A stretch of DNA of 64,000 bases, from positions 124,001 to 188,000 of the forward strand of contig NZ_RDSM01000001.1 of the NCBI RefSeq assembly GCF_004115155.1. The letters run 5' to 3'. Positions 1 to 64,000 of this stretch are shown here, piece by piece; within the stretch, counting starts at the first letter, position 1, and each line of letters begins with the position of its first letter. Origin of the DNA: Granulicella sibirica (lineage in GTDB: Bacteria > Acidobacteriota > Terriglobia > Terriglobales > Acidobacteriaceae). Below the pieces are notes generated by a model that was given only the letters and a program-made list of their open reading frames with translations, had not been told where the DNA came from and made no database searches. Made by a program: the position numbers and the translations under genes.

Positions 1-2653
1 GGAGATACGTGCCCTTCGTCAGCCGCTCCTCGACCTTCGCCTCGATCGCGTTATAGTTCGTCGTTTCCGAGTTGTTGCGGTACGTCGCCACGTTCTGAAA
101 GCGCGGATACGGCTTCAGAAGCTGCGCCGCGCTGACGTTCTTCGTCCCGATCGAACTCGAGACCGGAATCACCCCATAGTACGGGTTCGCCACCTGCGTC
201 AGCAGTGACGAGCCCTGCGCAAGCTGCGCGGCCGTCAGTTGATTCAGGTTCGAATCCGGAATACCGACATGCACGATGTGCGAGCCGACATAGGCCACAT
301 CAAACGACAGGTTGCTCGTGATCGCACGCTGCACCGCAAGGTTCCACTGCTCCACATAGCCCGAACCCGCATTCCGGTTCGCGGTATAAACGCTCTGTCC
401 CAGGCCCGCATCCGGCGTCAATGGAATCGGCGCCACGGTCGGCCCGGCAGCAAGCGCGAAGGCCGCATTCACGCTGTCCTGCGTCTTCTGCTGTACGTTC
501 TGAATGAAAGGAAACTGCGGCGTCGTGAAGGGAGTCGTGATGCCCGACTGGTCGATAAAGACAATCCCGAAGCCTGAGCGGATCACCGTCTTAGGATCGA
601 CAAGAAACGTGAAGCCAACCCGCGGCGCGACGTTTCCGTAGTGCAGCGTGCGCGCGCTCTTGGAGTTCCCATCTACCCCCAGATAGTCCAACTGCTGCGT
701 CTGCAGATTGAAGATCGCACCCTGGTTATTCTTCTCCGTCGAAGGCGAATGCAGGCTCCACCGCGCACCGATGTTGAAGGTCAGCCGGTCACTCGCACGC
801 CAGTCATCCTGCGCGAAGTACTCCTGAATATGGTCGCGCGGACGAATCTTGCTCTCCTGCAGATCGATCGAAAACGTATCGACCTGCCCAAGCAGAAAGC
901 TCGCAATCGCATTCCCGCTATTCGTCACGCCCTGCTGGTTTGTGCCCGTCGTCGTAAACGCAAAGGAGCCCGTCGGATTCGGCGGAGCAACCGCGTTAAG
1001 CTGATACCAGCGCACATCGCCGCCGAACTTAAAGGCATGCCGCCCACGCGTGTAGACCACCGTATCGACGAACTGCCACACCGCTGTCTGATACTGCGAG
1101 AAGGTACTCGCCGAAGGGCCAAGCTGCTGAAATCCGGTAAAGGTGAAGAGCGGCAGCGCGTTGTTGAAGGCAGCATTGGTCGGGATACCCGGAATGGCCA
1201 GCGCCGCCGAAGCCGTGTTCCCAAGCACAGGCCCACCAATGTTGTTATTTCGCCGCGTATACCCAAGACGCGCGTCGTTCAACAACCGGTCGGAGAAGGT
1301 ATGCGTCTCGTTCGCAACCGCCTGCTGACCGCGCACGTTCGAGAGACCCGACACACCCGCCGTCCCGATAATCCCCGTCACCGGAGGCCCGCTTCCATCC
1401 GGCAGATACGTGATCGGCTGTTCTACTTCGTTGTAATACGAGTAGCGAACGAAGGCCCGATCCTTCGCCCTGTAAGCTCCATCAACTCGCACATCGAACT
1501 GATTCTGATGATCGGCATCGTTCGCCGTTCGGCTGTAGTTATTCGCTGCGCCCGACGCCGTCGGTGTAGGAAAGCGCGCAAGCAGCGCCTTTGCCACCGG
1601 GTCAAGCGAACTTGTAATCGTATCGTTCGCGAACTCCTGCCGCACGAACTTGCCTCCGCTCGTCACCGTCGTGGCCGGGTCATAAATCTTTGAGACGCCC
1701 GTAAAGATGCCGTTCCGCTCATTGAGTGTCGGAATGGTCGAGATAACCGTCTTGCCGATAAGCTGCTTCACCCCTTGGTAGTCGCCAAAGAAGAAAAGCC
1801 GATCCCTAAGAATGGGAGCGCCGAGCGTAGCGCCATAAAGGTTGCGCCGATACTCCGGCTTACGCGCGTTGGCGGTAGAGAAGTAGTTCCGCGAGTTCAG
1901 CGCCTCATTGCGAAAGAATTCAAACAGGCTGCCATGGATCGCATTCGATCCCGCACGTGTCGCCACGTTCACAACGCCGCCGTTGAACCGGCCAAACTCC
2001 GCCGGCACATTATTCGCCTCGACCGTGAACTCCTGGATGTCGTCCAGGATCGGAAAGAACGCCACCTGTCCCGGCTCCGGCTGTAGCGCCGAGATACCGT
2101 CATAAAGATATTCGTTCGTTCTAGGTCGTCCGCCATTGATGCGCGGAAGAAGCGTACCCGGCGGTAGCTCGACCCCGGGAGCAAGTGTCGAAAGTTGGAT
2201 GAAGTTACGTGTGTTCAACGGCATCGCAACCACGGTCGGACCAGGGATGTTCGTCTGGATATTACTCGTCACGGCCTGCAGAAGCGGTGCATCGGCGTTG
2301 ACGTTCACAACCTGTTGATCGGACCCGACGCTGAGACTCAGGTCAGCAAGCACCGTCTGTCCCACGATGACCGTAACTCCCGTACGCTTCAAATGCGCAA
2401 AGCCAGGCGCCGTCACATCGAGCGCATAAGTGCCCGGATTCAAATGGCTGAAAAGGTAGTCGCCCGAACTCGAAGATACCGTCCTCTGGTGCAGGTTCGT
2501 GGAAAGCTCCGTCAACTCCACCTCGGCATTTGGAATGGCAGCGCCAGAGGTGTCCGCCACACGTCCCTGCAGATCGGCGGCTATCTGCGCCGAAGCAGTT
2601 GAGACTGCGATTCCTGCAGACAGGGTGATACAGACAATACGGGAAAGGTTCAT
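1..2653 (-). CDS. TonB-dependent receptor, Oar-like, with N-terminal carboxypeptidase regulatory-like domain (3' end outside window)
   Basis: Outer-membrane receptor that probably imports oligosaccharides or other bulky nutrients using TonB energy. The minus-strand frame is open from an ATG at 2653 to the window edge (884 codons seen; family members are usually 1000-1200). A Shine-Dalgarno AGGAGC lies just upstream. Residues 1-23 form a signal peptide ending TASAQ. Residues about 27-105 match a carboxypeptidase regulatory-like fold (ADLQGRVADTSGAAIPNAEV), followed by a plug with the conserved EFTVEANNVPAEFGRFNGG stretch and RNLYGATLGAPI, then long aromatic-rich beta-barrel strands. This architecture is typical of the very numerous Acidobacteriota receptors. 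The substrate cannot be read from the sequence. The regulator 190 bases upstream, on the same strand, may control it. Confidence 0.93.
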   Translation of the reverse strand, partial: MNLSRIVCITLSAGIAVSTASAQIAADLQGRVADTSGAAIPNAEVELTELSTNLHQRTVSSSSGDYLFSHLNPGTYALDVTAPGFAHLKRTGVTVIVGQTVLADLSLSVGSDQQVVNVNADAPLLQAVTSNIQTNIPGPTVVAMPLNTRNFIQLSTLAPGVELPPGTLLPRINGGRPRTNEYLYDGISALQPEPGQVAFFPILDDIQEFTVEANNVPAEFGRFNGGVVNVATRAGSNAIHGSLFEFFRNEALNSRNYFSTANARKPEYRRNLYGATLGAPILRDRLFFFGDYQGVKQLIGKTVISTIPTLNERNGIFTGVSKIYDPATTVTSGGKFVRQEFANDTITSSLDPVAKALLARFPTPTASGAANNYSRTANDADHQNQFDVRVDGAYRAKDRAFVRYSYYNEVEQPITYLPDGSGPPVTGIIGTAGVSGLSNVRGQQAVANETHTFSDRLLNDARLGYTRRNNNIGGPVLGNTASAALAIPGIPTNAAFNNALPLFTFTGFQQLGPSASTFSQYQTAVWQFVDTVVYTRGRHAFKFGGDVRWYQLNAVAPPNPTGSFAFTTTGTNQQGVTNSGNAIASFLLGQVDTFSIDLQESKIRPRDHIQEYFAQDDWRASDRLTFNIGARWSLHSPSTEKNNQGAIFNLQTQQLDYLGVDGNSKSARTLHYGNVAPRVGFTFLVDPKTVIRSGFGIVFIDQSGITTPFTTPQFPFIQNVQQKTQDSVNAAFALAAGPTVAPIPLTPDAGLGQSVYTANRNAGSGYVEQWNLAVQRAITSNLSFDVAYVGSHIVHVGIPDSNLNQLTAAQLAQGSSLLTQVANPYYGVIPVSSSIGTKNVSAAQLLKPYPRFQNVATYRNNSETTNYNAIEAKVEERLTKGTYL

Positions 2654-2785
2654 ACAGTAAAGCTCCTGGCAAGCGGCACACCGGGGTGTGCCGCTTCGGG
2701 CCGATTAGACTCGCGGAGATCGATGGGGTGAGAACGAATCGAACTCGAAGATCGCACATCCAGACGCGGTGAGTTCGACTCTATA

Positions 2786-2805
2786 TGACCAAAATCGTAT
2801 GGTCA
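2786..2805. promoter_or_regulatory. Inverted repeat TGACCA-N8-TGGTCA, candidate operator
   Basis: A perfect 6-bp inverted repeat with an 8-base spacer lies in the 192-base gap between the HTH-TOBE regulator and the TonB receptor. It sits about 130 bases upstream of the receptor start, where an operator or activator site would be expected. Binding by the adjacent regulator is inference only. Confidence 0.35.
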
Positions 2806-2845
2806 ACGAAAGATGGAGCTTCACCTTCGCAAGGGAAACAGACGG

Positions 2846-3271
2846 CTACGCGGGCTCGTCAAGCCGCTCGATCATCACGTCAGTTGACTTGATGAGAGCA
2901 GCGGCGCTATCGCCCTTCTTGAGTTGCAACTCGCGAACCGCTCCCGCCGTGATGATGGCCGTAATGTGAGTATCTCCCACCGCAAGGATCACCTCGGCGA
3001 GCAGGCCTTCGACACGGATGCTCACCACCTTGCCGGCAAGTTGATTCCGCCCACTCACCCTGCGAAACCGTTCTCTCGACTCGGCCGCCGGCTTGGCGCT
3101 GTCTTTCACGAGGTAAGGCTTCAACGCACTCTCTGCCACACGGTGATGCCCGCCGGGCGTCCGCACGGTCTTCAGCTTGCCGTTCAGAATCCACTGCTTG
3201 ATCGTAGGGTAGCTGATCCCGATCAGGTGAGCAGCCTCGCGCGGAGTGAGCATATGATCTGTCGTCGCCAT
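2846..3271 (-). CDS. HTH (MerR/excisionase-type) - TOBE domain protein, molybdate-responsive-type regulator
   Basis: 141-residue cytoplasmic protein. Residues about 7-52 form a MerR-like/excisionase helix-turn-helix (LTPREAAHLIGISYPTIKQW, then a wing with TPGGHHR). Residues about 74-137 form a TOBE/molybdopterin-binding (Mop) domain (NQLAGKVVSIRVEGLLAEV ... ITAGAVRELQLKKGD). TOBE domains bind molybdate or related oxyanions, so this is likely a small ModE-like sensor that couples an oxyanion to DNA binding. I chose the ATG at 3271; the frame extends 25 residues further upstream without domain content, and an ATG at 3253 is also possible. It is on the same strand as, and upstream of, the TonB receptor. 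No molybdate transporter genes are visible nearby. Confidence 0.8.
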   Translation of the reverse strand: MATTDHMLTPREAAHLIGISYPTIKQWILNGKLKTVRTPGGHHRVAESALKPYLVKDSAKPAAESRERFRRVSGRNQLAGKVVSIRVEGLLAEVILAVGDTHITAIITAGAVRELQLKKGDSAAALIKSTDVMIERLDEPA

Positions 3272-3341
3272 CACGTATAGATGTAGCACCTTTCGCACAA
3301 ACCCGATACGCTCCACGGCGCCGCGAGTACAGCGCGTCGAG

Positions 3342-3355
3342 AGCAAACGCTTACA
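3342..3355 (-). promoter_or_regulatory. CRE-like LacI-family operator
   Basis: Read on the minus strand the site is TGTAAGCGTTTGCT, which fits the catabolite-responsive-element consensus TGWAARCGYTWNCW at all 14 positions. LacI/GalR proteins recognise such sites with a central CG. It lies between the divergent HTH-TOBE gene and the LacI-family gene starting at 3492, so it could control either. Confidence 0.5.
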
Positions 3356-3465
3356 TCAAAAGGTCCAACACCGGTAGCAGGCCTCGACCCTCAAAAGGGC
3401 CGCACTCACCCGCCCAGAAGGATCACCCAGCGTATCTGTTATGGTGGCAGTGCTTCGCGCTATGC

Positions 3466-3479
3466 TGTAAACGCATTCC
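3466..3479 (+). promoter_or_regulatory. Second, weaker CRE-like operator
   Basis: TGTAAACGCATTCC matches the CRE-type consensus at 12 of 14 positions and lies only 12 bases before the LacI-family start codon. With the site at 3342-3355 it suggests autoregulation with two operators about 125 bases apart. The regulatory role is inferred. Confidence 0.35.
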
Positions 3480-3491
3480 TGCAAACACCTT

Positions 3492-4589
3492 ATGCCAGAA
3501 AAACCTCCGTCCAAACGCACGCGAAAACCAAAAGAGGGCGATCCCGACCGGATGGATATTCGCACCATCGCGCACGCGGCGAAGGTGTCGATCGCCACCG
3601 TCTCGCGCACCATCAATCGTGTGCCCACCGTCAATCCCAGGATCGCCAAGCGCGTCTGGGAGGTCATCGACGAGCTCAACTACTTTCCCAACACCCAGGC
3701 CCGCGCCCTCGTCTCCGGACGAAGCTGGATCCTTGGTCTCATCGTCTCCGAGATCACCAATCCCTTCTTCCCCGAGCTCATCCAGGGCTTTGAAGAAGTC
3801 GCCATCGAACACGGCTACGAGATCCTCGTCAGTTCTACCAACTACGACCCAAAGCGCATGTCGCAGTGCATCCGCCGCATGCTCGAGCGCAAGGTCGACG
3901 GTGTCGCCATCATGACCTTCGGTATCGAGGAGCCGCTCCTCGATCAGCTCGCCCAGCGCAAGGTTCCCATGGTCTTCGTCGACATCGGCCCCGATCAACC
4001 CGGCGTCAGCATCCTCAAGGTCGATTACCACCACGGCATTCGTCAGGGCGTGCAGCATCTCGCCGCCCTCGGCCATCGCAGGATAGCTTTTATTAGTGGC
4101 CCCATGCGCCTGCACTCGTCGCTCTCCCGCCTCAACGCTTTCAATGCGTCTCTGGAAGAGTGCGGCATCAATCCGAATCCTGCATGGATCCTTGAAGGCG
4201 ACCACACGCTCGAAGGGGGCACCGCCGCCATGCAAACCCTCCTCAACGGTGGCGATCTCCCCACTGCGGTGATGTGCTCGAACGACATGACCGCCATCGG
4301 CGTCCTGCACAAGATGTATCGCGCCGGCCTCCGCGTGCCCGACGATCTCTCGGTCATCGGCTTCGACGACATCCACATCGCCGAGGTCACCATCCCACCG
4401 CTCACCTCGATCCAGATGTCCCGCTTCGAGATTGCGCGAGCAGCCGTCACCGCCCTCCGCGCGCAGCTCGAAGACGCCAAGGACCTCCCGCATCAACGCG
4501 AGTTCGACATCCGCACCGACCTGGTCGTCCGCGAATCCACAAGCTTCCCGCGCGGGACCATGAAGAACCTCCGCAAGGCAAAGAAGTAA
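3492..4589 (+). CDS. LacI/GalR family transcriptional regulator
   Basis: 365-residue sugar-responsive repressor or activator. The LacI helix-turn-helix is at residues about 21-70 (MDIRTIAHAAKVSIATVSRT, with the hinge helix ending NYFPNTQARAL). A periplasmic-binding-protein-like effector domain follows (SRSWILGLIVSEITNPFF style, ...IPPLTSIQMSRFEIARAA near the end). The N-terminus has a basic 20-residue extension; a second ATG at 3552 starts exactly at the HTH and could be the real start, as no clear ribosome site precedes either. Two CRE-like sites lie directly upstream. The following glycosyltransferase starts 8 bases after the stop, suggesting co-transcription. The effector sugar is unknown. 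Confidence 0.95.
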   Translation: MPEKPPSKRTRKPKEGDPDRMDIRTIAHAAKVSIATVSRTINRVPTVNPRIAKRVWEVIDELNYFPNTQARALVSGRSWILGLIVSEITNPFFPELIQGFEEVAIEHGYEILVSSTNYDPKRMSQCIRRMLERKVDGVAIMTFGIEEPLLDQLAQRKVPMVFVDIGPDQPGVSILKVDYHHGIRQGVQHLAALGHRRIAFISGPMRLHSSLSRLNAFNASLEECGINPNPAWILEGDHTLEGGTAAMQTLLNGGDLPTAVMCSNDMTAIGVLHKMYRAGLRVPDDLSVIGFDDIHIAEVTIPPLTSIQMSRFEIARAAVTALRAQLEDAKDLPHQREFDIRTDLVVRESTSFPRGTMKNLRKAKK

Positions 4590-4597
4590 GCCGGCGC

Positions 4598-5761
4598 ATG
4601 CGCATCGTTCAAACAGTCTTCGGTGTCTTCCATCACTTCGAACTAGCCCGCCAGCTTCATCAACGAGGCCACCTCGAGCGCATCTACTCGACCTGGCCGT
4701 GGGCCCGCCTGAAACGCGAAGGCCTCCCACGAGAGCTAGTCAGCACCTATCCCTGGGTCCACACGCCCGAGATGCTCCTCCAGCGTTACGGCGTCAAGAA
4801 CCCTTGGCTCCTCGACCAGATCTCCTACGCCAACGCCCTCTCCTTCGACGCCTACACCTCGCGCCGGCTTGCGCGCAAACCCGCGCCCGACGCCCTCATC
4901 GCCATCTCCGGCTCCTCCCTGAAAACTGGCGCTGAACTCCAATCGCGCGGCGCCCGCCTCATCTGCGATCGCGGCTCCTCACATCAGCGCTATCAGGAGC
5001 AGATCGTCTCCGACGAGTACCGCCGCTGGGGTGTCGACCGCCCAGTCACCGATATCCGCGACATCCTGCGCGAAGAGAAGATCTACGCCATCGCCGACGC
5101 CATCACCGTCCCGTCCACCTTCGCCGCGCGATCGTTCATCGAAAGCGGCGTCGATCCGGCAAAGCTCCACGTCATCCCGTACGGCGTCCGCCTCGAACAG
5201 TTCATCAAATCCGGCGAGCCCCCCAGAGACCGCTTCGAAGTCCTCTTCGCCGGCTCCGTCGGCCTGCGCAAAGGCATTCCCTATCTCCTCGAAGCCTTTG
5301 CACAACTTAGCCGCGGAGCAAAGCGCCTGCGCATCGCGGGCTCCCTTCATCCCGACCTGGAGAGCGTCCTTCCCCGTCTTCCCCAGCAGCATGTGGAGTT
5401 CCTAGGGCCTGTCGATCAAGCCACCCTCGCAACGCTCATGAGCACAAGCCACGTCCTCGCCCTGCCCAGCATCGAGGATGGCTTCGGCCTCGTCATCGGC
5501 CAGGCACTTGCCTGCGGATGCCCCGTCATCGTCTCCGAACATACCGGCGGGCCCGACATGATCACCGAAGGCGTCGAGGGCTTCATCATCCCGATTCGCG
5601 ACGCATCAACACTCCGCGATCGCATGCAGCAGATCTGCGACGAGTCACACCTGCAATCCCGCATGCGAGCGGCAGGGCTCGCCCGCATGCAACATCTCGG
5701 CGGATGGGACGACTACGGCGGTCGCTGGGAGAGCCTCCTCCACACCCTCACCGGCCGCTAG
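4598..5761 (+). CDS. Glycosyltransferase family 4 (GT-B) protein
   Basis: 387-residue transferase of the GT-B fold, expected to add a sugar from a nucleotide donor to a cell-surface glycan at the cytoplasmic membrane face. The C-terminal half carries the glycosyl transferases group 1 signature: VLFAGSVGLRKGIPYLLEAF for donor binding, then LPSIEDGFGLVIGQALACGC with the E-x7-E motif, and GGPDMITEGVEGF. The start ATG at 4598 gives the typical N-terminus MRIVQTVFGVFHHFELARQL. It lies 8 bases after the LacI gene. Its stop shares the palindrome CTAG with the convergent flippase gene. Donor and acceptor are unknown. Confidence 0.92.
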   Translation: MRIVQTVFGVFHHFELARQLHQRGHLERIYSTWPWARLKREGLPRELVSTYPWVHTPEMLLQRYGVKNPWLLDQISYANALSFDAYTSRRLARKPAPDALIAISGSSLKTGAELQSRGARLICDRGSSHQRYQEQIVSDEYRRWGVDRPVTDIRDILREEKIYAIADAITVPSTFAARSFIESGVDPAKLHVIPYGVRLEQFIKSGEPPRDRFEVLFAGSVGLRKGIPYLLEAFAQLSRGAKRLRIAGSLHPDLESVLPRLPQQHVEFLGPVDQATLATLMSTSHVLALPSIEDGFGLVIGQALACGCPVIVSEHTGGPDMITEGVEGFIIPIRDASTLRDRMQQICDESHLQSRMRAAGLARMQHLGGWDDYGGRWESLLHTLTGR

Positions 5762-7284
5762 GCAAATCTCTTCCTCAGCCGTCCCTGGAATTTCCCCCAC
5801 ACCGGCACAAGGTCATACAGCGGCACCCCAAGCCCAAGCAGAAGCCCGCCGTTCACCACCGCAATCCCCACCTGCTCCGCGAGTGGAAGGTGCCACGTGT
5901 AAGGCAGAGCAAACACCGCCCCAAGCAGAAAAGCACCGGAAAGTAGCCCGAGCCGCACAAGGTATCTCTTATCCAGCTCCTCCTGCCCCCGGAAGAACCT
6001 CGCATTCAGATGCACGAGATAAACAAGCTGCGCCGTCTCCACCGCCAGCCAACTCCAGAGCAGGCCTTTCAACCCAAACCGTGGAATGAACGCGACCCAG
6101 AGCGCCCCCAGCCCCACGTACGATCCGAACATGAACCGCGCCAGCTCCTGGTGCGTATTCGTCGAAAACTGAAACTGAAACTTGTGCTCCTTGGTGGACA
6201 TCACGATGGAGGTCGCGGCACTCAGCAGGTACACTCCCGGATCGAACAACTGCGGCTGCTTTAGCCAGATTGTCAGCAGGAACGGACACAGGTAAAGCAC
6301 GCCAACATTCGCGATCGGGATCACCGCGAAGATCAGCCGCTCCGAGTAGTTGTACAGTCGGCTCAGCCCCTTCCAGTCGTTCTTCGCAAAAAGGCTCGTC
6401 ACCTCCGGCCCGATCGCCTGCGTCAGCGCGTTCAGCAGGTTGCGCGTCATCGAGAAGATCGTCCGCATCACCGAAAAAAGCGTCACCGCGGCGCCCCCGG
6501 CGGTCCGCTGCAGAATAAGTATCGGCAATTGATACACAAGAAAATTGCTCGAAAAGATCAGCGCAAAGTATCCCGAAGGCTTCAGGATCTTCGTCACAAG
6601 CGCACCGTCCCAATACCGCAGCGTCGGAAAGATATCCGGCCCCGTCCGATGAAGATGCGCCATCTGCAACAGGAGGCACACCGCAAGCCCGGAGCACTGC
6701 GCCACCGCGATCCCCGCGAACGACGCGTGCAGCAGCACTGCCACCAGTGCCGTCCCAATCAGCGTAAGGTTCTTCGCATTGTTCCAGTAAGCCCCAACGT
6801 AAGCCTTGCCGAGAACCATGAACGTCCCGGCAAAATATCCGAAGATAATGTTGATCAGCGCCTGCAGCGCCATGAAGAACACCGCCGTCTGCACCACCAG
6901 CGGAGCCACCACCGGGTCTCCGTGGAAACCATCCATCTTCAACATATGCTGCAGCGGAAGCACAAACGCACACGTCGCCACCAGCGCCGCGGTTGCCACA
7001 ATCCCAAGCAAAAGCCGCAACGCCGTCGATTGGTTCACATGAAACTCGTCCATGTCGCCGCGATGGTACCGCACCGTCAGGTCCTGGTTGACGAACGTCT
7101 GCACACCAAAGTCGAGCGTGCCCAGATACGAGACCGCCGCCGAGATCGCAAGCCACTCCCCATATCCTGCCCTGCCGTACACATGAAGGAAAAGCGGGAC
7201 CAGCGCCACCTGCTGCAACACCGCGATCACATGCGACGAGAAAAGAGCCGACAGGTTCTTGGCGATCCCGCGAACGCCGCTCAC
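5758..7284 (-). CDS. Polysaccharide flippase-like membrane protein (MOP superfamily, Wzx-type)
   Basis: 508-residue integral membrane protein with about 12-14 hydrophobic segments spread along the length. The N-terminus (VLQQVALVPLFLHVYGRAGYGEWLAISAA) is typical of O-antigen/teichoic-acid flippases, which move lipid-linked glycans across the inner membrane. It is convergent with the GT4 gene, and the two stop codons overlap in CTAG. Together they suggest a small surface-polysaccharide locus, although no polymerase or other transferases are seen here. Its start lies 22 bases downstream of the thiS stop on the same strand, so it may be transcribed with the thi genes. Substrate unknown. Confidence 0.88.
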   Translation of the reverse strand: MSGVRGIAKNLSALFSSHVIAVLQQVALVPLFLHVYGRAGYGEWLAISAAVSYLGTLDFGVQTFVNQDLTVRYHRGDMDEFHVNQSTALRLLLGIVATAALVATCAFVLPLQHMLKMDGFHGDPVVAPLVVQTAVFFMALQALINIIFGYFAGTFMVLGKAYVGAYWNNAKNLTLIGTALVAVLLHASFAGIAVAQCSGLAVCLLLQMAHLHRTGPDIFPTLRYWDGALVTKILKPSGYFALIFSSNFLVYQLPILILQRTAGGAAVTLFSVMRTIFSMTRNLLNALTQAIGPEVTSLFAKNDWKGLSRLYNYSERLIFAVIPIANVGVLYLCPFLLTIWLKQPQLFDPGVYLLSAATSIVMSTKEHKFQFQFSTNTHQELARFMFGSYVGLGALWVAFIPRFGLKGLLWSWLAVETAQLVYLVHLNARFFRGQEELDKRYLVRLGLLSGAFLLGAVFALPYTWHLPLAEQVGIAVVNGGLLLGLGVPLYDLVPVWGKFQGRLRKRFA

Positions 7285-7306
7285 CGGCCCTGCAGCCCCC
7301 CAGCCG

Positions 7307-7543
7307 TCATACCGCTGTGGCCTCTACGCTTCCCCCGCCGACGAAGTGCACAAGCTCGAGCTTGTCCCCATCCGCAAGCACCGTCTCGCCCCACCGCTGT
7401 CGCGAGACGATCTCGCCGTTCCGCTCCAGCGCAATGCGATCTCCCTTGAGCCCAAGCTCGACCACAAGATCCGCAAGGCTCGCATCGACCCCGAGCGCGT
7501 CAAAGCTACGGGCCTGCCCATTCAGCGTAAGCGTAAGTGACAT
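7307..7543 (-). CDS. thiS: Sulfur carrier protein ThiS, with extra C-terminal tail
   Basis: 78-residue beta-grasp protein that carries sulfur as a C-terminal thiocarboxylate for assembly of the thiamine thiazole. The fold is clear (MSLTLTLNGQ start, RIALERNGEIVSRQRWGE, DGDKLELVHFVGGG). The start ATG at 7543 was chosen because it begins the first beta strand; an upstream in-frame start at 7570 adds 9 unlikely residues. Oddly, seven residues (SVEATAV) follow the Gly-Gly-Gly that normally ends the protein. The terminal glycine must be free for adenylation by ThiF, so the tail would have to be trimmed, unless translation or the sequence differs. No thiF or thiG is in the window; thiD lies 0.6 kb upstream. 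Confidence 0.85.
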   Translation of the reverse strand: MSLTLTLNGQARSFDALGVDASLADLVVELGLKGDRIALERNGEIVSRQRWGETVLADGDKLELVHFVGGGSVEATAV

Positions 7544-7637
7544 AACATCTTCGAGGGTAGCAGGGATCACCCGCCCCGCGCATCACCAGCAGCTTTGGCG
7601 GTTCTCCGGAAGGTGCATGGGAAGCGGCGGTGCACAA

Positions 7638-7708
7638 GTCGTTTTCTCTCAACGAAAACGACCTTCAATTTCGACTACTGGAACCACTGCATCAGGAGAA
7701 GTGCTCTA
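7638..7708 (-). repeat. Dispersed hairpin repeat, copy A
   Basis: A 71-base unit also found at 10279-10350. It has a perfect 9-bp stem (GTCGTTTTC / GAAAACGAC, loop of 7) at 7638-7662, then a variable middle, then TCAGGAGAAGTGCTCTA at 7692-7708. In both copies the last three bases are the stop codon of the upstream minus-strand gene. It may be a REP/MITE-like element or a transcript-processing hairpin. Confidence 0.6.
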
Positions 7709-8044
7709 AGCCGCCTTTGGCTCCGCGCCAACCGCCTGCCGCACCCACTCGCGCACGCGCGTTCCCAGCGGAACGATCACAGGGCACGACTCGAACACCG
7801 CCCGGTTCAGCCGCATCAGCATCTTCACCGCTTCTTCCTCGGACTTCGTATACGGAGCCTGCGTCAGAAACATGCGCGAGTCGATCAGATACTCAACCGC
7901 ATGCGCCAGCTTCTCAAGCGCAATGCCCTGCTGCCTGCTCGCCCTCCGGCGGCTGAACAGGTCCGCGTCCTGTGCCCTTTCGCCGGCTGTGTTCGGCTGC
8001 CTGAGAGATGTTCCAAACGCTTCATGGGTCACTGCACGTGGCAT
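7706..8044 (-). CDS. Hypothetical protein between thiS and thiD
   Basis: 112 residues, no family recognised. The ATG at 8044 has a good Shine-Dalgarno (GGAG about 8 bases upstream), which rules against longer readings of the frame that run into thiD. The sequence is soluble, basic near residues 30-40 (SRRRASRQQG), then predicted alpha-helical (IALEKLAHAVEYLIDSRMF, EEEAVKMLMRLNRAVFESC). It has no signal peptide or membrane segment. It sits in the same orientation between thiD and thiS, which hints at, but does not prove, a link to thiamine metabolism. Its stop codon is the boundary of hairpin repeat copy A. Confidence 0.65.
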   Translation of the reverse strand: MPRAVTHEAFGTSLRQPNTAGERAQDADLFSRRRASRQQGIALEKLAHAVEYLIDSRMFLTQAPYTKSEEEAVKMLMRLNRAVFESCPVIVPLGTRVREWVRQAVGAEPKAA

Positions 8045-8166
8045 AGATATCTCCGTCCTGGTGGAATCATCGGCGACTCGCCACAACCGCTTCAGCCGTT
8101 TAGATACGTCTTTCGTTACCTCGGATATTCCCGGATGGCACCTTGGTTGCAGACAGGCTCCCGAGC

Positions 8167-8985
8167 CTATCGCACTAATCCCGCCAGCGGCCACAGATGC
8201 GCCATCGGCCCGTGCCCATGCCCGATCGGCACCGCCCGCCGCATCGCCTCGGCCACATAGTGCTTCGCCCCACGCGCAGCCTCGAGCGGCCCATCCCCAT
8301 TCACCATCCTGCTTAGAAACGCACTCGAAAGCGCACACCCCGTCCCATGCGTCGCAGTCGTCTCCACCCGCCTTCCACTCAGCCAGAACTGCCCGCCCGG
8401 CTTGACTCCATCAAACGGCATCAGGAGCAGATCATCCGGCCGCTCCAGATGCCCACCCGTCACCAGCAGACCAAGCCCCGGCACTCCAGCCTGCAACTCT
8501 CGCCCCATCCCGGCGATCTCTTCCCTCCCCGGTTCAGCCTTCCCAGCAAGCACCCCAAGCTCCGCCACATTCGGAGTCGCCCAGTCCACCAGAGGCAGTA
8601 ACTCATCCCGCATCAGCGCAACGCCCCCCTCATCCAGCAAGGCCTTCCCCGAAGTCGAACGCAGCACCGGATCCAGCACAACCATCGGCCTCGCTTCTCC
8701 CAACCCATCCAGAAATCCCACCACCGCCTTCACGCACTCAGCCGTCCCAAGCATCCCGATCTTGATCCCCACCGGCGGCACATCCACCCACAGATGCTCG
8801 AGCGTAGCCCGCACCACATCACCCGCCACCGGATGAACGGCCGCCACACCTAGCGTATTCTGCACCGTCAGCGCCGTAATGCACGAAGTCCCAAACAGCC
8901 CATGCGCTGCAAATACCGCAAGATCCGCCGTCACTCCCGCACCAGAAGAAGGATCGAACCCCGCAATCGTTAAAACCGTAGACAT
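8167..8985 (-). CDS. thiD: Hydroxymethylpyrimidine (phosphate) kinase ThiD
   Basis: 272-residue ribokinase-fold enzyme that phosphorylates 4-amino-5-hydroxymethyl-2-methylpyrimidine and its monophosphate for thiamine synthesis. Visible signatures: N-terminal VLTIAGFDPSSGAGVTADL (substrate loop), KIGMLGT, VLDPVLRSTSGKALL, TPNVAEL, and the catalytic anion hole with base TATHGTGCALSSA (Asp of the usual HGTGD/C region replaced as common in ThiD, with GTGC). Length is standard. The start lies 9 bases after the stop of the upstream permease, so it may be read through from the permease genes. No TPP riboswitch motif was seen in front of it. Confidence 0.95.
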   Translation of the reverse strand: MSTVLTIAGFDPSSGAGVTADLAVFAAHGLFGTSCITALTVQNTLGVAAVHPVAGDVVRATLEHLWVDVPPVGIKIGMLGTAECVKAVVGFLDGLGEARPMVVLDPVLRSTSGKALLDEGGVALMRDELLPLVDWATPNVAELGVLAGKAEPGREEIAGMGRELQAGVPGLGLLVTGGHLERPDDLLLMPFDGVKPGGQFWLSGRRVETTATHGTGCALSSAFLSRMVNGDGPLEAARGAKHYVAEAMRRAVPIGHGHGPMAHLWPLAGLVR

Positions 8986-8994
8986 CCCTCAAGC

Positions 8995-10278
8995 CTACTC
9001 GTACCGCAGCGCCTCGATCGGGTTCAGCTTCGAAGCCTGGATCGCGGGAACCATCCCGCTCACCGTCCCCACAACAATCAGGATCACCGAAGCCGCCAGC
9101 ACACTCTGCGGCGAAATCAGCAGCCGAATATCCGCCGCCTCCGCACCCGTGGCAATCGCGCTATAGAACGTGATACTCCCCACCGAATAGCTGACGATAT
9201 ACGCCAGCACAATCCCGCCGAACCCACCCACCCCGCTGATCACGAGCGCCTCGGCAAGAAACTGCAGCAATATATGCCGGCGCCGCGCACCCAGCGCCTT
9301 CTCGACGCCGATCTCCCGCGTCCTCTGCTGCACGCTCACCAGCATGATGTTCATCAGGCCGATGCCCGCGATCCCAAGCGTCAGCGCTCCAATAAACAGA
9401 AGCAGAATCTGCAGACCAATACTCACAATCCGGAACTGCGCCAACTGCTCCATCAAATTCGCCAGATAAACAGCATTCCGGTCAGAAGCCCGGTAACCAT
9501 GCTGTTCCGCCAGCATCGCCCGGATCGCCTTCTCGATCTGCTTATGATCCCCGTGATAGCTCATCCACATCCCGTCCAGGTACTTCGTATCCTTGATCTC
9601 CGACATCGTCGAAAACGGCACAATCACCGTTCGGTTGATATCGTCGTCCCCCTCCTGCATCTTCGCCTTCAGCACCCCCACCACCTCGAAGCTGATCCCG
9701 TTGATCCGGACCCTCTGCCCCGCCGGGTCGAGCCCTGAGAACAGCTTCGTCTTCGCCTCCGAGCCAAGCACCGTCACATGCGCCCGCTCCGCCACATCCG
9801 CCGCCGTGATCAGCCTTCCCGTGCCGATCTGCTTATTCAGAATTCCCTGTATCTCCGGTTGATCCCCATCGACGTTCCAGTTCTCCGACCGCAGATCGCT
9901 CTGCACCGTCACCGTCTTCGACACCTGCGCTGCCACATGCACGATTCCCGGAATCGTCTCCTGGATCTTCTCCACATCATCCAGCGTCAGCCGAACCTGC
10001 ACCCCCGCCTTCGACCCACCCGCCTGCTCGCTCGTCCGCCCCGGAAACACCCCGATGATGTTCGTCCCAAACTGCGCAAAGATCGTCTCGAACGCCCTCC
10101 CGAACCCAGCGCCATACGCCAGCAGAAGCACGACCGTCGCAATCCCCCAGGCCATCCCGACGATCGTGATCGCCGTCCTGCGGCCGTTATGCCGCATGGC
10201 CTCCATCGCCTGTCCAAAGATATCTCTCAACATTGCTGGCAATTCTCCTGATGGTGTAGTGGGAGCGGAAGTGCTCAT
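8995..10278 (-). CDS. MacB-like FtsX-domain permease
   Basis: 427-residue inner-membrane permease of the MacB type. It has an N-terminal membrane segment (RRTAITIVGMAWGIATVVLLLAY), a large periplasmic MacB core domain (about residues 60-270), then three C-terminal membrane segments of the FtsX domain (LLLFIGALTLGIAGIGLMNI, REIGVEKALGARRRHILLQF coupling region, final ASKLNPIEALRYE). Such permeases pair with a LolD/MacB-type ATPase for mechanotransmission or export; no ATPase is nearby. The start is the ATG at 10278, preceded by a GAGAG motif inside the hairpin repeat copy B. It is downstream of a similar permease. Confidence 0.9.
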   Translation of the reverse strand: MSTSAPTTPSGELPAMLRDIFGQAMEAMRHNGRRTAITIVGMAWGIATVVLLLAYGAGFGRAFETIFAQFGTNIIGVFPGRTSEQAGGSKAGVQVRLTLDDVEKIQETIPGIVHVAAQVSKTVTVQSDLRSENWNVDGDQPEIQGILNKQIGTGRLITAADVAERAHVTVLGSEAKTKLFSGLDPAGQRVRINGISFEVVGVLKAKMQEGDDDINRTVIVPFSTMSEIKDTKYLDGMWMSYHGDHKQIEKAIRAMLAEQHGYRASDRNAVYLANLMEQLAQFRIVSIGLQILLLFIGALTLGIAGIGLMNIMLVSVQQRTREIGVEKALGARRRHILLQFLAEALVISGVGGFGGIVLAYIVSYSVGSITFYSAIATGAEAADIRLLISPQSVLAASVILIVVGTVSGMVPAIQASKLNPIEALRYE

Positions 10279-10350
10279 GTCGTTTTCTCTCAAGGAAAAC
10301 GACCTTCCCTTACTGCGAATCGAAACCCAGGCGTCAGGAGAAGTGCTCTA
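10279..10350 (-). repeat. Dispersed hairpin repeat, copy B (covers the ribosome site of the downstream permease)
   Basis: 72-base copy of the unit at 7638-7708. The perfect stem GTCGTTTTC / GAAAACGAC is at 10279-10303 and the conserved TCAGGAGAAGTGCTCTA at 10334-10350, ending in the upstream gene's stop codon. On the minus-strand transcript the stem immediately precedes the ATG at 10278 and its loop holds the GAG of the ribosome site, so the hairpin could affect translation. AAGTGCTC occurs at both flanks of this copy. Confidence 0.6.
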
Positions 10351-11604
10351 GTCCTTCCTCAGCGCTTCCACCGGCTCGAGCATCGCTGCCTTGCGCGCCG
10401 GATAAAGCCCCGCGACCACACCTGCCAGCGTCAGCGTGCCCATCGCCATCGCAGCCGACCAGGGCACCAGCCGAGGCGGATCGAACCCCTGCGCCCCATC
10501 CCCCATCACCGCATGCAGACCAGCCATCAACAAACCAGCCGCAACAATCCCGATAAATCCGCTCACGCCCGTCAGCGTCAGCCCCTCAAGAAAGAACTGC
10601 AGCATGATGCTCTTGTTCGTCGCGCCCAGAGCCTTCCGCAGCCCGATCTCCTTGGTCCGTTCGCTCACCGTCACCAGCATGATGTTGATGATCCCCACAG
10701 CACCAAGCGCAAGTGTCACGATCCCCACCCCACCGAGAAAGACATCCATCGCCGTGAAGATCATCCCGATCGATCGCGACTGCTTGATCGTGTCCCACTC
10801 CTCGAAGCCCTCTATGTTCAGGGGGTCGAAGCCATTCCTCTGCGCGATCACACGATGCACGTCCATCTTTGCCGTCTCGTTCAGGTCAGGAGTCGTCGGC
10901 TGATACTGAATCGAGCTGATCGCATCGAGCGGAACATTCTCGCCCTTGATCGGAAACAGCTCCACCATCGTCGTCAGCGGAATGTAGATCTTCTGGTTAT
11001 CCCCGTCGTTATTCCCACGCCCGATCTTCGCGGCGACCCCCACCACTTCGAACCGGTAACCATTCAGCGTGATAAACGCTCCAAGCGAAGGCCGCCCCGG
11101 AAACAGAAGCTGGTTATTCTTCTTCCCCAGGATCGCCACCATCCGGTGCAGCCGGACATCCTCCTCGGTCAACTCTCTGCCCTGCGCAATCGGAAGGTTC
11201 CGGATCTGCGGATAGTTGGCCTCAATCCCCATCACCGCCCCACCCGTGCTCGAATACTCGCTGACCTGCTTCAGATCTCCGCGATTGATCAGCCCCGTCG
11301 CCGCCCGCACATGCGGAGCCTGCGCCCGCACCGCATCCACATCCCGCATCGTCAGCTTGTACGGATGTAACCCGGTCGTCTGCCCCGGCAGCGCGGGAAC
11401 ATTCGCCCCCCACATCATGATGACGTCGGTCCCAAACTCCGCCAGCCCCCGCCGGTTCCCCGACCGAAACCCCTCACCCAGCCCGACCAGCAGAAGAAGC
11501 GAAGCCACGCCCCAGGCAATCCCGAACATCGTCAGGAATGACCGCAGCTTATTGGCCCAGATCGCGTCGAAGACCTGCCGAATGATTTCCACAAAGCCGC
11601 GCAT
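10348..11604 (-). CDS. MacB-like FtsX-domain permease
   Basis: 418-residue paralogue of the next permease gene. N-terminal membrane segment (NKLRSFLTMFGIAWGVASLLLLVGL), MacB-type periplasmic core, and C-terminal FtsX domain with three membrane segments (FLGGVGIVTLALGAVGIINI, TKEIGLRKALGATNKSIMLQF, final ARKAAMLEPVEALRKD). The ATG at 11604 has a GGGAG ribosome site 8 bases upstream; an upstream TTG adds only six residues. It lies 60 bases after the large orphan permease and 69 bases before the following permease, all in one direction. The partner ATPase and the exported molecule are unknown. Confidence 0.9.
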   Translation of the reverse strand: MRGFVEIIRQVFDAIWANKLRSFLTMFGIAWGVASLLLLVGLGEGFRSGNRRGLAEFGTDVIMMWGANVPALPGQTTGLHPYKLTMRDVDAVRAQAPHVRAATGLINRGDLKQVSEYSSTGGAVMGIEANYPQIRNLPIAQGRELTEEDVRLHRMVAILGKKNNQLLFPGRPSLGAFITLNGYRFEVVGVAAKIGRGNNDGDNQKIYIPLTTMVELFPIKGENVPLDAISSIQYQPTTPDLNETAKMDVHRVIAQRNGFDPLNIEGFEEWDTIKQSRSIGMIFTAMDVFLGGVGIVTLALGAVGIINIMLVTVSERTKEIGLRKALGATNKSIMLQFFLEGLTLTGVSGFIGIVAAGLLMAGLHAVMGDGAQGFDPPRLVPWSAAMAMGTLTLAGVVAGLYPARKAAMLEPVEALRKD

Positions 11605-11664
11605 GGTGCTCTCCCGGTCCAAAGCTCAATACGCACCCGGCCCCAACGAAGTTCCCGACACCCA

Positions 11665-14088
11665 TCACTCCGCCCGAAGCGCCTGCATCGGCTGCACCGA
11701 CGCCGCCCGATGCGCCGGAATGATGCAAGCCACCACCGCGGCGATCCCAAGCAGAAGCGCCACCAGTCCAAACACCGAGTAGTCCAGCTTCCCCACCCCA
11801 TAGAGCGTGCTCTGCATCCCACGCCCCACGAAGTAAGCGCCAATCAGCCCAAGCGAAAGCCCAATCCCCGCCAGCGCCATCCCCTCCCTCACAATCAACG
11901 CGACGACGCGGCCCCTGTCCGACCCCAGCGCCATCCGCAGGGCAATCTCATGCGAACGCTGCGCTACTGAAAACGACATCACCCCATAAACTCCCAAAGC
12001 CGCAAGCAGAAGAGCCACCACCGCGAAGCTGACAAAAAGAACCAGCGTAAACCGGTCGTTCGACAGCACCAAGTCCCGCACCTCGTCCATCGTCCGAGGC
12101 TCAGCCAACGCAATCTCCGGGTCGACCGAGTGAACCGCCGCCGCGATACTCTTCACCATCGTCGCCGGATCGTTCCCTGTCCGCACGCCAATCCCCACGC
12201 TCGGCCACGGAATCTGCCAGAACGGAATCTCCATCTCCGGCCGATCGTCCCGCAGCCCCCCGCTCTTGATCGTGTGATATACCCCGACGATCTTCCACTC
12301 CTGCGGCGGCCCAAGCTTCGTCACCCCCGGAATAAGCTGTTCCACCGAGATCCTCTGCTGCAGCGGATCCGTGCCCGCCAGATACTTCTTCACGAATTCC
12401 TCGTTCACCACCGCGACCTTCACGCTCGAAGCCGTGTCCTGATCGCTGAACGCCCTCCCATGCACGATTCGGATCCCGAACGTATCGAAGAACCCCGGCG
12501 TCGCCATGCCGAACCCCGTGTTCGGCCGCATCGAAGGATCGTTGAACGCCGGCTTGCCAACCACCGTGAACGGCATCCCGAATCCCGCGCCAAACAACGG
12601 CGTCCCCGTGGACGCCGAAGCCGACGTCACTCCCGGCACCGACTGAATCTGCGCAATCATCCGCTTGTAATACGCAATGATCTTCTCCGGATCCTTCGGC
12701 CGCGAGTCCGGAACCGGCAGATAGAACGTCAGAATGTGATCCGTCTTCAGCCCAAGATCCACCCGCAACAAATTCAGAAAGCTGTGAATCGCCAGTCCCG
12801 CACCCGTCAGCAGCGCCAGCGCCAGCGCGAACTCCCCAATCACAAGCCCCTGCCGCAGCTTGTGCCGCCCGGCGCCCACACCCGTCCGACCACCCTCCTT
12901 CAACGCCTCACCCGGATCGATCCGCGATGCATACCACGCCGGCGCACTCCCAAACAGAAGCCCCGCCAGCGTCGTCGCCGCCAGCGTAAACAGCAGGATC
13001 GGAATATTGAGCTGCAAGTCCGCCTCGGTCGGCAGCGTCCCCTTCGGCATGATCGCAATCAGCGCCCGCAGCATCGCGTACCCAACCCCAATCCCGAGCA
13101 GCCCTCCCGCAACCGCCAGCAGAAGACTCTCCGTCAGCAACTGCTCGAAGATCGTCCTCCGTGTCGCGCCCAGCGCGCTCCGCACCGCAAGCTCCTTCTG
13201 CCGTGCCATGCCCCGCGCCAGCAGAAGATTCGCCACATTCACACAAGCAATCAGCAGGATGAATGCCACCGCCCCCAGCAGAAGCCACAACGTCTGCTTC
13301 CGCTCGCTCGGCAGAAAATCATTCTTCATCGGCTCGACGTACACGCCCCAGCCCTTGTTGCTCTTCGGGTTCACCTGCGCAATCTGCGCCGCCACGGCAT
13401 CCATATCCGCCTGCGCCTGCTTGATCGTCACCCCCGGCTTCAACCGCCCCATCGAAAGCAGCCAGTGAAAGTCATGGTTCAACTGCTCCGGCTTGAACAC
13501 CAGAGGCACCGTCACCTGCGCATCGCCGCGGTCCGCAAGCCCCGGCTGCAACACGCCGACGACGGTATACGGCTCCCCGTTGATCCGCATCGTCTGTCCC
13601 ACCAACTTCGGGTCCGCGCCCAAATGCGACCAAAGCTTATGCGTCAGGATCACCACGTGGCTCTTCCCGTCCACACCCTCCTCCGGCAGAAAGTCCCTCC
13701 CGAGAAAGAACGGCCGCCCAAGCATGTTGTAGTAGCCCGGCGTCACCTGCATCCCGTCGATATTCTCCGGCTGCTCCTTGCTCGCAATGTTGAACGCCCC
13801 ACCCGTAAACGCGCTCAGCGTCTGAAAGCTCGAGTTCTGTCTCTGCCAGTCCGTGTAATCCCCAGCCGAGATGCCATTGTGAAACGTCTTGATCTTCGAC
13901 CAAACAACGACCAGTTGATCCGGCTCCGGATACGGCAACGGCGCCAGCAGCGTCGCATAGTCCACCGTGAAGATGGCCGTGTTGGCCCCGATCCCAAGCG
14001 CCAGCGTCAACAGAATCGTGAGCGTCAGCCCCGGATTCTTCCACAACATACGCACGGTGTAGCGAAGATTACGCAGCAGGCTCGACAT
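11665..14088 (-). CDS. ADOP-type orphan ABC permease (duplicated FtsX domains)
   Basis: 807 residues with two consecutive MacB-core/FtsX units. This is the layout of the acidobacterial duplicated orphan permease (ADOP) family, which is expanded in Acidobacteriota and lacks a dedicated ATPase gene. The N-terminus carries the family signature (RNLRYTVRMLWKNPGLTLTI, LALGIGANTAIFTVDYATLL). Membrane triplets occur at about residues 270-400 (ERKQTLWLLLGAVAFILLIA, ELAVRSALGATRRTIFEQLL) and 680-807 (VLFVSFAVVALLLAALGVYG, HEIALRMALGSDRGRVVALI, ending VQPMQALRAE). The ATG at 14088 has GAGG 8 bases upstream. Function is unknown; it is first in a three-permease tandem. Confidence 0.95.
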   Translation of the reverse strand: MSSLLRNLRYTVRMLWKNPGLTLTILLTLALGIGANTAIFTVDYATLLAPLPYPEPDQLVVVWSKIKTFHNGISAGDYTDWQRQNSSFQTLSAFTGGAFNIASKEQPENIDGMQVTPGYYNMLGRPFFLGRDFLPEEGVDGKSHVVILTHKLWSHLGADPKLVGQTMRINGEPYTVVGVLQPGLADRGDAQVTVPLVFKPEQLNHDFHWLLSMGRLKPGVTIKQAQADMDAVAAQIAQVNPKSNKGWGVYVEPMKNDFLPSERKQTLWLLLGAVAFILLIACVNVANLLLARGMARQKELAVRSALGATRRTIFEQLLTESLLLAVAGGLLGIGVGYAMLRALIAIMPKGTLPTEADLQLNIPILLFTLAATTLAGLLFGSAPAWYASRIDPGEALKEGGRTGVGAGRHKLRQGLVIGEFALALALLTGAGLAIHSFLNLLRVDLGLKTDHILTFYLPVPDSRPKDPEKIIAYYKRMIAQIQSVPGVTSASASTGTPLFGAGFGMPFTVVGKPAFNDPSMRPNTGFGMATPGFFDTFGIRIVHGRAFSDQDTASSVKVAVVNEEFVKKYLAGTDPLQQRISVEQLIPGVTKLGPPQEWKIVGVYHTIKSGGLRDDRPEMEIPFWQIPWPSVGIGVRTGNDPATMVKSIAAAVHSVDPEIALAEPRTMDEVRDLVLSNDRFTLVLFVSFAVVALLLAALGVYGVMSFSVAQRSHEIALRMALGSDRGRVVALIVREGMALAGIGLSLGLIGAYFVGRGMQSTLYGVGKLDYSVFGLVALLLGIAAVVACIIPAHRAASVQPMQALRAE

Positions 14089-14248
14089 CAAAACCTCACA
14101 GGATTGGGGGATGCGGCACCAGTGCGACCCTTCCGCCGGAGATAAGTAAGCAGAGATCCTACATTTTCCTCAACAAAATCGGCCAACGAAACTTTCCCCA
14201 CCTCGCGACAGTCAAACCACCATTCTCTTCACCACCCAGAGGCACGTC

Positions 14249-14803
14249 ATGCGCAAGTTCGCCCTCCTTCTGCTGCTCTGCATCTCCAGCTTTGCCGTCG
14301 CCGGCTCAGCTCCGCCCATCTACAACTACAAGCTCAAGACCATCGACGGTGACCCCACCTCCCTCGCCCCCTACAAAGGCAAGGTCCTCCTCCTCGTCAA
14401 CGTCGCCAGCGCCTGCGGCTTCACCCCCCAGTACACCGCGCTCGAGAGCCTCTACGAGAAGTACAAGGACCGCGGCCTCGTCGTCATCGGCATCCCCGCC
14501 AACAACTTCGCCAACCAGGAATCCGGCACCGACGCCGAGATCAAGACCTTCTGCAACCGCAAGTACCACGTCACCTTCCCCATCATGTCCAAGGTCTCCG
14601 TCCTCGGCCCCGACAAGATCCCCCTCTACCAGTACCTCACCGACAAGTCCACCCACCCCGCCATCGGCGGAGACATCAAATGGAACTTCACCAAGTTCCT
14701 CGTAGCCCGCAACGGCACCCCCGTAGCCCGCTTCGAACCCGCCATTACCCCCGACTCCCCCCAGGTCATCACCGCCGTAGAGTCCGCCCTCCACATGCCG
14801 TAA
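14249..14803 (+). CDS. Glutathione peroxidase family thiol peroxidase, exported
   Basis: 184-residue peroxidase that reduces hydrogen or lipid peroxides, in bacteria usually with thioredoxin as donor. The N-terminus is a signal peptide (MRKFALLLLLCISSFAVAGSA), so it likely acts in the periplasm. The catalytic triad is visible: Cys56 in NVASACGFTPQY, Gln in FANQESG and Trp in IKWNFTKFLV. The family-typical LVIGIPANNF and KVSVLGPDKIPLYQYL stretches are also present. The GTCATGC start context is weak but the signal peptide fixes the ATG at 14249. It is divergent from the ADOP permease, leaving a 160-base promoter region between them. Confidence 0.95.
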   Translation: MRKFALLLLLCISSFAVAGSAPPIYNYKLKTIDGDPTSLAPYKGKVLLLVNVASACGFTPQYTALESLYEKYKDRGLVVIGIPANNFANQESGTDAEIKTFCNRKYHVTFPIMSKVSVLGPDKIPLYQYLTDKSTHPAIGGDIKWNFTKFLVARNGTPVARFEPAITPDSPQVITAVESALHMP

Positions 14804-14847
14804 CCTGTCGCCTCTCCACCTCTCCACGCCAATCCACAACCCGGGTG

Positions 14848-14884
14848 CCCCACCTTCGCGACAGCAACACGTCGCTAAGGTGGG
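14848..14884. repeat. Palindromic repeat, 14-bp stem with one mismatch
   Basis: CCCACCTTCGCGAC (14849-14862) pairs with GTCGCTAAGGTGGG (14871-14884) with one mismatch, leaving an 8-base loop. It lies about 45 bases after the glutathione peroxidase stop and has no T-tract, so it looks more like a REP-type element than a terminator. I recall similar GGTGCCCCA...GGTGGGATCCCA hairpins between genes of Terriglobia; that is from memory, not shown here. Confidence 0.6.
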
Positions 14885-14930
14885 ATCCCATGCGGCCCAA
14901 CCGCCGTCGCCGCGCCGTTGCCTGTTTTAC

Positions 14931-14960
14931 GCGTCATCCTGAGCACAGCGAAGGGACCCC
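14931..14960. repeat. GTCATCCTGAGC-type dispersed element
   Basis: The string GTCATCCTGAGCACAGCGAA followed by GGGACCCC resembles a family of short intergenic repeats seen in many soil bacterial genomes. Only this copy is in the window, so the assignment rests on memory of the motif. Confidence 0.35.
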
Positions 14961-14983
14961 CTGTCTTCCGCAGTGGCACTTGC

Positions 14984-15020
14984 CTTTCTGGTTGTCCTTC
15001 CCGAAGGGAATCTACGTTTG
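14984..15020. repeat. TTCCCGAAGGGAA-type repeat, copy 1
   Basis: TTTCTGGTTGTCCTTCCCGA with AGGGAAT after it closely matches 23001-23025 and partly 22952-22975. The core TTCCCGAAGGGAA is a perfect palindrome. Recurrence in two distant intergenic gaps supports a dispersed repeat family. Confidence 0.6.
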
Positions 15021-15496
15021 CCGGGTGCTGAATGCAGCTAATTACCGTACCGCTGACCACAAAAACCGTGCATCCTACCGTAACTTTCCAACCAGAAATC
15101 AAGCCTCCCAACCCGAAGCCACCCCTAATAAAACCGAAGTAAACCCCACGAACCCCCAAGATTCACCTGAAACCGCAGGTAAATCCCAAAGTTCCTCTTT
15201 CGACACCCAAATTGGTCTGACCAAAACCCGTCCCAAGTTCCTCTAAGCCGCTCACCCAACCATCCAAACTCTCTCACAAACGAAGTTTCCGATAACCCCG
15301 TTTTCGGAGAGCATCCTTCGACGCCGCAAATCAGAATCGAACACACGACTTGCGTTACCAAGGCGAAGCGAGTGATATCAGCATTTGATAAATGCGAGTG
15401 AAAGATGTGGTTCAATCGGTTTGGGTCCGGACGAATCGGTCGTAAGGCGAGGCGGGCGGTAGAAACACTGACGTTCTCGAGCAAAGGATCTGACTT

Positions 15497-16861
15497 GTGA
15501 CGACTCTACGCGGCCTTGTCTTTTTAATAGCGGTTTCTATTGCAGGTTCCTCCGACCGGCGGGGGGTGGCGCAGCAAACACTCAGCTCTCCAATTGGTAG
15601 CTCAAGCGCTTCCGTTCGCTTGGAACCACACGAGAGCAAAGTAAAGTTCAGGCTGGGCGATCCAATCGCACTTGATCTGGTGCTGGCCGCCGAGTCTGGC
15701 GGCTATCAAACCTTCCTGAAGAGCAGCCGCATTGATTTCCCCAAAGTGAACGTCACACCGGCTGCCGGTTGGCTTCAAGTTCAAGTGCAATCTCTGGAAT
15801 CACCAGAAGCTCCCGGCCAAGATCCAATTCGCATTCCAGTCCTGTTGAACCGATCTATCGTTTTTCAGCAGCCCGGTTACTACCAGATAACAATCACAAT
15901 GAATCGCCCTGATCCGTCGAGTACAGGCGTACGGACACCTGAGCCTAAGGCATGCTGTCGGGAGACCACAAATGCCGTAGGGATCGAGATATTGCAGCGT
16001 AACGATCATGAGGAAAGCGAACTGGTCGCCCAACTTTCAAGTCTTCTTGAGCAGAAGCCGGATACCTTTCCCTCCGATGACTTCACAAAACAGCAGAAGC
16101 CTTTGCTCGACGAACTTCAGGATATTGCGAAAAACCCGCTTGCTGCCAACCCACAGCGAATGATGAAGCTAGTGGACACCATGCGGGCGGCGGAGGACGC
16201 GGAGGTCGGCCGCATCAAGAAGCAGAAGGAGTCGCGCAGACAGACGGCGATTCGGCTTTCTTATTTGCAGGGTGACGACGCAGTCCGCGCCAAGGTCCGC
16301 TGGATTCTCGCAGACCCGGAGGACGGCGAAGACGATACGGGACTCCTCATGCTCGGTGGTCTTGCCCACTCGCGAAACCTGCAGTTGCAACTGCAACTGC
16401 TTCAAACGGCGTGGTCCGACATCGGACACGTCCCGACGGAGACACTCCAGTCGGCGCTGCAACGGACAAAAGCGTCGCTCAATCACGTACCTTTCGTGTT
16501 GTACTACAGCGACGGAGTACCTCGAAACTTCCTGCCGCACCCAGAAGTCGCTGCCGAACGCCAACGCGAACTGGAGGAACTTCTTCCGTCTCTGCAGCAG
16601 CGAGCCAGCCCTAATCGCGAGCAGACGATGGCGTTCCTGATATTCGGAATTAATCCAAGAGACGGGTTGCGCCTTCGGACGGAAATAGAGAAAGTATTCG
16701 GCGGAATGAGCCCAGCAGTGCAGAATAGCCTATTAAAGACAAACTGGCCGGGGGTCTGCAACCGGGAATTTCCTGTTCCTTCGGAGCCCCTGAAATCTTC
16801 CTGTGGGTTCACTGAGCCGACCGGGAGCAAAATCCCGGCAAGAACGCCAGTCGAACGATAG
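15497..16861 (+). CDS. Secreted hypothetical protein
   Basis: 454 residues, no family recognised. A GTG start at 15497 with AAAGGA nine bases upstream gives an N-terminal signal peptide (MTTLRGLVFLIAVSIAGSSD). Residues about 45-150 look like an immunoglobulin-like beta domain (KVKFRLGDPIALDLVLAA ... GYYQITITMNRPD), with a conserved-looking pair CC at PKACCRETT. The rest is charged and helical (EESELVAQLSSLLEQKP, RIKKQKESRRQTAIRLSYLQ) and could contain HEAT-like repeats. The protein is probably periplasmic. It borders the IS91-type element and repeat-rich DNA, so the region may be accessory, but the frame itself is intact. Confidence 0.75.
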   Translation: MTTLRGLVFLIAVSIAGSSDRRGVAQQTLSSPIGSSSASVRLEPHESKVKFRLGDPIALDLVLAAESGGYQTFLKSSRIDFPKVNVTPAAGWLQVQVQSLESPEAPGQDPIRIPVLLNRSIVFQQPGYYQITITMNRPDPSSTGVRTPEPKACCRETTNAVGIEILQRNDHEESELVAQLSSLLEQKPDTFPSDDFTKQQKPLLDELQDIAKNPLAANPQRMMKLVDTMRAAEDAEVGRIKKQKESRRQTAIRLSYLQGDDAVRAKVRWILADPEDGEDDTGLLMLGGLAHSRNLQLQLQLLQTAWSDIGHVPTETLQSALQRTKASLNHVPFVLYYSDGVPRNFLPHPEVAAERQRELEELLPSLQQRASPNREQTMAFLIFGINPRDGLRLRTEIEKVFGGMSPAVQNSLLKTNWPGVCNREFPVPSEPLKSSCGFTEPTGSKIPARTPVER

Positions 16862-17159
16862 CCGTACACAGCACCAGGGGACAGATAGCGCCTTATCTTA
16901 TAAAGGCGATTCTGAATAATAGACGCGGGAAACGCCCAGCAGTTTCCGGAAAGTCTTAGTGCTGTATCTGGATCGCCCTGGTTCGAAGTCTGGTGGTGGC
17001 GCAGCGCAGTGCGGGAGATACAGCGACTTGAAGGAAGCCGCTTCATCCGGGGCCGCTGACTATGGGCGTTGAATATGCCTGAGTCGTTTGTGGTGGGCAG
17101 GGGGGCGGAGTTTTGGGTGTGCCGAGAGGATCTGCGTCACGTGTCTATGGCGGCGTATA
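16862..17159. other. Non-coding gap between the secreted protein and the IS91-type element
   Basis: No gene is supported. A short hairpin, CGCCTT at 16889-16894 with AAGGCG at 16903-16908, is AT-rich inside and could weakly terminate the preceding gene. The left boundary of the mobile element should lie somewhere in or just right of this gap. Confidence 0.4.
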
Positions 17160-17160
17160 A

Positions 17161-17181
17161 GCTTCGGAACGTTGTCGAAGC
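17161..17181. repeat. Hairpin near the left end of the IS91-type element
   Basis: GCTTCG at 17161-17166 pairs with CGAAGC at 17176-17181. It lies about 90 bases beyond the transposase stop. IS91-family elements end in short subterminal hairpins rather than long inverted repeats, so this may mark a terminal region; the exact end is not determined. Confidence 0.35.
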
Positions 17182-17268
17182 ATGCAGGCAGAGGAAGACA
17201 AGAGCAGTAAAGGTCGCTCGGGGCGCAGGTCGGGTATGCATGCCGAGGCACGGGATCAAGGTGTTGGT

Positions 17269-18432
17269 TCATGCGGCACGCCCTTGTGCGCACGGTGGAG
17301 ATCGAGCCAGCAGTTGTGCCGGTGTGAGCCGTTCGATGAGTTGCATGGTTCCACCGCAGTGCGGGCACCTCGGAAGCGTCTGTGGTCGGGTGACTTGAGG
17401 TCCCTGGGTTGATCGATGGGGTGCTCTCTGGAGCAGGCTGAAGCAGAGCGGCAGCAGTATGGCGCGCTGCCGGTTGGCGAGGAAGCCGAAGTTGCGGATG
17501 CGTACGAAGCCTCGTGGAAGCAGGTGCAGCAGGAAACGGCGCAGGAACTCATCGACCGGCAGGCTCATGACGCGCTTCTTGTTGCCGTGGGCGGAGTCTC
17601 GCCAGCGGAAGCTGACCTGGCCGTCGGACAGGGAGACCAGCCTGCTGTTGGAGATGCCGACGCGGTGGGTATAGGCACCGAGATAGCGCAGCGCGTGTTC
17701 CGGTCCGCCGAAGGGCCGCTTGGAGTAGACGACCCAGTCGTGACGGAACAGGACTCTGAGCCAGGCGGCGAAGCTGCATGGCTCGACGAGCGATGCAAGG
17801 TGGCCGTGGAACTCGAGCTTGTCGTCATGGACGCAGTCTTGAGGCCAGCGATGAACTTGCCGCGAAAGACACGTCCAAGCACCTTGACCGGGAGGAAGAA
17901 GGTGCGGCGTGACGAGATCCAGCTGCCGTGATCCGGTGCCAGACCGCCGGAGGCGATGACGCAGTGAACATGGGGATGATGCTGCAACTTCTGGTCCCAG
18001 GTGTGGAGAACGCTGAAGAATCCAATCAGGGCTCCAAGGTGTCGCGGATCGCGAGCGACCTCCAGCAACGTGGCGGCACTGGCGCGGAACAGCAGTCCAT
18101 AGATCAACCGCTTGTTCTGGAGTGCGAGCGGTGCCAGTTCACGCGGGAGCGTGAACACAGCATGGACGTAGCGGGTGGGCAGCAGCTCCCGTTCGCGCTG
18201 CTGGAGCCAGCGGATGCGGGCGTTGCCCTGGCACTTAGGGCAGTGCCGATTACGGCACGAGTTATAGGAGATGGCGGTATGACCGCAACGGGAGCACTGA
18301 TCGCGATGGCCACCGAGAGCAGCTGTGCGGCATCGCGTGATCGCCAGCAGTACCTTCTCATGCTGGCCGTTGATCCACTTGCGGCTGCGTTCGATGAAAC
18401 CCTGCCCCTTCGTAGCGAATGATGTCGGCCAT
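17269..18432 (-). pseudogene. IS91-family transposase with two frameshifts
   Basis: Reading from the ATG at 18432 gives MADIIRYEG, then the frame must shift past an extra G in the run at 18405-18408 to continue GFIERSRKWINGQHEKVLL. The zinc-binding region (DQCSRCGHTAISYNSCRNRH, CPKCQG) and PTRYVHAVFTLPRELAPL follow, then the HUH motif in QKLQHHPHVHCVIASGG. A second shift, consistent with one lost base near 17829-17831 (after FIAGLKTA), restores DKLEFHGHLASLVEPCSFA, then ALRYLGAYTHRVGISN and SFRWRDSAHGNKKRVMSLP to the stop at 17269. Both breaks are in otherwise well-preserved sequence, suggesting recent decay or assembly errors. No intact copy is seen elsewhere in the window. Confidence 0.85.
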
Positions 18433-18449
18433 CTTCAGAGGAGACCGGC

Positions 18450-19334
18450 TTATACGCTGCGTATCGCTTCTCGTGATGTCGCGAGCTGAAGCATGTCGAG
18501 CGGACTTGCTGTTGCGCTCAGGTGCTTGTTGGAGAGGTGCAGATAGATCGTGGTCTCTTCAAGATCTCGATGGCCGAGCAGGATCTGGATCGTGCGGAGG
18601 TCGGCGCCTGCCTCCAGCAGATGCGTCGCGAAGCAGTGGCGCAGGGTATGCGGATGGATGTGCTTATGCTCCAGGCCGGCGCGGAGCGCGGCCTGCTGAC
18701 ATGCTGTCCACAGCACCTTGGTAGTAACCGGGCGGCTCGACGTATGCCATCGGTTGCCGGGAAACAGCCACTCGCCCGGCTTGTGCCGAAGCCCGCGCCA
18801 GTAAGTTCGCAGCGCTTCAAGCAGCGCCGGACTCAACATCACATCCCGATCCTTGCGCCCCTTGCCTCCTCGGATGTGAACCACCATCCGTTGACTGTCG
18901 ATGTCGGTCACCTTCAGCCGCGCCACCTCCGCCCGTCGCGCTCCCGTGGCATAGAGCGTCATGACCAGGATGCGTTGGAACGGCGTCTCCGTCGCATCGA
19001 TCAGACGAGCGACCTCCTGCTGACTGAGGATCTGCGGAAGATGCAAGACCTTCTTCGGGTAGGGTGTCTGGGCGACGCTCCACCCACGCCTCAGCACCTG
19101 AATGTAGAGGAAGCGCAACGCCGCCAGCCGCTGCGTGACCGTGTTGGGAGCCAGCTTCCAGTTGCGGAACATCGCAGCCTGATACTGGCGGATGTGGTCC
19201 GGGCCAAGCTTGTCCGGCGCACAATGGAAATGACGAGCAAAGTGCTCGACGGTGCTGATGTAGGCGCGAATCGTGGACGGAGCGTAGTTGCGGCGCTCCA
19301 ACTCTTCCAGCATGATCTGACGTAGATGGGTCAC
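18450..19334 (-). CDS. Tyrosine recombinase/integrase carried by the IS91-type element
   Basis: 294-residue phage-integrase-family recombinase. An N-terminal SAM-like core-binding domain (residues about 1-90, EELERRNYAPSTIRAYISTV) precedes the catalytic domain. All expected active-site residues are visible: Arg in YATGARRAEVARL, Lys in RGGKGRKDRDV, His-x-x-Arg in HPHTLRHCFATH, His in LLGHRDLEET and the nucleophile Tyr in TIYLHLS. It ends 17 bases before the transposase start, so the two would be co-expressed. Pairing of a XerD-like recombinase with an IS91 transposase is known for several ISs; its role in transposition is not settled. Confidence 0.93.
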   Translation of the reverse strand: MTHLRQIMLEELERRNYAPSTIRAYISTVEHFARHFHCAPDKLGPDHIRQYQAAMFRNWKLAPNTVTQRLAALRFLYIQVLRRGWSVAQTPYPKKVLHLPQILSQQEVARLIDATETPFQRILVMTLYATGARRAEVARLKVTDIDSQRMVVHIRGGKGRKDRDVMLSPALLEALRTYWRGLRHKPGEWLFPGNRWHTSSRPVTTKVLWTACQQAALRAGLEHKHIHPHTLRHCFATHLLEAGADLRTIQILLGHRDLEETTIYLHLSNKHLSATASPLDMLQLATSREAIRSV

Positions 19335-19406
19335 AGAGAATCCTCCTTCTCTGCGACAAACGCTAGATCATCACCTCAACCGCCCGCCTAGCGCACGCGA
19401 ATGCGT

Positions 19407-19420
19407 CCGCCGCACGGCGG
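19407..19420. repeat. Hairpin near the right end of the IS91-type element
   Basis: CCGCC-GCAC-GGCGG, a 5-bp perfect stem with a 4-base loop, lies 70 bases upstream of the recombinase start and just before GTTCAAG. It may belong to the terminal region of the element. Confidence 0.3.
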
Positions 19421-19430
19421 CTTCGTTCAA

Positions 19431-19730
19431 GTCGGGTTTTCGGCACTCACGACGTTTGCAGCCGACCGCAGTGGCGAAGTTGCCGACGACGCCGTTTCGC
19501 GCAAATTGAGTCAAGGCGTGAGCCTTCTGGACAAAGCCCTTGGAAGACGCAGACGCCCTATCTGATCAAGGGCGTACCTTCCGAAAGTCAGCATTCCCCT
19601 CCCCACCCCACCATCCGAAAGCCCCCTCAGACCCACCCCGCCGCATGCATATCTATGCACGAAAACCCGCATAATCATTAGCGTTGACCGCACCCCACCC
19701 ACCTGCCATGCTCGTTCTCAGAGACCCCGC
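19431..19730. other. Gap between mobile element and amidinotransferase-fold gene, with a palindrome
   Basis: No gene is supported here. A perfect 6-2-6 palindrome, TGCATATCTATGCA, lies at 19646-19659, about 70 bases upstream of the next start codon, and a TTGACC hexamer at 19684-19689 could be a -35 element. The palindrome is a candidate operator for the downstream gene; the binding protein is unknown. Confidence 0.35.
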
Positions 19731-20633
19731 ATGACAACCAACAAAACCAACAAGACCGACAAATCCTCCCCGCACCCCATCCCCACCCTCCTCATGTGCC
19801 GCCCCACCCTCTACCAGGTTGCCTACGTCATCAACCCATGGATGGAAGGCAACCTCGGCAACTCCTCCCAGCCCCGCGCCATGCAGCAGTGGGAGCATCT
19901 CCACGCCACCCTCTCCCGCCTCGCCCGCGTCCTTCTCGTCGACCCCGTCCCCGGCTCACCCGACATGGTCTTCACCGCCAACGCCGGCCTCGCCCGCGAC
20001 GGCATCGTCGCCATCAGCAGCTTCCATCACCCCGAGCGCCAGGCCGAAGAAGAGCACTTCCGCCGCTGGTTCGTCGACGCAGGCTACCGCATCATCGATC
20101 TCCCCCGCGACACCTCCTTCGAAGGCGAAGGCGACGCCCTCTTCTCCACCGACGGATCCACCCTATGGGTAGGCCACGGCGCCCGCACCCACCGTCAAAG
20201 CCACACGCTATTGGAATCTCTCTGGCCCGCGAAGGTAGAGAGCCTTCACCTCACCGACCCGCGTTTCTACCACCTCGACACCTGCTTCTCCCCACTCGAA
20301 GACGGCTCGCTCCTCTACTACCCACCCGCCTTCGACGCCCCATCCCTCGCCCGCATTCACGCCGTCTACGCACCCGAACAACGCATAGCGGTCACCGAAG
20401 AAGACGCCCTGCGCTTCGCCTGCAACGCCGTCAACCTCGGTCGCACCATCGTCCTCAACCACATCAGCCCGGACCTCGAACGCACCCTGCGTGACCGTGG
20501 CTTCGACGTCATCCAGCTAGCCCTCGACGAGTTCCTCAAGGCAGGCGGAGCCGCTAAATGCCTCGTGATGAAACTGACTTCCGAGATCCACACCGCGCAA
20601 TCCACAAGCGACCCGGCAACCAGGGCCGCCTAG
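19731..20633 (+). CDS. Dimethylarginine dimethylaminohydrolase/arginine deiminase-like hydrolase
   Basis: 300-residue member of the guanidino-group-modifying (pentein) superfamily, which hydrolyses or transfers the amidino group of arginine derivatives. Signatures: PWMEGNLGNSSQPRAMQQWE, the substrate-binding PDMVFTANAGLARDG, FEGEGDALF, the His motif FYHLDTCFSPL, and the catalytic Cys near residue 281 in GGAAKCLVMKL. The length and motif spacing fit the DDAH/CtlX-like branch rather than arginine deiminase proper. The first 20 residues are low-complexity (TTNKTNKTDKSS). The stop overlaps that of the convergent zinc-ribbon gene in CTAG. The exact substrate is uncertain. Confidence 0.85.
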   Translation: MTTNKTNKTDKSSPHPIPTLLMCRPTLYQVAYVINPWMEGNLGNSSQPRAMQQWEHLHATLSRLARVLLVDPVPGSPDMVFTANAGLARDGIVAISSFHHPERQAEEEHFRRWFVDAGYRIIDLPRDTSFEGEGDALFSTDGSTLWVGHGARTHRQSHTLLESLWPAKVESLHLTDPRFYHLDTCFSPLEDGSLLYYPPAFDAPSLARIHAVYAPEQRIAVTEEDALRFACNAVNLGRTIVLNHISPDLERTLRDRGFDVIQLALDEFLKAGGAAKCLVMKLTSEIHTAQSTSDPATRAA

Positions 20634-20851
20634 CTGTCCTTGCGATACAGCAGGTTCCGCATCGCGCTTCGCCGAGCCTCATTGGCTTCCGCCACGCTCT
20701 TCCGCTCGTCAGCGTCCATCTTCCCCTTAGGCGTCTCATCGGACTCCTCAGGCATGCTGCACTCCGGGCAGCGATTGGCGAAACCCGGCTTATCCGGCTT
20801 CAGCTCGAACTCTTCTTCGCAAACGACACAGGTTCTAATCGGGAAAGGCAT
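20630..20851 (-). CDS. Small zinc-ribbon protein
   Basis: 73 residues starting at the ATG at 20851, which has GGAG ten bases upstream; ten more residues upstream in frame lack a ribosome site. Two CxxC knuckles (RTCVVCEEEFEL and ANRCPECSMPE) form a probable zinc ribbon, followed by a charged helical tail (DADERKSVAEANEARRSAMR). No specific family is recognised. Its stop codon overlaps the convergent hydrolase gene in CTAG. It could bind RNA, DNA or protein. Confidence 0.75.
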   Translation of the reverse strand: MPFPIRTCVVCEEEFELKPDKPGFANRCPECSMPEESDETPKGKMDADERKSVAEANEARRSAMRNLLYRKDS

Positions 20852-20938
20852 TGCAGTACTCCAGCGGTAAGACAGGCTCACGCCCGTCGGGAAAACGGAT
20901 CGGCCCGAAGCCCTATCCAGTGACAGAGATCATACGCG

Positions 20939-21295
20939 TTACGTCTTCGCGCACGTCGGCAGATAGCGCTCCAACAGCTTCTGGATCTTGCGAGGCTCTT
21001 CCCCCTTGCGAAGAAATCCATCCGCGCACGACATCGCGCTGTCGGGAATGAACACCCGGCCGCTCAGCAGGATCAAGGGGACGCTCGGCTTCGCCGCACG
21101 CAACCCAGCCATCAATTCATCTCCCGACATATCCGGAAGGTGATAGTCCAGGATCACAAGGTCGATCTTCGATGACCTGAACTCATGCAGACCTTCGGCC
21201 CCGGTCAGAGCGGCCACCGAATCGTATCCGAAGACCCGCAGCACGTCCTTGCGGGCCTTGACTCCAAGTTCATCATCATCGATGAGGAGGATCAT
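20939..21295 (-). CDS. Stand-alone response regulator receiver domain
   Basis: 118-residue CheY-like protein with no output domain. Acidic pocket DDD (residues 6-8), phospho-acceptor Asp in VILDYHLPDMSG, Ser of LILLSG and Lys in GFLRKGEEP are all present. The ATG at 21295 is preceded by a GAGA ribosome site. It resembles the receiver at 38990-39364 in length and in several motifs (ILDYxxPxMxG, LLLSx, KGE), so the two are likely paralogues. No kinase gene adjoins it, so its partner is unknown. Confidence 0.92.
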   Translation of the reverse strand: MILLIDDDELGVKARKDVLRVFGYDSVAALTGAEGLHEFRSSKIDLVILDYHLPDMSGDELMAGLRAAKPSVPLILLSGRVFIPDSAMSCADGFLRKGEEPRKIQKLLERYLPTCAKT

Positions 21296-21640
21296 CGTCT
21301 GTCTCTTCCCGCGTGGAGCCCGGCGAACTCGCAGCGGTGCAGCACGCTACACCAGCCGCTACCCGATTTTATCGTTCCCACGCCATGATGCTCAACCTGG
21401 CGAGCTGCGGGTCCCCCAGTGTCTTCCCTGCCGCAAGTTGCAGCACGTGACTCACCAAACCACGTTCACCAATCGCTCATACAGCGCCGCTTGGCCCAGT
21501 GCAAGGCTTCTTCACTGACCGAAAGGCGCCAAAGTCTCTATCGACCGGCAAGCCTCACAGAATGACCCGAAGGCTTTTCGGCTTCGATTGCTTCCACGCC
21601 TCAGGAAGAAAAAGCCTCCGTCGTCTAAACTGACTCACAC
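21296..21640. other. 345-base divergent intergenic region
   Basis: No gene is supported. It separates the receiver from the M24 peptidase, which are divergent, so both promoters should be inside. A small hairpin, CCGAA at 21567-21571 with TTCGG at 21577-21581, is the only structure noticed. Confidence 0.4.
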
Positions 21641-22906
21641 ATGCCCACACGCCGCTCCTTCCTGCTCACCTCCGCAGCCGCAACGGCCGCCCTGCCTCTC
21701 GCCGCCCAAACCTCCAGCCATGCCCCCACTCCCACCCTCCCGGCGCCCATCGCCGCCCTCAAGAACCGCTCCCACGAAGCCGTTCCCATCACCCTCGCCG
21801 AACGCCAGCGCCGCGTTGACCGCGCCCGCGAGCTCATGGCCCGGCAGAAGATCGCCGCGCTCTGCATCACCGGCGGAACCTCCCTCGGCTACTTCACCGG
21901 AATCCGCTCAGGCGTCTCCGAGCGAATCTTCGCCTGGATCCTACCCGCCAGCGGCGCTCCCTACATCGTCTGCCCCGCCTTTGAAGAAGCCCGCATGACC
22001 GAGCAGCTCAGCCAGCTCCCCGAAGGCGCCCAGACACGCATCTACACCTGGAACGAGGACGAAGACCCCTACGCCCTCCTCGTCAAGCACCTCCCGCACC
22101 CCGGCCCCCTCGCCCTCGACGAGCGCGTCCCCTTCGTCTACGCCGACCGCCTCGCCCAGGCCGACCCCTCCCGCAAGGTCGTATCCGGCATCCCCATCAC
22201 CGCCGGCTGCCGCTCCATCAAGTCCCCCGCCGAGCTCGCCATCATGCAGCTCGCCAACAACATCACTCTCTCCTGCTACAAAGCCGCCTTCGAATCCGCC
22301 ACTCCCGGCCTCACCACCGCCGGCTTCACCGCCCTCGTCGACTCCGCCTTCGCCCAGTGCGGAGTCCGGGGCGACGTCTCCTGCCAGACCGGCGAGTGGT
22401 CCGCCCTGCCGCACGGAAGCATCAAGCCCCAGGTCATCCGCGAAAACCAGATCGTCCTCATCGACGACGGGTGCGTCCTCGAGGGCTACGTCTCCGACAT
22501 CTCCCGCACCTTCGTCTTCGGCAAGGCCACCGACCGCCAGAAGAAGATCTTCGACATCGTCCACACCGCCCAGGCCGCCGCTCTCTCCGCCGCCCGCGTC
22601 GGAGCCCCCTGCCACGTCGTTGATGACGCCGCCCGCAAGGTCGTCACCGATGCCGGTTTCGGCCCCGATTACAAGACCTTCCTCCACCGCCTCGGCCACG
22701 GCATCGGCATGGACGGCCACGAGTGGCCCTACCTCGTTCGCGGCAACAACCAGCCCCTGGAAGTAGGCATGTGCTTCTCCGACGAACCCGGAATCTACCT
22801 TCCCGGCGAGTTCGGTGTCCGCCTCGAAGACGACTGGCACCTCACCGAGTCCGGCGGAGTCATGTTCACCCCCACAAGCTCGAGCCTCGAAAACCCGTTC
22901 GCCTAG
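21641..22906 (+). CDS. M24 family metallopeptidase (Xaa-Pro aminopeptidase-like), Tat-exported
   Basis: 421-residue creatinase/aminopeptidase-fold peptidase that likely cleaves Xaa-Pro or related dipeptide bonds. The N-terminus MPTRRSFLLTSAAATAALPL is a twin-arginine signal, so the folded metalloenzyme is exported. The creatinase N-terminal domain spans about residues 55-190 and the pita-bread domain 200-415. Metal ligands are visible: Asp in IDDGCVLEGYVSDISRTF (two), His in HRLGHGIGMDGHE, Glu in SDEPGIYLPG and Glu in GVRLEDDWHLT. The start is fixed by the Tat motif. It is a single gene, followed by repeat-rich DNA. Confidence 0.93.
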   Translation: MPTRRSFLLTSAAATAALPLAAQTSSHAPTPTLPAPIAALKNRSHEAVPITLAERQRRVDRARELMARQKIAALCITGGTSLGYFTGIRSGVSERIFAWILPASGAPYIVCPAFEEARMTEQLSQLPEGAQTRIYTWNEDEDPYALLVKHLPHPGPLALDERVPFVYADRLAQADPSRKVVSGIPITAGCRSIKSPAELAIMQLANNITLSCYKAAFESATPGLTTAGFTALVDSAFAQCGVRGDVSCQTGEWSALPHGSIKPQVIRENQIVLIDDGCVLEGYVSDISRTFVFGKATDRQKKIFDIVHTAQAAALSAARVGAPCHVVDDAARKVVTDAGFGPDYKTFLHRLGHGIGMDGHEWPYLVRGNNQPLEVGMCFSDEPGIYLPGEFGVRLEDDWHLTESGGVMFTPTSSSLENPFA

Positions 22907-22951
22907 AGCAACACGGCGGTCAGCATGGAGGGTCCCACATCTCCTTTCCTT

Positions 22952-23025
22952 CGTCATTCCCGAAGGAATCCGCCTTGAGTCCCGCCCGTTGCCGTTGCCG
23001 TTCTGGTTGTCATTCCCGAAGGGAT
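22952..23025. repeat. Two TTCCCGAAGG-type repeats (copies 2 and 3)
   Basis: CGTCATTCCCGAAGGAATCC at 22952-22971 and TTCTGGTTGTCATTCCCGAA with GGGAT at 23001-23025 match each other and the copy at 14984-15020. All share the palindromic core ATTCCCGAAGGGAT/AAT. Two copies side by side and one 8 kb away support a dispersed family. Confidence 0.6.
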
Positions 23026-23182
23026 TCGGCGTTCGCCATTGTCTCTTCAGAGCCATCCAAAATCTTGTCAAGCCCCCAAACGGCCTATCTCGCTCATTCC
23101 AAAAGGAAAAGTCGGTGTCCTTTTAGTTATGGTCAGTTAGATACAATTGAAGTAGATCAAAAAGACGTCTCAGGACGCTGGA

Positions 23183-23219
23183 TTAGGGGTGGATCGCGAT
23201 GCTTGCGATCCACCCCTAA
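23183..23219. repeat. Perfect 15-bp inverted repeat with 7-base loop
   Basis: TTAGGGGTGGATCGC at 23183-23197 is exactly complementary to GCGATCCACCCCTAA at 23205-23219, loop GATGCTT. It is followed by CCCCTTTCCTTG, which is pyrimidine-rich but not a clean T-tract. It could be a strong terminator, a REP-like unit or a structured RNA. It lies 280 bases after the M24 gene and 165 bases before recQ. Confidence 0.7.
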
Positions 23220-23384
23220 CCCCTTTCCTTGCTAATATTTAGCCGTAACCCCTTTGCCTGTATTCAGTTACAGGGTCCTACTAGCCTTATCCCCAACAAA
23301 ATAAAAGAGTTGGACGCGGGCTATGGGGAGGGGGGTATACCGGCCAGTTCTGCACAGTGAGAGGAATCGCTGAAGACGAAGAAC

Positions 23385-26135
23385 ATGCGAAAATCCAGAC
23401 AGCGCATGACCCTCGAACAGATCCTTCACGAGACCTTCGGCTTCCCCGGCTTCCGGGCGAATCAGGAAGCGGTCTGCCGTGCAGCGACCGAAGGACGCGA
23501 CGTTCTGCTCGTCATGCCGACCGGAGCAGGCAAAAGCCTCTGCTACCAGCTTCCGGCAATCGCGCGCGGCGGAACCGCCCTCGTGATCAGCCCCCTCATC
23601 GCCCTGATGGACGATCAGGCCGCGAAGCTCACCGCAGCCGGTCTCCGAGTAGCCCGCATCCACTCCGGCCTTTCACGCGAAGACGCACGCCAGGCTTGCC
23701 GCGACTACCTCGACGGAACCCTCCAGTTTCTCTTCATCGCTCCCGAGCGCATGCGCGTTCCCGGCTTCCCCGAGATGCTGGCGAAGAAGAAACCAGCGCT
23801 CATCGCCATCGACGAAGCGCACTGCATCTCCGCCTGGGGACACGATTTCCGGCCTGACTACCGGACCCTCGGCGATTACCTCCCTTCGCTCCGGCCAGCG
23901 CCGATCATCGCGCTCACGGCAACAGCGACGCCAACCGTGCAGCGAGATATCGTCGCGCAGTTGAACCTGAATCAGCCCGCGCTCTTCATCCATGGATTCC
24001 GTCGCGAGAACCTCGCCATTGAAGTCGTCGAGATGTCGAAGCCGCGCCGTCCAGAGTTCACGGTCAAGCTCCTCAAGGACAAGGAAAACCGTCCCGCGAT
24101 CGTCTACGCACCCTCGCGCAAAGCCGCCGAGGAGTTAGCCGGCATGCTCGGACGCGGAGCATCCGCGTACCACGCAGGTCTCGATCCCCAAACCCGCGAG
24201 GAAGTCCAGACGCGCTTCCTCTCCGGCAAACTCGAGATCGTCGTAGCCACGATCGCCTTCGGCATGGGAATCGACAAGGCCGATGTCCGCACCGTGATCC
24301 ACACCGCCCTTCCAGGCTCGGTCGAAGCCTACTACCAGGAGATCGGGCGCGCTGGCCGCGACGGCAACGCGTCACGGACGATCCTTCTCTACTCGTTCGC
24401 CGACCGCAAGATGCACGACTTCTTCCTCGAGCGCGACTACCCTCCACCAACCGAGCTCTCCCGCGTCGCATCAACGCTCACCGACGAGTTCCAGATGCCC
24501 GATCTCCTGCGCCAAAGGGCGAGGATGGATGCCGAGACCTTCGATAAGGCAGTCGAGAAGCTGGCATCGCAAGGCGCAGCCGCGATCAACATCGAGGGCA
24601 ACGTCCGCGGAACAGGCTCGACGAGCTGGCGCAAAGGCTATGACGAGCAGGTGAACCTGCGGCGCACCCAGATCGACCGGATGATGCAGTTCGCCGAAGC
24701 GCAGCAGTGCCGCATGACCGCGCTCATCCGCCACTTCGGCGATACGGCAGACGGAACCAGGCCATGCGGACGATGCGACGTCTGCGCCCCTTCTGCGACG
24801 ACAGCACAGAGCTATCGTCAACCGGACAGCGAGGACCTGCGACAGCTTTCCGCCGTGCTCCGCGCCCTCGACGGCCAGTCGCGCTCGACCGGCAAGCTCT
24901 ACACCGAGCTTTCCGCCGGAGCCCTGCGCGGAACGCAGGCCGCGAAGGAGCGCAAAGCGTTCGAAGCGCTGCTCGATGCACTGTCACGAGCCGGTCTGAT
25001 CACCCTGAACGTGGAGCAGTGGACGAACCCCGAGGGCAACGTCGTCTCCTACAAGAAGGCCGCGCTGACGCATGAAGGACGCGAAGCTGCAGTCGACGGT
25101 CTCGTCGACGTGCCAGACCTTCTACTCCGCGACACAGAGGCATCGAGCGAGACGAAGAGCAAGGGCAGAAAGGCTGACCGGAAGAGCAAGGCCAGCCAGA
25201 TTTCCACTCCGTTGACTCCGGATCAGAAGGCGCTTGAAGCACGCCTGCGCGAGTGGCGGAAGGCAGAGGCGGCAAAGACCGGCAAGCCGGCGTTTATCGT
25301 CTTCGGGGACGCGGTATTGGAAGGAATCGCCCGCGAGGCTCCAACGACGATCGGCGCGCTGCTACAGATTTCTGGCATCGGGCCAGAGAAGGCCGATCGG
25401 TATGGAGCAGCGATCTGTGCGCTCTGCCGTGGAGAAGCTTCGACTTCAGCGGAGTACGGTACTCCAGCCAGGCCTGCACCGGCTCCGAAGCCTGCGCGAC
25501 GGGCCTATCAGCCAGTTGCGCCGGAGCTTCCGCTTTCGCGGGCCATCCCTTCGTCAGCCAGGGACGACTTTCGCCGCAGCCTGATCGAGTGGAGAACGAC
25601 ATGGTCGGAGCGTGCGCAGGTTGGGGCTCGCCTGATTCTGAGCGACGAGCACCTTGACGAGATTCTACGGTCCCAGCCGAGGACGATTCCTCAGCTTCAA
25701 CGGATCTTGAACCTCTCTCCGACGCATACACCGAAGTTCCTGATCGGGCTGCAGGAGGTGTGCGCCGCTGCATCGGCTCCGCAGCCGGAAGCGGCCGAGA
25801 CGATCCGGCCGGCTCGTGCGGTTGCGGTGGCTGCGCAGCCGGTGTCGCGCTTCACGCGGGCAGCTATTGCGCCGGAGACGGAGACGTCGCTGACGCCGGA
25901 ACAGGCGGCGCTCGATGTCCGTCTGCGCGACTGGCGCAAGGCGGAGTCCGAGCGGCTCGGGCTTCCGCAGTTCTTCGTGCTGAGTACGTCGACCCTGCGC
26001 TCGATCGTGCTGGAGAGACCGCGGACAATCGCCCAGTTGCAGACGATTCCCGGGATTGGACCGGATAAGGCCGCGAAATTCGGGACGCACATTCTCGCGG
26101 TCTGTCATGGCTCATCTGCTAGCCTGACATCCTGA
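23385..26135 (+). CDS. recQ: ATP-dependent DNA helicase RecQ with three HRDC domains
   Basis: 916-residue 3'-5' helicase for recombination and stalled-fork repair. Walker A at 45-51 (PTGAGKS), DEAH box at 143-146, ALTATATPTV, helicase C motifs (YHAGLDPQTREEVQ, VVATIAFGMGIDKADVR, YYQEIGRAGRDG), then the zinc-binding region (CRMTALIRHFG ... CGRCDVC) and winged helix. Three HRDC domains follow at about 610-685, 723-795 and 835-905; the first and third are alike (ALEARLREWRKAEA / ALDVRLRDWRKAES, with SGIGPEKADRYG / PGIGPDKAAKFG), the second is diverged. Most RecQ proteins have one. The stop overlaps the thioesterase start (TGATG), so the two are coupled. Confidence 0.96.
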   Translation: MRKSRQRMTLEQILHETFGFPGFRANQEAVCRAATEGRDVLLVMPTGAGKSLCYQLPAIARGGTALVISPLIALMDDQAAKLTAAGLRVARIHSGLSREDARQACRDYLDGTLQFLFIAPERMRVPGFPEMLAKKKPALIAIDEAHCISAWGHDFRPDYRTLGDYLPSLRPAPIIALTATATPTVQRDIVAQLNLNQPALFIHGFRRENLAIEVVEMSKPRRPEFTVKLLKDKENRPAIVYAPSRKAAEELAGMLGRGASAYHAGLDPQTREEVQTRFLSGKLEIVVATIAFGMGIDKADVRTVIHTALPGSVEAYYQEIGRAGRDGNASRTILLYSFADRKMHDFFLERDYPPPTELSRVASTLTDEFQMPDLLRQRARMDAETFDKAVEKLASQGAAAINIEGNVRGTGSTSWRKGYDEQVNLRRTQIDRMMQFAEAQQCRMTALIRHFGDTADGTRPCGRCDVCAPSATTAQSYRQPDSEDLRQLSAVLRALDGQSRSTGKLYTELSAGALRGTQAAKERKAFEALLDALSRAGLITLNVEQWTNPEGNVVSYKKAALTHEGREAAVDGLVDVPDLLLRDTEASSETKSKGRKADRKSKASQISTPLTPDQKALEARLREWRKAEAAKTGKPAFIVFGDAVLEGIAREAPTTIGALLQISGIGPEKADRYGAAICALCRGEASTSAEYGTPARPAPAPKPARRAYQPVAPELPLSRAIPSSARDDFRRSLIEWRTTWSERAQVGARLILSDEHLDEILRSQPRTIPQLQRILNLSPTHTPKFLIGLQEVCAAASAPQPEAAETIRPARAVAVAAQPVSRFTRAAIAPETETSLTPEQAALDVRLRDWRKAESERLGLPQFFVLSTSTLRSIVLERPRTIAQLQTIPGIGPDKAAKFGTHILAVCHGSSASLTS

Positions 26136-26641
26136 TGCAGCCGCCCCGGAACCCCACGCTCGATGAAATTGCTGGCCACTGCTTCGGCTGCGGACCATCG
26201 AACCCGCAAGGACTTCACCTTCACTTTGAGCTGACAACGGATGCCGCGACCGGCTTCCCAGTTGCGACGGCCCAGGTACAACTGACGCGTCTCCACGAAG
26301 GTCCTCCCGGATACATCCATGGGGGAATCATCGCGACGATGATCGATGAGGCGATGTCGAAGCTGAACCGGCCACTCGATGCCCTGGCAATGACGCGGTC
26401 GATGGAGATCGATTATCTGCGCCCTTCACCGCTGCATACTCCGCTTGTGCTGGTGGGGATGCACCTCTCTCGGTCGGTCCATCCAGACGGAAGTGCGGGG
26501 CGGAAGCTGTTCCACCTGGCGGAGCTGCGCTCAGAAGACGGGACAGTCCTGGCTCGGGGAAAGGGGTTGTTCGTGGTGATCGACCCGGCTTTAGTAGAAG
26601 CGGCTTTGGGCCGAGAGATGGCTCGGAAAGGCAGGCATTAG
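26135..26641 (+). CDS. Hotdog-fold thioesterase (PaaI/acyl-CoA thioesterase-like)
   Basis: 168-residue single hotdog domain, expected to hydrolyse acyl- or aryl-CoA thioesters. The family pattern is visible: N-terminal CFGCGPSNPQGLHLHFEL, then PPGYIHGGIIATMIDEAMSK, which is the HGG-ATxxD active-site region, and SMEIDYLRPSPLHTPLVLVG. The CFGCG motif at residues 16-20 is typical of one thioesterase subgroup and might bind metal. The ATG overlaps the recQ stop by one base. Substrate unknown; the link to recQ may be only transcriptional. Confidence 0.9.
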   Translation: MQPPRNPTLDEIAGHCFGCGPSNPQGLHLHFELTTDAATGFPVATAQVQLTRLHEGPPGYIHGGIIATMIDEAMSKLNRPLDALAMTRSMEIDYLRPSPLHTPLVLVGMHLSRSVHPDGSAGRKLFHLAELRSEDGTVLARGKGLFVVIDPALVEAALGREMARKGRH

Positions 26642-26674
26642 GTCGCAAAGGCTAGTCGCAGGAAAGGGCGATCG

Positions 26675-27415
26675 CTATGCGACCTTCTGCTCTGCTTCTT
26701 CCCAGTAGCCCTGATCGCGAAGGAAGTATTGTGTATCCCAGCTATGAAGCATGGTCTTGGCGAACATCCAGACCATGCGTCCGTGACCCACCTTGCGGAA
26801 GCGGCGGTTTGATGTGTAGACGCGGCCGGGAACGATGGTGAAGCGATTGCGCGCCACTTCCTTGGATAAGAGGTAGTCTTCGGCGAAGAGGGCCTGCTCA
26901 TTGAAACCGCCCAGGCGCCAGAAGGCGTCGCGATCGAACATCATGAACATCCCGGTGGCGAAGGGCTTGAGCATGGAGCCGATGCGCTGCATGAGGTTGT
27001 TTCCGAGGTAGAGAGCGTCGTCGAAGAAGCCGCCCAGACGGCACTCGATGTTGGTCGTGCAGCACTCGAGCCGGCGGGTGCGCATAGCTTCGAGCGCGCG
27101 GCGAACGAGGGTGCGCTCGCCGAGCTCGACGTCGGCGTCGAGGAACAGGACGTACGTGGAGGTGGCAATGCGCGCGCCGGCGTTGCGCCCGACTGCAGGG
27201 AGACTGCCGCGGATGATCTCGATGCGCAGGCGGTCGGAGAAGGCAAGGGCTAGATCGACGGTGTGATCGGTAGAGCCGGCGTCGGCAATCACGATACGGG
27301 TCGCGGGGAGCGCCGGATAATCCTGTGCGCAGAGAGAGGTCAGTAGCTTCGGAAGCATCTCCGCTTCGTTCTTCGCCGGGATCACGATGGTAAGCTCTTC
27401 GCGCTGCTCGGACAT
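26675..27415 (-). CDS. Glycosyltransferase family 2 protein
   Basis: 246-residue GT-A enzyme. The N-terminal nucleotide-sugar-binding core is clear: LTIVIPAKNEAEMLPKLLTS, IVIADAGSTDHTVDLA, AVGRNAGARIATSTYVLFLD with the DAD metal-binding motif, then GGFNEQALFAEDYLLSKEVA as the acceptor/catalytic region. A weak hydrophobic stretch near FATGMFMMFDRDAF is not a clear membrane segment. The ATG at 27415 has an excellent Shine-Dalgarno (AGGAGGG). It is convergent with the thioesterase and divergent from the MFS gene. Donor and acceptor unknown; dolichol-phosphate-mannose-synthase-like or hopanoid/lipid glycosylation roles are possible. Confidence 0.92.
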   Translation of the reverse strand: MSEQREELTIVIPAKNEAEMLPKLLTSLCAQDYPALPATRIVIADAGSTDHTVDLALAFSDRLRIEIIRGSLPAVGRNAGARIATSTYVLFLDADVELGERTLVRRALEAMRTRRLECCTTNIECRLGGFFDDALYLGNNLMQRIGSMLKPFATGMFMMFDRDAFWRLGGFNEQALFAEDYLLSKEVARNRFTIVPGRVYTSNRRFRKVGHGRMVWMFAKTMLHSWDTQYFLRDQGYWEEAEQKVA

Positions 27416-27551
27416 CCACCCTCCTGCCTTCGACGCTTTGATCTTGGGCCGTTGCGGACGAACGGGCGTAAAGAAATGTTGAATCTTTGGTTAATATCAG
27501 GGGCGGACTCAGTGGGCGCACTGACGCGGGAAAGGCGTGTTAGGTTTCGGT

Positions 27552-28727
27552 ATGGCGGATAGACGGAGCGCAGGGCAAAGCGGGGAGACGCCGACGCTTC
27601 CGGCCATGCACGCGGGACTGGTGCTCGCGGGGTTGGGGACGGCACTCCTCGGGCCGATCCTTCCCTTGGTAGCGCATCAGTGGCAGCTCTTGGATTCGCA
27701 GAGCGGGCTACTCATGGCGGCGAAGTTCTGCGGGGCGTTCGTGGGAGGCGTGACGGTTTCGAAGAAGCTCAAGCGGGGTCTGGTGGTGGGGTTCCTGGCG
27801 GCGGCTTTGGGGTTCTTCGGGTTCGCGATCTCACCGGGATTGATGACAGGTTGTGCGACGCTGGCGCTGGGAGGGTTCGGAATTGGACGGACCATTACCG
27901 CGACAAATATCCTCGCGGGACGGAGATTCACCGCCCACCGCGGCTCAGCGCTTTCACTGCTGAACTTTTCCTTCAGCGCGGGGGCTATGCTGTCGGCGCT
28001 GGGAGCAGCATGGCTTCTGCCGAAGTTTCCGCTCCGAGGGGTGCTGGAGGGGTTTGCGGCGGCGTTTGCAGTTGTGGCTTTGTGGATTGGGGTTCAGGGC
28101 CGGGGGACTTCTGATGACGAGGTCCCAGTGGAGGCGGGCGGCGCGGGGTTTGGGGGAGGCCTCTTCGCTTATTTCATTGGGCTGCTGTTTCTTTATGGCG
28201 GGTTGGAGACATGTCTCGGAGGGTGGCTGACGACATTTGCCCTGCGATATGGGGACAAGTCGTTCGCGCTGAGTGAGTACACGACCCTGGTCTTCTGGAT
28301 GGCGCTGACCGTAGGGCGGGCAGGATCGTCGGCGCTGATGCTGCGGGTTTCCGAGAGGACGCTGCAGCGATCGGGGCTAGTGGCTTCGGCGCTTTGCGTG
28401 GCGGGGCTTGGGGTCGCGCACGGCGGGTTGGCGATCGCATTGGTGGCGATGCTGCTGGGGTTGAGCCTGTCGCCGTTTTTTCCTTCGACGTTTTCGCTTC
28501 TGATGGCGGATCGACCGACAGCGAGCCAGGCAGGGGTGGTGATGTCAGCTTCGGGGCTTGGGGCGGCGGCGCTACCCTGGGCAATGGGTGTGGTGTCGAC
28601 CCGAACTGGATCGCTGCAGATGGCGCTGATTCTGCCGCTGGGTGCGGCGGTGGGTCTGCTTGGGATGAGCTTTCTGGTGCTGTCCCAGGTGCGGAGTGAG
28701 CGTGCGGCGGCCGTTTCCAAAGCGTAG
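27552..28727 (+). CDS. Major facilitator superfamily transporter
   Basis: 391-residue inner-membrane transporter with about 12 hydrophobic segments (first HAGLVLAGLGTALLGPILPL, then FCGAFVGGVTVSKKLKRGLV with the loop 2-3 basic motif, later FSAGAMLSALGAAWLLPKF, GLVASALCVAGLGVAHGGLA, LGAAALPWAMGVVSTRTGSL). The arrangement resembles the FucP/NarK-like sugar or small-solute MFS branch. I take the ATG at 27552; a GTG at 27537 would add five residues. It ends 20 bases before the addB-like gene, in the same direction. The transported molecule cannot be told. Confidence 0.88.
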   Translation: MADRRSAGQSGETPTLPAMHAGLVLAGLGTALLGPILPLVAHQWQLLDSQSGLLMAAKFCGAFVGGVTVSKKLKRGLVVGFLAAALGFFGFAISPGLMTGCATLALGGFGIGRTITATNILAGRRFTAHRGSALSLLNFSFSAGAMLSALGAAWLLPKFPLRGVLEGFAAAFAVVALWIGVQGRGTSDDEVPVEAGGAGFGGGLFAYFIGLLFLYGGLETCLGGWLTTFALRYGDKSFALSEYTTLVFWMALTVGRAGSSALMLRVSERTLQRSGLVASALCVAGLGVAHGGLAIALVAMLLGLSLSPFFPSTFSLLMADRPTASQAGVVMSASGLGAAALPWAMGVVSTRTGSLQMALILPLGAAVGLLGMSFLVLSQVRSERAAAVSKA

Positions 28728-28747
28728 AAAAAGCGTATAAACGAGGA

Positions 28748-31456
28748 ATGGTGGGGAGCGAGACTTTAGTCGAAGCCGTCGCGGCGGCGCTTGGGCGGGG
28801 CGTGACTGTGCTGACGGGAAACCAGCGGGCGGCGCGGATTCTGCGGAAGGCGGTCGACGAGCGGAATCGTGAGGCTGGGCTGGCGAGCTGGGCTCCTCCA
28901 GCGGTGCTTCCCTGGAGCGCATGGACGGCGAGTCTTTGGCGGCGGCTTCTGCTTTCGGGCGCATCAACGCAGATGCTTCTAAACCGGACCCAGGAGCATG
29001 CGCTTTGGCGGTCGGTAATTGCAGAAGATGACAGCCTTGCGACGCTGCGCAGTTCGGAGTCGCTGGCTCAGCTGGCTGCCGAGGCGTGGGCGGTGCTGGC
29101 GCGCTATCGAGGACTGAGAAGGCTGAAGGGTTCAGGGACGAATGGCGACACGCGGTCTTTTGTCCAATGGGCGGCTTCGTTCGAGGAAAGGTGCCGGGAG
29201 CGCGACTACCTGCCGGAGCCACGGCTAGAGGCTGTGCTGCGTGAGGCGGTGGTTTCGGGAAAGCTGGACGTGCGGGGATCGGGTGGGCTGGTGCTGGTCG
29301 GATTCGACCGGATTCTACCGTCGCAGCGGGCGCTTCTCGATGGGCTTCGAGCGAAAGGGATGGAGATCGAACTGCCGGTACAAGGACGGATGCCGGAGCG
29401 GCGCCTGCTGACGATCGCCGAAGACGAGGAGATGGAAGTTGAGGCCGCGGCTCGTTGGGTGCGGCGGCAGTTGGAGGCGAATCCGGTGGCACGGCTCGCG
29501 GTTATTGTTCCGGATCTTGAGGCGCAGCGGTCGCGAATCGAAAGGGTATTTCGCGAGGTGCTTGCGCCGGAGACGCAGAACATTGCCGGCGCTGCAGGTG
29601 CGTGCCCGTACGAATTTTCGAACGGCAGGCCGCTCTCGGAGGTTCCGATGATCGGCCGGGCGCTGGATCTGCTGGCATGGGTTCAGGGGCCAATCGGACT
29701 CGAGACAGCAACTGAGCTTCTGCTTTCGGCTTATGTGGGCGCGAGCGGCGAAGAGGGCGCCCGCGCCGAGTTCGATGCCTTTGAATTGCGCAAGGAGCGG
29801 CTGCTCCGGCCGGAGATCAAGTTGGATTGGCTGATCCGAACGCTGAACGGCTCGCCGCGCAGGGCTCGGCTTTCGAGGCTGCTGTCCGCGCTGAGAGGGA
29901 TGCAGCAGACGGCAACGCATCGCCTGGGTGCGGGGGATCGAACTCATGGCGAGTGGGCCGAGGCAGTCCGCGAGATTCTCGGGGCGGCGCAATGGGCCTC
30001 GCGGCCGGGAGAAGACTCTATCGAGTTTCAAACGCGAGAGCGGTGGGAGAGCACGCTGGATGAGATGGCGACGCTCGACTTTGACGGGCGGCGCGTAAGC
30101 TATGCGGAGGCGCTGGCGTCGCTGCGGCGGATCGCGCATGAGGCGGTTTTCGCTCCTGAGTCGGGGGACGCTCCAGTGCAGATACTCGGGCCGGAGGAGT
30201 CGTCAGGGCAGCAGTTCGAGGCGATCTGGTTTCTGAGGGCGGCGGATCTGACGTGGCCGCCGCCGGTCTCCGGCAACCCGCTGATCGGGTGGCCATTGCG
30301 CCGCGAGCTGGGTATTCCGGGATCGGACGCCACGGCTGATTCCGCGCAGGCAAGGCGAGTGACTGAACGGATCGCAGGATGTGTGACGGAGACAGTTGTC
30401 TTCAGCTATGCACGGCGCGCCGAGGACGGAGAGCAGCGTCCCTCCGTCGCCGTGGCAGGTCTGGGGCTTGAAGAGACGGAGACTGGGCTGCGAATCGAGG
30501 CCGGGGCGATGGTTGCGCTTGAGACGGTTGACGACAGTGCGCGCATTCCTGCTTTGCCGGACCGGGTGGTCCGAGGCGGAGCGGCTGTGCTGAAAGCCCA
30601 GGCGGCGTGTGCCTTCCGTGCGTTCTCGGAGCACCGGCTGTTCTCTTCAGGGCTCGAGGATCGGGAGCCGGGCCTGAATGCGCGGGAGCGCGGGAACGCA
30701 GTCCACAAGGTGCTGGAAGAGTTCTGGACCGAGGTAAAGACGCAGGCTGCGCTGAAGGCGATGACGACCGAGGCTCGCCGGGGCTTATTGTCGGGCTGCA
30801 TCGACGCAGCCCTGCGCAAGACGGCAGGAGAGGAGGCGACTGTATGGGAAGCTGCGTATCTCGAGACGCAACGAGCGCGGCTGATGTCACTCGGTTTGCA
30901 GTGGCTGAGGATGGAGGAGAGACGGGCGCCGTTTACGGTAGTCCGGCATGAGGCGGGTTCTGATGTTGCGATCGGGCCGCTCCGCTTGAGCCTGCGGGTC
31001 GACCGGGTGGACGAGGTGGCGAACGGCTCCGTGCTGATGGACTACAAGACGGGTGACGTGAACCCGGTGGCGTGGACGACCGACCGGCCCGATGAGCCGC
31101 AGCTTCCGCTCTATGCGGTTCTGGCTGAGGACCTGCAACTGGACGCGATTGTCTTTGGCAAGGTCCGTCCGGGCAAGCACATGGAACTTACCGGGTACGA
31201 AGAGACAAAGGGTACGCTGACAAAGGCGCCCTATGGAAAGCCACCAGCACTTGAAACTCAGGTAGAAGAGTGGCGGAACGTCCTGATGATGCTGGCTACG
31301 GATTTTGTGAACGGAGATACGCGCGTCTCGCCCAAGAAGTACCCGGAGACGTGCGAGTTCTGCGCGCAGCGTCTGCTGTGCCGACTGGATGTCTCCGCGC
31401 GTGCGCTTGACGAAGAGGATGATGAAGAGGACAACCGGGAAGACATCGACGAATAA
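28748..31456 (+). CDS. AddB-like helicase/nuclease subunit with PD-(D/E)XK and Fe-S cysteines
   Basis: 902-residue partner of the next helicase, resembling AddB/PD-(D/E)XK 'probable DNA repair protein' families. It starts with a degenerate P-loop region (VTVLTGNQRAARILRKAV), followed by inactivated helicase-like domains (RLAVIVPDLEAQRSRIERVF; QILGPEESSGQQFEAIWFLR). The C-terminus is a nuclease: LSLRVDRVDEVANG and LMDYKTGD (Asp, Asp-x-Lys) at about 745-770. Cys at about 620 (AACAFRAF) plus TCEFCAQRLLCR near 867-880 provide the four cysteines of an AddB-type iron-sulfur cluster. The tail is very acidic (DEEDDEEDNREDIDE). It probably processes double-strand breaks for RecA loading. Confidence 0.9.
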   Translation: MVGSETLVEAVAAALGRGVTVLTGNQRAARILRKAVDERNREAGLASWAPPAVLPWSAWTASLWRRLLLSGASTQMLLNRTQEHALWRSVIAEDDSLATLRSSESLAQLAAEAWAVLARYRGLRRLKGSGTNGDTRSFVQWAASFEERCRERDYLPEPRLEAVLREAVVSGKLDVRGSGGLVLVGFDRILPSQRALLDGLRAKGMEIELPVQGRMPERRLLTIAEDEEMEVEAAARWVRRQLEANPVARLAVIVPDLEAQRSRIERVFREVLAPETQNIAGAAGACPYEFSNGRPLSEVPMIGRALDLLAWVQGPIGLETATELLLSAYVGASGEEGARAEFDAFELRKERLLRPEIKLDWLIRTLNGSPRRARLSRLLSALRGMQQTATHRLGAGDRTHGEWAEAVREILGAAQWASRPGEDSIEFQTRERWESTLDEMATLDFDGRRVSYAEALASLRRIAHEAVFAPESGDAPVQILGPEESSGQQFEAIWFLRAADLTWPPPVSGNPLIGWPLRRELGIPGSDATADSAQARRVTERIAGCVTETVVFSYARRAEDGEQRPSVAVAGLGLEETETGLRIEAGAMVALETVDDSARIPALPDRVVRGGAAVLKAQAACAFRAFSEHRLFSSGLEDREPGLNARERGNAVHKVLEEFWTEVKTQAALKAMTTEARRGLLSGCIDAALRKTAGEEATVWEAAYLETQRARLMSLGLQWLRMEERRAPFTVVRHEAGSDVAIGPLRLSLRVDRVDEVANGSVLMDYKTGDVNPVAWTTDRPDEPQLPLYAVLAEDLQLDAIVFGKVRPGKHMELTGYEETKGTLTKAPYGKPPALETQVEEWRNVLMMLATDFVNGDTRVSPKKYPETCEFCAQRLLCRLDVSARALDEEDDEEDNREDIDE

Positions 31457-34400
31457 CCTGCTGCTCTTCCCAGAAGCTGAGCCGGTACCGCAGGACGATC
31501 TGCTGTCGGAGGATGCAACAGCGGCGCGTCCGCCTGACTGGCGTGAGCGCGAACGCGCGCTCGATATACGGACGTCGTGGATTGTGGAGGCTCCGGCCGG
31601 GTCGGGCAAGACGGGGCTGTTGATCCAGCGTTACCTGAAGCTGCTGGCGGACGGGAGCGTTCGCGAGCCAGAGCAGGTGTTGGCGATTACGTTCACGAAT
31701 AAGGCGACGGCGGAACTGCGGGAGCGTGTGATCGGGCAGCTTGAGGCGGCAGCAGCCGGGGGTGGACCGGTGAAGGGGTTTGACCGTCAGACGAGGGTGC
31801 TGGCGCAGGCTGTGCTGGCTCGCGACGGCGCGGCTGGCTGGGGGCTGATTGAGCATCCCCGGCGGCTGAATATTCGCACGATCGACTCGGTGTGCGCGGA
31901 GATTTCGCGATCGCTTCCTGTGCTCTCGAGCAGTGGAGGCAGACAGGCTCCGACGACCGAAGCTGACAGGCTCTATCGCGAGGCCGCGCGGCGGACCCTA
32001 AAGCAGCTTGGTGGCGAGGATGCGGCACTGCACGAAGCGCTCCGCACAGTGCTCCTGCACCGGGATGGGAACCTTGCGGAGTGCGAGGGACTAATCGCCG
32101 CGATGCTTGGATGGCGCGATCAGTGGGGGCAACTGGTTCCGCTGCGGGGCGAGGCGCTGGACGACGCGGCTCTCGACGCGAAGATCCTTCCGAAGCTGGA
32201 GCGAGCGCTCGATGTGGCGATCTGCCAGGCGCTGACGCAGTTGAGCGAAAGTCTTTCAGCCGCCGCGCTCGAGGAACTGACCATGGTGGCGGCGGAGTTT
32301 GCGACGCTGGAGGGATACAACGGCGATCCTTCGCCGATCGCGATGTGCGCAGGGCGGATGCAGTCTCCCGTAGCGCTTGCGAACGACCTGGCGCACTGGC
32401 GGGCACTGGTTCACTTGCTGCTGACACCGTCCTCGAAGACGTGGCGGCGAGGATTCAACGTAAATCACGTCGGATTCAAGACCGGCGCGGCGCATAAGAC
32501 TCGGCTGAAGGAGATGGTGGAGTCGCTCGAGGATCGAGACGACGTGCTGCAGGCTTTATGCCAGGTGAGTGCTCTGCCTCCGGCGAGGTATCCTGCGGAC
32601 CAGTGGAAGGTCGCGAAGGCGCTGTTCCGGGTGCTGAGCCATGCGCTGGTGGAGCTGCAGCTTGTGTTCGCCGAGACAGGCGAGTGCGACTTTGTCGAGC
32701 TGAGCCTGGCGGCGCGGAGTGCGTTGACGCGCGAGGGCGGCGTCGAGGACCTTGCGGCGGCGCTTGGGGTTGAGACGATGCACCTGCTCGTGGACGAGAT
32801 GCAGGACACGTCGACGGGGCAGTATGAACTGATCGAACGGCTGACGCAGGGGTGGGACGGGTTCAGCCAGACGGTGTTCCTGGTCGGGGATCCGAAGCAG
32901 TCGATCTATCGCTTCCGGCAGGCGCGTGTGGAGCGCTTCGTCCGGATGATGCATGAGGAGCGGCTGGGTGATCTGCCGCTTGGGCGGCTGCGGCTGACGG
33001 CAAACTTCCGGTCGCAACGACGGCTGGTGGAGCAGTTCAACGAAGACTTTTCGCAGGTGTTTCCGCCCGTGGCGGACATCGCCCATCCTGAAGAGGTGCC
33101 TTATGCCGGCGCGGATGCCGTGCGCGAGGTGAGCGCGACGGAGGGGCTAGTCTGGCACGCGCGCGCTGCTTCGTCCGGACGGACGGATGAGGAAACGAAG
33201 CAGAATCGGCGCAGACTGAACCGGGAGAATGCGCGGGCAGTGAGGCGAATTGCGGCGGACTGGATGGCTCGTCCTCTGCCTGCGGGGCGCACGGAGCCGT
33301 GGAAGATCGCAGTGCTGGTTCGGTCGCGGCAGCACCTTGCGGGCATCGTGACAGAGTTGAACCGGGAGGGTGTCCCGTTCCGTGCGGTCGAGATTGAGGC
33401 ACTGGGAGAGCGGCAGGAGATTCTCGACTTGCTTGGGCTGACGCGGGCGCTGCTGCATCCGGCGGACCGCGTGGCGTGGTTCGCAGTGCTGCATGCTCCG
33501 TGGTGCGGCCTTGGGCTTGCCGATCTGCATCGGCTCGCCGGAGGCGACGACGAGGGACTGAAGGAACGGTGCGTGGCCGACCTGATTCGAGAGCGGGGCC
33601 ACATGCTGAGCGAGGACGGCGAGGAGAGACTCGCGCGGATCTGGCCGGTCCTCGACGCAGCGGATGGGCAGCGGGGGAGGCTGCCGGTGTACGAGTGGGT
33701 GGAGAGGACATGGCGGTCGCTGGGAGGGGATAGTTACCTCGATGAGGGGGAGCGGGCCAACGCGATGCGCTTCTTCCGCTTGCTCGATGAGATCGAGGCG
33801 GAGACCGGGCGGGTCGAACCGGGCTTGCTGGCGATGCGGACGAAGAAGCTGTATGCGCAGGCGGCGTTGCGTCCGGGAGCGGTCGACCTGATGACGATTC
33901 ATGGGTCGAAGGGGCTGGAGTGGGATGTAGTGATGGTGCCGGGTCTGGAGAAGCGCTCTCCCCCAGACCGTGGATACCTGCTGAACTGGATGGAGATCGA
34001 TTCGGGTGACGAAGCCGTGGCTCACATGGTGTTGGCGCCGATCCCGGGCAAAGGCGAGGACACGCGGGATCTGAATGCGTGGATCCGGTTCGTCCACGGA
34101 TTGCGGGAGGCGGCGGAGCGGAAGCGGCTCTTCTATGTTGCTTGCACGCGGGCCAAGGAGGAACTGCACCTATTTGCGGCTCCGGACCGCGGCAGCAAGG
34201 GCGAGGTTCGGGTAGAACCGAGCAGCATGCTCAAGACGGCTTGGCAGGTAGCGAAGACGCACTTCGAGGCGCAGGACGAAGAAGAGCAGGAGGCGTTTCC
34301 GGGATTCGAGGGGGAGGTCCTTGCGATCGCTGCTGTCGCGGAAAAGGAGCGCCCGCCCGTCTTGCGGCGAGTGCGCTCGGAGTTCGATCCATCGGAGCGG

Positions 34401-35048
34401 TTTGCCGGCATAGTCCGGCTGCCTCAGGGCGAGACAGCCGGGGCAGTACGGGCTGCTTTTGAGCGGCCGGAAGGCTCGTTTGCGGCGCGGGCGTTTGGCA
34501 ATGCGGTGCATGCGTTTCTGGAAATCGCGGCGCAACGGCTAGCAGAGGGTGGGACGGCTTCGAGGCTGCTAGGGGAGATTGCCGGGTGGCAGGGACGAAT
34601 CGAAGCTGTGCTGCGGGCGGATGGGCTCGCTCCGGCTGTGGTGTCGCGGCTTGGTCAAAGAGTGCTGGAGGCTTTACGCCTAACGCTGGGCGACCGGGAT
34701 GGGCTTTGGATCCTGTCGCCGCATCCAGAGGCTTCAAGTGAGGTCGCAATGACTGGGTGGGCCGACGGTTTCAGAAGTGTGCGCCTCGACCGGGTGTTTC
34801 GGGCAGGAGCCGTTCCAGGGAGTTCGGGAACGAGCCATATTTGGATCGTCGACTATAAGACGGCGACCCATGGGTCGAACGCGGTAGAGGAGTTCCTGGC
34901 GCGGGAGCGGGCGAAGTACAAGGTGCAGCTCGAGGCCTACGCGCGAACTCTGGCCCGTCTTACGCATGGCGACGCGCCGGAGATACGAGTTGCTCTTTAC
35001 TATCCGGCTCTCGCGAAGCTTACGTGGTGGGTTCCGGAGCTTATTTAG
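31389..35048 (+). CDS. AddA/UvrD-like helicase-nuclease
   Basis: 1219-residue superfamily 1A helicase with a C-terminal nuclease, the AddA-like subunit of an end-resection complex. Motifs in order: Walker A EAPAGSGKTGLL (about 67), TFTNKATAELRERV (Ia), LVDEMQDTS (II, about 467), FLVGDPKQSIYRFRQA (III), LTANFRSQRRLV (IV), TIHGSKGLEWDVVMVPG (V, about 839), LFYVACTRAKEELHLF (VI), then nuclease IVDYKTATHG (about 1154). The annotated ATG overlaps the AddB-like gene by 68 bases; tandem ATGs at 31419 and 31422 next to AAGAGG are alternatives and reduce the overlap. The stop overlaps that of the convergent phoU gene. Confidence 0.93.
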   Translation: MSPRVRLTKRMMKRTTGKTSTNNLLLFPEAEPVPQDDLLSEDATAARPPDWRERERALDIRTSWIVEAPAGSGKTGLLIQRYLKLLADGSVREPEQVLAITFTNKATAELRERVIGQLEAAAAGGGPVKGFDRQTRVLAQAVLARDGAAGWGLIEHPRRLNIRTIDSVCAEISRSLPVLSSSGGRQAPTTEADRLYREAARRTLKQLGGEDAALHEALRTVLLHRDGNLAECEGLIAAMLGWRDQWGQLVPLRGEALDDAALDAKILPKLERALDVAICQALTQLSESLSAAALEELTMVAAEFATLEGYNGDPSPIAMCAGRMQSPVALANDLAHWRALVHLLLTPSSKTWRRGFNVNHVGFKTGAAHKTRLKEMVESLEDRDDVLQALCQVSALPPARYPADQWKVAKALFRVLSHALVELQLVFAETGECDFVELSLAARSALTREGGVEDLAAALGVETMHLLVDEMQDTSTGQYELIERLTQGWDGFSQTVFLVGDPKQSIYRFRQARVERFVRMMHEERLGDLPLGRLRLTANFRSQRRLVEQFNEDFSQVFPPVADIAHPEEVPYAGADAVREVSATEGLVWHARAASSGRTDEETKQNRRRLNRENARAVRRIAADWMARPLPAGRTEPWKIAVLVRSRQHLAGIVTELNREGVPFRAVEIEALGERQEILDLLGLTRALLHPADRVAWFAVLHAPWCGLGLADLHRLAGGDDEGLKERCVADLIRERGHMLSEDGEERLARIWPVLDAADGQRGRLPVYEWVERTWRSLGGDSYLDEGERANAMRFFRLLDEIEAETGRVEPGLLAMRTKKLYAQAALRPGAVDLMTIHGSKGLEWDVVMVPGLEKRSPPDRGYLLNWMEIDSGDEAVAHMVLAPIPGKGEDTRDLNAWIRFVHGLREAAERKRLFYVACTRAKEELHLFAAPDRGSKGEVRVEPSSMLKTAWQVAKTHFEAQDEEEQEAFPGFEGEVLAIAAVAEKERPPVLRRVRSEFDPSERFAGIVRLPQGETAGAVRAAFERPEGSFAARAFGNAVHAFLEIAAQRLAEGGTASRLLGEIAGWQGRIEAVLRADGLAPAVVSRLGQRVLEALRLTLGDRDGLWILSPHPEASSEVAMTGWADGFRSVRLDRVFRAGAVPGSSGTSHIWIVDYKTATHGSNAVEEFLARERAKYKVQLEAYARTLARLTHGDAPEIRVALYYPALAKLTWWVPELI

Positions 35049-35707
35049 CCTGCCGTACTGGTGTGGCGGACGTCTGCGCCGCGGACCCAGAAGATGACAT
35101 CTTCGGCGATGTTGGTGGCGTGATCTCCGACGCGCTCGAGATTACGGGCGATGATCAGAGCGTTGAGGGACTGCGGCGTGAGGTCGGCGCGCTCCTTAAT
35201 CAGGCCGCTGAGTGAGACGAAGGCGGCATCGTTCATCTCGTCGACCTGGTCGTCGAGGGCGAGGACGGTTTGGGCGAGTTCGGCATCGGCTTCAATGAAG
35301 GCCTGGAGAGCCTTGCGGACCATGGCGGAGGCGAGGGAGGCCAGCTTGGGGATGTCGACAGGCAGGTCGATGTTGGCGAAGGCTCCCATCTCGCGGACGC
35401 GAACGGCGATGTTGACCGCCTGGTCTCCAACGCGTTCGAGGTCGGCGTTGATGCGGATGACGGAGAGGATGAACCGCAGATCGATGGCCATGGGTTGCTC
35501 CATCGCGAGGAGATCGAGGGCCATCTGGTCGATCTCGCGTTCGAGGCGGTTGATGGCCGGCTCGGAACGGAAGACGAGCTCGCAGATGCTCAGATCGCGT
35601 GTGCGGTAGGCCTCGATGGAACGCTGAATCGCCTGCTCGGCCATACCGGCCATGACCAGGAGGCGCTCGCGCAGATCGCCGAGGCTCTGGTGAAATTTGA
35701 TACGCAT
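35045..35707 (-). CDS. phoU: Phosphate signalling regulator PhoU
   Basis: 220-residue all-helical protein that links the Pst phosphate transporter to PhoR and restrains Pho signalling when phosphate is ample. Two PhoU repeats are seen, each with the E/D-rich metal motif: RINADLERVGDQAVNIAVRV and IARNLERVGDHATNIAEDVI. The ATG at 35707 overlaps the pstB stop (ATGA), so translation is coupled. Its own stop (TAA) overlaps the convergent helicase stop in TTAG. Length is standard. Confidence 0.97.
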   Translation of the reverse strand: MRIKFHQSLGDLRERLLVMAGMAEQAIQRSIEAYRTRDLSICELVFRSEPAINRLEREIDQMALDLLAMEQPMAIDLRFILSVIRINADLERVGDQAVNIAVRVREMGAFANIDLPVDIPKLASLASAMVRKALQAFIEADAELAQTVLALDDQVDEMNDAAFVSLSGLIKERADLTPQSLNALIIARNLERVGDHATNIAEDVIFWVRGADVRHTSTAG

Positions 35708-36465
35708 CAGCCGAACCTCCCTGTGATGTAATCCTCGGTGCGCTTGTCGCTTGGATTGGTGAAGATCTTGTGGGTTGGGCTGAACTCAACCAGCTTCCCG
35801 TTCAGGAAGAAGCCTGTGTTCTCTGCGACGCGTGCAGCCTGCTGCATGTTGTGTGTGACGATGACGATCGTGTACTGGTGCTTCAATTCGAAGATCAGAT
35901 CTTCGATCTTTGATGTTGAGATTGGGTCTAGTGCCGAAGCGGGTTCGTCCATGAGCAGGACTTCTGGGTCGATGGCGAGAGCACGGGCGATGCAGAGACG
36001 CTGCTGCTGGCCGCCAGAGAGAGACGAACCGGACTTCTTGCGATAGTCGTCCTTTACCTCGTCCCAGAGAGCGGCCTGGCGGAGGGAGCGCTCGATCTTT
36101 TCGTCGAGAAGGCTCCGTTTGGGCGTATCTTCGAGGCGGATCCCCGCAGCGACGTTCTCGTAGATCGACATAGTTGGAAATGGATTCGGACGCTGAAAGA
36201 CCATGCCGATGCGGCGCCGAATGGCAACCGGAGAGGCGTCGTGGTAGACGTCGATCTCGCCGATCTTAACGGAGCCGGTGGCGCGGGCGCCGGCAATGGT
36301 CTCGTGCATGCGGTTCAAGCAGCGGACAAAGGTCGATTTCTCGCAACCGGAGGGGCCAATCAACGCCGTTGCACGATTCGCGGGAATCGGCAGATTGATG
36401 TCCTGCAACGTGTGGGTCTTGCCATACCACGCGTTCAGATGTTCGACTTCGATTCCAACGCCCAC
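35707..36465 (-). CDS. pstB: Phosphate ABC transporter ATP-binding protein PstB, P-loop Gly replaced by Glu
   Basis: 252-residue ATPase for high-affinity phosphate import through PstCA. The GTG start at 36465 is chosen because AAGGAGAG lies upstream at ideal spacing; longer readings add unrelated residues. Signature [15 protein letters not shown], Walker [14 protein letters not shown]-loop FQRPNPF and switch His in VTHNMQQA are intact. The Walker A motif reads GPSGCEKST: residue 42 (codon at 36340-36342, GAG) is Glu where virtually all ABC ATPases have Gly. This would be expected to impair ATP binding, unless the base is an error. pstS, pstC and pstA are absent from the window; phoR is directly upstream and phoU overlaps downstream. 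Confidence 0.95.
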
Positions 36466-36563
36466 AAACTCTCTCCTTGATTCTTTATGCCAACGGGGCG
36501 GGCGGGCCCGTAGAGCAACCATGTCGATCATACCAATCGGTCTTGGGCCGCCCGCCGAACGGT

Positions 36564-38009
36564 TCAGCTTTCTTCGTCGGCGATAGGATACTGCGCCACT
36601 GGAAGAGTAAAGATAAAGTTGCTGCCTGCGTTCAAGTCGCTTTCGGCACGGATCGTTCCGCCCTGCATCTGGACTGTGTGATGAGCGATGGCAAGTCCGA
36701 GCCCCGTTCCGCCGGACTCTCTTGAACGAGCCTTATCGACCCGATAGAAGCGCTCGAAGATACGAGTGAGATGCTCGGAGGCGATGCCCTGACCGAAGTC
36801 ACGCACACTGAACTCCACTAACTCGAAGGGAGCGGCGATCTCGCGGGCGCTCACGATCACGCGCGAATGGGTTGCGTTCCGGGCCTGCCCGTACTTGATG
36901 GCGTTTTCGATCAGGTTCCCGAGGACCTGCAGGATCGCGTCATGATCGGCGAAGACCTGCCGGCGCGTGAGTTCGCCCACTTCGAGGACGGCCTCATTCT
37001 CCTGAATGAGGCCACTCATGCTCAGGACGGCGTCACGAACGAGGGTGTCCGCCCGGATGGGCGTGGGGCTGAGCGCCTGCTCGGCGGACTCGACCCTGGC
37101 CATGACGAGTAAGTCCTCCGTCAGCCGGTTCATGCGGAGAGCGTTCTTCAGAATGGTCGAAAGGAACGAACGGGCGTTCTCGCTAAGGCTTTCCTCATGG
37201 TCGAGAAGGGTTTCGACGTAGCCGGTAATCGAGGTGAGAGGCGTTCTCAGTTCGTGCGAGACATTCGCCACAAAGTCCTTTTGGGTACGCTCGACCTGCT
37301 CGATGCGGGTAATGTCGTGGAGCACAGCGACGGCTCCCCCACCCGGCATGGGCGAGGCGTTCACCTCAAAGATACTTCCGGGCAAAACGCTGGTCGCGCG
37401 GCGATAGAAGGCTGTCTTATTGTCGAGAGTTGACTGCACGACCTGGAGGACGTCCGGGTCGCGGATGGTCTGCACGAGAGCATGTCCGACGCGAACCGGA
37501 GAACCAGCCGAGCCGTTATACGAGGCGCTCGGCATAAGGCGCTGCATCCTCTGGTTGGTCCAGAGGATTCGACCCGCAGAGTCGACGGCGACAACGGCAT
37601 CCTGCATGCTGTCGAGAAGAGCCTCGAGATCGTGGCGGCTTTCCGAAGAGGCTCGCAGGGTCTCCTGCACATCGCTTGAGGCGGCGGCAACGGCGTGGGC
37701 GAGCTTATCGAAGTCGCGGTACGCCGGGCGCTGAGCGTTGTCCACTGGCTCAAGAGTGTCCAGAGCAGGCGCTAGAATCTTCATCGCCGACTGCTCAAGT
37801 GGGCTGATGGCGGCACGAAGAGAATGGACGATCCACCAGGTAACCGCCGCGGATAGAATCAGCCCGACAGCACACGCAATCAAACCACGCAACCGCGGGC
37901 CGTAAGCCACCACACCGGCAAAGAGCGCCAGTCCGAGGGCAACCCGATAAAAGAGGTTAAAGAAAAGACTGCGGTTCAAGTGATTCAGCTTCCTCGGCGG
38001 ATGGCACAT
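36564..38009 (-). CDS. phoR: Sensor histidine kinase PhoR-like
   Basis: 481-residue membrane kinase, the phosphate-limitation sensor. Two N-terminal membrane segments (residues about 14-60, [20 protein letters not shown] and [20 protein letters not shown]) with hardly any periplasmic loop, as in PhoR. A PAS domain follows ([20 protein letters not shown]), then HisKA with phospho-His in [20 protein letters not shown] and HATPase with N box [13 protein letters not shown]1 [13 protein letters not shown] and G2 [13 protein letters not shown] at 37979 with GAGGAAG upstream is an alternative start that trims ten residues. It lies 60 bases after phoB and 98 bases before pstB. Confidence 0.93.
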
Positions 38010-38068
38010 GCCGGGTCATGATGAGACGGCTTGCGGCAGGCCGGCTCGTTTGAGCCTTCTTGTCATGC

Positions 38069-38779
38069 TTAGGCCTGCTGCACCTTTGGTATCTCAAACC
38101 TATACCCCGCCCCTCGCATGGTCTTGAGGTAACGCGGGGTCTCTGCGTCTTCCTCGATCTTCTCCCGGATCCGCCGAACGTAGACGTCGACGGAGCGGGG
38201 AGTGACGAAGCGGGCGTCTCCCCAGACCGCGTCCAGGAGGTGGTCGCGGCTAAACACACGCCCGGGATGCCGGGCAAGGTAGTCGAGCAGGCGGAACTCT
38301 GTGGCGGTCGTGGTCACCAGCTCTCCGTTGACGCGCAACTGCATAGCGTTGGCATCGATCTCGATGGCCTCAAACTTCAGCAATGAAGGTGTCGTGGGCC
38401 GCTCGAACCGGCGGAGGACAGCCTTGACGCGAGCCACGAGCTCCCGGGTGGCAAAGGGCTTCGTAATATAGTCGTCCGCGCCAAGCTCAAGACCTTGCAC
38501 GCGGTCATTCTCGGCGGCACGGGCGGTGAGGAAGATGATGGGAATGCTGCTCAGGGTCGGATTTTGGCGGAGCCTGCGGCACAGATCAAGACCATCTCCC
38601 CCGGGCACCATGATGTCCAGGAGAAAAAGTGCGGGAGGATGGCGTTCGGCGTCGGAGAGGACCTGTCCGATCGCGAGGTAGGGGCGCACGGTAAAGCCCG
38701 CGCCTTCAAGGTGGTACTGAACGAGGCGTGAGATGTCTGCATCATCCTCTAAAACAACGATCGTCTGCGGCTGACTCAA
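38069..38779 (-). CDS. phoB: Response regulator PhoB-like (OmpR family)
   Basis: 236-residue transcription factor. Receiver domain at 1-125 with acidic EDD pocket, phospho-acceptor in LFLLDIMVPGGDG, Thr in IIFLTARAAEND and Lys in DDYITKPFATREL. The C-terminal winged-helix DNA-binding domain (about 135-232) shows TEFRLLDYLARHPGRVFSRD, VTPRSVDVYVRRIREKIEED and KTMRGAGYRF. It is first in the phoB-phoR-pstB-phoU operon, which identifies it as the Pho regulator. I did not find a clear Pho box in the 210-base divergent region upstream. Confidence 0.94.
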   Translation of the reverse strand: MSQPQTIVVLEDDADISRLVQYHLEGAGFTVRPYLAIGQVLSDAERHPPALFLLDIMVPGGDGLDLCRRLRQNPTLSSIPIIFLTARAAENDRVQGLELGADDYITKPFATRELVARVKAVLRRFERPTTPSLLKFEAIEIDANAMQLRVNGELVTTTATEFRLLDYLARHPGRVFSRDHLLDAVWGDARFVTPRSVDVYVRRIREKIEEDAETPRYLKTMRGAGYRFEIPKVQQA

Positions 38780-38989
38780 TGCTCTGATCCTTTTTGGGCG
38801 GACTACAGCCCCCCCGTCGTTAGATTAGTCCAGAGGCTCCGCACCTTGTGCGAACATCCAGTAAATCTATTGAAGAGCGGATCCCGTTTGCATTTCATGG
38901 GGCTGCCCCCGGCGCTGTACACTGAATGGAATCCGGTGGTTGACCGTTTTGGTTGGCCCCTCCCCCGATTGCCTCCAGGAGGCTGACGT

Positions 38990-39364
38990 ATGTCGCAACG
39001 GTCTCGACTGATCCTGTGTGTGGACGATGAAGTGGTGGGCCTCCAGGTCCGCAAGATCCTGCTCGAGCGGGCCGGATACCGTGTGCTCACCGCACTCGAC
39101 GGGAGATCCGGTCTAGAGGTTTTCGCTAAGGAACCGATTCAAGCTGTCATTCTCGACTACACGATGCCCGGGATGAACGGCGGCGAGGTCGCGAACAGAA
39201 TGCGGCAGACGAAACCACATATTCCGATCCTCCTGCTCTCCGCGAACATCGCGGTGCCTGCCGACATCACGGCGCTGGTTGACGTCTACATGACCAAGGG
39301 TGAGGGCGCCCCAGTTCTTCTACAAAAGCTCGGAAGCCTTCTGCCGGAGGCGGCACCCCTGTAG
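38990..39364 (+). CDS. Stand-alone response regulator receiver domain
   Basis: 124-residue CheY-like protein. Acidic pocket VDDE, phospho-acceptor Asp in AVILDYTMPGMNGGE, Ser in ILLLSANIAV and Lys in VYMTKGEGAP. A strong ribosome site (AGGAGG) precedes the ATG. It is directly followed by the histidine kinase gene, its likely partner. It resembles the receiver at 20939-21295, indicating duplication. Confidence 0.93.
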   Translation: MSQRSRLILCVDDEVVGLQVRKILLERAGYRVLTALDGRSGLEVFAKEPIQAVILDYTMPGMNGGEVANRMRQTKPHIPILLLSANIAVPADITALVDVYMTKGEGAPVLLQKLGSLLPEAAPL

Positions 39365-39443
39365 GTCATTCTGGTTCGACCTCTGTCCGGAGATGCTGGA
39401 TGTGCCAACCACGAAGCGCCATAGGATTGAAGGAGCTCGAAGC

Positions 39444-41234
39444 TTGAATCTCGCGAAGTTCGACAGGATCCTGCGCGAGGTCCTGATCCTCCCAATCCTC
39501 GTCATCTCGCTTGCCGCGTGCGCCCTGTTCCTCGGCATCCGCGAGACTACGAGCACTGTACAGCGAATCCAGGAGGCGGATGCGGCGATCGCCCAGGCGA
39601 CCCTGATTCAGAAGCTCGTCGTCGACGAAGAGGATGGGGTGCGCGGGTACCAGACGACCGGAGACCGCCGGTTTCTGGAACCATTCGACCGCGCAGCAAG
39701 TCCGTTGAATGCGGCTTTTGGCCGCTTGAAGAACCTGCTGATGGAATATCCAGACGATGTCCGGGATGTCGAGCGTCTACAGTCGGCCCACACCGTATGG
39801 CTTGAAGGATTTGGCCGGTCGATCATCCAGATGACGGGGGATGGCGTCCAGACATCCGAGGTCGACCTCAATATTGTCGGCAAGGCCTATATGGATGCGA
39901 TCCGAGTGGATCTCCAGAAAATCATTCAGGACTCGGAGGCTCGGCGGGGCCGGCGAATCGACGCCTGGCATCACCAGGTGCAACTCATCCTGATAGCGCT
40001 GATCGTGGTAGCGGTCTTCACCGGAGCTTTCATTGGCCTCTTCGCTCGGACTCGCCTTAAACAGGTTTCGACAGCTTATCGTTTGTCGGAGGAGGTCCTG
40101 GAGCGACGGGCTGGTGAACTGTTTGCTTCCGAGCAGAATCTGCGGACGACATTGGCTTCGATCGGAGATGGGGTGATCACGTGCGATCCCATCGGGCGCA
40201 TTCAGATAATGAACGAGGTCGCCCAGGAACTCACTGGGTGGAAACAAGAGCTGGCTCTGGGGCTGTATGCCGATGAGATCTTCCATCTCCTGGAGGAGGG
40301 GACGCGGGAGCCAATCCGGAATCCGTGGACCGATACGACTCGGCTGGAGCATGGGAACAGCCGCATCCTCTTGCGGAAGGATGGGTCCGAGCTCCTGGTA
40401 GACGATAAGACCGCGGTCATTCGGGATAAGAGTGGGGACACGACGGGCGTCGTTACCGTGCTGCGCGACATCACGAACGCGCGGAAGACTCAGACGGCAC
40501 TTCTCGCGAATGAGAAGCTAGCGGTAGCGGGGCGGCTCGCGGCCTCGATCGCGCACGAGATTCACAATCCTCTGGATGCGGTCTCAAATCTTCTTTACCT
40601 CATGAGTTCGGGGTCGACCCCGGAGGAGACGGTTCAGTTCCTGGACATGGCGCAACAGGAGCTTTCTCGAGCGATGCAGATCAGCCGATCGATGCTCGGA
40701 CTCTACCGCGAGTCGAAGGCACCCGTCGCGGTCGATGTGCACGATATGCTTGCCGGGCTTCTACTCCTTCTCGAACGGCGCTTCCAGACGATGGGTGTTT
40801 CGGTGACAGAGGCCGTCCCGGCTGGGCTTTGCATCGATGGTTTCCCGGCAGAACTGCGGCAAGTGTTCACCAATCTCATTATTAATGCGGCTGAGGCCGC
40901 TTCCGTGAATGAGGGGGGACGGGTAAGCGTGACCGCGGCTGCACTACCTCCAGGTCTCGATCCCAAAGGAGTGCGGCATGAAGAGGGCGCGCTGATCACG
41001 GTCACGGATAACGGTGGCGGCATGACGCCTGCGGTAAGGGAACGGCTCTTCCATCCGTTCTTCACGACAAAGGGTGAGCAGGGTACGGGGCTTGGTCTTT
41101 GGGTAAGCTACGGGATTATCCGGAAGCATGGCGGGTCGATCGAGATCGAGAGCTCGACCGACGCGGAGACACATGGAACCTCCGTAAGCGTTTTTCTTGC
41201 GTCGAAACCGGTGATACAGCCCGGAGCCGACTAG
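39444..41234 (+). CDS. CHASE3-type sensor histidine kinase with PAS domain
   Basis: 596-residue membrane kinase. A membrane segment (ILREVLILPILVISLAACAL) precedes a periplasmic/extracytoplasmic CHASE3-like four-helix domain with the VVDEEDGVRGYQTTGDRRFL motif, a second membrane segment (LILIALIVVAVFTGAFIGLF), a PAS domain (TLASIGDGVITCDPIGRIQI), HisKA with phospho-His in AASIAHEIHNPLDAVSNLLY, and HATPase (NLIINAAEAASV, VTDNGGGMTPAV, GTGLGLWVS). I chose the TTG at 39444 because AGGAG lies 8 bases upstream; an ATG at 39393 has no spaced ribosome site. The receiver just upstream is its probable partner. Its C-terminal core resembles the kinase at 57426. Confidence 0.92.
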   Translation: MNLAKFDRILREVLILPILVISLAACALFLGIRETTSTVQRIQEADAAIAQATLIQKLVVDEEDGVRGYQTTGDRRFLEPFDRAASPLNAAFGRLKNLLMEYPDDVRDVERLQSAHTVWLEGFGRSIIQMTGDGVQTSEVDLNIVGKAYMDAIRVDLQKIIQDSEARRGRRIDAWHHQVQLILIALIVVAVFTGAFIGLFARTRLKQVSTAYRLSEEVLERRAGELFASEQNLRTTLASIGDGVITCDPIGRIQIMNEVAQELTGWKQELALGLYADEIFHLLEEGTREPIRNPWTDTTRLEHGNSRILLRKDGSELLVDDKTAVIRDKSGDTTGVVTVLRDITNARKTQTALLANEKLAVAGRLAASIAHEIHNPLDAVSNLLYLMSSGSTPEETVQFLDMAQQELSRAMQISRSMLGLYRESKAPVAVDVHDMLAGLLLLLERRFQTMGVSVTEAVPAGLCIDGFPAELRQVFTNLIINAAEAASVNEGGRVSVTAAALPPGLDPKGVRHEEGALITVTDNGGGMTPAVRERLFHPFFTTKGEQGTGLGLWVSYGIIRKHGGSIEIESSTDAETHGTSVSVFLASKPVIQPGAD

Positions 41235-41243
41235 GATCTGTCG

Positions 41244-42509
41244 CTAAGGCTTCACGGGGTGGACGGTGTTCCAAAGAAGGATCGCCGTAAGACCGGTAAC
41301 GATGGCAGAGGTAGTCCAGGCGATGACGTTGAACCAGCGAGAGTTGGTGTATTCGCCCATAAGATCGTGCTTGTTGATGAGCTTCAGCATGAAGATCAGG
41401 ACGACCGGGAGCAAGATGCCGTTGAGAACCTGCGAGAGGATCGTGATCCGGACCAGGGGGAAGTTCGGAATAAGAACGACTGCGGCGCCGAAGGCGATCA
41501 GCAGTGAATAGAACCAGTAGAAGAACGGGGCCTCGTCGAAGCTCTTGTCGAGGCCGCTCTCGAAACCCATTCCCTCGCATACGGTGTACGCGGTCGACAG
41601 GGGCAAGATGGAGGCGGCGAAGAGGGACGCGTTGAAGAGGCCGGCTGCGAAGAGAATGAAGGCGTACTTCCCCGCCAGGGGCATCATGGCGTTGGCCGCG
41701 TCGGAGGGGACGTTGATGTCACGCATCCCATGAGTGAAGAGGGTCGCGGCGCACGCGACAACGATGAACCAGGCAACAACGTCGGTAAAGATTGAGCCGA
41801 CGATGACGTCGAGACGGGACGCCTTGTACTGACGTACGCCGACTCCTTTCTCGACAATCGAGGACTGAAGATAGAACTGCATCCATGGGGTGATCGTCGT
41901 GCCGATAACGCCGACAGTCATGTAGACGTAGTCGCGGTCCTTCCAGACGGCGCGCGGCGGAAGCTTCACGGTTTCGAGGAGGGCGAGGTGCCAGTTGGGG
42001 CCGCTGAGTACGCCAGTGACGATGTACGCGATGTAGAAAACGCTGGCGGCGAGGAATACTTTTTCGACGTTCTTGTAGTTGCCCTTGACGACCAGCGCCC
42101 AGACGAAGAAGGCACAAACGGGAACACTGATGTATTTGCTGATGTGGAAGAGTTGCAGCGATCCTGCGATACCGGAGAACTCCGCGACAACGTTGCCGAA
42201 GTTCACGATGACGAGGAGGATCAGCATAATGAAAGTCATGCGGAGCCCAAACTCTTCGCGGATAAGGTCGGAGAGGCCTTTGCCGGTGACGACGCCCATG
42301 CGAGCGCACATCTCCTGCACCACGATAAGGGCGAGCGTGATGGGGATCATCGTCCAGAGGAGCGTGTACCCGTAGTGCGCGCCAGCCTGCGAGTAGGTGA
42401 GGATGCCGCCGGCGTCGTTATCCACGTTGGCGGTAATGAAGCCAGGACCAAGGACGGCGAGGAAGAGGAAGATGCTGGTGCGCCAGCGGCGCCAGAGCGA
42501 AGCGGCCAT
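41244..42509 (-). CDS. Nramp-related divalent metal transporter with altered metal-site motifs
   Basis: 421-residue inner-membrane protein with about 11 hydrophobic segments and the overall Nramp pattern (GPGFITA...QAGAHYGYTLLW in TM1; YLQSS after TM6). In canonical Nramp (MntH) TM1 carries DPGN and TM6 carries MPH, whose Asp, Asn and Met ligate Mn2+/Fe2+. Here they read DAGG (32-35) and TPW (207-209): Asp is kept, Asn is Gly, Met is Thr. The conserved Met is known to discriminate against Mg2+/Ca2+, so its loss suggests an Nramp-related Mg2+ transporter. The start is one base after the upstream reductase stop, as the last gene of a five-gene operon that begins with a soluble MgtE-like protein. 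Confidence 0.88.
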   Translation of the reverse strand: MAASLWRRWRTSIFLFLAVLGPGFITANVDNDAGGILTYSQAGAHYGYTLLWTMIPITLALIVVQEMCARMGVVTGKGLSDLIREEFGLRMTFIMLILLVIVNFGNVVAEFSGIAGSLQLFHISKYISVPVCAFFVWALVVKGNYKNVEKVFLAASVFYIAYIVTGVLSGPNWHLALLETVKLPPRAVWKDRDYVYMTVGVIGTTITPWMQFYLQSSIVEKGVGVRQYKASRLDVIVGSIFTDVVAWFIVVACAATLFTHGMRDINVPSDAANAMMPLAGKYAFILFAAGLFNASLFAASILPLSTAYTVCEGMGFESGLDKSFDEAPFFYWFYSLLIAFGAAVVLIPNFPLVRITILSQVLNGILLPVVLIFMLKLINKHDLMGEYTNSRWFNVIAWTTSAIVTGLTAILLWNTVHPVKP

Positions 42510-42510
42510 C

Positions 42511-43494
42511 TCAGCTCACCGCCTTGAGGGTGAGCCCGCTCCGCTCCCGCTGGACAAGTTCGTGCAGGCGAAGTGCGGGAACTTCCAAGGAAGGGTCTCC
42601 GGCAACTTCGACGTTGGTGCGGATGTGCCCAGGCTTCTTGGACGAGAAAAGGATGATGCTCTCAGGGTTCGCGACGAGGGAGGCCTTGAGCATCAGCTTC
42701 GCGAGGGACTCTGCATTGGCCAGATCGTGGCCTGTCGCTTCGGACCAGCGTTCTTGGCGGCTCGGATCGGCCAATAAGGACGTATAGAGGGTACGGAAGT
42801 CTTCGGTCAGCGCCCGATGGTGGATACGGAATGACTTTCCGGGAACAGTTGCCGGGTCCAGAACAGACCATTCGTACTGCGTGACCGGGCAATAGGCGGG
42901 TTTCTCGGACAATAAGGCGGGGATCTTTGCCCGGCCACTTCCAACTCCAAACGTACCGATCTTTCCCTGGTTCACCGAAGACCTCAAAAAAAACAACAAC
43001 TCATCATCTTGTAGATCCCCTGCGCTGACCTCGTGAAGGAGCCAGAGGTCGATATGGTCGGTCTTCAACGCGGCGAGGCTGCGCTCGAGAGCCGTGCGAG
43101 CTGCATTAGCGTTGAAAGCGGGCTGCTCTTCGCGACGTACGACATTCATGGCTAGGCCCGCCATGCCCTGCTTCAAGCCCGGCACCCTGCGGATGATCGG
43201 TCCGGCGATGCCGCGGGCGAGGCTTATCAGAGACTGGTTCTTTGACCCAGGAATGCCGTACTTGCTGGTCACCGTAAGTTTGCCGGCGTGGCGGCGGCAA
43301 ACCTCGCCGAGGCAGGCTTCGGCCTGTCCGTAACCGTAGGAAGGGGCGACATCGAAATGGGTAATACCTGCCTCGACAGCGGCTTCGAGCATCGTGAGAG
43401 AGTCCCGGCGGTTAAGGCCCCCCATGATGCTTGAACAGCCGAAGCCCAGGCGCGTAGTGGTTCGGCCGGTCGTCGCTAGGGCTATCTCTTGCAT
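42511..43494 (-). CDS. Aldo/keto reductase family protein
   Basis: 327-residue TIM-barrel oxidoreductase expected to use NADPH to reduce aldehydes, ketones or sugars. The catalytic tetrad is readable: Asp in THFDVAPSYGYG, Tyr in the same segment, Lys in VTSKYGIPG and His in LWLLHEVSAGD. The C-terminal NADP-binding part is less canonical (NPESIILFSSKKPGHIRTNV). An AGGAG ribosome site precedes the ATG. It lies 32 bases downstream of the GMC oxidoreductase and one base upstream of the Nramp-like gene. With its neighbours it may act on a surface sugar or polyol; that is inference. Confidence 0.9.
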   Translation of the reverse strand: MQEIALATTGRTTTRLGFGCSSIMGGLNRRDSLTMLEAAVEAGITHFDVAPSYGYGQAEACLGEVCRRHAGKLTVTSKYGIPGSKNQSLISLARGIAGPIIRRVPGLKQGMAGLAMNVVRREEQPAFNANAARTALERSLAALKTDHIDLWLLHEVSAGDLQDDELLFFLRSSVNQGKIGTFGVGSGRAKIPALLSEKPAYCPVTQYEWSVLDPATVPGKSFRIHHRALTEDFRTLYTSLLADPSRQERWSEATGHDLANAESLAKLMLKASLVANPESIILFSSKKPGHIRTNVEVAGDPSLEVPALRLHELVQRERSGLTLKAVS

Positions 43495-43526
43495 CCGGCT
43501 CTCCTAATCAGTGTGCTCGTTTGAGG

Positions 43527-45083
43527 TTAGCCTAGATCGCCTGCAAGATGGTCCGCCAAACGAACGGCGAGAGCGAGGACGGTGTGAGTGGGATTTGAAA
43601 AGCTCGAAGTTGGAAAGACGGCTCCCGAGCAGACGTAGATATTCGCAGTGCCGTGGAGCCTTAGGTTGGGATCGACTACGCCGTCCTCGGGATCGACCGC
43701 CATGCGCATGCCGCCCATGTGGTGGTTGCTGTCATCGCATTTTGCTCGAAACTCCGGCTTGCCCGCGACAAGATCGGGGTCCGGAATGACCCTCGCAATC
43801 CCGGCCAGAGAGCATTGTGCAATGAGCACATACTCGCGGATTGCTGCCAATTCCTTGTCTGAAATCTGCCAATCGAGCCTCGTGCGGTAGAGGCCGAGGG
43901 CGTCTCTTTCGTCCGAAAGCGTGATGCTGCTTGTAGAGTCAGGCTGCTGCTCGCAGTGGACGCGCAATGTGATAGCTGCGTCCGACGGGTTGTAGGCGCG
44001 GTTTTGAATGGCATATCGCAGCGTTTGTCGCACGAGAAGCGGGAGATTCTTCACGACGAAGACAACATCCGCGAAGGCCACCTCGCGCACGCGGCCTCGC
44101 AGTATCTTCTTGGCGGTCTCCTTGAGCCTGCCGAGCGCTTCGTCGGCGTTCGAGATGAAGGACATGGTCGCGGCAACGTTCAGCGTGCGCCTCTCTTGCT
44201 GGATCGAGGAAGAAAGCCGAAGCTTCGGGTGGTACTTGAATCCTTCGCGGAAAATGTTGTCGAAGATTCGATGAAATCCCTCGGAATCAATTGGCTCTAT
44301 CTCTGCAGCGTTTACGTCGATGTGGTCTTGAAAATGTCTCCCCAGGAGACCTGAGCGGTTCCAGGGAAATCCTGCCGCGCTTGGTTGCAGAAAAAAACGT
44401 GAACTTTCAATGGCACCGAGACAGAACACGAAGCGAGAGGCTCGGAAGGTGGCTTCGACACCTGTGAGCGTTCGGCACCTAACCCCGATCATGCGATCCG
44501 CGTGGAAGATCATCTCGACAGCATTCGCATGGAGCCACACGACGAGGCTGGCGTTTTCCTCGAGTACGGCACGGTGAAGACGGGCGAAGGACGGTTCAGG
44601 GCACCATCGGGAAAAGTAGCTGTGGAGTCCGTCGAACGAAGGTGGCTCGACACCAATCTTGCGCCAGACGGATTCGTCTTTGCGAATGACGCCGCCAAGG
44701 CCCTCAAGCTCAAGCGCTCGCTCGTAGTACGGGCGCAGTTCGTCTTTGGAAAACGGCCATCCGCTCTCCGCGATCCAGGGCCGTTGGATGAAGTCGAGGT
44801 ACTCGAACTCGAGGATCTGGCCTCCCCAACGTGTGGTCGTTCCGCCCTTTGCACGGAAGCGTCCGGTATGAACACCGCGATGGATGTTGCCGACGACCTC
44901 GCTGCGGTAGGTTTCCTGGGACCGCTCCTCGACATCCGCGCCTCCGCCTTCGAGAAGTACCACTCGCTTCCCTTGCCTGATCAACTCGACCGCGATTACG
45001 ATTCCCGCCGCCCCTGCGCCCACGATGCAGACATCCGCGACCTCGCTCGGATCGGGTTGAGAGACTTCGAGGTCGCGGATCAA
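43527..45083 (-). CDS. GMC-type FAD-dependent oxidoreductase
   Basis: 518 residues from a TTG start at 45083 that overlaps the stop of the upstream gene (TTGA) and has AGAGG seven bases upstream; a longer frame upstream only runs antisense into the next gene. The FAD-binding Rossmann motif is VADVCIVGAGAAGIVIAVEL, ending in the E of LLEGGG. The GMC signature region GGTTTRWGGQ, the C-terminal GMC domain with DSNHHMGGMRMAVDPEDGVV (active-site His) and the final NIYVCSGAVFPTSSFSNPTH also show it to be complete. It resembles glucose/choline-type dehydrogenases that oxidise an alcohol or sugar hydroxyl. No signal peptide. Its pairing with the aldo/keto reductase suggests oxidation-reduction of a sugar. 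Confidence 0.92.
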   Translation of the reverse strand: MIRDLEVSQPDPSEVADVCIVGAGAAGIVIAVELIRQGKRVVLLEGGGADVEERSQETYRSEVVGNIHRGVHTGRFRAKGGTTTRWGGQILEFEYLDFIQRPWIAESGWPFSKDELRPYYERALELEGLGGVIRKDESVWRKIGVEPPSFDGLHSYFSRWCPEPSFARLHRAVLEENASLVVWLHANAVEMIFHADRMIGVRCRTLTGVEATFRASRFVFCLGAIESSRFFLQPSAAGFPWNRSGLLGRHFQDHIDVNAAEIEPIDSEGFHRIFDNIFREGFKYHPKLRLSSSIQQERRTLNVAATMSFISNADEALGRLKETAKKILRGRVREVAFADVVFVVKNLPLLVRQTLRYAIQNRAYNPSDAAITLRVHCEQQPDSTSSITLSDERDALGLYRTRLDWQISDKELAAIREYVLIAQCSLAGIARVIPDPDLVAGKPEFRAKCDDSNHHMGGMRMAVDPEDGVVDPNLRLHGTANIYVCSGAVFPTSSFSNPTHTVLALAVRLADHLAGDLG

Positions 45084-46150
45084 GCTTTGCCTCTGCGAAC
45101 AGACTCCAGGATCGAGGCGACACGATCCACGATCAGGCCGACCTGGCGATCGTTGTGGTACCCGTCGCGTTCGGCACGAGCGAGTCCGGCCGCCGCGATC
45201 CTCGCCCTTGCTGCCTCGTCGGGCAGATATCTGCGGATCTTTTCGACGCACTCTTCTATCGAGGAGAAGAAGACTGCCTCGACGTCTTCTTCGAACCTCT
45301 GCTGATGGCCATCGGAGCGCTCGGCAAGAAGAAATCCTCCGCATCCCGCGATCTCGAAGCTCTTGTGGACGAACTCGTCCTGGTTCGAGTGGGTAATGAA
45401 ACTGAGGTTGATCTGCGAGCGCCAGATTCCCTCGCGATATTCGTCGCGAAAGAGCTCACCGTTCCCGCGATAGATCGCCGTTGTCGCTTCCAGGCCGAGT
45501 GCAGGCTTCCAAACGAGACCGCCCGACACAGTGACGTGGAAGCCGAACTCCTTCCAAAGACGCGTGAGAAACTGGGCGCGATCGTCGTACGGTGTGCCGA
45601 TGAAGGAGACACCACGATCGCGGTCGGCGTCGGACCAACCGGGCGGTGGCGGGAAGTGCATCGTGGGCTCATACGCGGTCTGGATCTTCATGACGTCGCG
45701 GGCGCCCCGCGCGTGATATTCGGCGATGTTGCGGTCGCGCTGGACAACGTGCAGGTCGAAGAAGGGGATATTCTTCATATACAGGCGCCAGCCTGGATCG
45801 CGGCGGGTGCCAAAGGGATTGTCGATCATGTAATTAACGCTCACGATCCCCAGCGCTCGCCAGCGCTTGAGGGTCGAGGCCTTGAGCCAGAGAAGCTTGT
45901 CGGTCCAGACCACGTCGGGCTTCTCCTGCATGGTCAGGCGCAGAAGGTCGCGGTTGAGGCGCTCGACCTGAGGTCCGGCTGCGAGGCGGTGCATCACCTT
46001 CGCGAGGAAGGGGTTGCGAGGCGCGTACTCGAGCGAGTCGAAGCCGATGACAGTGTGGCCGAGGCGTTCAAGCGCCCATAGACGGTACAGAGCCGAGTCG
46101 TTTGGAGAGATGCTTCCGGCGTAGAGGATCTTCATGTGCCGAACGCTCAT
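45080..46150 (-). CDS. CgeB-like glycosyltransferase
   Basis: 356-residue GT-B-like protein of the CgeB/spore-maturation glycosyltransferase type. N-terminal Rossmann domain (MKILYAGSISPNDSALYRLW) and C-terminal domain with SQINLSFITHSNQDEFVHKS, FEIAGCGGFLLAERSDGHQQ and FEEDVEAVFFSSIEECVEKI, the pattern typical of these transferases. The ATG at 46150 lies 3 bases after the MgtE-like stop; an ATG at 46135 (MKILYAG) may be the true start. Its stop overlaps the TTG start of the GMC oxidoreductase. It probably transfers a sugar during surface-glycan formation; donor unknown. Confidence 0.85.
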   Translation of the reverse strand: MSVRHMKILYAGSISPNDSALYRLWALERLGHTVIGFDSLEYAPRNPFLAKVMHRLAAGPQVERLNRDLLRLTMQEKPDVVWTDKLLWLKASTLKRWRALGIVSVNYMIDNPFGTRRDPGWRLYMKNIPFFDLHVVQRDRNIAEYHARGARDVMKIQTAYEPTMHFPPPPGWSDADRDRGVSFIGTPYDDRAQFLTRLWKEFGFHVTVSGGLVWKPALGLEATTAIYRGNGELFRDEYREGIWRSQINLSFITHSNQDEFVHKSFEIAGCGGFLLAERSDGHQQRFEEDVEAVFFSSIEECVEKIRRYLPDEAARARIAAAGLARAERDGYHNDRQVGLIVDRVASILESVRRGKA

Positions 46151-46153
46151 CCG

Positions 46154-47428
46154 CTAATGCTTGTGCCTGAGGTTGGCGATGACCTGCTCAGCGTGAATGA
46201 CCCCCGCAAGACGCTTGTCGTCGTCGACCACAGGCAGCGAGCGGAGGTTGTACTTGTCGAACAGCTCGGCGACTTTCTTCCCATTCGCGTCGAGGCGGCA
46301 GCTCACAATGTGCCCCTGCGGGAGAGCCGATAGCGCCGCCCCGGGTTCCGCAAAGAGGAGGCGGACGACTGGGATTAAACCGCGAATCTTCTGATCGTCG
46401 TCCAGCAGGATGATATCGGTGATCACTTCAATATCGCCTTCGAAGTCGCGCAGAGCGTTCACGGCATCCGACACGGTCGCAACCTCGGGCAGTGAAACGT
46501 AGTCGGTCGTCATGCGGCCGGCTGCGGAGTCTCCCGAGAACTCGAGAAGCTCTTCGACCTCATGCCGCTCCTCGGGATCCATCTCTTCGAGGATCGCCTC
46601 GGAGCGTTCGTCGGACAGCTCGGACAGGAAATCGGCGGCAGCACCGGGGTCCATCTCTTCGACGATCCCGGCGACCTGCTCGGAGTCGAGATCTTCGATG
46701 AGAGCCTTCTGCATCTTGGGGTCGACTTCTTCAAGCGCCTCGGCAGCGACCTCTTCGTCGAGACTGGTAAAGAGCGCGTGGCGTTCTGCCGGCCCAAGTT
46801 CCTCCAGGATGTCCGCGATGTCGGATGGGTGCATCTTCGAGAGTCGGTTCTGTTCGATCTTCAACTTCACCCGGCGCGACGGGTCGCGGTCGATCAGGTC
46901 GACGAAGTCCCACGGGATAACACTCGCTGGAATGCGGCAGGATAAGTTGTCGATAGTGCCGTGCGGCAGACCTTTGAGCAGACGCCGTATTGCCCCACGA
47001 ACTCCCACTTCAACCTCGGCGATGCGAAGCGAAAGTCTGTCTGTCCCGTCAAGACATGCCTCCCAGATGAGGTCGACATCGTTTACTCGCACGACTTTGT
47101 GCCCGTTAACATCAATGATTTGCTGGTCGAGCAGGTCACGTTCCAGCAGAAGATATGCCTCAGCATCTGCCATCTCCTGCATCTCGGCAGATGCCCGGAG
47201 TTGAAGACCGTCACCGCCCTGAACGAGATCAGACACGCGTATCAGCGACGGTTGCCCATTCTTCTTTCCGGTCGCGAGCCGCAGGATAAAACCGAAGACG
47301 TGCGCCGCGTCGTCCGAGGGGCTGACGGCGAACTCACGCACCGAGCCGAATGCGCGCCCATCAGGGCCATTGACCTTGGCGCCCATCAGTGCCGATACGC
47401 TCGTTCTCTCGTTCGCGTGCTTCGTCAT
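46154..47428 (-). CDS. Soluble PRC-barrel / MgtE_N / CBS-pair protein (MgtE-like regulator without a membrane domain)
   Basis: 424 residues, no membrane segment. Residues about 8-70 (and weakly 95-165) look like PRC-barrel folds (SALMGAKVNGPDGRAFGSVR; QIIDVNGHKVVRVNDVDL). Residues 195-300 match the MgtE N-terminal superhelical domain (LSKMHPSDIADILEELGPAE, MQKALIEDLDSEQVAGIVEE, FLSELSDERSEAILEEMDPE). Residues 305-420 match a CBS pair (AGRMTTDYVSLPEVATVSDA, YNLRSLPVVDDDKRLAGVIH). In MgtE channels this part senses cytosolic Mg2+ and closes the pore; here the pore is missing. It heads the operon ending in the Nramp-related permease, so it may gate that protein in trans. Confidence 0.9.
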   Translation of the reverse strand: MTKHANERTSVSALMGAKVNGPDGRAFGSVREFAVSPSDDAAHVFGFILRLATGKKNGQPSLIRVSDLVQGGDGLQLRASAEMQEMADAEAYLLLERDLLDQQIIDVNGHKVVRVNDVDLIWEACLDGTDRLSLRIAEVEVGVRGAIRRLLKGLPHGTIDNLSCRIPASVIPWDFVDLIDRDPSRRVKLKIEQNRLSKMHPSDIADILEELGPAERHALFTSLDEEVAAEALEEVDPKMQKALIEDLDSEQVAGIVEEMDPGAAADFLSELSDERSEAILEEMDPEERHEVEELLEFSGDSAAGRMTTDYVSLPEVATVSDAVNALRDFEGDIEVITDIILLDDDQKIRGLIPVVRLLFAEPGAALSALPQGHIVSCRLDANGKKVAELFDKYNLRSLPVVDDDKRLAGVIHAEQVIANLRHKH

Positions 47429-47447
47429 AGTCCTTCGTCCTTGAGCC

Positions 47448-49499
47448 TTACCAAACCTTGCAGACTTTGGACTTCACCATCGGCTGTCCGACCTTGCACC
47501 CAAATGCGGGGGCGAACTGCGGCAGGTTCGTTACGATGCCGTTCACACGGGCAAACCCGGGAGAGTGCGGATCAGTTGCGGCCTGGAGGCGCTCGGCCGC
47601 TTCGCGTGTGTTCTCACAGGCCCATTGGGCGTAGCCGATGAAGAATCGCTGATCCGGGGTAAAGCCATCGATGGGCTTGAGGTTCTTGCCTTCGACCTGG
47701 TGCTTCCAGGCGATATAAGCGATGAGTGTTCCGCCGAGATCGGCTACGTCCTCACCGCTTGTCAGCTTGCTGTTGATGTGGATGTCATCGACGACGACAT
47801 AGGTAGCGAACTGGTCGCGGAGGCAGTTGATGCGGTCTTCGAAGCCTTGCGCGTCCTCTTTGGTCCACCAGTCCTTGAGGTCGCCCTCGGCGTTAAATTG
47901 GCGGCCTTCGTCGTCGAAGGCGTGGGTGAGTTCGTGGCCGATGGTGCCACCGGTGTCGCCGTAATTCGGGGCGTCGTCGGCCTTCGGATCGTAGAGAGGT
48001 GGCTGAAGGACGCCGGACGGGAAGTTGATGTCGTTCATCTGGGGGTTGAAGTAGGCGTTCACGGTTGGCGGCGTCATGCCCCACTCGTTTCGGTCGACGG
48101 GCTTGCCCACCTTGGCCCAGTCGCGCGAGTCCTCGAACTGCTGGGCGCGTTCTGTGTCGCCGAAGAAGTCGCCTGGGGTGATCGTGAGTTTGGTGTAGTC
48201 GCGCCAGGTGTCTGGGTAGCCGATCTTATTGCGGATGGCGTGAAGCTTGCGGAGGGCTTCCTTCTTTGTCGCCGGGCTCATCCAGTCCAGATGCTCGATC
48301 TCGTCCTGCATGACGGCTTCAATCTGCTGGGTCATGACGAGCGTCTTCTGCTTCGTGTCCGCGGCGAAGGTGCGGCGCACAAACTCCTGCCCGAGGGCCT
48401 CGCCAAGGGAGCTGTCGACAAAGCGAACACAGCGCTTCCAGCGTGGCGGCTGTTGCTGCGCGCCACGAAGGTAGCCGCGGTAGAAGCCGAAGTTCTCGGT
48501 CTCGAATGAGCTGGCGAGTGCAGGTGCCGCGCCAGTCAGAAGGTGAAACCTCAAGTAAGACTTCAAGGCTTCGAGCGCTTCGTTCTTCAGTTCAGCGTCG
48601 AGCGCCTTCTGAAACTCCGGCTCCGTGACATTGACTGTCGCGATTCCAGCGAGACCGCGCTTGGCGAAGAAAGCTGGCCAGTCAACCGACGGGTTGATCT
48701 TCGTAAGCTCGGCCACCGTCATCTTGTGGAACTGCTTGTAGGGGTCGCGCTTGTCGACAAGCGTGAGCGAAGCGGTGGCGAGGGCGGTCTCGATGCGCAT
48801 GACGTCGGCGGCATCACTCGCTGCCTTTGCATCGGTCTCGCCGGCGAGGGCGAAGAGCTTTGTCACATAAGCCACATACTTCGCGCGCGTCTCGACACTC
48901 TTCGGGTCGGCCTTGAGGTAGTAGTCGCGGTCGGGAAGGCCGAGGCCTCCAGAGGCGACGGCTGTAATAACGTCATTGGCGTTCGCGGGGTCCTGGGTTG
49001 ATCCCGAGTTAAAGAAGAAGGAGCCGACGGCGTCATGCGAGAGGGTGCTGATCGACGCAGCTACTGCAGCCCGATCTCTCAGGGCATCGATCATCGCCAG
49101 TTCGGGACGGAGCGGGTCGAGGCCGCGCTTATCGATCGCTGACGTATCCATGCAAGCGGCAAAAGCGTCGCCGATCTTCTGCTGAATGGGCGTGCGGTTC
49201 GTTGCCTTCGCTGCGTCCTCTAGGATTCCCCAAAGGAACTGCGCATTCTCGTCAGTGAGCTTGGCGTAGACGCTCCAGTTCGCCTGGTCTGCCGGGATGG
49301 GATTGTTCTTCATCCATCCGCCGCAGGAGTATTTGTAGAAGTCGGTGCACGGATCAACGGTGCGATCCATGTCGTTGATGTCGAGTACCGGCGAGAACGG
49401 CATCTGCTGCAGCGGCCTCGGAGCAGGAGCGGTCTGCGCTCTTGCGAAAGGCACTCCGGAAAAAAGAAAAACCGCCGCGACTGCTGCCAAACCCTTCAT
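47448..49499 (-). CDS. M13 family (neprilysin/PepO-like) zinc metallopeptidase, exported
   Basis: 683 residues from the ATG at 49499, which has GAGG upstream and starts a signal peptide (MKGLAAVAAVFLFSGVPFAR AQ). The M13 N-terminal domain begins with DRTVDPCTDFYKYSCGGWMK. The catalytic domain has the zinc motif GGTIGHELTHAFDDEG (HExxH), the third ligand Glu in SGEDVADLGG (ENxAD variant), the substrate motif VNAYFNPQMNDINFP, and ends with CKVW like the family's CxxW. It degrades oligopeptides in the periplasm or outside. It lies 19 bases upstream of the MgtE-like gene's start region (47428), same strand. Confidence 0.95.
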   Translation of the reverse strand: MKGLAAVAAVFLFSGVPFARAQTAPAPRPLQQMPFSPVLDINDMDRTVDPCTDFYKYSCGGWMKNNPIPADQANWSVYAKLTDENAQFLWGILEDAAKATNRTPIQQKIGDAFAACMDTSAIDKRGLDPLRPELAMIDALRDRAAVAASISTLSHDAVGSFFFNSGSTQDPANANDVITAVASGGLGLPDRDYYLKADPKSVETRAKYVAYVTKLFALAGETDAKAASDAADVMRIETALATASLTLVDKRDPYKQFHKMTVAELTKINPSVDWPAFFAKRGLAGIATVNVTEPEFQKALDAELKNEALEALKSYLRFHLLTGAAPALASSFETENFGFYRGYLRGAQQQPPRWKRCVRFVDSSLGEALGQEFVRRTFAADTKQKTLVMTQQIEAVMQDEIEHLDWMSPATKKEALRKLHAIRNKIGYPDTWRDYTKLTITPGDFFGDTERAQQFEDSRDWAKVGKPVDRNEWGMTPPTVNAYFNPQMNDINFPSGVLQPPLYDPKADDAPNYGDTGGTIGHELTHAFDDEGRQFNAEGDLKDWWTKEDAQGFEDRINCLRDQFATYVVVDDIHINSKLTSGEDVADLGGTLIAYIAWKHQVEGKNLKPIDGFTPDQRFFIGYAQWACENTREAAERLQAATDPHSPGFARVNGIVTNLPQFAPAFGCKVGQPMVKSKVCKVW

Positions 49500-49705
49500 C
49501 TGCAAAGACCTCGTGTTGGCATCGTAAATCACTCGCTCCGGCCCCGCCGGAATGAGGCGCGTGATCTGCCCGCTTCGCTTCTCGAAGGTATCCGCCTTGA
49601 CATCTTCCCGCGTGGCAAGCACACTGCCAACATCGGGCATCGGCGGCGTATGCCGGTGCGGAGTATCGAATCCGTACGCAGGACTGCTTCCCCAAAAGGA
49701 CCGAG

Positions 49706-50146
49706 TTGGCCGACCATACAACAAGCCGCGTCAGTTACACGCTGGATTCGTCACTCGCCAGCGTCAACAAAGTAGAGCAGACGGCCGAGGAATTTGCCGA
49801 ACGCGCAGGCTTCGACGAAGATACCGTGCCGAATATTGCGATGGCCGTTCGTGAGGCCGCTGTCAACGCCGTGCTGCATGGAAACGCGTACGATCCAGAG
49901 AAGCACATTACCGCTTCGTTCGAATCGACCCCGGATTCGCTTATTATCCGCATCAGCGATCAGGGCTCGGGGCTGAATCCAGACACGCTTCCTGACCCTC
50001 TGGCCCCCGAAAACATCCTCCGTGGCTCCGGCCGTGGCATCTTTCTCATTCGCGCTTTCATGGATGAGGTAAACTTTCGCCAGCTACACCCAGGTACTGA
50101 ACTGACTTTGATCAAGCACCGCACCCCCGCGCAGTCGGGAACCTAA
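49706..50146 (+). CDS. Anti-sigma factor/serine kinase, RsbW-type ATPase
   Basis: 146-residue GHKL ATPase of the RsbW/SpoIIAB family. A TTG start at 49706 with AAAGGA six bases upstream is the only good start. N box [18 protein letters not shown]1 [11 protein letters not shown] and G2 [14 protein letters not shown] are visible. Such proteins bind a sigma factor or other partner and phosphorylate the STAS antagonist encoded 14 bases downstream. No sigma factor or PP2C phosphatase is in the window, so the target is unknown. Divergent from the M13 peptidase gene. Confidence 0.92.
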
Positions 50147-50160
50147 GGAGACAAATCACC

Positions 50161-50508
50161 ATGAGCATGAAAGTAAAGACCCGTCAGGTTGACGGCGTCA
50201 CCATTCTCGATCTCAGCGGCCGGATCACACTCGGCGAAGGCAGTGTCACGCTACGCGACGCAGTTCGCGATGTGCTTGCCAAAGGATCGAACAAGATTCT
50301 GCTGAACCTGGGCGATATCAGCTATATCGATAGCTCAGGCATCGGTGAACTCGTCAGCGCGTTCACGACCGTGAAGAACGCCGGCGGCGAGCTGAAGCTT
50401 TTGAACCTGACCAAGAAGGTCCACGACCTTCTCCAGATCACGAAGCTCTACACCGTGTTTGACGTAAAGGACGACGAAGCCTCGGCGATCAGCGCCTTTA
50501 CCAAGTAA
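50161..50508 (+). CDS. Anti-sigma factor antagonist, STAS domain (RsbV-type)
   Basis: 115-residue single STAS domain. The conserved site of phosphorylation is Ser58 or Ser59 in [14 protein letters not shown], and N-terminal [18 protein letters not shown] fits the family. When unphosphorylated it would bind the RsbW-type kinase encoded just upstream and release its partner. AAGGAGA precedes the ATG. A strong terminator follows the gene, so the pair is a two-gene operon. Confidence 0.95.
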
Positions 50509-50525
50509 TCTATCCTGCAAAACAA

Positions 50526-50560
50526 AGGGCCGTCGCTTTGGCGATGGCCCTGTTCTTTTG
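50526..50560 (+). terminator. Intrinsic terminator after the RsbW/RsbV pair
   Basis: AGGGCCGTCGC pairs with GCGATGGCCCT (one G-T wobble), loop TTTG, then GTTCTTTTG. The stem starts 18 bases after the STAS gene stop. Good fit to a Rho-independent terminator. Confidence 0.8.
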
Positions 50561-50575
50561 CTTGCCATAGATAGC

Positions 50576-50606
50576 AAGGCCGCCACCCAAGGTGACGGCC
50601 TTTGTC
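50576..50606. terminator. Second hairpin terminator before lemA-type gene end
   Basis: AAGGCCGCCACC pairs with GGTGACGGCCTT (one mismatch), loop CAA, followed by TTTG. It lies between convergent genes and may act on either side; the tail favours the plus strand. Confidence 0.65.
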
Positions 50607-50616
50607 GTTTGCCCGC

Positions 50617-51198
50617 CTATTTGCTGAAATCGACCTTCGGGGCGACGCTGTTGCTTGGGTCGCCCTTGAAGTATTCGTCGCGGTAGTGGAAGCCGGCCAT
50701 GTTTGCCCAGATGCTGGTCGGAAACTGTTGCACGGAGACGTCATAGTCCCTGAGCACCTTGTTGTAACGGCCACGTTCGACAGCGATGCGGTTCTCCGTA
50801 CCGGCCAACTCGTCTTCGAGACGCACGAACTGATCGTTGCCCTTAAGGTTTGGATAAGCTTCCTGCAAGCGGAGCAGCGGGCTGAGTGCCACGTCCAGGC
50901 GGGAGTTTGCCTGAATGCTGCTCGCCCGGTCCGTCGCGCCGATGACGCCTGCGCGGGCATTCGCGATATTCGTCAGGACAGTCGTCTCTTCGTTGACATA
51001 GCCTTTGACTGAGGCGACGAGGTTTGGAATGAGGTCGAGCCGCCTCTGCTGCGCAACGTTCACCTGCGAATAGGCTTGGTTCACCGCCTCGTTCTGCGAG
51101 ACCAGGGAGTTCTTTGCACTGACATAGCTGCCGCCGACGAAGAGCAGGACGATGACAATCAGTCCAACAACTCCAAGTCCGATCCAGAGAGATTTCAT
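50617..51198 (-). CDS. LemA family protein
   Basis: 193 residues. An N-terminal membrane anchor (LGVVGLIVIVLLFVGGSYVS) is followed by the helical LemA bundle with NEAVNQAYSQVNVAQQRRLD, LIPNLVASVKGYVNEE and the conserved NDQFVRLEDELAGTENRIAV ... RYNKVLRDYDVSVQQFPTSI. LemA proteins are membrane-anchored with the bundle outside; their role is unclear. GAGGA precedes the ATG. It lies about 90 bases downstream of the TPM-domain gene, a pairing that is common in bacteria and suggests a shared envelope function. Confidence 0.95.
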   Translation of the reverse strand: MKSLWIGLGVVGLIVIVLLFVGGSYVSAKNSLVSQNEAVNQAYSQVNVAQQRRLDLIPNLVASVKGYVNEETTVLTNIANARAGVIGATDRASSIQANSRLDVALSPLLRLQEAYPNLKGNDQFVRLEDELAGTENRIAVERGRYNKVLRDYDVSVQQFPTSIWANMAGFHYRDEYFKGDPSNSVAPKVDFSK

Positions 51199-51290
51199 GA
51201 GTTCCTCGTGATTGCTGTGCTTGTAGCCGTTGATTCTACTTGCTGGATACGCAGATGAGATGACTTTCGTTTAGATTCCGGTTCATCCGA

Positions 51291-52085
51291 TTACCAATCG
51301 CCACTTGCGCCGCCCCCGCCTGAGCTGCCTCCACCAAACCCGCCAAACCCACCTCCACCGCGATCGTCGTCACGGCCTCTTCCGCCTCCTCCACCGCCGC
51401 CTCCACCAAGAATATTACCGAGCAGGAAGAAGATCAGTCCGACGTTTCCGGTCTTGATGAGTAGGAAGAGAATGAAAAGGAGCACCCCGCCTACGATCAG
51501 CACTTGGAAGAAACTGAGATGGACGGTCTGCTGCTGCACCCCCTCGCGGTGGTAGCGATGGATCGGCTGCGCGGTGGTCAGCGTGACGCCCGCGTCCGCC
51601 GCGATGACCTGTGCGATCTGCTGCACGCCGAGCGGTATCGCGGTGTTGTAGTCGTTCTGGCTTGCTGCCGGGACCATGGTGCGTCCGATGGTTCCGACCT
51701 TGGCGTCGTTGAGGATTCCCTCGAGGCCGTAGCCCACCTCGATCCGTCCGGCGCGGGGGGTCATGACGAAGAGCATGAGGAGGCCGCGATCCGTGCCCTT
51801 GGCTCCGACCTTCCACTTCTCTTCGAGCGCTGTGGCGAACTCGTCGATCGACTGGTCGCCGTCGATGGTCTTGATCGTGACGACAGCGATTTGCGCGTGC
51901 GCCTGCTTGTCCACGTCGGTGCAAAGGGCTTCGAGGTTCTGCTTCGTGGTTGGATTGAGGACACCGGCAAAGTCGTTCACGTAGCCGGTGGGCGCTGGCA
52001 ATCCGGCTACCGTCTCCGCGCCGCAGACGGTGAAGCCCACAAAGAAAAGTGCAAGGGTAAGCGCAAGTTTTCTGGGCCAGATCAT
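51291..52085 (-). CDS. TPM-domain protein (YgcG/Psb32-like) with glycine-rich tail
   Basis: 264 residues. Signal peptide (LALTLALFFVGFTVCGAE), then the TPM domain at about 30-170 (GYVNDFAGVLNPTTKQNLEA, IAVVTIKTIDGDQSIDEFA, GLLMLFVMTPRAGRIEVGYG with the following LEGILNDAKVG). A membrane segment follows (VLIVGGVLLFILFLLIKTGN), then a glycine-rich repeat tail with GGGGGGGGRGRDDDRGGGG and ending SSGGGGASGDW, as usual for YgcG-type proteins. The domain may have phosphatase-like activity in plant TLP18.3, but no function is proven in bacteria. It precedes the LemA gene on the same strand. Confidence 0.93.
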   Translation of the reverse strand: MIWPRKLALTLALFFVGFTVCGAETVAGLPAPTGYVNDFAGVLNPTTKQNLEALCTDVDKQAHAQIAVVTIKTIDGDQSIDEFATALEEKWKVGAKGTDRGLLMLFVMTPRAGRIEVGYGLEGILNDAKVGTIGRTMVPAASQNDYNTAIPLGVQQIAQVIAADAGVTLTTAQPIHRYHREGVQQQTVHLSFFQVLIVGGVLLFILFLLIKTGNVGLIFFLLGNILGGGGGGGGGRGRDDDRGGGGFGGFGGGSSGGGGASGDW

Positions 52086-52159
52086 CCTGACGATTCTACG
52101 CTTGGCGGTCCTGGGGAGTTCCCTCCGTATCGTAGTCTTGAAAGGGGAGACAAGACCGT

Positions 52160-53317
52160 ATGCCTGACGCGCTGCCAGCCGGGTTCAACGAATTTCTTGG
52201 AAACACCGGTGCCGTCGAGCAGCTCCGAACGGCGATTGCCGCCGGGCGGCTCCCCCATTCGATCATCCTCGCGGGACCGAACGGTGCGGGCAAGTACACG
52301 CTGGCCCTGATGCTCGCCATGGCGGTGGAGTGCGAACGCCAGCCGCGGGATCTGTGGTCGAACGGGCAGGCGCTGGCCGGGTTCTGTGGCGTCTGCTCCA
52401 ACTGCACGCGGATCGCCAGTGCCTACGATCTTGCCGGCCTGGTTGATGCGGCGGTTGCGTCACGCGAAGACCTGCGCGAGACGGATAAGAAGGAGACGCG
52501 GGTGCTCATTCAGCAGCATCCGGACGTACTCATCATTCCGCCGGACCCGCCGCAGCTTCTGATCAAGCTCGGGCAGGTGCGCACTGTGATCCAGAGGGCG
52601 CAGCGGCATCCGTCCGAGGCTCCACGACGCATCTTTATCTTTACCGCCGCGAGCTTCATGAAGGAGGCGGCAAATTCGCTGCTTAAGGTGCTTGAGGAAC
52701 CGCCGCCTACCGTACACATCATCATTCTGGCTGAAAATGTCGGCGAGCTCCTGCCGACGATCCGGTCGCGGTGTGCGACGGTCAGGCTGGGGGCGCTCCC
52801 GGTAGAAGAGCTGGAGATGCTGCTTGCCGACCGTCGGCCCGACGTACTACCACAGCACCGGGCGCTGATTGCGCGGCTGGCGCAGGGGGCGGCGGGGAGA
52901 GCGTTGGGGTTCGACCTGGCGGCTTACACCGCGGCACGGGCGGATGCGATGCTCATGCTCCGCAATGCGGCGGAGTCGGCTTCGAGCCATGGGGATCCGG
53001 AGCACACGGGGCTATTCAAGATGACGGAGACGTATCGGGCCGGGGCCGAAGGTCAGCAGAAGACCACGGCGCTGCTTCGTGGGATCACCCTTCTCCTTGA
53101 GGATCTGCTTCTCCTGATGGCAGGGACACCGGAGTTGATCCGGAATATCGATCTCAGGCCGGAGCTTGAGCGGCTTGCCGGGATGGTCAACTTTGCGTGG
53201 ATCGAACAGGCGAGCCGTGGCCTGGATCAGGTCTACAGCGGAATGAGGCGCAACCTCCTGCGCAATCTTTCGCTCGACGCGTTCGCGACGGGGCTGGCGC
53301 AGCCGATGCGCGGGTGA
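52160..53317 (+). CDS. holB: DNA polymerase III delta' subunit (clamp loader, HolB-like)
   Basis: 385-residue AAA+ clamp-loader protein. Walker A-like GPNGAGKYTLAL (residues about 39-50), four-cysteine zinc region with CGVCSNC and an upstream Cys in AVECERQ, the sensor and SRC motif IRSRCATVRLGALP, and FMKEAANSLLKVLEEPPPT, the hallmark of DnaX/HolB proteins. Lys-Tyr-Thr replaces the usual Lys-Ser/Thr after the P-loop Gly; delta' subunits often have degenerate ATP sites. AAGGGGAG precedes the ATG. It is divergent from the TPM gene and not in an operon with tmk, its usual neighbour. Confidence 0.92.
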   Translation: MPDALPAGFNEFLGNTGAVEQLRTAIAAGRLPHSIILAGPNGAGKYTLALMLAMAVECERQPRDLWSNGQALAGFCGVCSNCTRIASAYDLAGLVDAAVASREDLRETDKKETRVLIQQHPDVLIIPPDPPQLLIKLGQVRTVIQRAQRHPSEAPRRIFIFTAASFMKEAANSLLKVLEEPPPTVHIIILAENVGELLPTIRSRCATVRLGALPVEELEMLLADRRPDVLPQHRALIARLAQGAAGRALGFDLAAYTAARADAMLMLRNAAESASSHGDPEHTGLFKMTETYRAGAEGQQKTTALLRGITLLLEDLLLLMAGTPELIRNIDLRPELERLAGMVNFAWIEQASRGLDQVYSGMRRNLLRNLSLDAFATGLAQPMRG

Positions 53318-53403
53318 CCTCAGCCCCTCCCGGCTTAAGGTCTCAAAGTCTTCGAATCATTGAGTTTAGGTCCGGACTTCGAAATCATGAGCGGACTTTT
53401 CGG

Positions 53404-54411
53404 CTAATCCGTGCGGGAGGCCTTGCCGAGGCGATCCCGCAAGGCAGCTCCGATTCCGGTGGCGTCGGGGACGGGGCAGACGATGACCGTAGCCCCGGCC
53501 TCGTCCAACGCGCGGAGGCCTGCAAAGACACGTCGAGCGAGTTCTTCGCCGTTCTCCCAGTCGCCCCACGGATAGACAAACATGGATGCGCCGGAGCGCC
53601 ACCCGGTGGGCAGCATGACTCCGACCTGGGCTTCGAATCCGTCGACTGTGGTCTCTAGCCGGGTGATGATGCCGTCGGAGATTGTTCCTTCGACGAGAAC
53701 GAGGCGCGCGCGCGGGGCGTAGTGGCGCATGCCCACGCCTGGGGATGGAAGACTTTCAGGCTCGTGCGCAAACACGTCTCCAACCAGAGAGACCTCGGCG
53801 CCGAGGACAGAGGATATCTGCTCCGCGGTCACCGCCCCCGGGCGATAGATCATTCTCGCGCCAACATCCAGGACGGTCGATTCCACGCCGACCGACGTGG
53901 GACCGCCGTCGAGGATAGCGTCGATTCGTCCGTCGAGATCGACAAGGACATGAGCGGCGGTCGTGGGGCTGGTGTGGCCGAAGCGGTTGGCGCTTGGGGC
54001 GGCGATGGGCACGCCGGATTGCCGAATGAGATCCAGTGCAATTGGATGGGCAGGCATTCTTACGCCCACGAGATCACGCCCGGCGGTGACCGCGTCAGGG
54101 ATCGCGGATGTCCTCGGCAGCAGAAGCGTCAGTGGGCCGGGCCAGAACGCTGCGATCAGCTTTTCTACCTCCGGAGAAACGTGCGCGACGCTGTCCAGCC
54201 TCGCCCGGTCGGCGACATGGACGATCAGGGGATCCCACCGGGGCCGCTCCTTCGCGGCAAAGATTCCTGCGACCGCATCTGCATCAAGAGCGTTCGCGCC
54301 GAGACCGTAGACCGTCTCGGTAGGGAAAGCGACGAGGCCTCCGTTTCGCAAGATGGCTGCGGCAAGCCCGACTTCTTCCCTCCCCAAACGGGCCGTAGTT
54401 CCTTGTTTCAT
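53404..54411 (-). CDS. L-threonylcarbamoyladenylate synthase, Sua5 type
   Basis: 335-residue enzyme that makes threonylcarbamoyl-AMP from threonine, bicarbonate and ATP, the first step of the t6A37 tRNA modification. The YrdC domain occupies about 1-205 (GGLVAFPTETVYGLGANALD, FAAKERPRWDPLIVHV, RMPAHPIALDLIRQSG, PIAAPSANRFGHTSPTTAAH, STVLDVGARMIYRPGAV). A C-terminal Sua5 domain follows after the linker SPGVGMRHYAPRARLVLVEG, so this is the long Sua5 form, not TsaC. AAAAGGA directly precedes the ATG. Divergent from the CYTH gene with only 38 bases between. Confidence 0.95.
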   Translation of the reverse strand: MKQGTTARLGREEVGLAAAILRNGGLVAFPTETVYGLGANALDADAVAGIFAAKERPRWDPLIVHVADRARLDSVAHVSPEVEKLIAAFWPGPLTLLLPRTSAIPDAVTAGRDLVGVRMPAHPIALDLIRQSGVPIAAPSANRFGHTSPTTAAHVLVDLDGRIDAILDGGPTSVGVESTVLDVGARMIYRPGAVTAEQISSVLGAEVSLVGDVFAHEPESLPSPGVGMRHYAPRARLVLVEGTISDGIITRLETTVDGFEAQVGVMLPTGWRSGASMFVYPWGDWENGEELARRVFAGLRALDEAGATVIVCPVPDATGIGAALRDRLGKASRTD

Positions 54412-54449
54412 TCCTTTTATCCTAAGCCGACCGGCCTATACTCACGTGT

Positions 54450-55061
54450 ATGCAGAGCGCAGAGATCGAACTGAAGTTCCTGATTTCCGATATCGCCTCT
54501 CTCGAAGCCCGCCTCCCCGGCCTCGGCTTTCACCTCGACACCCCACGCACCTTCGAGGCAAACACGCTGTTCGATACGCCGGAGCGAAGCCTCCGCGGTA
54601 AGGGTCAGATCCTGCGGGTTCGCCAGTACGGTGACCTATGGACCCTGACCCACAAGCGCACGCCGGACGACGACGATCCGGAGTCGCGCTATAAGACACG
54701 CATTGAGACGGAGACGCACGTCGACGATGCGGAGGCGCTCGGAGAGATCTTCTGTCAGCTCGGCTACTCTCCGGTTTTCCGGTACGAGAAGTACCGCACC
54801 GAGTGGTCGCACAGCACGAACGAGGACCGCAATCCCTTGCACCTCGTCATCGACGAGACGCCGATCGGGATCTGGGGTGAGCTTGAGGGCCCGGTAAGCC
54901 GGATCGACTCGACGCTGGCGGAGCTTTCGATCGACCCGGCGACGTGCACGACGCAGAGTTACGGAAAGCTGTTTCTCGGGTGGAAAGAGCGGAACGAGAG
55001 TCCGGCGGAGAATCTCACGTTTGCCGAGATTGAAGCGCTGCAGCCGGCGGTTCGGGCCTGA
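54450..55061 (+). CDS. CYTH domain protein (class IV adenylate cyclase/triphosphatase-like)
   Basis: 203-residue triphosphate tunnel metalloenzyme. The signature ExExK is at residues 5-9 (EIELK), followed by the ordered tunnel strands FDTPERSLRGKGQILRVRQY, WTLTHKRTPDDDDPESRYKT (basic and acidic residues) and RYEKYRTEW, LVIDETPIGIWGELEG. Such enzymes hydrolyse inorganic triphosphate or nucleoside triphosphates, or make cAMP; the subgroup cannot be fixed by eye. No CHAD domain is fused. Start overlaps no other gene; its promoter must sit within 38 bases shared with the Sua5 gene. Confidence 0.9.
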   Translation: MQSAEIELKFLISDIASLEARLPGLGFHLDTPRTFEANTLFDTPERSLRGKGQILRVRQYGDLWTLTHKRTPDDDDPESRYKTRIETETHVDDAEALGEIFCQLGYSPVFRYEKYRTEWSHSTNEDRNPLHLVIDETPIGIWGELEGPVSRIDSTLAELSIDPATCTTQSYGKLFLGWKERNESPAENLTFAEIEALQPAVRA

Positions 55062-55121
55062 TCTTCGTTGCGTGGTTGGCGAACCAGAAGCCCACCTCAG
55101 CGCTCGAAGCAGTTTTTGCCC

Positions 55122-55239
55122 GGGCAGCTAGACCGCCACGGCGAAAGCCGTCCTTTTAAACGCAAGACTTGAGCTGAAGCGGACACTCCTAAAGCGGCTG
55201 TGCCCTGAGCCGATAGACCCTCTGTAGCCCGGAGGTGTC
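55122..55239 (+). promoter_or_regulatory. Structured 5' leader with SD-masking hairpin, candidate riboswitch
   Basis: A closing helix GGGCA (55122-55126) / TGCCC (55201-55205) encloses a perfect stem ACGGC-GAAA-GCCGT (55138-55151), capped by a GNRA loop, then ACGCAAGAC and CCTAAAG elements reminiscent of the c-di-GMP-I (GEMM) class. A second hairpin, GACCCTC (55216-55222) with GAGG and GTC (55232-55239, one bulged T), directly masks the GGAGG ribosome site at 55231-55235. This is a typical translational expression platform. The GEMM match is imperfect, so the ligand is uncertain, but the downstream chemoreceptor fits signalling. Confidence 0.45.
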
Positions 55240-55245
55240 ATCGCG

Positions 55246-55605
55246 ATTCGGACTCATCTCCGGGCTGCTGCGTTATGGCTTGCGGCACTATGGCTTTCCG
55301 CCGTTTTCCTGCCGATCACTCGCGTCTTAGCCCAGGATGACGAAGAACCGAGGCGAGAGGTCATTCATACCGTCGCGCCAACTTACCCGGCGTTGGCTGC
55401 ACGGATGCACATTACCGGATCGGTGCGGGTGGCGGTCGTCGTGCAGCCGAATGGCTTAGTGGCCAAGGCGCACGCGCTTTCAGGACATCCTCTGCTCGAA
55501 CCTGCAGCGGAGCAGGCGGTCCGCAAGTGGAAATTCGCTCCGGGTCCGGGCTGGTCGAGCAATGTCGTCCAGGTTCGGTTCGCTTTCAACCAGAAGAGTA
55601 ATTAG
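55246..55605 (+). CDS. Small TonB C-terminal-domain protein with non-AUG start
   Basis: 119 residues. The frame opens after a stop at 55225-55227 and contains no ATG, GTG or TTG until 55393, yet residues encoded from 55246 form a signal peptide ([20 protein letters not shown] ... RVLAQD) followed by the complete TonB C-terminal domain ([47 protein letters not shown]). A GGAGG ribosome site at 55231-55235 points to the ATT at 55246 or the ATC at 55240 as start codon, as in infC. The TTG at 55393 would cut into the first TonB strand. It lacks the usual proline-rich spacer. The chemoreceptor gene starts 43 bases downstream. Confidence 0.6.
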
Positions 55606-55648
55606 CCGCGCAGCGGTGGGGCCAGGACGGCGTAGCTGGGGACACAGG

Positions 55649-57358
55649 ATGAATCTCGAAGCAAAGCTTGGTCTCAGCAGCGGCGTCCTGGTTTCGGCGA
55701 TGCTTCTAAGCGCCATTATGGCGGACCTGAGTATTCGCAAGGCGGATCACCTCTCGGAAACCGTGACCACAAAGCAGGTGCCGCTGATCATGCTTATGCA
55801 CGAGGTGGGTCGCGAACTCGCCGAGAGCATGCAGTCGCTGGAGTCATACATGCTGTTCGGGATCGATCCGAAAGCCTCCCGCCAGTTTCGGGAGTCGCAC
55901 CGGGTGTCTCTTGAACGGGCGAATCAGGCGATTCTTCACTTCCATGAGCATCTCTCCGACGTCACCCTGCTGCCGGAAGACAGAGAGAGGCTGCAGAAAA
56001 TCGAGGTGGGCATCGGGCGGCTCACGCAGATTGGGGAAGAGGTCGAGAGCGCGAACGAATCGCATACCGAAGCGGGCACGGCACGGGCTTACGACCTGAT
56101 CCAGAACGAGGTGCTTGCGCTCGACGATTCGATGGACAAGCTTGTGGCCGACCTTACCGACTCCCAGGAGAATATTGCCTCCCAGGAGAATCTACAGTTG
56201 CGCCGACTGCATGAAGATGTGGTGATCACGCTTTGGTTGTGCACGCTGCTGACAGCGCTTCTCGGCGCGGCAGTCGCGGTGCTGCTGATCACTGAGATCA
56301 CAAGGTCGCTGCGAACACTGACGGATCGAGCGAATGCCATTGCCAGCGGCGACCTGACCGGACATGACTTCCTCGATGTGTCGAACGACCAGATCGGATC
56401 GCTGGCGATCGCGATGCAGGAGATGCAGTCCAGCCTTTCCGCGATTATCGGAACCACGGTCGAAACAGCACGGACCCTCACGGCGAACGCCGACTCCATG
56501 CATCAGGCGAGCGACCTGATTCATCACCGGATCGACGAGCAGAGCCAGCAGACGCAGCACGCGGCCACCGCCATGCACGAGATGTCGACCTCGATTGACG
56601 AGGTATCGCGGCATGCGCGGTCGGCGGCGGATACGGCGAGAGCGGCGGCCCAGACGGCTCGAGATGGAGGGGCGATTGTGACCGAGATGCTCGGCTCGAT
56701 GGCTGGAATTGCCAGCGCTGTCGATGAGACTTCGTCGTCGCTCGGGCTGCTTGGCGAAGATTCGAAAAGGATCTCCCAGATCGTTACGGTGATCGAGGAG
56801 ATCGCCCGGATGACGAACCTGCTTGCGCTCAATGCGGCCATCGAGGCGGCGCGTGCAGGAGATCACGGTCGGGGTTTCGCGGTCGTGGCGGGCGAGGTGC
56901 GGCGGCTCGCCGAGTCGACGGCGCAGGCGACCGGGGAGATCGCCGGGATGATCCGGGGGATCCAGGGACGCACACAAGCCGCGATTGCGAGCATGGCCAG
57001 CGGGACCGCTGCGGTAAACCAGGGGGTCGAGACGACGCATCGGGCAGGAGAGGCGCTCGAAGGCATCATCGTGATGGCGGAGCGGGTGGACCGGATGATC
57101 GCGCAGATCGCGATCGCGGCCACGCAGCAGGCGGCGGCGGCCAACCAGTCGAGTGCGAGCCTGCATTCCATCTACTCGCTGAGCCGGGAGAACCTGGGGG
57201 AGATGGCGACAACGGCGGCGGGGGTCGAAAGCCTGCGCGCGACGGCCGTCCTGCTGGAACGGCATGTCGTTCGCTTTCACCTGCGTCCCGTGGCTGTCTC
57301 CGGAGAGCCTGGCGGTTCACCCACCGCTGCGGTGGAACGGGCGCTTCTTCCAGCTTGA
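55649..57358 (+). CDS. Methyl-accepting chemotaxis protein
   Basis: 569-residue membrane chemoreceptor. The ATG at 55649 gives a membrane segment ([20 protein letters not shown]), a periplasmic four-helix bundle of about 155 residues ([20 protein letters not shown] ... [18 protein letters not shown]), a second membrane segment ([20 protein letters not shown]), HAMP ([20 protein letters not shown]) and a long coiled-coil signalling domain with the hairpin tip [20 protein letters not shown] and [20 protein letters not shown]. Residues [14 protein letters not shown] may be methylation sites. No C-terminal CheR tether. It is followed by a GAF histidine kinase rather than che genes. Confidence 0.95.
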
Positions 57359-57425
57359 CGCTTCTTCCAGTTGAAAGGATAGGGGGGAGGGGGCACGCCT
57401 GTCTGTCGCGTGAGACACTCAGTCA

Positions 57426-58667
57426 ATGTACGTCTCCCGCACAACAAAGCCTGGTTCGTCTGAGGAAGAGGCGCGACTGGCGGCGTTGAAGCGTTATTCG
57501 GTGCTCGACACCATGCCGGAGATGGGATACGACGATGTGACCCGGCTGGCGTCGTTCATCTGCGACACGCCGATTTCCCTGGTTTCGCTGGTTGATGCGG
57601 ACCGGCAGTGGTTCAAGTCGGTCCAGGGGCTTCCGATCCGCGAGACGCCGCGCGAAGAGAGCTTCTGCGCGCTGACCCTTGGCACAGCGGAGACGCTGAT
57701 CGTCGAGGATGCGACGGCCGACCCGCGGTTTCGCAACAACTCACTCGTCTTCGGAGACCCGAATATACGCTTTTATGCAGGCGCCCCGATCGTCGAACCG
57801 GGTGGCGAGGTCCTGGGAACGGTATGCGTGATCGACACCAAGCCGCGCGTGCTGGAACCGCGGCAGATCGCGGCTCTCGAGGCGCTTGCCCGGCAGGTCA
57901 TGACGCTTCTGGAGCTTCGGCGCACGATCGATGACAATGCCCGGGCTGCGGCAAAGATGCAGACCATCGAGAAGTTGGCGGCGGTGGGACAGCTTGCAAG
58001 CGCGATGTCGCACGAGATCAATAATCCGTTGCAGTCGATGACGAACCTGCTGTACATGGCGGACGCGTGTGAGAACCGGGCGGATCAACAGGATTACCTG
58101 AGGAAATCGCAGGAGGAGCTGGCCCGTATCTCGCAGACTGTCCGGCAGACCCTACGCTTTCATCAGTCGTCGGAGAGGGCGGTACCGACAAGGCTCGTCG
58201 AGGTGGTCGAATCGGTGCTGACACTGTTCCGGAGTCGACTTGAGCATGCTTCGGTCGAGGTGAAGGTCAACGACACCCAGGGGGCGCTGTTGACCTGCTA
58301 CAAATCCGACATCCACCAGGCGATCGCCAACCTTGTGAGCAACGCGCTGGATGCGGTAAACGGAAGGCCGGGAGGCAGGATCGAGGTGAGGGTCCGCACC
58401 ATGAGTTCGCATTCGAGCGCGGGGCAGGGTGTGAGATTTACGATCGCTGACAACGGATGTGGGATGGACAATGCCACGCAAGGCCGGCTGTTCGAGCCGT
58501 TTCACTCGAACAAGGCGCCACGAGGAACGGGGCTTGGCCTTTGGGTGGTGAAAGGAATTCTTGAGAAGCACCAGGCGTCCATTCATGTCACAAGCCGGGA
58601 CCGAGGGCAGACTCACGGGACGGTCTTCTCGATCTTCTTTCCGTTGAAGAACGGATGCACGGCATAG
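57426..58667 (+). CDS. GAF-domain histidine kinase
   Basis: 413-residue cytoplasmic kinase. A GAF domain spans about 15-165 (ALKRYSVLDTMPEMGYDDVT, DTPISLVSLVDADRQWFKSV, REESFCALTLGTAETLIVED, RFYAGAPIVEPGGEVLGTVC). HisKA carries the phospho-His in ASAMSHEINNPLQSMTNLLY, and HATPase shows NLVSNALDAVN, IADNGCGMDNATQG and GTGLGLWVV. It lacks membrane segments. The kinase core resembles that of the CHASE3 kinase at 39444-41234. It is in the same direction as the chemoreceptor, 67 bases downstream, and ends at a terminator. Confidence 0.94.
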   Translation: MYVSRTTKPGSSEEEARLAALKRYSVLDTMPEMGYDDVTRLASFICDTPISLVSLVDADRQWFKSVQGLPIRETPREESFCALTLGTAETLIVEDATADPRFRNNSLVFGDPNIRFYAGAPIVEPGGEVLGTVCVIDTKPRVLEPRQIAALEALARQVMTLLELRRTIDDNARAAAKMQTIEKLAAVGQLASAMSHEINNPLQSMTNLLYMADACENRADQQDYLRKSQEELARISQTVRQTLRFHQSSERAVPTRLVEVVESVLTLFRSRLEHASVEVKVNDTQGALLTCYKSDIHQAIANLVSNALDAVNGRPGGRIEVRVRTMSSHSSAGQGVRFTIADNGCGMDNATQGRLFEPFHSNKAPRGTGLGLWVVKGILEKHQASIHVTSRDRGQTHGTVFSIFFPLKNGCTA

Positions 58668-58673
58668 CAAAGG

Positions 58674-58703
58674 AAAAGGCCCGCAGCGAGGCGGGCCCTT
58701 TCG
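58674..58703. terminator. Intrinsic bidirectional terminator
   Basis: GGCCCGC (58678-58684) pairs with GCGGGCC (58691-58697), loop AGCGAG; AAAA precedes and CCTTTC follows. It lies between the convergent histidine kinase and tonB genes and can serve both. Confidence 0.8.
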
Positions 58704-58718
58704 TTGCAACAGCGTTCG

Positions 58719-59696
58719 TTAGAAGATCTGGAAGTTGACCTCGACGTTCATCTCGACCGTCACGGGCTTTCCATCCTTGCGGGCGGGCTTGAACTTGTAC
58801 TGGCGGACGGCTTCCATGGCCTTCTCGTCGAGCCCCATGCCAATTCCGCGAATGACACGGACGTGGGTCGGGTTGCCGTTCTGGTCGACCCAGAGGTAGA
58901 CGAGGACGTTTCCGGCAACCTTGGCCTTGCGGGCTTCCTCGGAGAACTCGGGGTCGGGCATGGAGATGGGAATCGGGGCCGACACGCCGCCACCGATGCG
59001 CATGGCACCGCCGCCGGTGTTTCCGCCGGAACCCGCGCCTACGCCGGCACCGTTGCCGGAGCCGATGCCTGTGCCGCTTCCGTTGCCGAGACTGCCGGTG
59101 CCGACGATCGGCGAGTTCGGCATGCCAAGATTCGGCAGGGTGGAATTGGCCATCTTCAGGTCCTTCTGCATGATGACCGTCGGCTCGATGGCAATCTTGG
59201 GCTGCTCAAGCGGAGGAGCCTTGGGCGGGGTGATCTGCTCCTGGGCAAACTTGGGCAGGCGGCCCTGGGCCACCGGAGTGGGGCTCTTCTGTCCGCCGCC
59301 GCCACCCATGACGTTCGCTTTCGGCGGGATCTTCATCGGGGGAGGAGCTTCGAGGTTAGTGACAAGCGGCGGCGTAACAGGGGCGGAGAACTTCACCTTC
59401 TTCGCGACCAGGAAGAGGATCAGGGCGATGACCACGACGTGGGCCACGATGGCGACCGCGGTCGATTTGGGATCGCGCTTGACCGCCATGCGGTCAACGA
59501 CTGCGATTGGCTTGGATTCGAGGACGAGAGGAGGAAGCTTTACCGGAAAGAAGACGTCGCGCACACTCGCGATCAGTGAGGCGAGGACTCCCTCTTCTTC
59601 TACAGGCTCTCCCCAGACGGGCACGTCAGCCGGGCGAAGCTGCGGTGCCGGATGGGTCTGCCCTTCTTCGGGTGGCGTCAATGTCAAATTTTCCAT
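58719..59696 (-). CDS. TonB family energy transducer with glycine-rich linker
   Basis: 325-residue inner-membrane protein that should energise outer-membrane receptors. A cytoplasmic N-terminus of about 78 residues precedes one membrane segment (STAVAIVAHVVVIALILFLV). The periplasmic spacer is first proline-rich (APPPMKIPPKA, TPPKAPPLEQP), then unusually glycine-rich (GTGSLGNGSGTGIGSGNGAG and a similar continuation). The TonB C-terminal domain is complete (PDPEFSEEARKAKVAGNVLV, RVIRGIGMGLDEKAMEAVRQ, YKFKPARKDGKPVTVEMNVE). No exbB/exbD are nearby. The start at 59696 gives the usual MENLTLTPPEEG. A second, shorter TonB-domain protein is encoded at 55246-55605. Confidence 0.94.
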   Translation of the reverse strand: MENLTLTPPEEGQTHPAPQLRPADVPVWGEPVEEEGVLASLIASVRDVFFPVKLPPLVLESKPIAVVDRMAVKRDPKSTAVAIVAHVVVIALILFLVAKKVKFSAPVTPPLVTNLEAPPPMKIPPKANVMGGGGGQKSPTPVAQGRLPKFAQEQITPPKAPPLEQPKIAIEPTVIMQKDLKMANSTLPNLGMPNSPIVGTGSLGNGSGTGIGSGNGAGVGAGSGGNTGGGAMRIGGGVSAPIPISMPDPEFSEEARKAKVAGNVLVYLWVDQNGNPTHVRVIRGIGMGLDEKAMEAVRQYKFKPARKDGKPVTVEMNVEVNFQIF

Positions 59697-60066
59697 AGCC
59701 TGTTGCGCGCGATCGGCACCGGGCGACTGCCCTCCGTGCCATCCCTTCTCAAGTCTTCGTTCGGCTCCGGCCCCGGTCTTGTGCCAGGTTTGGACCCTGC
59801 TGCCATGCTACGTCTCGCCGCCACACGTTAGATTCGCACATCAATCTCTAGTTTACTAATATTTCACTCTTTCCGGCTGCGCGAGTGATCCCACGCTTGC
59901 TTGGACGTACCGGACCGGATATTGGACGCCTCAGGCTTGAGACGGTCAACAGCAATCCTGCCACGCAACCCGGATACAATAAAGGTTTGCGGCAAAGGCC
60001 GCCACTACGGCCCCGACCCAGCCGCCAGAATACGCAGCACGACGTTACCAGCGATACGAGGAAAGC
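59697..60066. other. 370-base divergent region between tonB and ileS
   Basis: No gene is supported; long minus-strand frames here are antisense to ileS. A TACAAT hexamer at 59976-59981 is a plausible -10 element for ileS, about 85 bases before its start. No T-box-like leader was recognised. Confidence 0.35.
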
Positions 60067-63000
60067 ATGCCGGACGCACCAAATACCCCCGAGTCCAAGC
60101 CACTGAAGGCCACGCTGAACCTGCCCCAGACGACCTTCTCCATGAAGGCGAATCTTCCGGTCAACGAGCCCATTCGCCTGGAGGCGTGGGCCAAAGAGGA
60201 TCTCTACGGCCAGATTCGCGCCGCCCGTACCGGTTCGCCCAAATACATCCTGCACGACGGACCGCCGTATGCGAACGGTGCGATTCACCTCGGGCATGCG
60301 CTGAACAAGTGCATCAAGGACTTCGTGGTCAAGACGAAGACGATGGCCGGCTTCGACGCCCCCTACGTTCCGGGCTGGGATTGCCATGGGTTGCCGATCG
60401 AGATCAAGGTGGACGAGCAGCTTGGGCGCAAGAAACTTGACATGGACCCCGTGGCGGTCCGCAAGGCCTGCCGGGCCTATGCGGAGAAGTACGTCGACCT
60501 GCAGCGGTCGCAGTTTCAGCGGCTTGGGGTGTTCGGACGCTGGGACAACCCGTACAAGACGATGTCGTTCGAGTACGAGGCGGCAATCGTCGAGACGTTT
60601 TACGAGTTCTACGAGCGGGAGTTCGTCTACAAAGGCCTGAAGCCGGTGTTCTGGTGCATCCACGACCGCACCGCGCTGGCCGAAGCCGAGGTGGAGTACG
60701 AGCAGCACACCAGCCCGTCCATCTACGTGCGGTATGCGCTGACGGGCGACGCGACCGCCATCGATCCAGCGTTTGCCGATCTGAGTGGGCAAGCCGGACC
60801 GGTCTACACGATCATCTGGACCACGACGCCCTGGACGATCCCGGCCTCGCAGGCTGTAGCGTTCAATCCCGAGATGGAGTACGTCGCGCTGGCCTGCGCG
60901 GGTGGCACCTACATCATCGCCGAGGCGTTGCTTGCGTCGGTCGTTGCCGCGTGCGATCTGAAGTCGGCTGCGGCTCCCGATGAGGCGGCGACGCAGGCTG
61001 ACGTTCTCGTTCGGTTCGCCGGAAGCCGCATGGAGGGTGCGACCTTCCAGCATCCCTTCCTTGACCGCTCGATCCTTGGAGTCAACGCGCCCTACGTGAC
61101 GGCGGAACAGGGTACCGGCGCGGTCCACACATCGCCCGCGCACGGCGTCGATGACTTCTACACCGGCAAGCGCTACAACTTGCCGGAGCTTCAGTACGTC
61201 GACAACGCGGGGAAGCAGAAGAATACGAACGGGCAGCCCTATGAAGACCTTACCGTCTTCAAATCGAACCCGGTGATCACGGAGATCCTGCGGGAGTCAG
61301 GTGCGCTGCTGAGTGCATCGACCCTGCTGCACTCGTATCCCCACTGCTGGCGCTGCCACAATCCAGTGATCGTCCGCGCGACCGAGCAGTGGTTTATCGC
61401 GATGGAGACGCCGATGCACGCCGCGGTGTCCGAAGAGGAGACGCAGGAGGTCATTGCCGAGACCCTTGCCGCCGATCCCGACGCAACCGCTGTCGAGCTT
61501 CCGCCGACCCGGATGACAACGTTTCGGCAGAGGACGCTCGAAGAGATCAAGCGCGTGAATTGGGATCCCTCCTGGGGCGAGGAGCGTATCTCGAACATGA
61601 TCGCGACACGTCCGGACTGGTGCATCTCGCGCCAGCGCATCTGGGGCGTGCCGATTGCCGTCTTCCTGTGCTGCAAGTGCAGCACGCCGCTGCGCAATCC
61701 TGCCATCAACGCAAAGGTCGTCGACCTCTTCCGCAAGGAGGGGGCCGATGCCTGGTACGTGCACTCTCCTGAGCAGCTTCTTCCGGCGGGTACGGCCTGC
61801 GCACAGTGCGGCAACGCCGATACGACGGAGTTCCGGAAGGAGATGGATATCCTCGACGTCTGGTTTGAGTCGGGTGCGAGCTGGCATGCGGTGCTCGACA
61901 TCGAGCCCGAGCTTGAGTTTCCTGCCGACCTCTACACCGAGGGCGGCGACCAGCATCGCGGCTGGTTCCATTCCTCCCTGCTGACGTCGGTCGCCGTGCG
62001 TGAAGAGGCTCCATACAAGATGGTCGCCACTTCGGGCTGGACACTCGATGAGCAGGGGCGTGCCTTCTCGAAGTCGCTCGGGAACGGCGTCGACCCGGTG
62101 GATGTAGCGAAGAGGCTGGGCGGCGAGATCATCCGGCTTTGGGTGGCGTCGGTCGACTTCCGCGAGGATGTCGCCGCATCCGAATCCCTGATGCAGCGGG
62201 TGAGCGACAACTACCGCAAGCTACGCAACACGCTGCGCTTCCTCCTGAGCAACATCCACGACTTCAACCCGGCAACCGATGCGATCACGGAGTTTGCGAA
62301 GCTCGAGCCGCTCGACCAGCACATCCTTTCGCGAACGGCCGAGCTTGATGCGAAGATCCGGCACGCCTACGACACCTTCGAGTTTCACCGGGCGTACCAC
62401 GCACTGAACGAGTACGTGAACACGGACCTTTCGGCGCTATACCTCGATGTCCTGAAAGATCGCCTTTATACGCTTGCCCCGAACGCTCCAGCAAGACGTT
62501 CCGCGCAGACCGCTTTGTGGCGCATCGCCGAGACGCTGACGCGCCTTGTGGCTCCGATCCTGAGCTTCACGGCGGAAGAGGTCTGGGCGCATCTGCCGAA
62601 GATTGAAGGGCGCGAGGCGAGCGTCCATGTGGCACTGTTCCCGAATATGCAGGACATCATTCCGGGCAGCGTGAAGCAGATCGAGGAAGACTGGAAGCAG
62701 CTTCTCGCAATTCGCGTTCCCGCGCTCAAGGCTCTCGAAGAGGCACGGAATGAGAAGCTGATCGGCAAGGGACTCGAGGCCTCGATCCGCTTTGAGGTCT
62801 CCGATTCCGATGCCGCAACGTATGACCTGCTTGCGCGCTACGGGGCGAGTCTTCCGGAACTGATGAACGTCTCCTCGGTCGAGGTAGCGCGCGTCTCGAC
62901 GCTTGCCGGCGCGCCTCTGCTCGAGACGACTGCAAAGTTCGCAAGCGGAATCAAGTGCGAGCGCTGCTGGCGCTATACCGAAGATGTAGGCCAGGATGGC

Positions 63001-63093
63001 AGGTTTCCGACCGTGTGTGAACGCTGCTCCGAGGCCCTGATCGCCATCGGATATCCGCCGTACGACGCGCCGCCGAGCTCGGAGGCTGCCTGA
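60067..63093 (+). CDS. ileS: Isoleucyl-tRNA synthetase
   Basis: 1008-residue class Ia synthetase charging tRNA-Ile. HIGH-type motif HLGH at about 74-77 (PPYANGAIHLGHALNKCIKD), editing domain CP1 (about 220-440, with WTTTPWTIPASQAVAFNPEM and the editing TEQGTGAVHTSPAHGVDDF), KMSKS-type motif in GRAFSKSLGNGVDP (about 666), anticodon-binding domain, and a C-terminal zinc finger (CERCWRYTEDVG ... VCERC). The architecture is the bacterial IleS1 type. GAGGAAAGC precedes the ATG. It lies two bases before lspA, a well-known bacterial gene pair. Confidence 0.98.
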   Translation: MPDAPNTPESKPLKATLNLPQTTFSMKANLPVNEPIRLEAWAKEDLYGQIRAARTGSPKYILHDGPPYANGAIHLGHALNKCIKDFVVKTKTMAGFDAPYVPGWDCHGLPIEIKVDEQLGRKKLDMDPVAVRKACRAYAEKYVDLQRSQFQRLGVFGRWDNPYKTMSFEYEAAIVETFYEFYEREFVYKGLKPVFWCIHDRTALAEAEVEYEQHTSPSIYVRYALTGDATAIDPAFADLSGQAGPVYTIIWTTTPWTIPASQAVAFNPEMEYVALACAGGTYIIAEALLASVVAACDLKSAAAPDEAATQADVLVRFAGSRMEGATFQHPFLDRSILGVNAPYVTAEQGTGAVHTSPAHGVDDFYTGKRYNLPELQYVDNAGKQKNTNGQPYEDLTVFKSNPVITEILRESGALLSASTLLHSYPHCWRCHNPVIVRATEQWFIAMETPMHAAVSEEETQEVIAETLAADPDATAVELPPTRMTTFRQRTLEEIKRVNWDPSWGEERISNMIATRPDWCISRQRIWGVPIAVFLCCKCSTPLRNPAINAKVVDLFRKEGADAWYVHSPEQLLPAGTACAQCGNADTTEFRKEMDILDVWFESGASWHAVLDIEPELEFPADLYTEGGDQHRGWFHSSLLTSVAVREEAPYKMVATSGWTLDEQGRAFSKSLGNGVDPVDVAKRLGGEIIRLWVASVDFREDVAASESLMQRVSDNYRKLRNTLRFLLSNIHDFNPATDAITEFAKLEPLDQHILSRTAELDAKIRHAYDTFEFHRAYHALNEYVNTDLSALYLDVLKDRLYTLAPNAPARRSAQTALWRIAETLTRLVAPILSFTAEEVWAHLPKIEGREASVHVALFPNMQDIIPGSVKQIEEDWKQLLAIRVPALKALEEARNEKLIGKGLEASIRFEVSDSDAATYDLLARYGASLPELMNVSSVEVARVSTLAGAPLLETTAKFASGIKCERCWRYTEDVGQDGRFPTVCERCSEALIAIGYPPYDAPPSSEAA

Positions 63094-63095
63094 CC

Positions 63096-63632
63096 ATGTC
63101 CACCTCTGAAACCACCATGCCTGACCACTTTGTCGAAGCACGCGGCACGGATCGCCGGCCGATCCTGTTTGCGATCGCCGCACTGATCATCCTGCTCGAT
63201 CGACTGTCGAAACTGTGGATCATCGCCAATATCCGCTCGGGATACGGGAAGGTCATCATCCCGAATTTCTTCCGGCTGGACCATGTGTTGAACACAGGCG
63301 CGGCGTTCAGCATCTTCGCCGATTCCCTGTCGCCCCTTGCGGTGCGCTACTCGTTGATCGGCTTCTCAATCTTCGCGATCCTGGTCGTCGTGGTGATGAT
63401 CTGGCGCGCGGGGCGGGTGATCACGCTCTCGACCGTCGCGCTGGCGCTCATTCTGGGCGGTGCGATTGGGAACCTCTACGACCGTATGGTTTACCTGCAC
63501 GTCGTTGACTTTCTTGAGTTCCATATCAAGACGCACTTCTGGCCCAGTTTCAATGTGGCAGATTCGGCGATTGTGGTGGGGGCTTGCCTGCTTTTTCTGG
63601 AGATTTTGCTTCCTCAGAGGTCCGAGACCTAG
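63096..63632 (+). CDS. lspA: Signal peptidase II (prolipoprotein signal peptidase)
   Basis: 178-residue inner-membrane aspartyl protease that cleaves the signal peptide of lipoproteins after lipidation. Four membrane segments, with the conserved N-terminal LDRLSKLWI (usual LDQxTK variant), the NTGAAFSI motif, and both catalytic aspartates: GGAIGNLYDRMVYLHVVDFL and FNVADSAIVVGA. It starts two bases after ileS; the ATG at 63117 is an alternative that removes seven residues. Length is standard. Confidence 0.97.
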   Translation: MSTSETTMPDHFVEARGTDRRPILFAIAALIILLDRLSKLWIIANIRSGYGKVIIPNFFRLDHVLNTGAAFSIFADSLSPLAVRYSLIGFSIFAILVVVVMIWRAGRVITLSTVALALILGGAIGNLYDRMVYLHVVDFLEFHIKTHFWPSFNVADSAIVVGACLLFLEILLPQRSET

Positions 63633-63681
63633 CTCTTGCATTTTTCGACGCACCACTCCATGCTTCCTCAAGGAGTCTTCT

Positions 63682-63927
63682 ATGGCAGCTATCTATCTCC
63701 CCGAGGATGTCCAGGCCGTCGTTGATGCGGAAGTGCGCGAACTCAAGCTTTCCGGTGCGGCGGAGTACGTGAGCCGCCTCATCCGTCAAGAACAGAAACG
63801 TCGGGCGAAAGAGCAGCTCGAGAACCTTGTGATCGAGGGGATCGAATCCGGTGACGAGGTCGAGATGACGGCGGAGTCCTGGCGTGAACTGCGCCTGGAG
63901 CTTCACAGGCAAGCCGGTATTGATTAG
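63682..63927 (+). CDS. ParD-like antitoxin (ribbon-helix-helix)
   Basis: 81-residue putative antitoxin. The N-terminus (MAAIYLPEDVQAVVDAEVRE) fits a ribbon-helix-helix DNA-binding fold, followed by helical sequence (AAEYVSRLIRQEQKRRAKEQ) and the acidic, toxin-wrapping tail (IEGIESGDEVEMTAESWREL). The ATG at 63682 has AAGGAG 7 bases upstream. Its stop overlaps the GTG start of the next gene (TAGTG), the usual translational coupling of toxin-antitoxin pairs. Such RHH antitoxins normally bind their own promoter. Confidence 0.85.
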   Translation: MAAIYLPEDVQAVVDAEVRELKLSGAAEYVSRLIRQEQKRRAKEQLENLVIEGIESGDEVEMTAESWRELRLELHRQAGID

Positions 63928-64000
63928 TGCGTGTCGTCGCCCGGCGTCCCAAGGCCATCCGCGACATCGAAGATCAGTGGTTTTACCTGCTTGAGCACGG
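63927..64000 (+). CDS. RelE/ParE-family toxin, 5' part
   Basis: Only 24 codons lie in the window. From the GTG at 63927 they read VVARRPKAIRDIEDQWFYLL, which matches the start of ParE-type toxins (strand, then amphipathic helix beginning AxxDIEExxxYL). Overlap with the antitoxin stop and gene order antitoxin-toxin support the assignment. ParE toxins poison gyrase; RelE types cut mRNA; the subtype cannot be judged from this fragment. Confidence 0.75.
   Translation, partial: MRVVARRPKAIRDIEDQWFYLLEH

Follow-up and report, generated by a model that had tools for sequence, protein, structure and literature searches.

Organization of the locus

Five tightly spaced genes of the minus strand were confirmed between positions 41244 and 47428 of the window, i.e. 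of the whole 64-kb stretch of DNA from a soil-type bacterium that was analysed here. The outer genes of the cluster encode an MgtE-like protein (47428-46154), referred to below as the partner, and an Nramp-family permease (42509-41244), and three genes are located between them:

46154..47428, minus strand: soluble MgtE-like partner, 424 aa, with tandem PRC barrel, MgtE_N domain and CBS pair, without transmembrane pore
46859..47410, minus strand: tandem PRC-barrel region of the partner, residues 7-190
46535..46834, minus strand: MgtE_N domain of the partner, residues 199-298; E230 (corresponds to TtMgtE E59), G262 (D91, lost), D266 (D95)
46169..46531, minus strand: CBS pair of the partner, about residues 300-420; N394 (D226), Q415 (D247), A418 (D250), all three acids lost
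45080..46150, minus strand: CgeB-like glycosyltransferase gene (PF13524, by Pfam), between the partner and permease genes
43527..45083, minus strand: GMC-type FAD oxidoreductase gene, probable TTG start at 45083; a longer ATG frame begins at 45344
42511..43494, minus strand: aldo/keto reductase gene
41244..42509, minus strand: NRMT-clade Nramp permease, 421 aa
42405..42416, minus strand: helix-1 metal-site motif D32-A-G-G35 (DxxG) of the permease
41889..41900, minus strand: helix-6 metal-site motif T204-T-I-T207 (TxxT) of the permease, followed by PW instead of PH

The gene spacings given in the initial annotation (3 bases, an overlap, 32 bases and 1 base) were reproduced: the gaps are located at 46151-46153, 43495-43526 and 42510, and the overlap of the glycosyltransferase and oxidoreductase genes amounts to 4 bases, provided that the oxidoreductase starts with the TTG at 45083. 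The partner gene, described there as the first of an operon, is present, but its first place is uncertain: 19 bases upstream of it (47448) is the end of another minus-strand gene, for a peptidase M13. The tight spacing likewise holds over all five genes, yet as a sign that the outer two work together it is weak, because among the 38 genomes of the host genus with both partner and NRMT, 31 have the glycosyltransferase directly after the partner and only 8 have the oxidoreductase located between partner and NRMT (a count that omits four weaker rows with 35-36% identity). No M-box was matched at the Rfam gathering score in the 64-kb window.

NRMT-type permease

The permease scores 325.8 bits with the Pfam Nramp model, and its best solved relative is EleNRMT (7qia) with 369 bits; the best MntH structure reaches 100 bits. 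It carries the signature of the NRMT/NrmT clade, DxxG in helix 1 and TxxA/T in helix 6 (PMC8806188), and is closer to NRMT than to the transition-metal Nramps also in that the helix-6 motif is followed by PW with no histidine. The Nramp-related protein that had been placed at the cluster end is thus assigned to the NRMT clade. The last position of the helix-6 motif is T or S in 6/6 rows from the host genus and A in 27 of the 30 other NRMT rows (the NRMT alignment omits six sequences, L034, L049, L050, L053, L054 and L055). Judging from the sequence, the permease is most likely an NRMT-type divalent-cation importer, with Mg2+ as the most likely substrate and Mn2+ as a possible one. It is not the only Mg2+ importer of the host genome, which encodes CorA too.

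Domains of the partner

The window partner is recognized by the Pfam models MgtE_N (100.5 bits) and CBS (49.6 bits), i.e. it has both cytosolic parts of MgtE, the MgtE_N domain and the CBS pair. Pfam and NCBIfam scans find no pore domain, and the protein, which extends by 6 residues past the position of D250, has no predicted membrane helix. The Pfam PRC model does not match the window partner even at E <= 1 (at this threshold it matches 41 of the 46 members of the partner family); however, the fold predicted separately for residues 1-190 fits that of tandem PRC barrels. The domain calls of the initial annotation (PRC, MgtE_N, CBS and the Nramp relation of the permease) as well as the lack of a membrane pore are therefore borne out by the Pfam and NCBIfam scans and the fold model. 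The arrangement of the domains is uncertain, since the predicted model of the whole partner has a pTM of 0.46.

Metal and ATP sites of the partner

The partner had been regarded as the Mg2+-sensing half of MgtE. This is valid for its domains, while the case for Mg2+ sensing by this protein is weakened. Of the acidic site residues of TtMgtE that were compared (E59, D91, D95, D226, D247 and D250; PMC5882242), the alignment retains E59 and D95 only; with 4/6 comparable acids lost, the cytosolic Mg2+ site of MgtE is not preserved in the window partner. The plug-helix acids of MgtE (Mg2/Mg3) fall beyond its C-terminus and are hence absent. Among the six ATP contacts named in PMC5529423 Val207 alone is retained, the other five being changed.

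The positions of D91 and D247 remain DD in 31/46 members of the family and in 60 of the 69 partners of the wider set (from the best 80 of 583 loci). They change jointly: GQ is found in 13/46, and SN and HE are found in 6/69 and 1/69, respectively, with a change at a single one of the two positions in 2/46 and 2/69 (the 69 again from the best 80 of 583 loci). The partner alignment omits two split frames (L049 and L050), and 4/69 partners of the wider set are partial. The Mg4 pair is lost in all 6 genus rows examined, and metal-site residues are eroded also in Syntrophaceae/Smithellaceae loci. In the host genus additional metal-site residues of the partner are lost and other genes have become its neighbours, so that its metal response may be altered here.

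It is possible, on balance doubtful, that the pair of Acidobacteriaceae handles Mn2+ and not Mg2+, the permease importing Mn2+ and the partner sensing it; this reading overlaps with the feedback brake proposed below, from which it departs in the metal alone. The NrmT of A. capsulatum rescued a Mn2+ defect fully and a Mg2+ defect only at low millimolar Mg2+ (PMC4072509), the last helix-6 position is T/S in the genus versus A elsewhere, the site residues of the partner are lost and the window has no M-box. On the other hand, the host genome also encodes a canonical MntH by motifs (DPGN/MPH), and EleNRMT transports both Mg2+ and Mn2+ (PMC8806188).

Co-occurrence of partner and permease

Within the host genus NRMT is present in all 38 genomes that carry the partner. 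Two genomes, 63% and 83% complete, have NRMT but no partner, and one, 90% complete, has neither gene. Of the 6 genomes with NRMT elsewhere (in two of them, G103 and G104, the genes lie on different contigs), 5 keep the glycosyltransferase next to the partner. Together with its place directly after the partner in 31/38 genomes and the loss of the Mg4 pair, this could mean that the partner of the host genus was recruited to regulate the glycosyltransferase or the oxidoreductases, its link with NRMT being a leftover. We consider this improbable: NRMT accompanies the partner in every one of the 38 genomes, and in 7/38 a glycosyltransferase was either not found or located away from the partner.

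At the level of the class, strong matches to both genes were found in the same 42 of 61 genomes and no genome has only one of them (counts without kinship correction). The line between strong and weak matches was drawn by eye where the scores leave a wide gap (partner, >=184 vs <=81.5 bits; NRMT, >=391 vs <=223 bits), and the NRMT of G044, clipped at a contig edge, was scored as present. The two genes are adjacent within 311 bases in 30 of the 42 genomes, spaced by 685-5579 bases in 6 and unlinked in 6, four of the latter having them on different contigs of draft assemblies. MgtE-like genes were matched in 4/42 partner-bearing genomes versus 15/19 others; these counts are the weaker matches of the partner search, from which a 19-bit match in G020 was left out, and 14 of the 16 retrieved MgtE-like genes contain GGNxGxQ by simple pattern.

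Across many phyla, a partner was found for 79 of the 80 NRMT loci that are the best of 583 confirmed, chosen by NRMT patterns alone and ranked by likeness to EleNRMT. In 68 loci it lies upstream in the same orientation, in 1 it is convergent, and in 10 it is found elsewhere in the genome (including L093, whose two genes each sit at a contig edge and could be adjacent); the single locus without a partner found is at a contig edge. The two families do co-occur in other genomes, as the initial annotation required. A chance neighbourhood is hard to hold in view of these counts, and they are better evidence for partnership than the spacing. With its homology to the cytosolic region of MgtE, its lack of a pore and its coupling to NrmT, the window partner belongs to the NrmT-associated MgtE-like fragments.

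Among the 12 plasmid regions examined of the 22 listed (70 and 80 records matched), an Nramp gene adjoins the partner in 9 and a DUF1003 gene in 3. Of the 9 Nramps, 6 were checked for the signature, and three of these 6 carry DxxA rather than DxxG. DUF1003 instead of an Nramp gene adjoins three relatives of the partner from actinomycetes. No natural fusion of partner and permease was found among the 120+120 homologues listed (8000 scored each) or in the surveyed open frames. Long NRMT frames overlap the upstream partner gene; these are not fusions.

Riboswitches

Of the 11 loci tested, 9 carry an M-box ahead of the pair or of NRMT, within 350 bases in eight and at about 1.15 kb in L113; none was found there at L127 and L074. 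Among 11 loci tested whose partner is distant or unlinked, 3 (L143, L144 and L147) have an M-box on the partner itself, all in Bacillota genomes whose NRMT also carries its own M-box. The partner of L148, a fourth Bacillota genome of that sort, has none. With 9/11 and 3/11, respectively, the M-box is ruled out as a general rule; it accompanies only some of the NrmT-associated fragments and is not required of all, the window pair being among those without it.

These data bear on the view that the two genes have no functional link and owe their neighbourhood in a metal-transport island to descent. Mg2+ rescue was not better when the A. capsulatum fragment was co-expressed (PMC4072509), as this view would have it. 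It is nevertheless disfavoured and highly improbable, as the co-occurrence outlasts unlinking in several lineages and the two genes have separate Mg2+ riboswitches in three genomes.

Membrane-anchored relatives and possible descent from MgtE

Among the 69 partners of the wider set (best 80 of 583 loci) the CBS pair is followed by one membrane helix in 14 and by 4-5 helices in 10, and the helices are kept in the partners of Coriobacteriia. The hydropathy scan also flags windows of folded domains in 11/69 and 7/46 partners, taken as false positives, and none in the window partner. The multi-helix domain (8 of 10) aligns to the membrane domain of MgtE with hhalign (83%, single-comparison E 8.8e-6; controls, 0.2% for the reversed sequence and 1.2% for NRMT), and the profile of the whole partner extends into the membrane part of TtMgtE. 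GGNxGxQ is missing from this domain (L079 has GGN elsewhere in the membrane part), the Pfam MgtE membrane model matches 1/5 multi-helix partners scanned with E 0.026, below its cut-off, and the branch between partners and MgtE is weakly supported (92/50). The multi-helix form appears to be distantly MgtE-like, and the membrane domain of MgtE would have been lost rather than gained in the partner line.

Tentatively, and with less than even confidence, one may regard the sensing half of MgtE as a movable module. A PRC-bearing MgtE would have lost its pore, with a decayed membrane domain or one helix kept as an anchor in Coriobacteriia and only the soluble part elsewhere. The module would have become a near-obligate metal gate of NRMT in trans, coupling to another membrane protein, DUF1003, in some Actinomycetes, and the outcome would be a two-protein importer with sensor and pore from unrelated families.

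Proposed function

The evidence favours a pore-less MgtE that has been retained to serve another kind of permease as dedicated partner, with a feedback brake as the most likely role. We put the probability that the partner is dedicated to the NRMT permease at about 0.9; for a feedback brake by direct contact the chances are roughly even. NRMT would supply the path once given by the own pore of MgtE, and the partner would represent the sensing half with a PRC barrel in front. Docked to the permease from the cytoplasmic side, it would most likely slow import at high cytosolic divalent metal, which implies that it would bind the permease directly, sense the metal and inhibit transport, i.e. gate the permease in trans. 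Several observations speak against this proposal: co-expression brought no gain in rescue (although better rescue is not what a brake would give), the C. acetobutylicum NrmT was active without the fragment and the A. capsulatum NrmT favours Mn2+ (PMC4072509), the window partner retains 2/6 comparable metal-site acids, the window has no M-box, the glycosyltransferase of the genus mostly remains with the partner where NRMT is elsewhere, no fusion was found among the homologues listed, and three actinomycete relatives adjoin DUF1003. If the brake is true, one transporter family has taken over a sensor from another.

Alternatively, the partner could be a positive factor for NRMT (assembly, stability or a chaperone for metal hand-over) with its PRC barrels serving for docking. 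The near-obligate co-occurrence fits any dedicated partner; the PRC region, found by fold and in 41/46 members by Pfam (E <= 1), is an addition to MgtE; the metal-site residues are eroded in the genus and in Syntrophaceae/Smithellaceae loci; and a chaperone role is named as an alternative in PMC4072509. However, the NrmT proteins of C. acetobutylicum and A. capsulatum were active without the fragment in B. subtilis (PMC4072509), and a purely structural role does not need D91 and D247, which are retained as DD in most partners (60/69 from the best 80 of 583 loci, and 31/46). This role is therefore rather unlikely, and the feedback brake is preferred.

Comparison with known systems

CdpB proteins are archaeal and their function differs. 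Their tandem PRC barrels (PDB 8qzo) are similar to the N-terminal 190 residues of the partner in fold, with 11-14% identity to its PRC region. As compared with the cytosolic region of MgtE (PDB 2yvy, 2zy9, 8gpv), the window partner has no pore and no plug-helix acids and has PRC barrels.

EleNRMT of Eggerthella lenta (PDB 7qia; PMC8806188), the closest solved relative of the permease (47% identity), shares with it DxxG, the TxxA/T signature and helix-6 positions without histidine; the last helix-6 position is T in the window permease and A in EleNRMT. The MgtE-related passages of PMC8806188 mention no partner. In E. sinensis (L059), a close relative, the gene directly upstream of NRMT codes for a membrane-anchored partner.

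The closest known system is the pair of NrmT and MgtE fragment described by Shin et al. in 2014 (A. capsulatum Acp2976/Acp2977 and the Ca_c0685 operon of C. acetobutylicum; PMC4072509), in which the same two families stand side by side. A fragment gene adjoins most NrmT genes according to this paper, which proposed a cytoplasmic feedback regulation and whose test of one acidobacterial pair revealed no role of the fragment. The initial annotation took the arrangement of sensor and permease as new; this is ruled out, as both the adjacency and the feedback idea were published there. The role of the fragment is left open in the relevant part of that paper; no later paper on it was found among the papers listed, which lie outside subscription journals, and the words MgtE, operon and CBS do not occur in the text of PMC9606685. 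A. capsulatum belongs to the acidobacteria, as do the window's named relatives. The window pair differs from the published one by three genes between, no M-box and lost metal-site residues. The PRC barrel, the near-obligate co-occurrence, the unlinked partners with their own riboswitch and the membrane-anchored forms do not appear in the passages of PMC4072509 on the pair; added here are the co-occurrence counts, the unlinked partners with M-boxes, the membrane-anchored relatives and the paired changes at positions 91/247. The window pair is a derived member of the known NrmT/MgtE-fragment pairing.

Gene cluster and identity of the permease

The five genes of the cluster are listed below; the intergene spacings claimed for them in the initial annotation agree with the gene coordinates (47428-41244, minus strand).

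47428-46154, minus strand: partner, 424 aa, with MgtE_N and CBS domains (domain matches)
45080-46150, minus strand: second gene, glycosyltransferase (Pfam match PF13524)
Third gene, minus strand: GMC-type oxidoreductase (domain match)
Fourth gene, minus strand: aldo/keto reductase (domain match)
42509-41244, minus strand: fifth gene, Nramp protein, the permease (domain match)

The PF13524 glycosyltransferase is what we take to be a "CgeB-like" protein. The partner gene is preceded, with a gap of 19 bases, by a peptidase M13 gene (47448-49724) that is also on the minus strand, so the transcript may begin before the partner gene. A peptidase M13 gene also lies 22 bases upstream of the partner in the locus L012.

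The closest solved relative of the permease is EleNRMT (7qia, 369 bits; MntH, 100 bits). The permease carries DAGG and TTIT, corresponding to the DxxG and TxxA/T signature of NRMT (PMC8806188). The G. sibirica genome (6.14 Mb, 99.9% complete) contains one MgtE_N gene, one CorA and three Nramp genes, namely a canonical MntH by motifs, one of another type and the NRMT of the window. Among the matches listed, the named close homologues of the partner belong to Edaphobacter, Granulicella and Tunturiibacter; those of the permease belong to Granulicella and Edaphobacter.

Co-occurrence of the partner and NRMT

A dedicated partnership of the partner with NRMT is strongly supported. The survey of both families suggested in the initial annotation found strong matches to the two together in 42 of 61 genomes of the class and to one alone in none (Fisher p 3e-16, the 61 genomes being treated as independent). 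The pair is adjacent within 311 bases in 30 of these 42 genomes, 685-5579 bases apart in 6 and unlinked in 6 (2 far apart on one contig, 4 on separate contigs of drafts). Weaker, MgtE-like matches occur in 4/42 genomes with the pair against 15/19 of the remaining ones.

Of 41 genomes of the genus, 40 have NRMT and 38 also have the partner; the two with NRMT only are 63% and 83% complete. The genes are linked in 32 of the 38 and unlinked in 6. The glycosyltransferase directly follows the partner in 31/38 genomes, and the oxidoreductase stands between the partner and NRMT in 8/38. In the other class genomes examined the pair are direct neighbours, or are unlinked without the middle genes, and therefore the genes between partner and permease look like additions within the genus. 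The glycosyltransferase (45080-46150 in the window) keeps its place after the partner in 5 of the 6 genus genomes with NRMT elsewhere.

Outside the class, NRMT patterns alone were used to choose 80 NRMT loci (best 80 of 583 confirmed), which span many phyla. Of these best 80, 68 have the partner upstream in the same orientation and one has it convergent; in the other 11 it is absent from the neighbourhood. Whole-genome search, which took in 12 genomes (the twelfth, L119, already counted as upstream), located it elsewhere in 10 of the 11; it was not found in L083, a MAG with NRMT at a contig edge. Each of the 11 genomes where this search found a partner has a single strong NRMT match.

An M-box precedes the pair or NRMT in 9 of 11 loci tested, and the unlinked partner has its own M-box in three Bacillota: Peptococcaceae CEB3, Clostridium pascui and Acididesulfobacillus acetoxydans, in the last of which NRMT and partner share a chromosome at a distance of about 0.93 Mb. 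In these same three genomes (NRMT and partner loci L116/L143, L133/L144 and L134/L147) NRMT has a separate M-box as well; in a fourth such genome, L148, none was found on the partner. Two Bacillota genomes have fluoride riboswitches close to NRMT or the partner (L134:2528-3364, L142:227-288). That the pair is a Mn2+ rather than a Mg2+ system is a serious rival reading: in PMC4072509, Acidobacterium capsulatum NrmT gave full rescue for Mn2+ and rescue for Mg2+ at low millimolar concentrations only.

The partner and its Tsukamurella relative served as queries against a plasmid collection. Of the 12 regions examined, out of 22 listed, 9 have an Nramp gene next to the match. The other 3, which are from Actinomycetes, have a gene for a DUF1003 membrane protein there and no Nramp:

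L170:3495-5305, partner relative then DUF1003 gene, Tsukamurella
L176:3498-5178, partner relative then DUF1003 gene, Nonomuraea
L180:about 3501-5368, partner relative then DUF1003 gene, Nocardia

NRMT was not found in the records themselves of 2 of these 3 cases, and DUF1003 is a possible second membrane partner. Plasmid-borne pairs in which the Nramp gene precedes the partner are found in L171 (1778-4490), L172, L174, L175 and L178; L171 is a conjugative IncHI1B plasmid, and its pair is flanked by genes for an ArsR-type regulator and for a P-type ATPase of the heavy-metal type.

Membrane forms of the partner and fate of the pore

Among 69 wider-set partners no helix follows the CBS pair in 45, one does in 14 (all Eggerthellaceae) and four or five do in 10 (other Coriobacteriia by title, L075 by tree position); none was predicted in the 46 partners of the class alignment. 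The Coriobacteriia partners that appear membrane-anchored by helix prediction are:

L059-L072
L073-L081
L103

The multi-helix domain (8 of 10) aligns with the MgtE membrane domain over nearly its full length (hhalign 83%, single-comparison E 8.8e-6), against 0.2% (E 0.38) for the reversed control and 1.2% (E 0.04) for NRMT. The whole-protein profile of these partners also runs into the membrane part of TtMgtE. However, the Pfam MgtE membrane model matched only 1 of 5 multi-helix partners scanned (E 0.026), which counts against MgtE likeness. The GGNxGxQ motif, to which we ascribe a pore role in MgtE, is present in 14/16 MgtE-like genes fetched and absent from the multi-helix partners.

In a midpoint-rooted tree of 132 rows one branch, with support of only 92/50, parts all 115 partner rows from the 17 MgtE rows. 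The Coriobacteriia partners form one group (100/99), with the one-helix form nested inside the multi-helix form (97/90). The simplest reading is that the pore was lost from the partner lineage.

Paired metal site and proposed mechanism

In PMC5882242 the Mg4 site of TtMgtE was mutated at D91 and D247. This pair reads DD in 31, GQ in 13, GD in 1 and ND in 1 of the 46 rows of the class alignment, and DD in 60, SN in 6, HE in 1, GD in 1 and AD in 1 of the wider set (n=69). The GQ group comprises the window partner, 5 other genus rows, G009 (a class genome) and six database proteins. Double changes are confined to three lineages, and their counts are inflated because the rows in each lineage are related. 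As judged from the alignments, this pattern speaks for positions 91 and 247 being in contact in the soluble partners too.

The best mechanism, at about even odds, is that the partner would act as a cytosolic brake on NRMT by direct contact; a serious rival is an assembly or chaperone factor. PMC4072509 suggests that the MgtE-like neighbour serves as a feedback regulator or as a chaperone, and reports that co-expression of the Acidobacterium capsulatum pair brought no gain in rescue. Better rescue at low Mg2+ would not be expected of a brake, so this experiment leaves the brake idea open.

The sensor in trans, regarded as new in the initial annotation, is already a published hypothesis: PMC4072509 describes a neighbour homologous to the N-terminal cytoplasmic domain of MgtE beside most NrmT-group genes. 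With the window, this known pairing gains a derived member.
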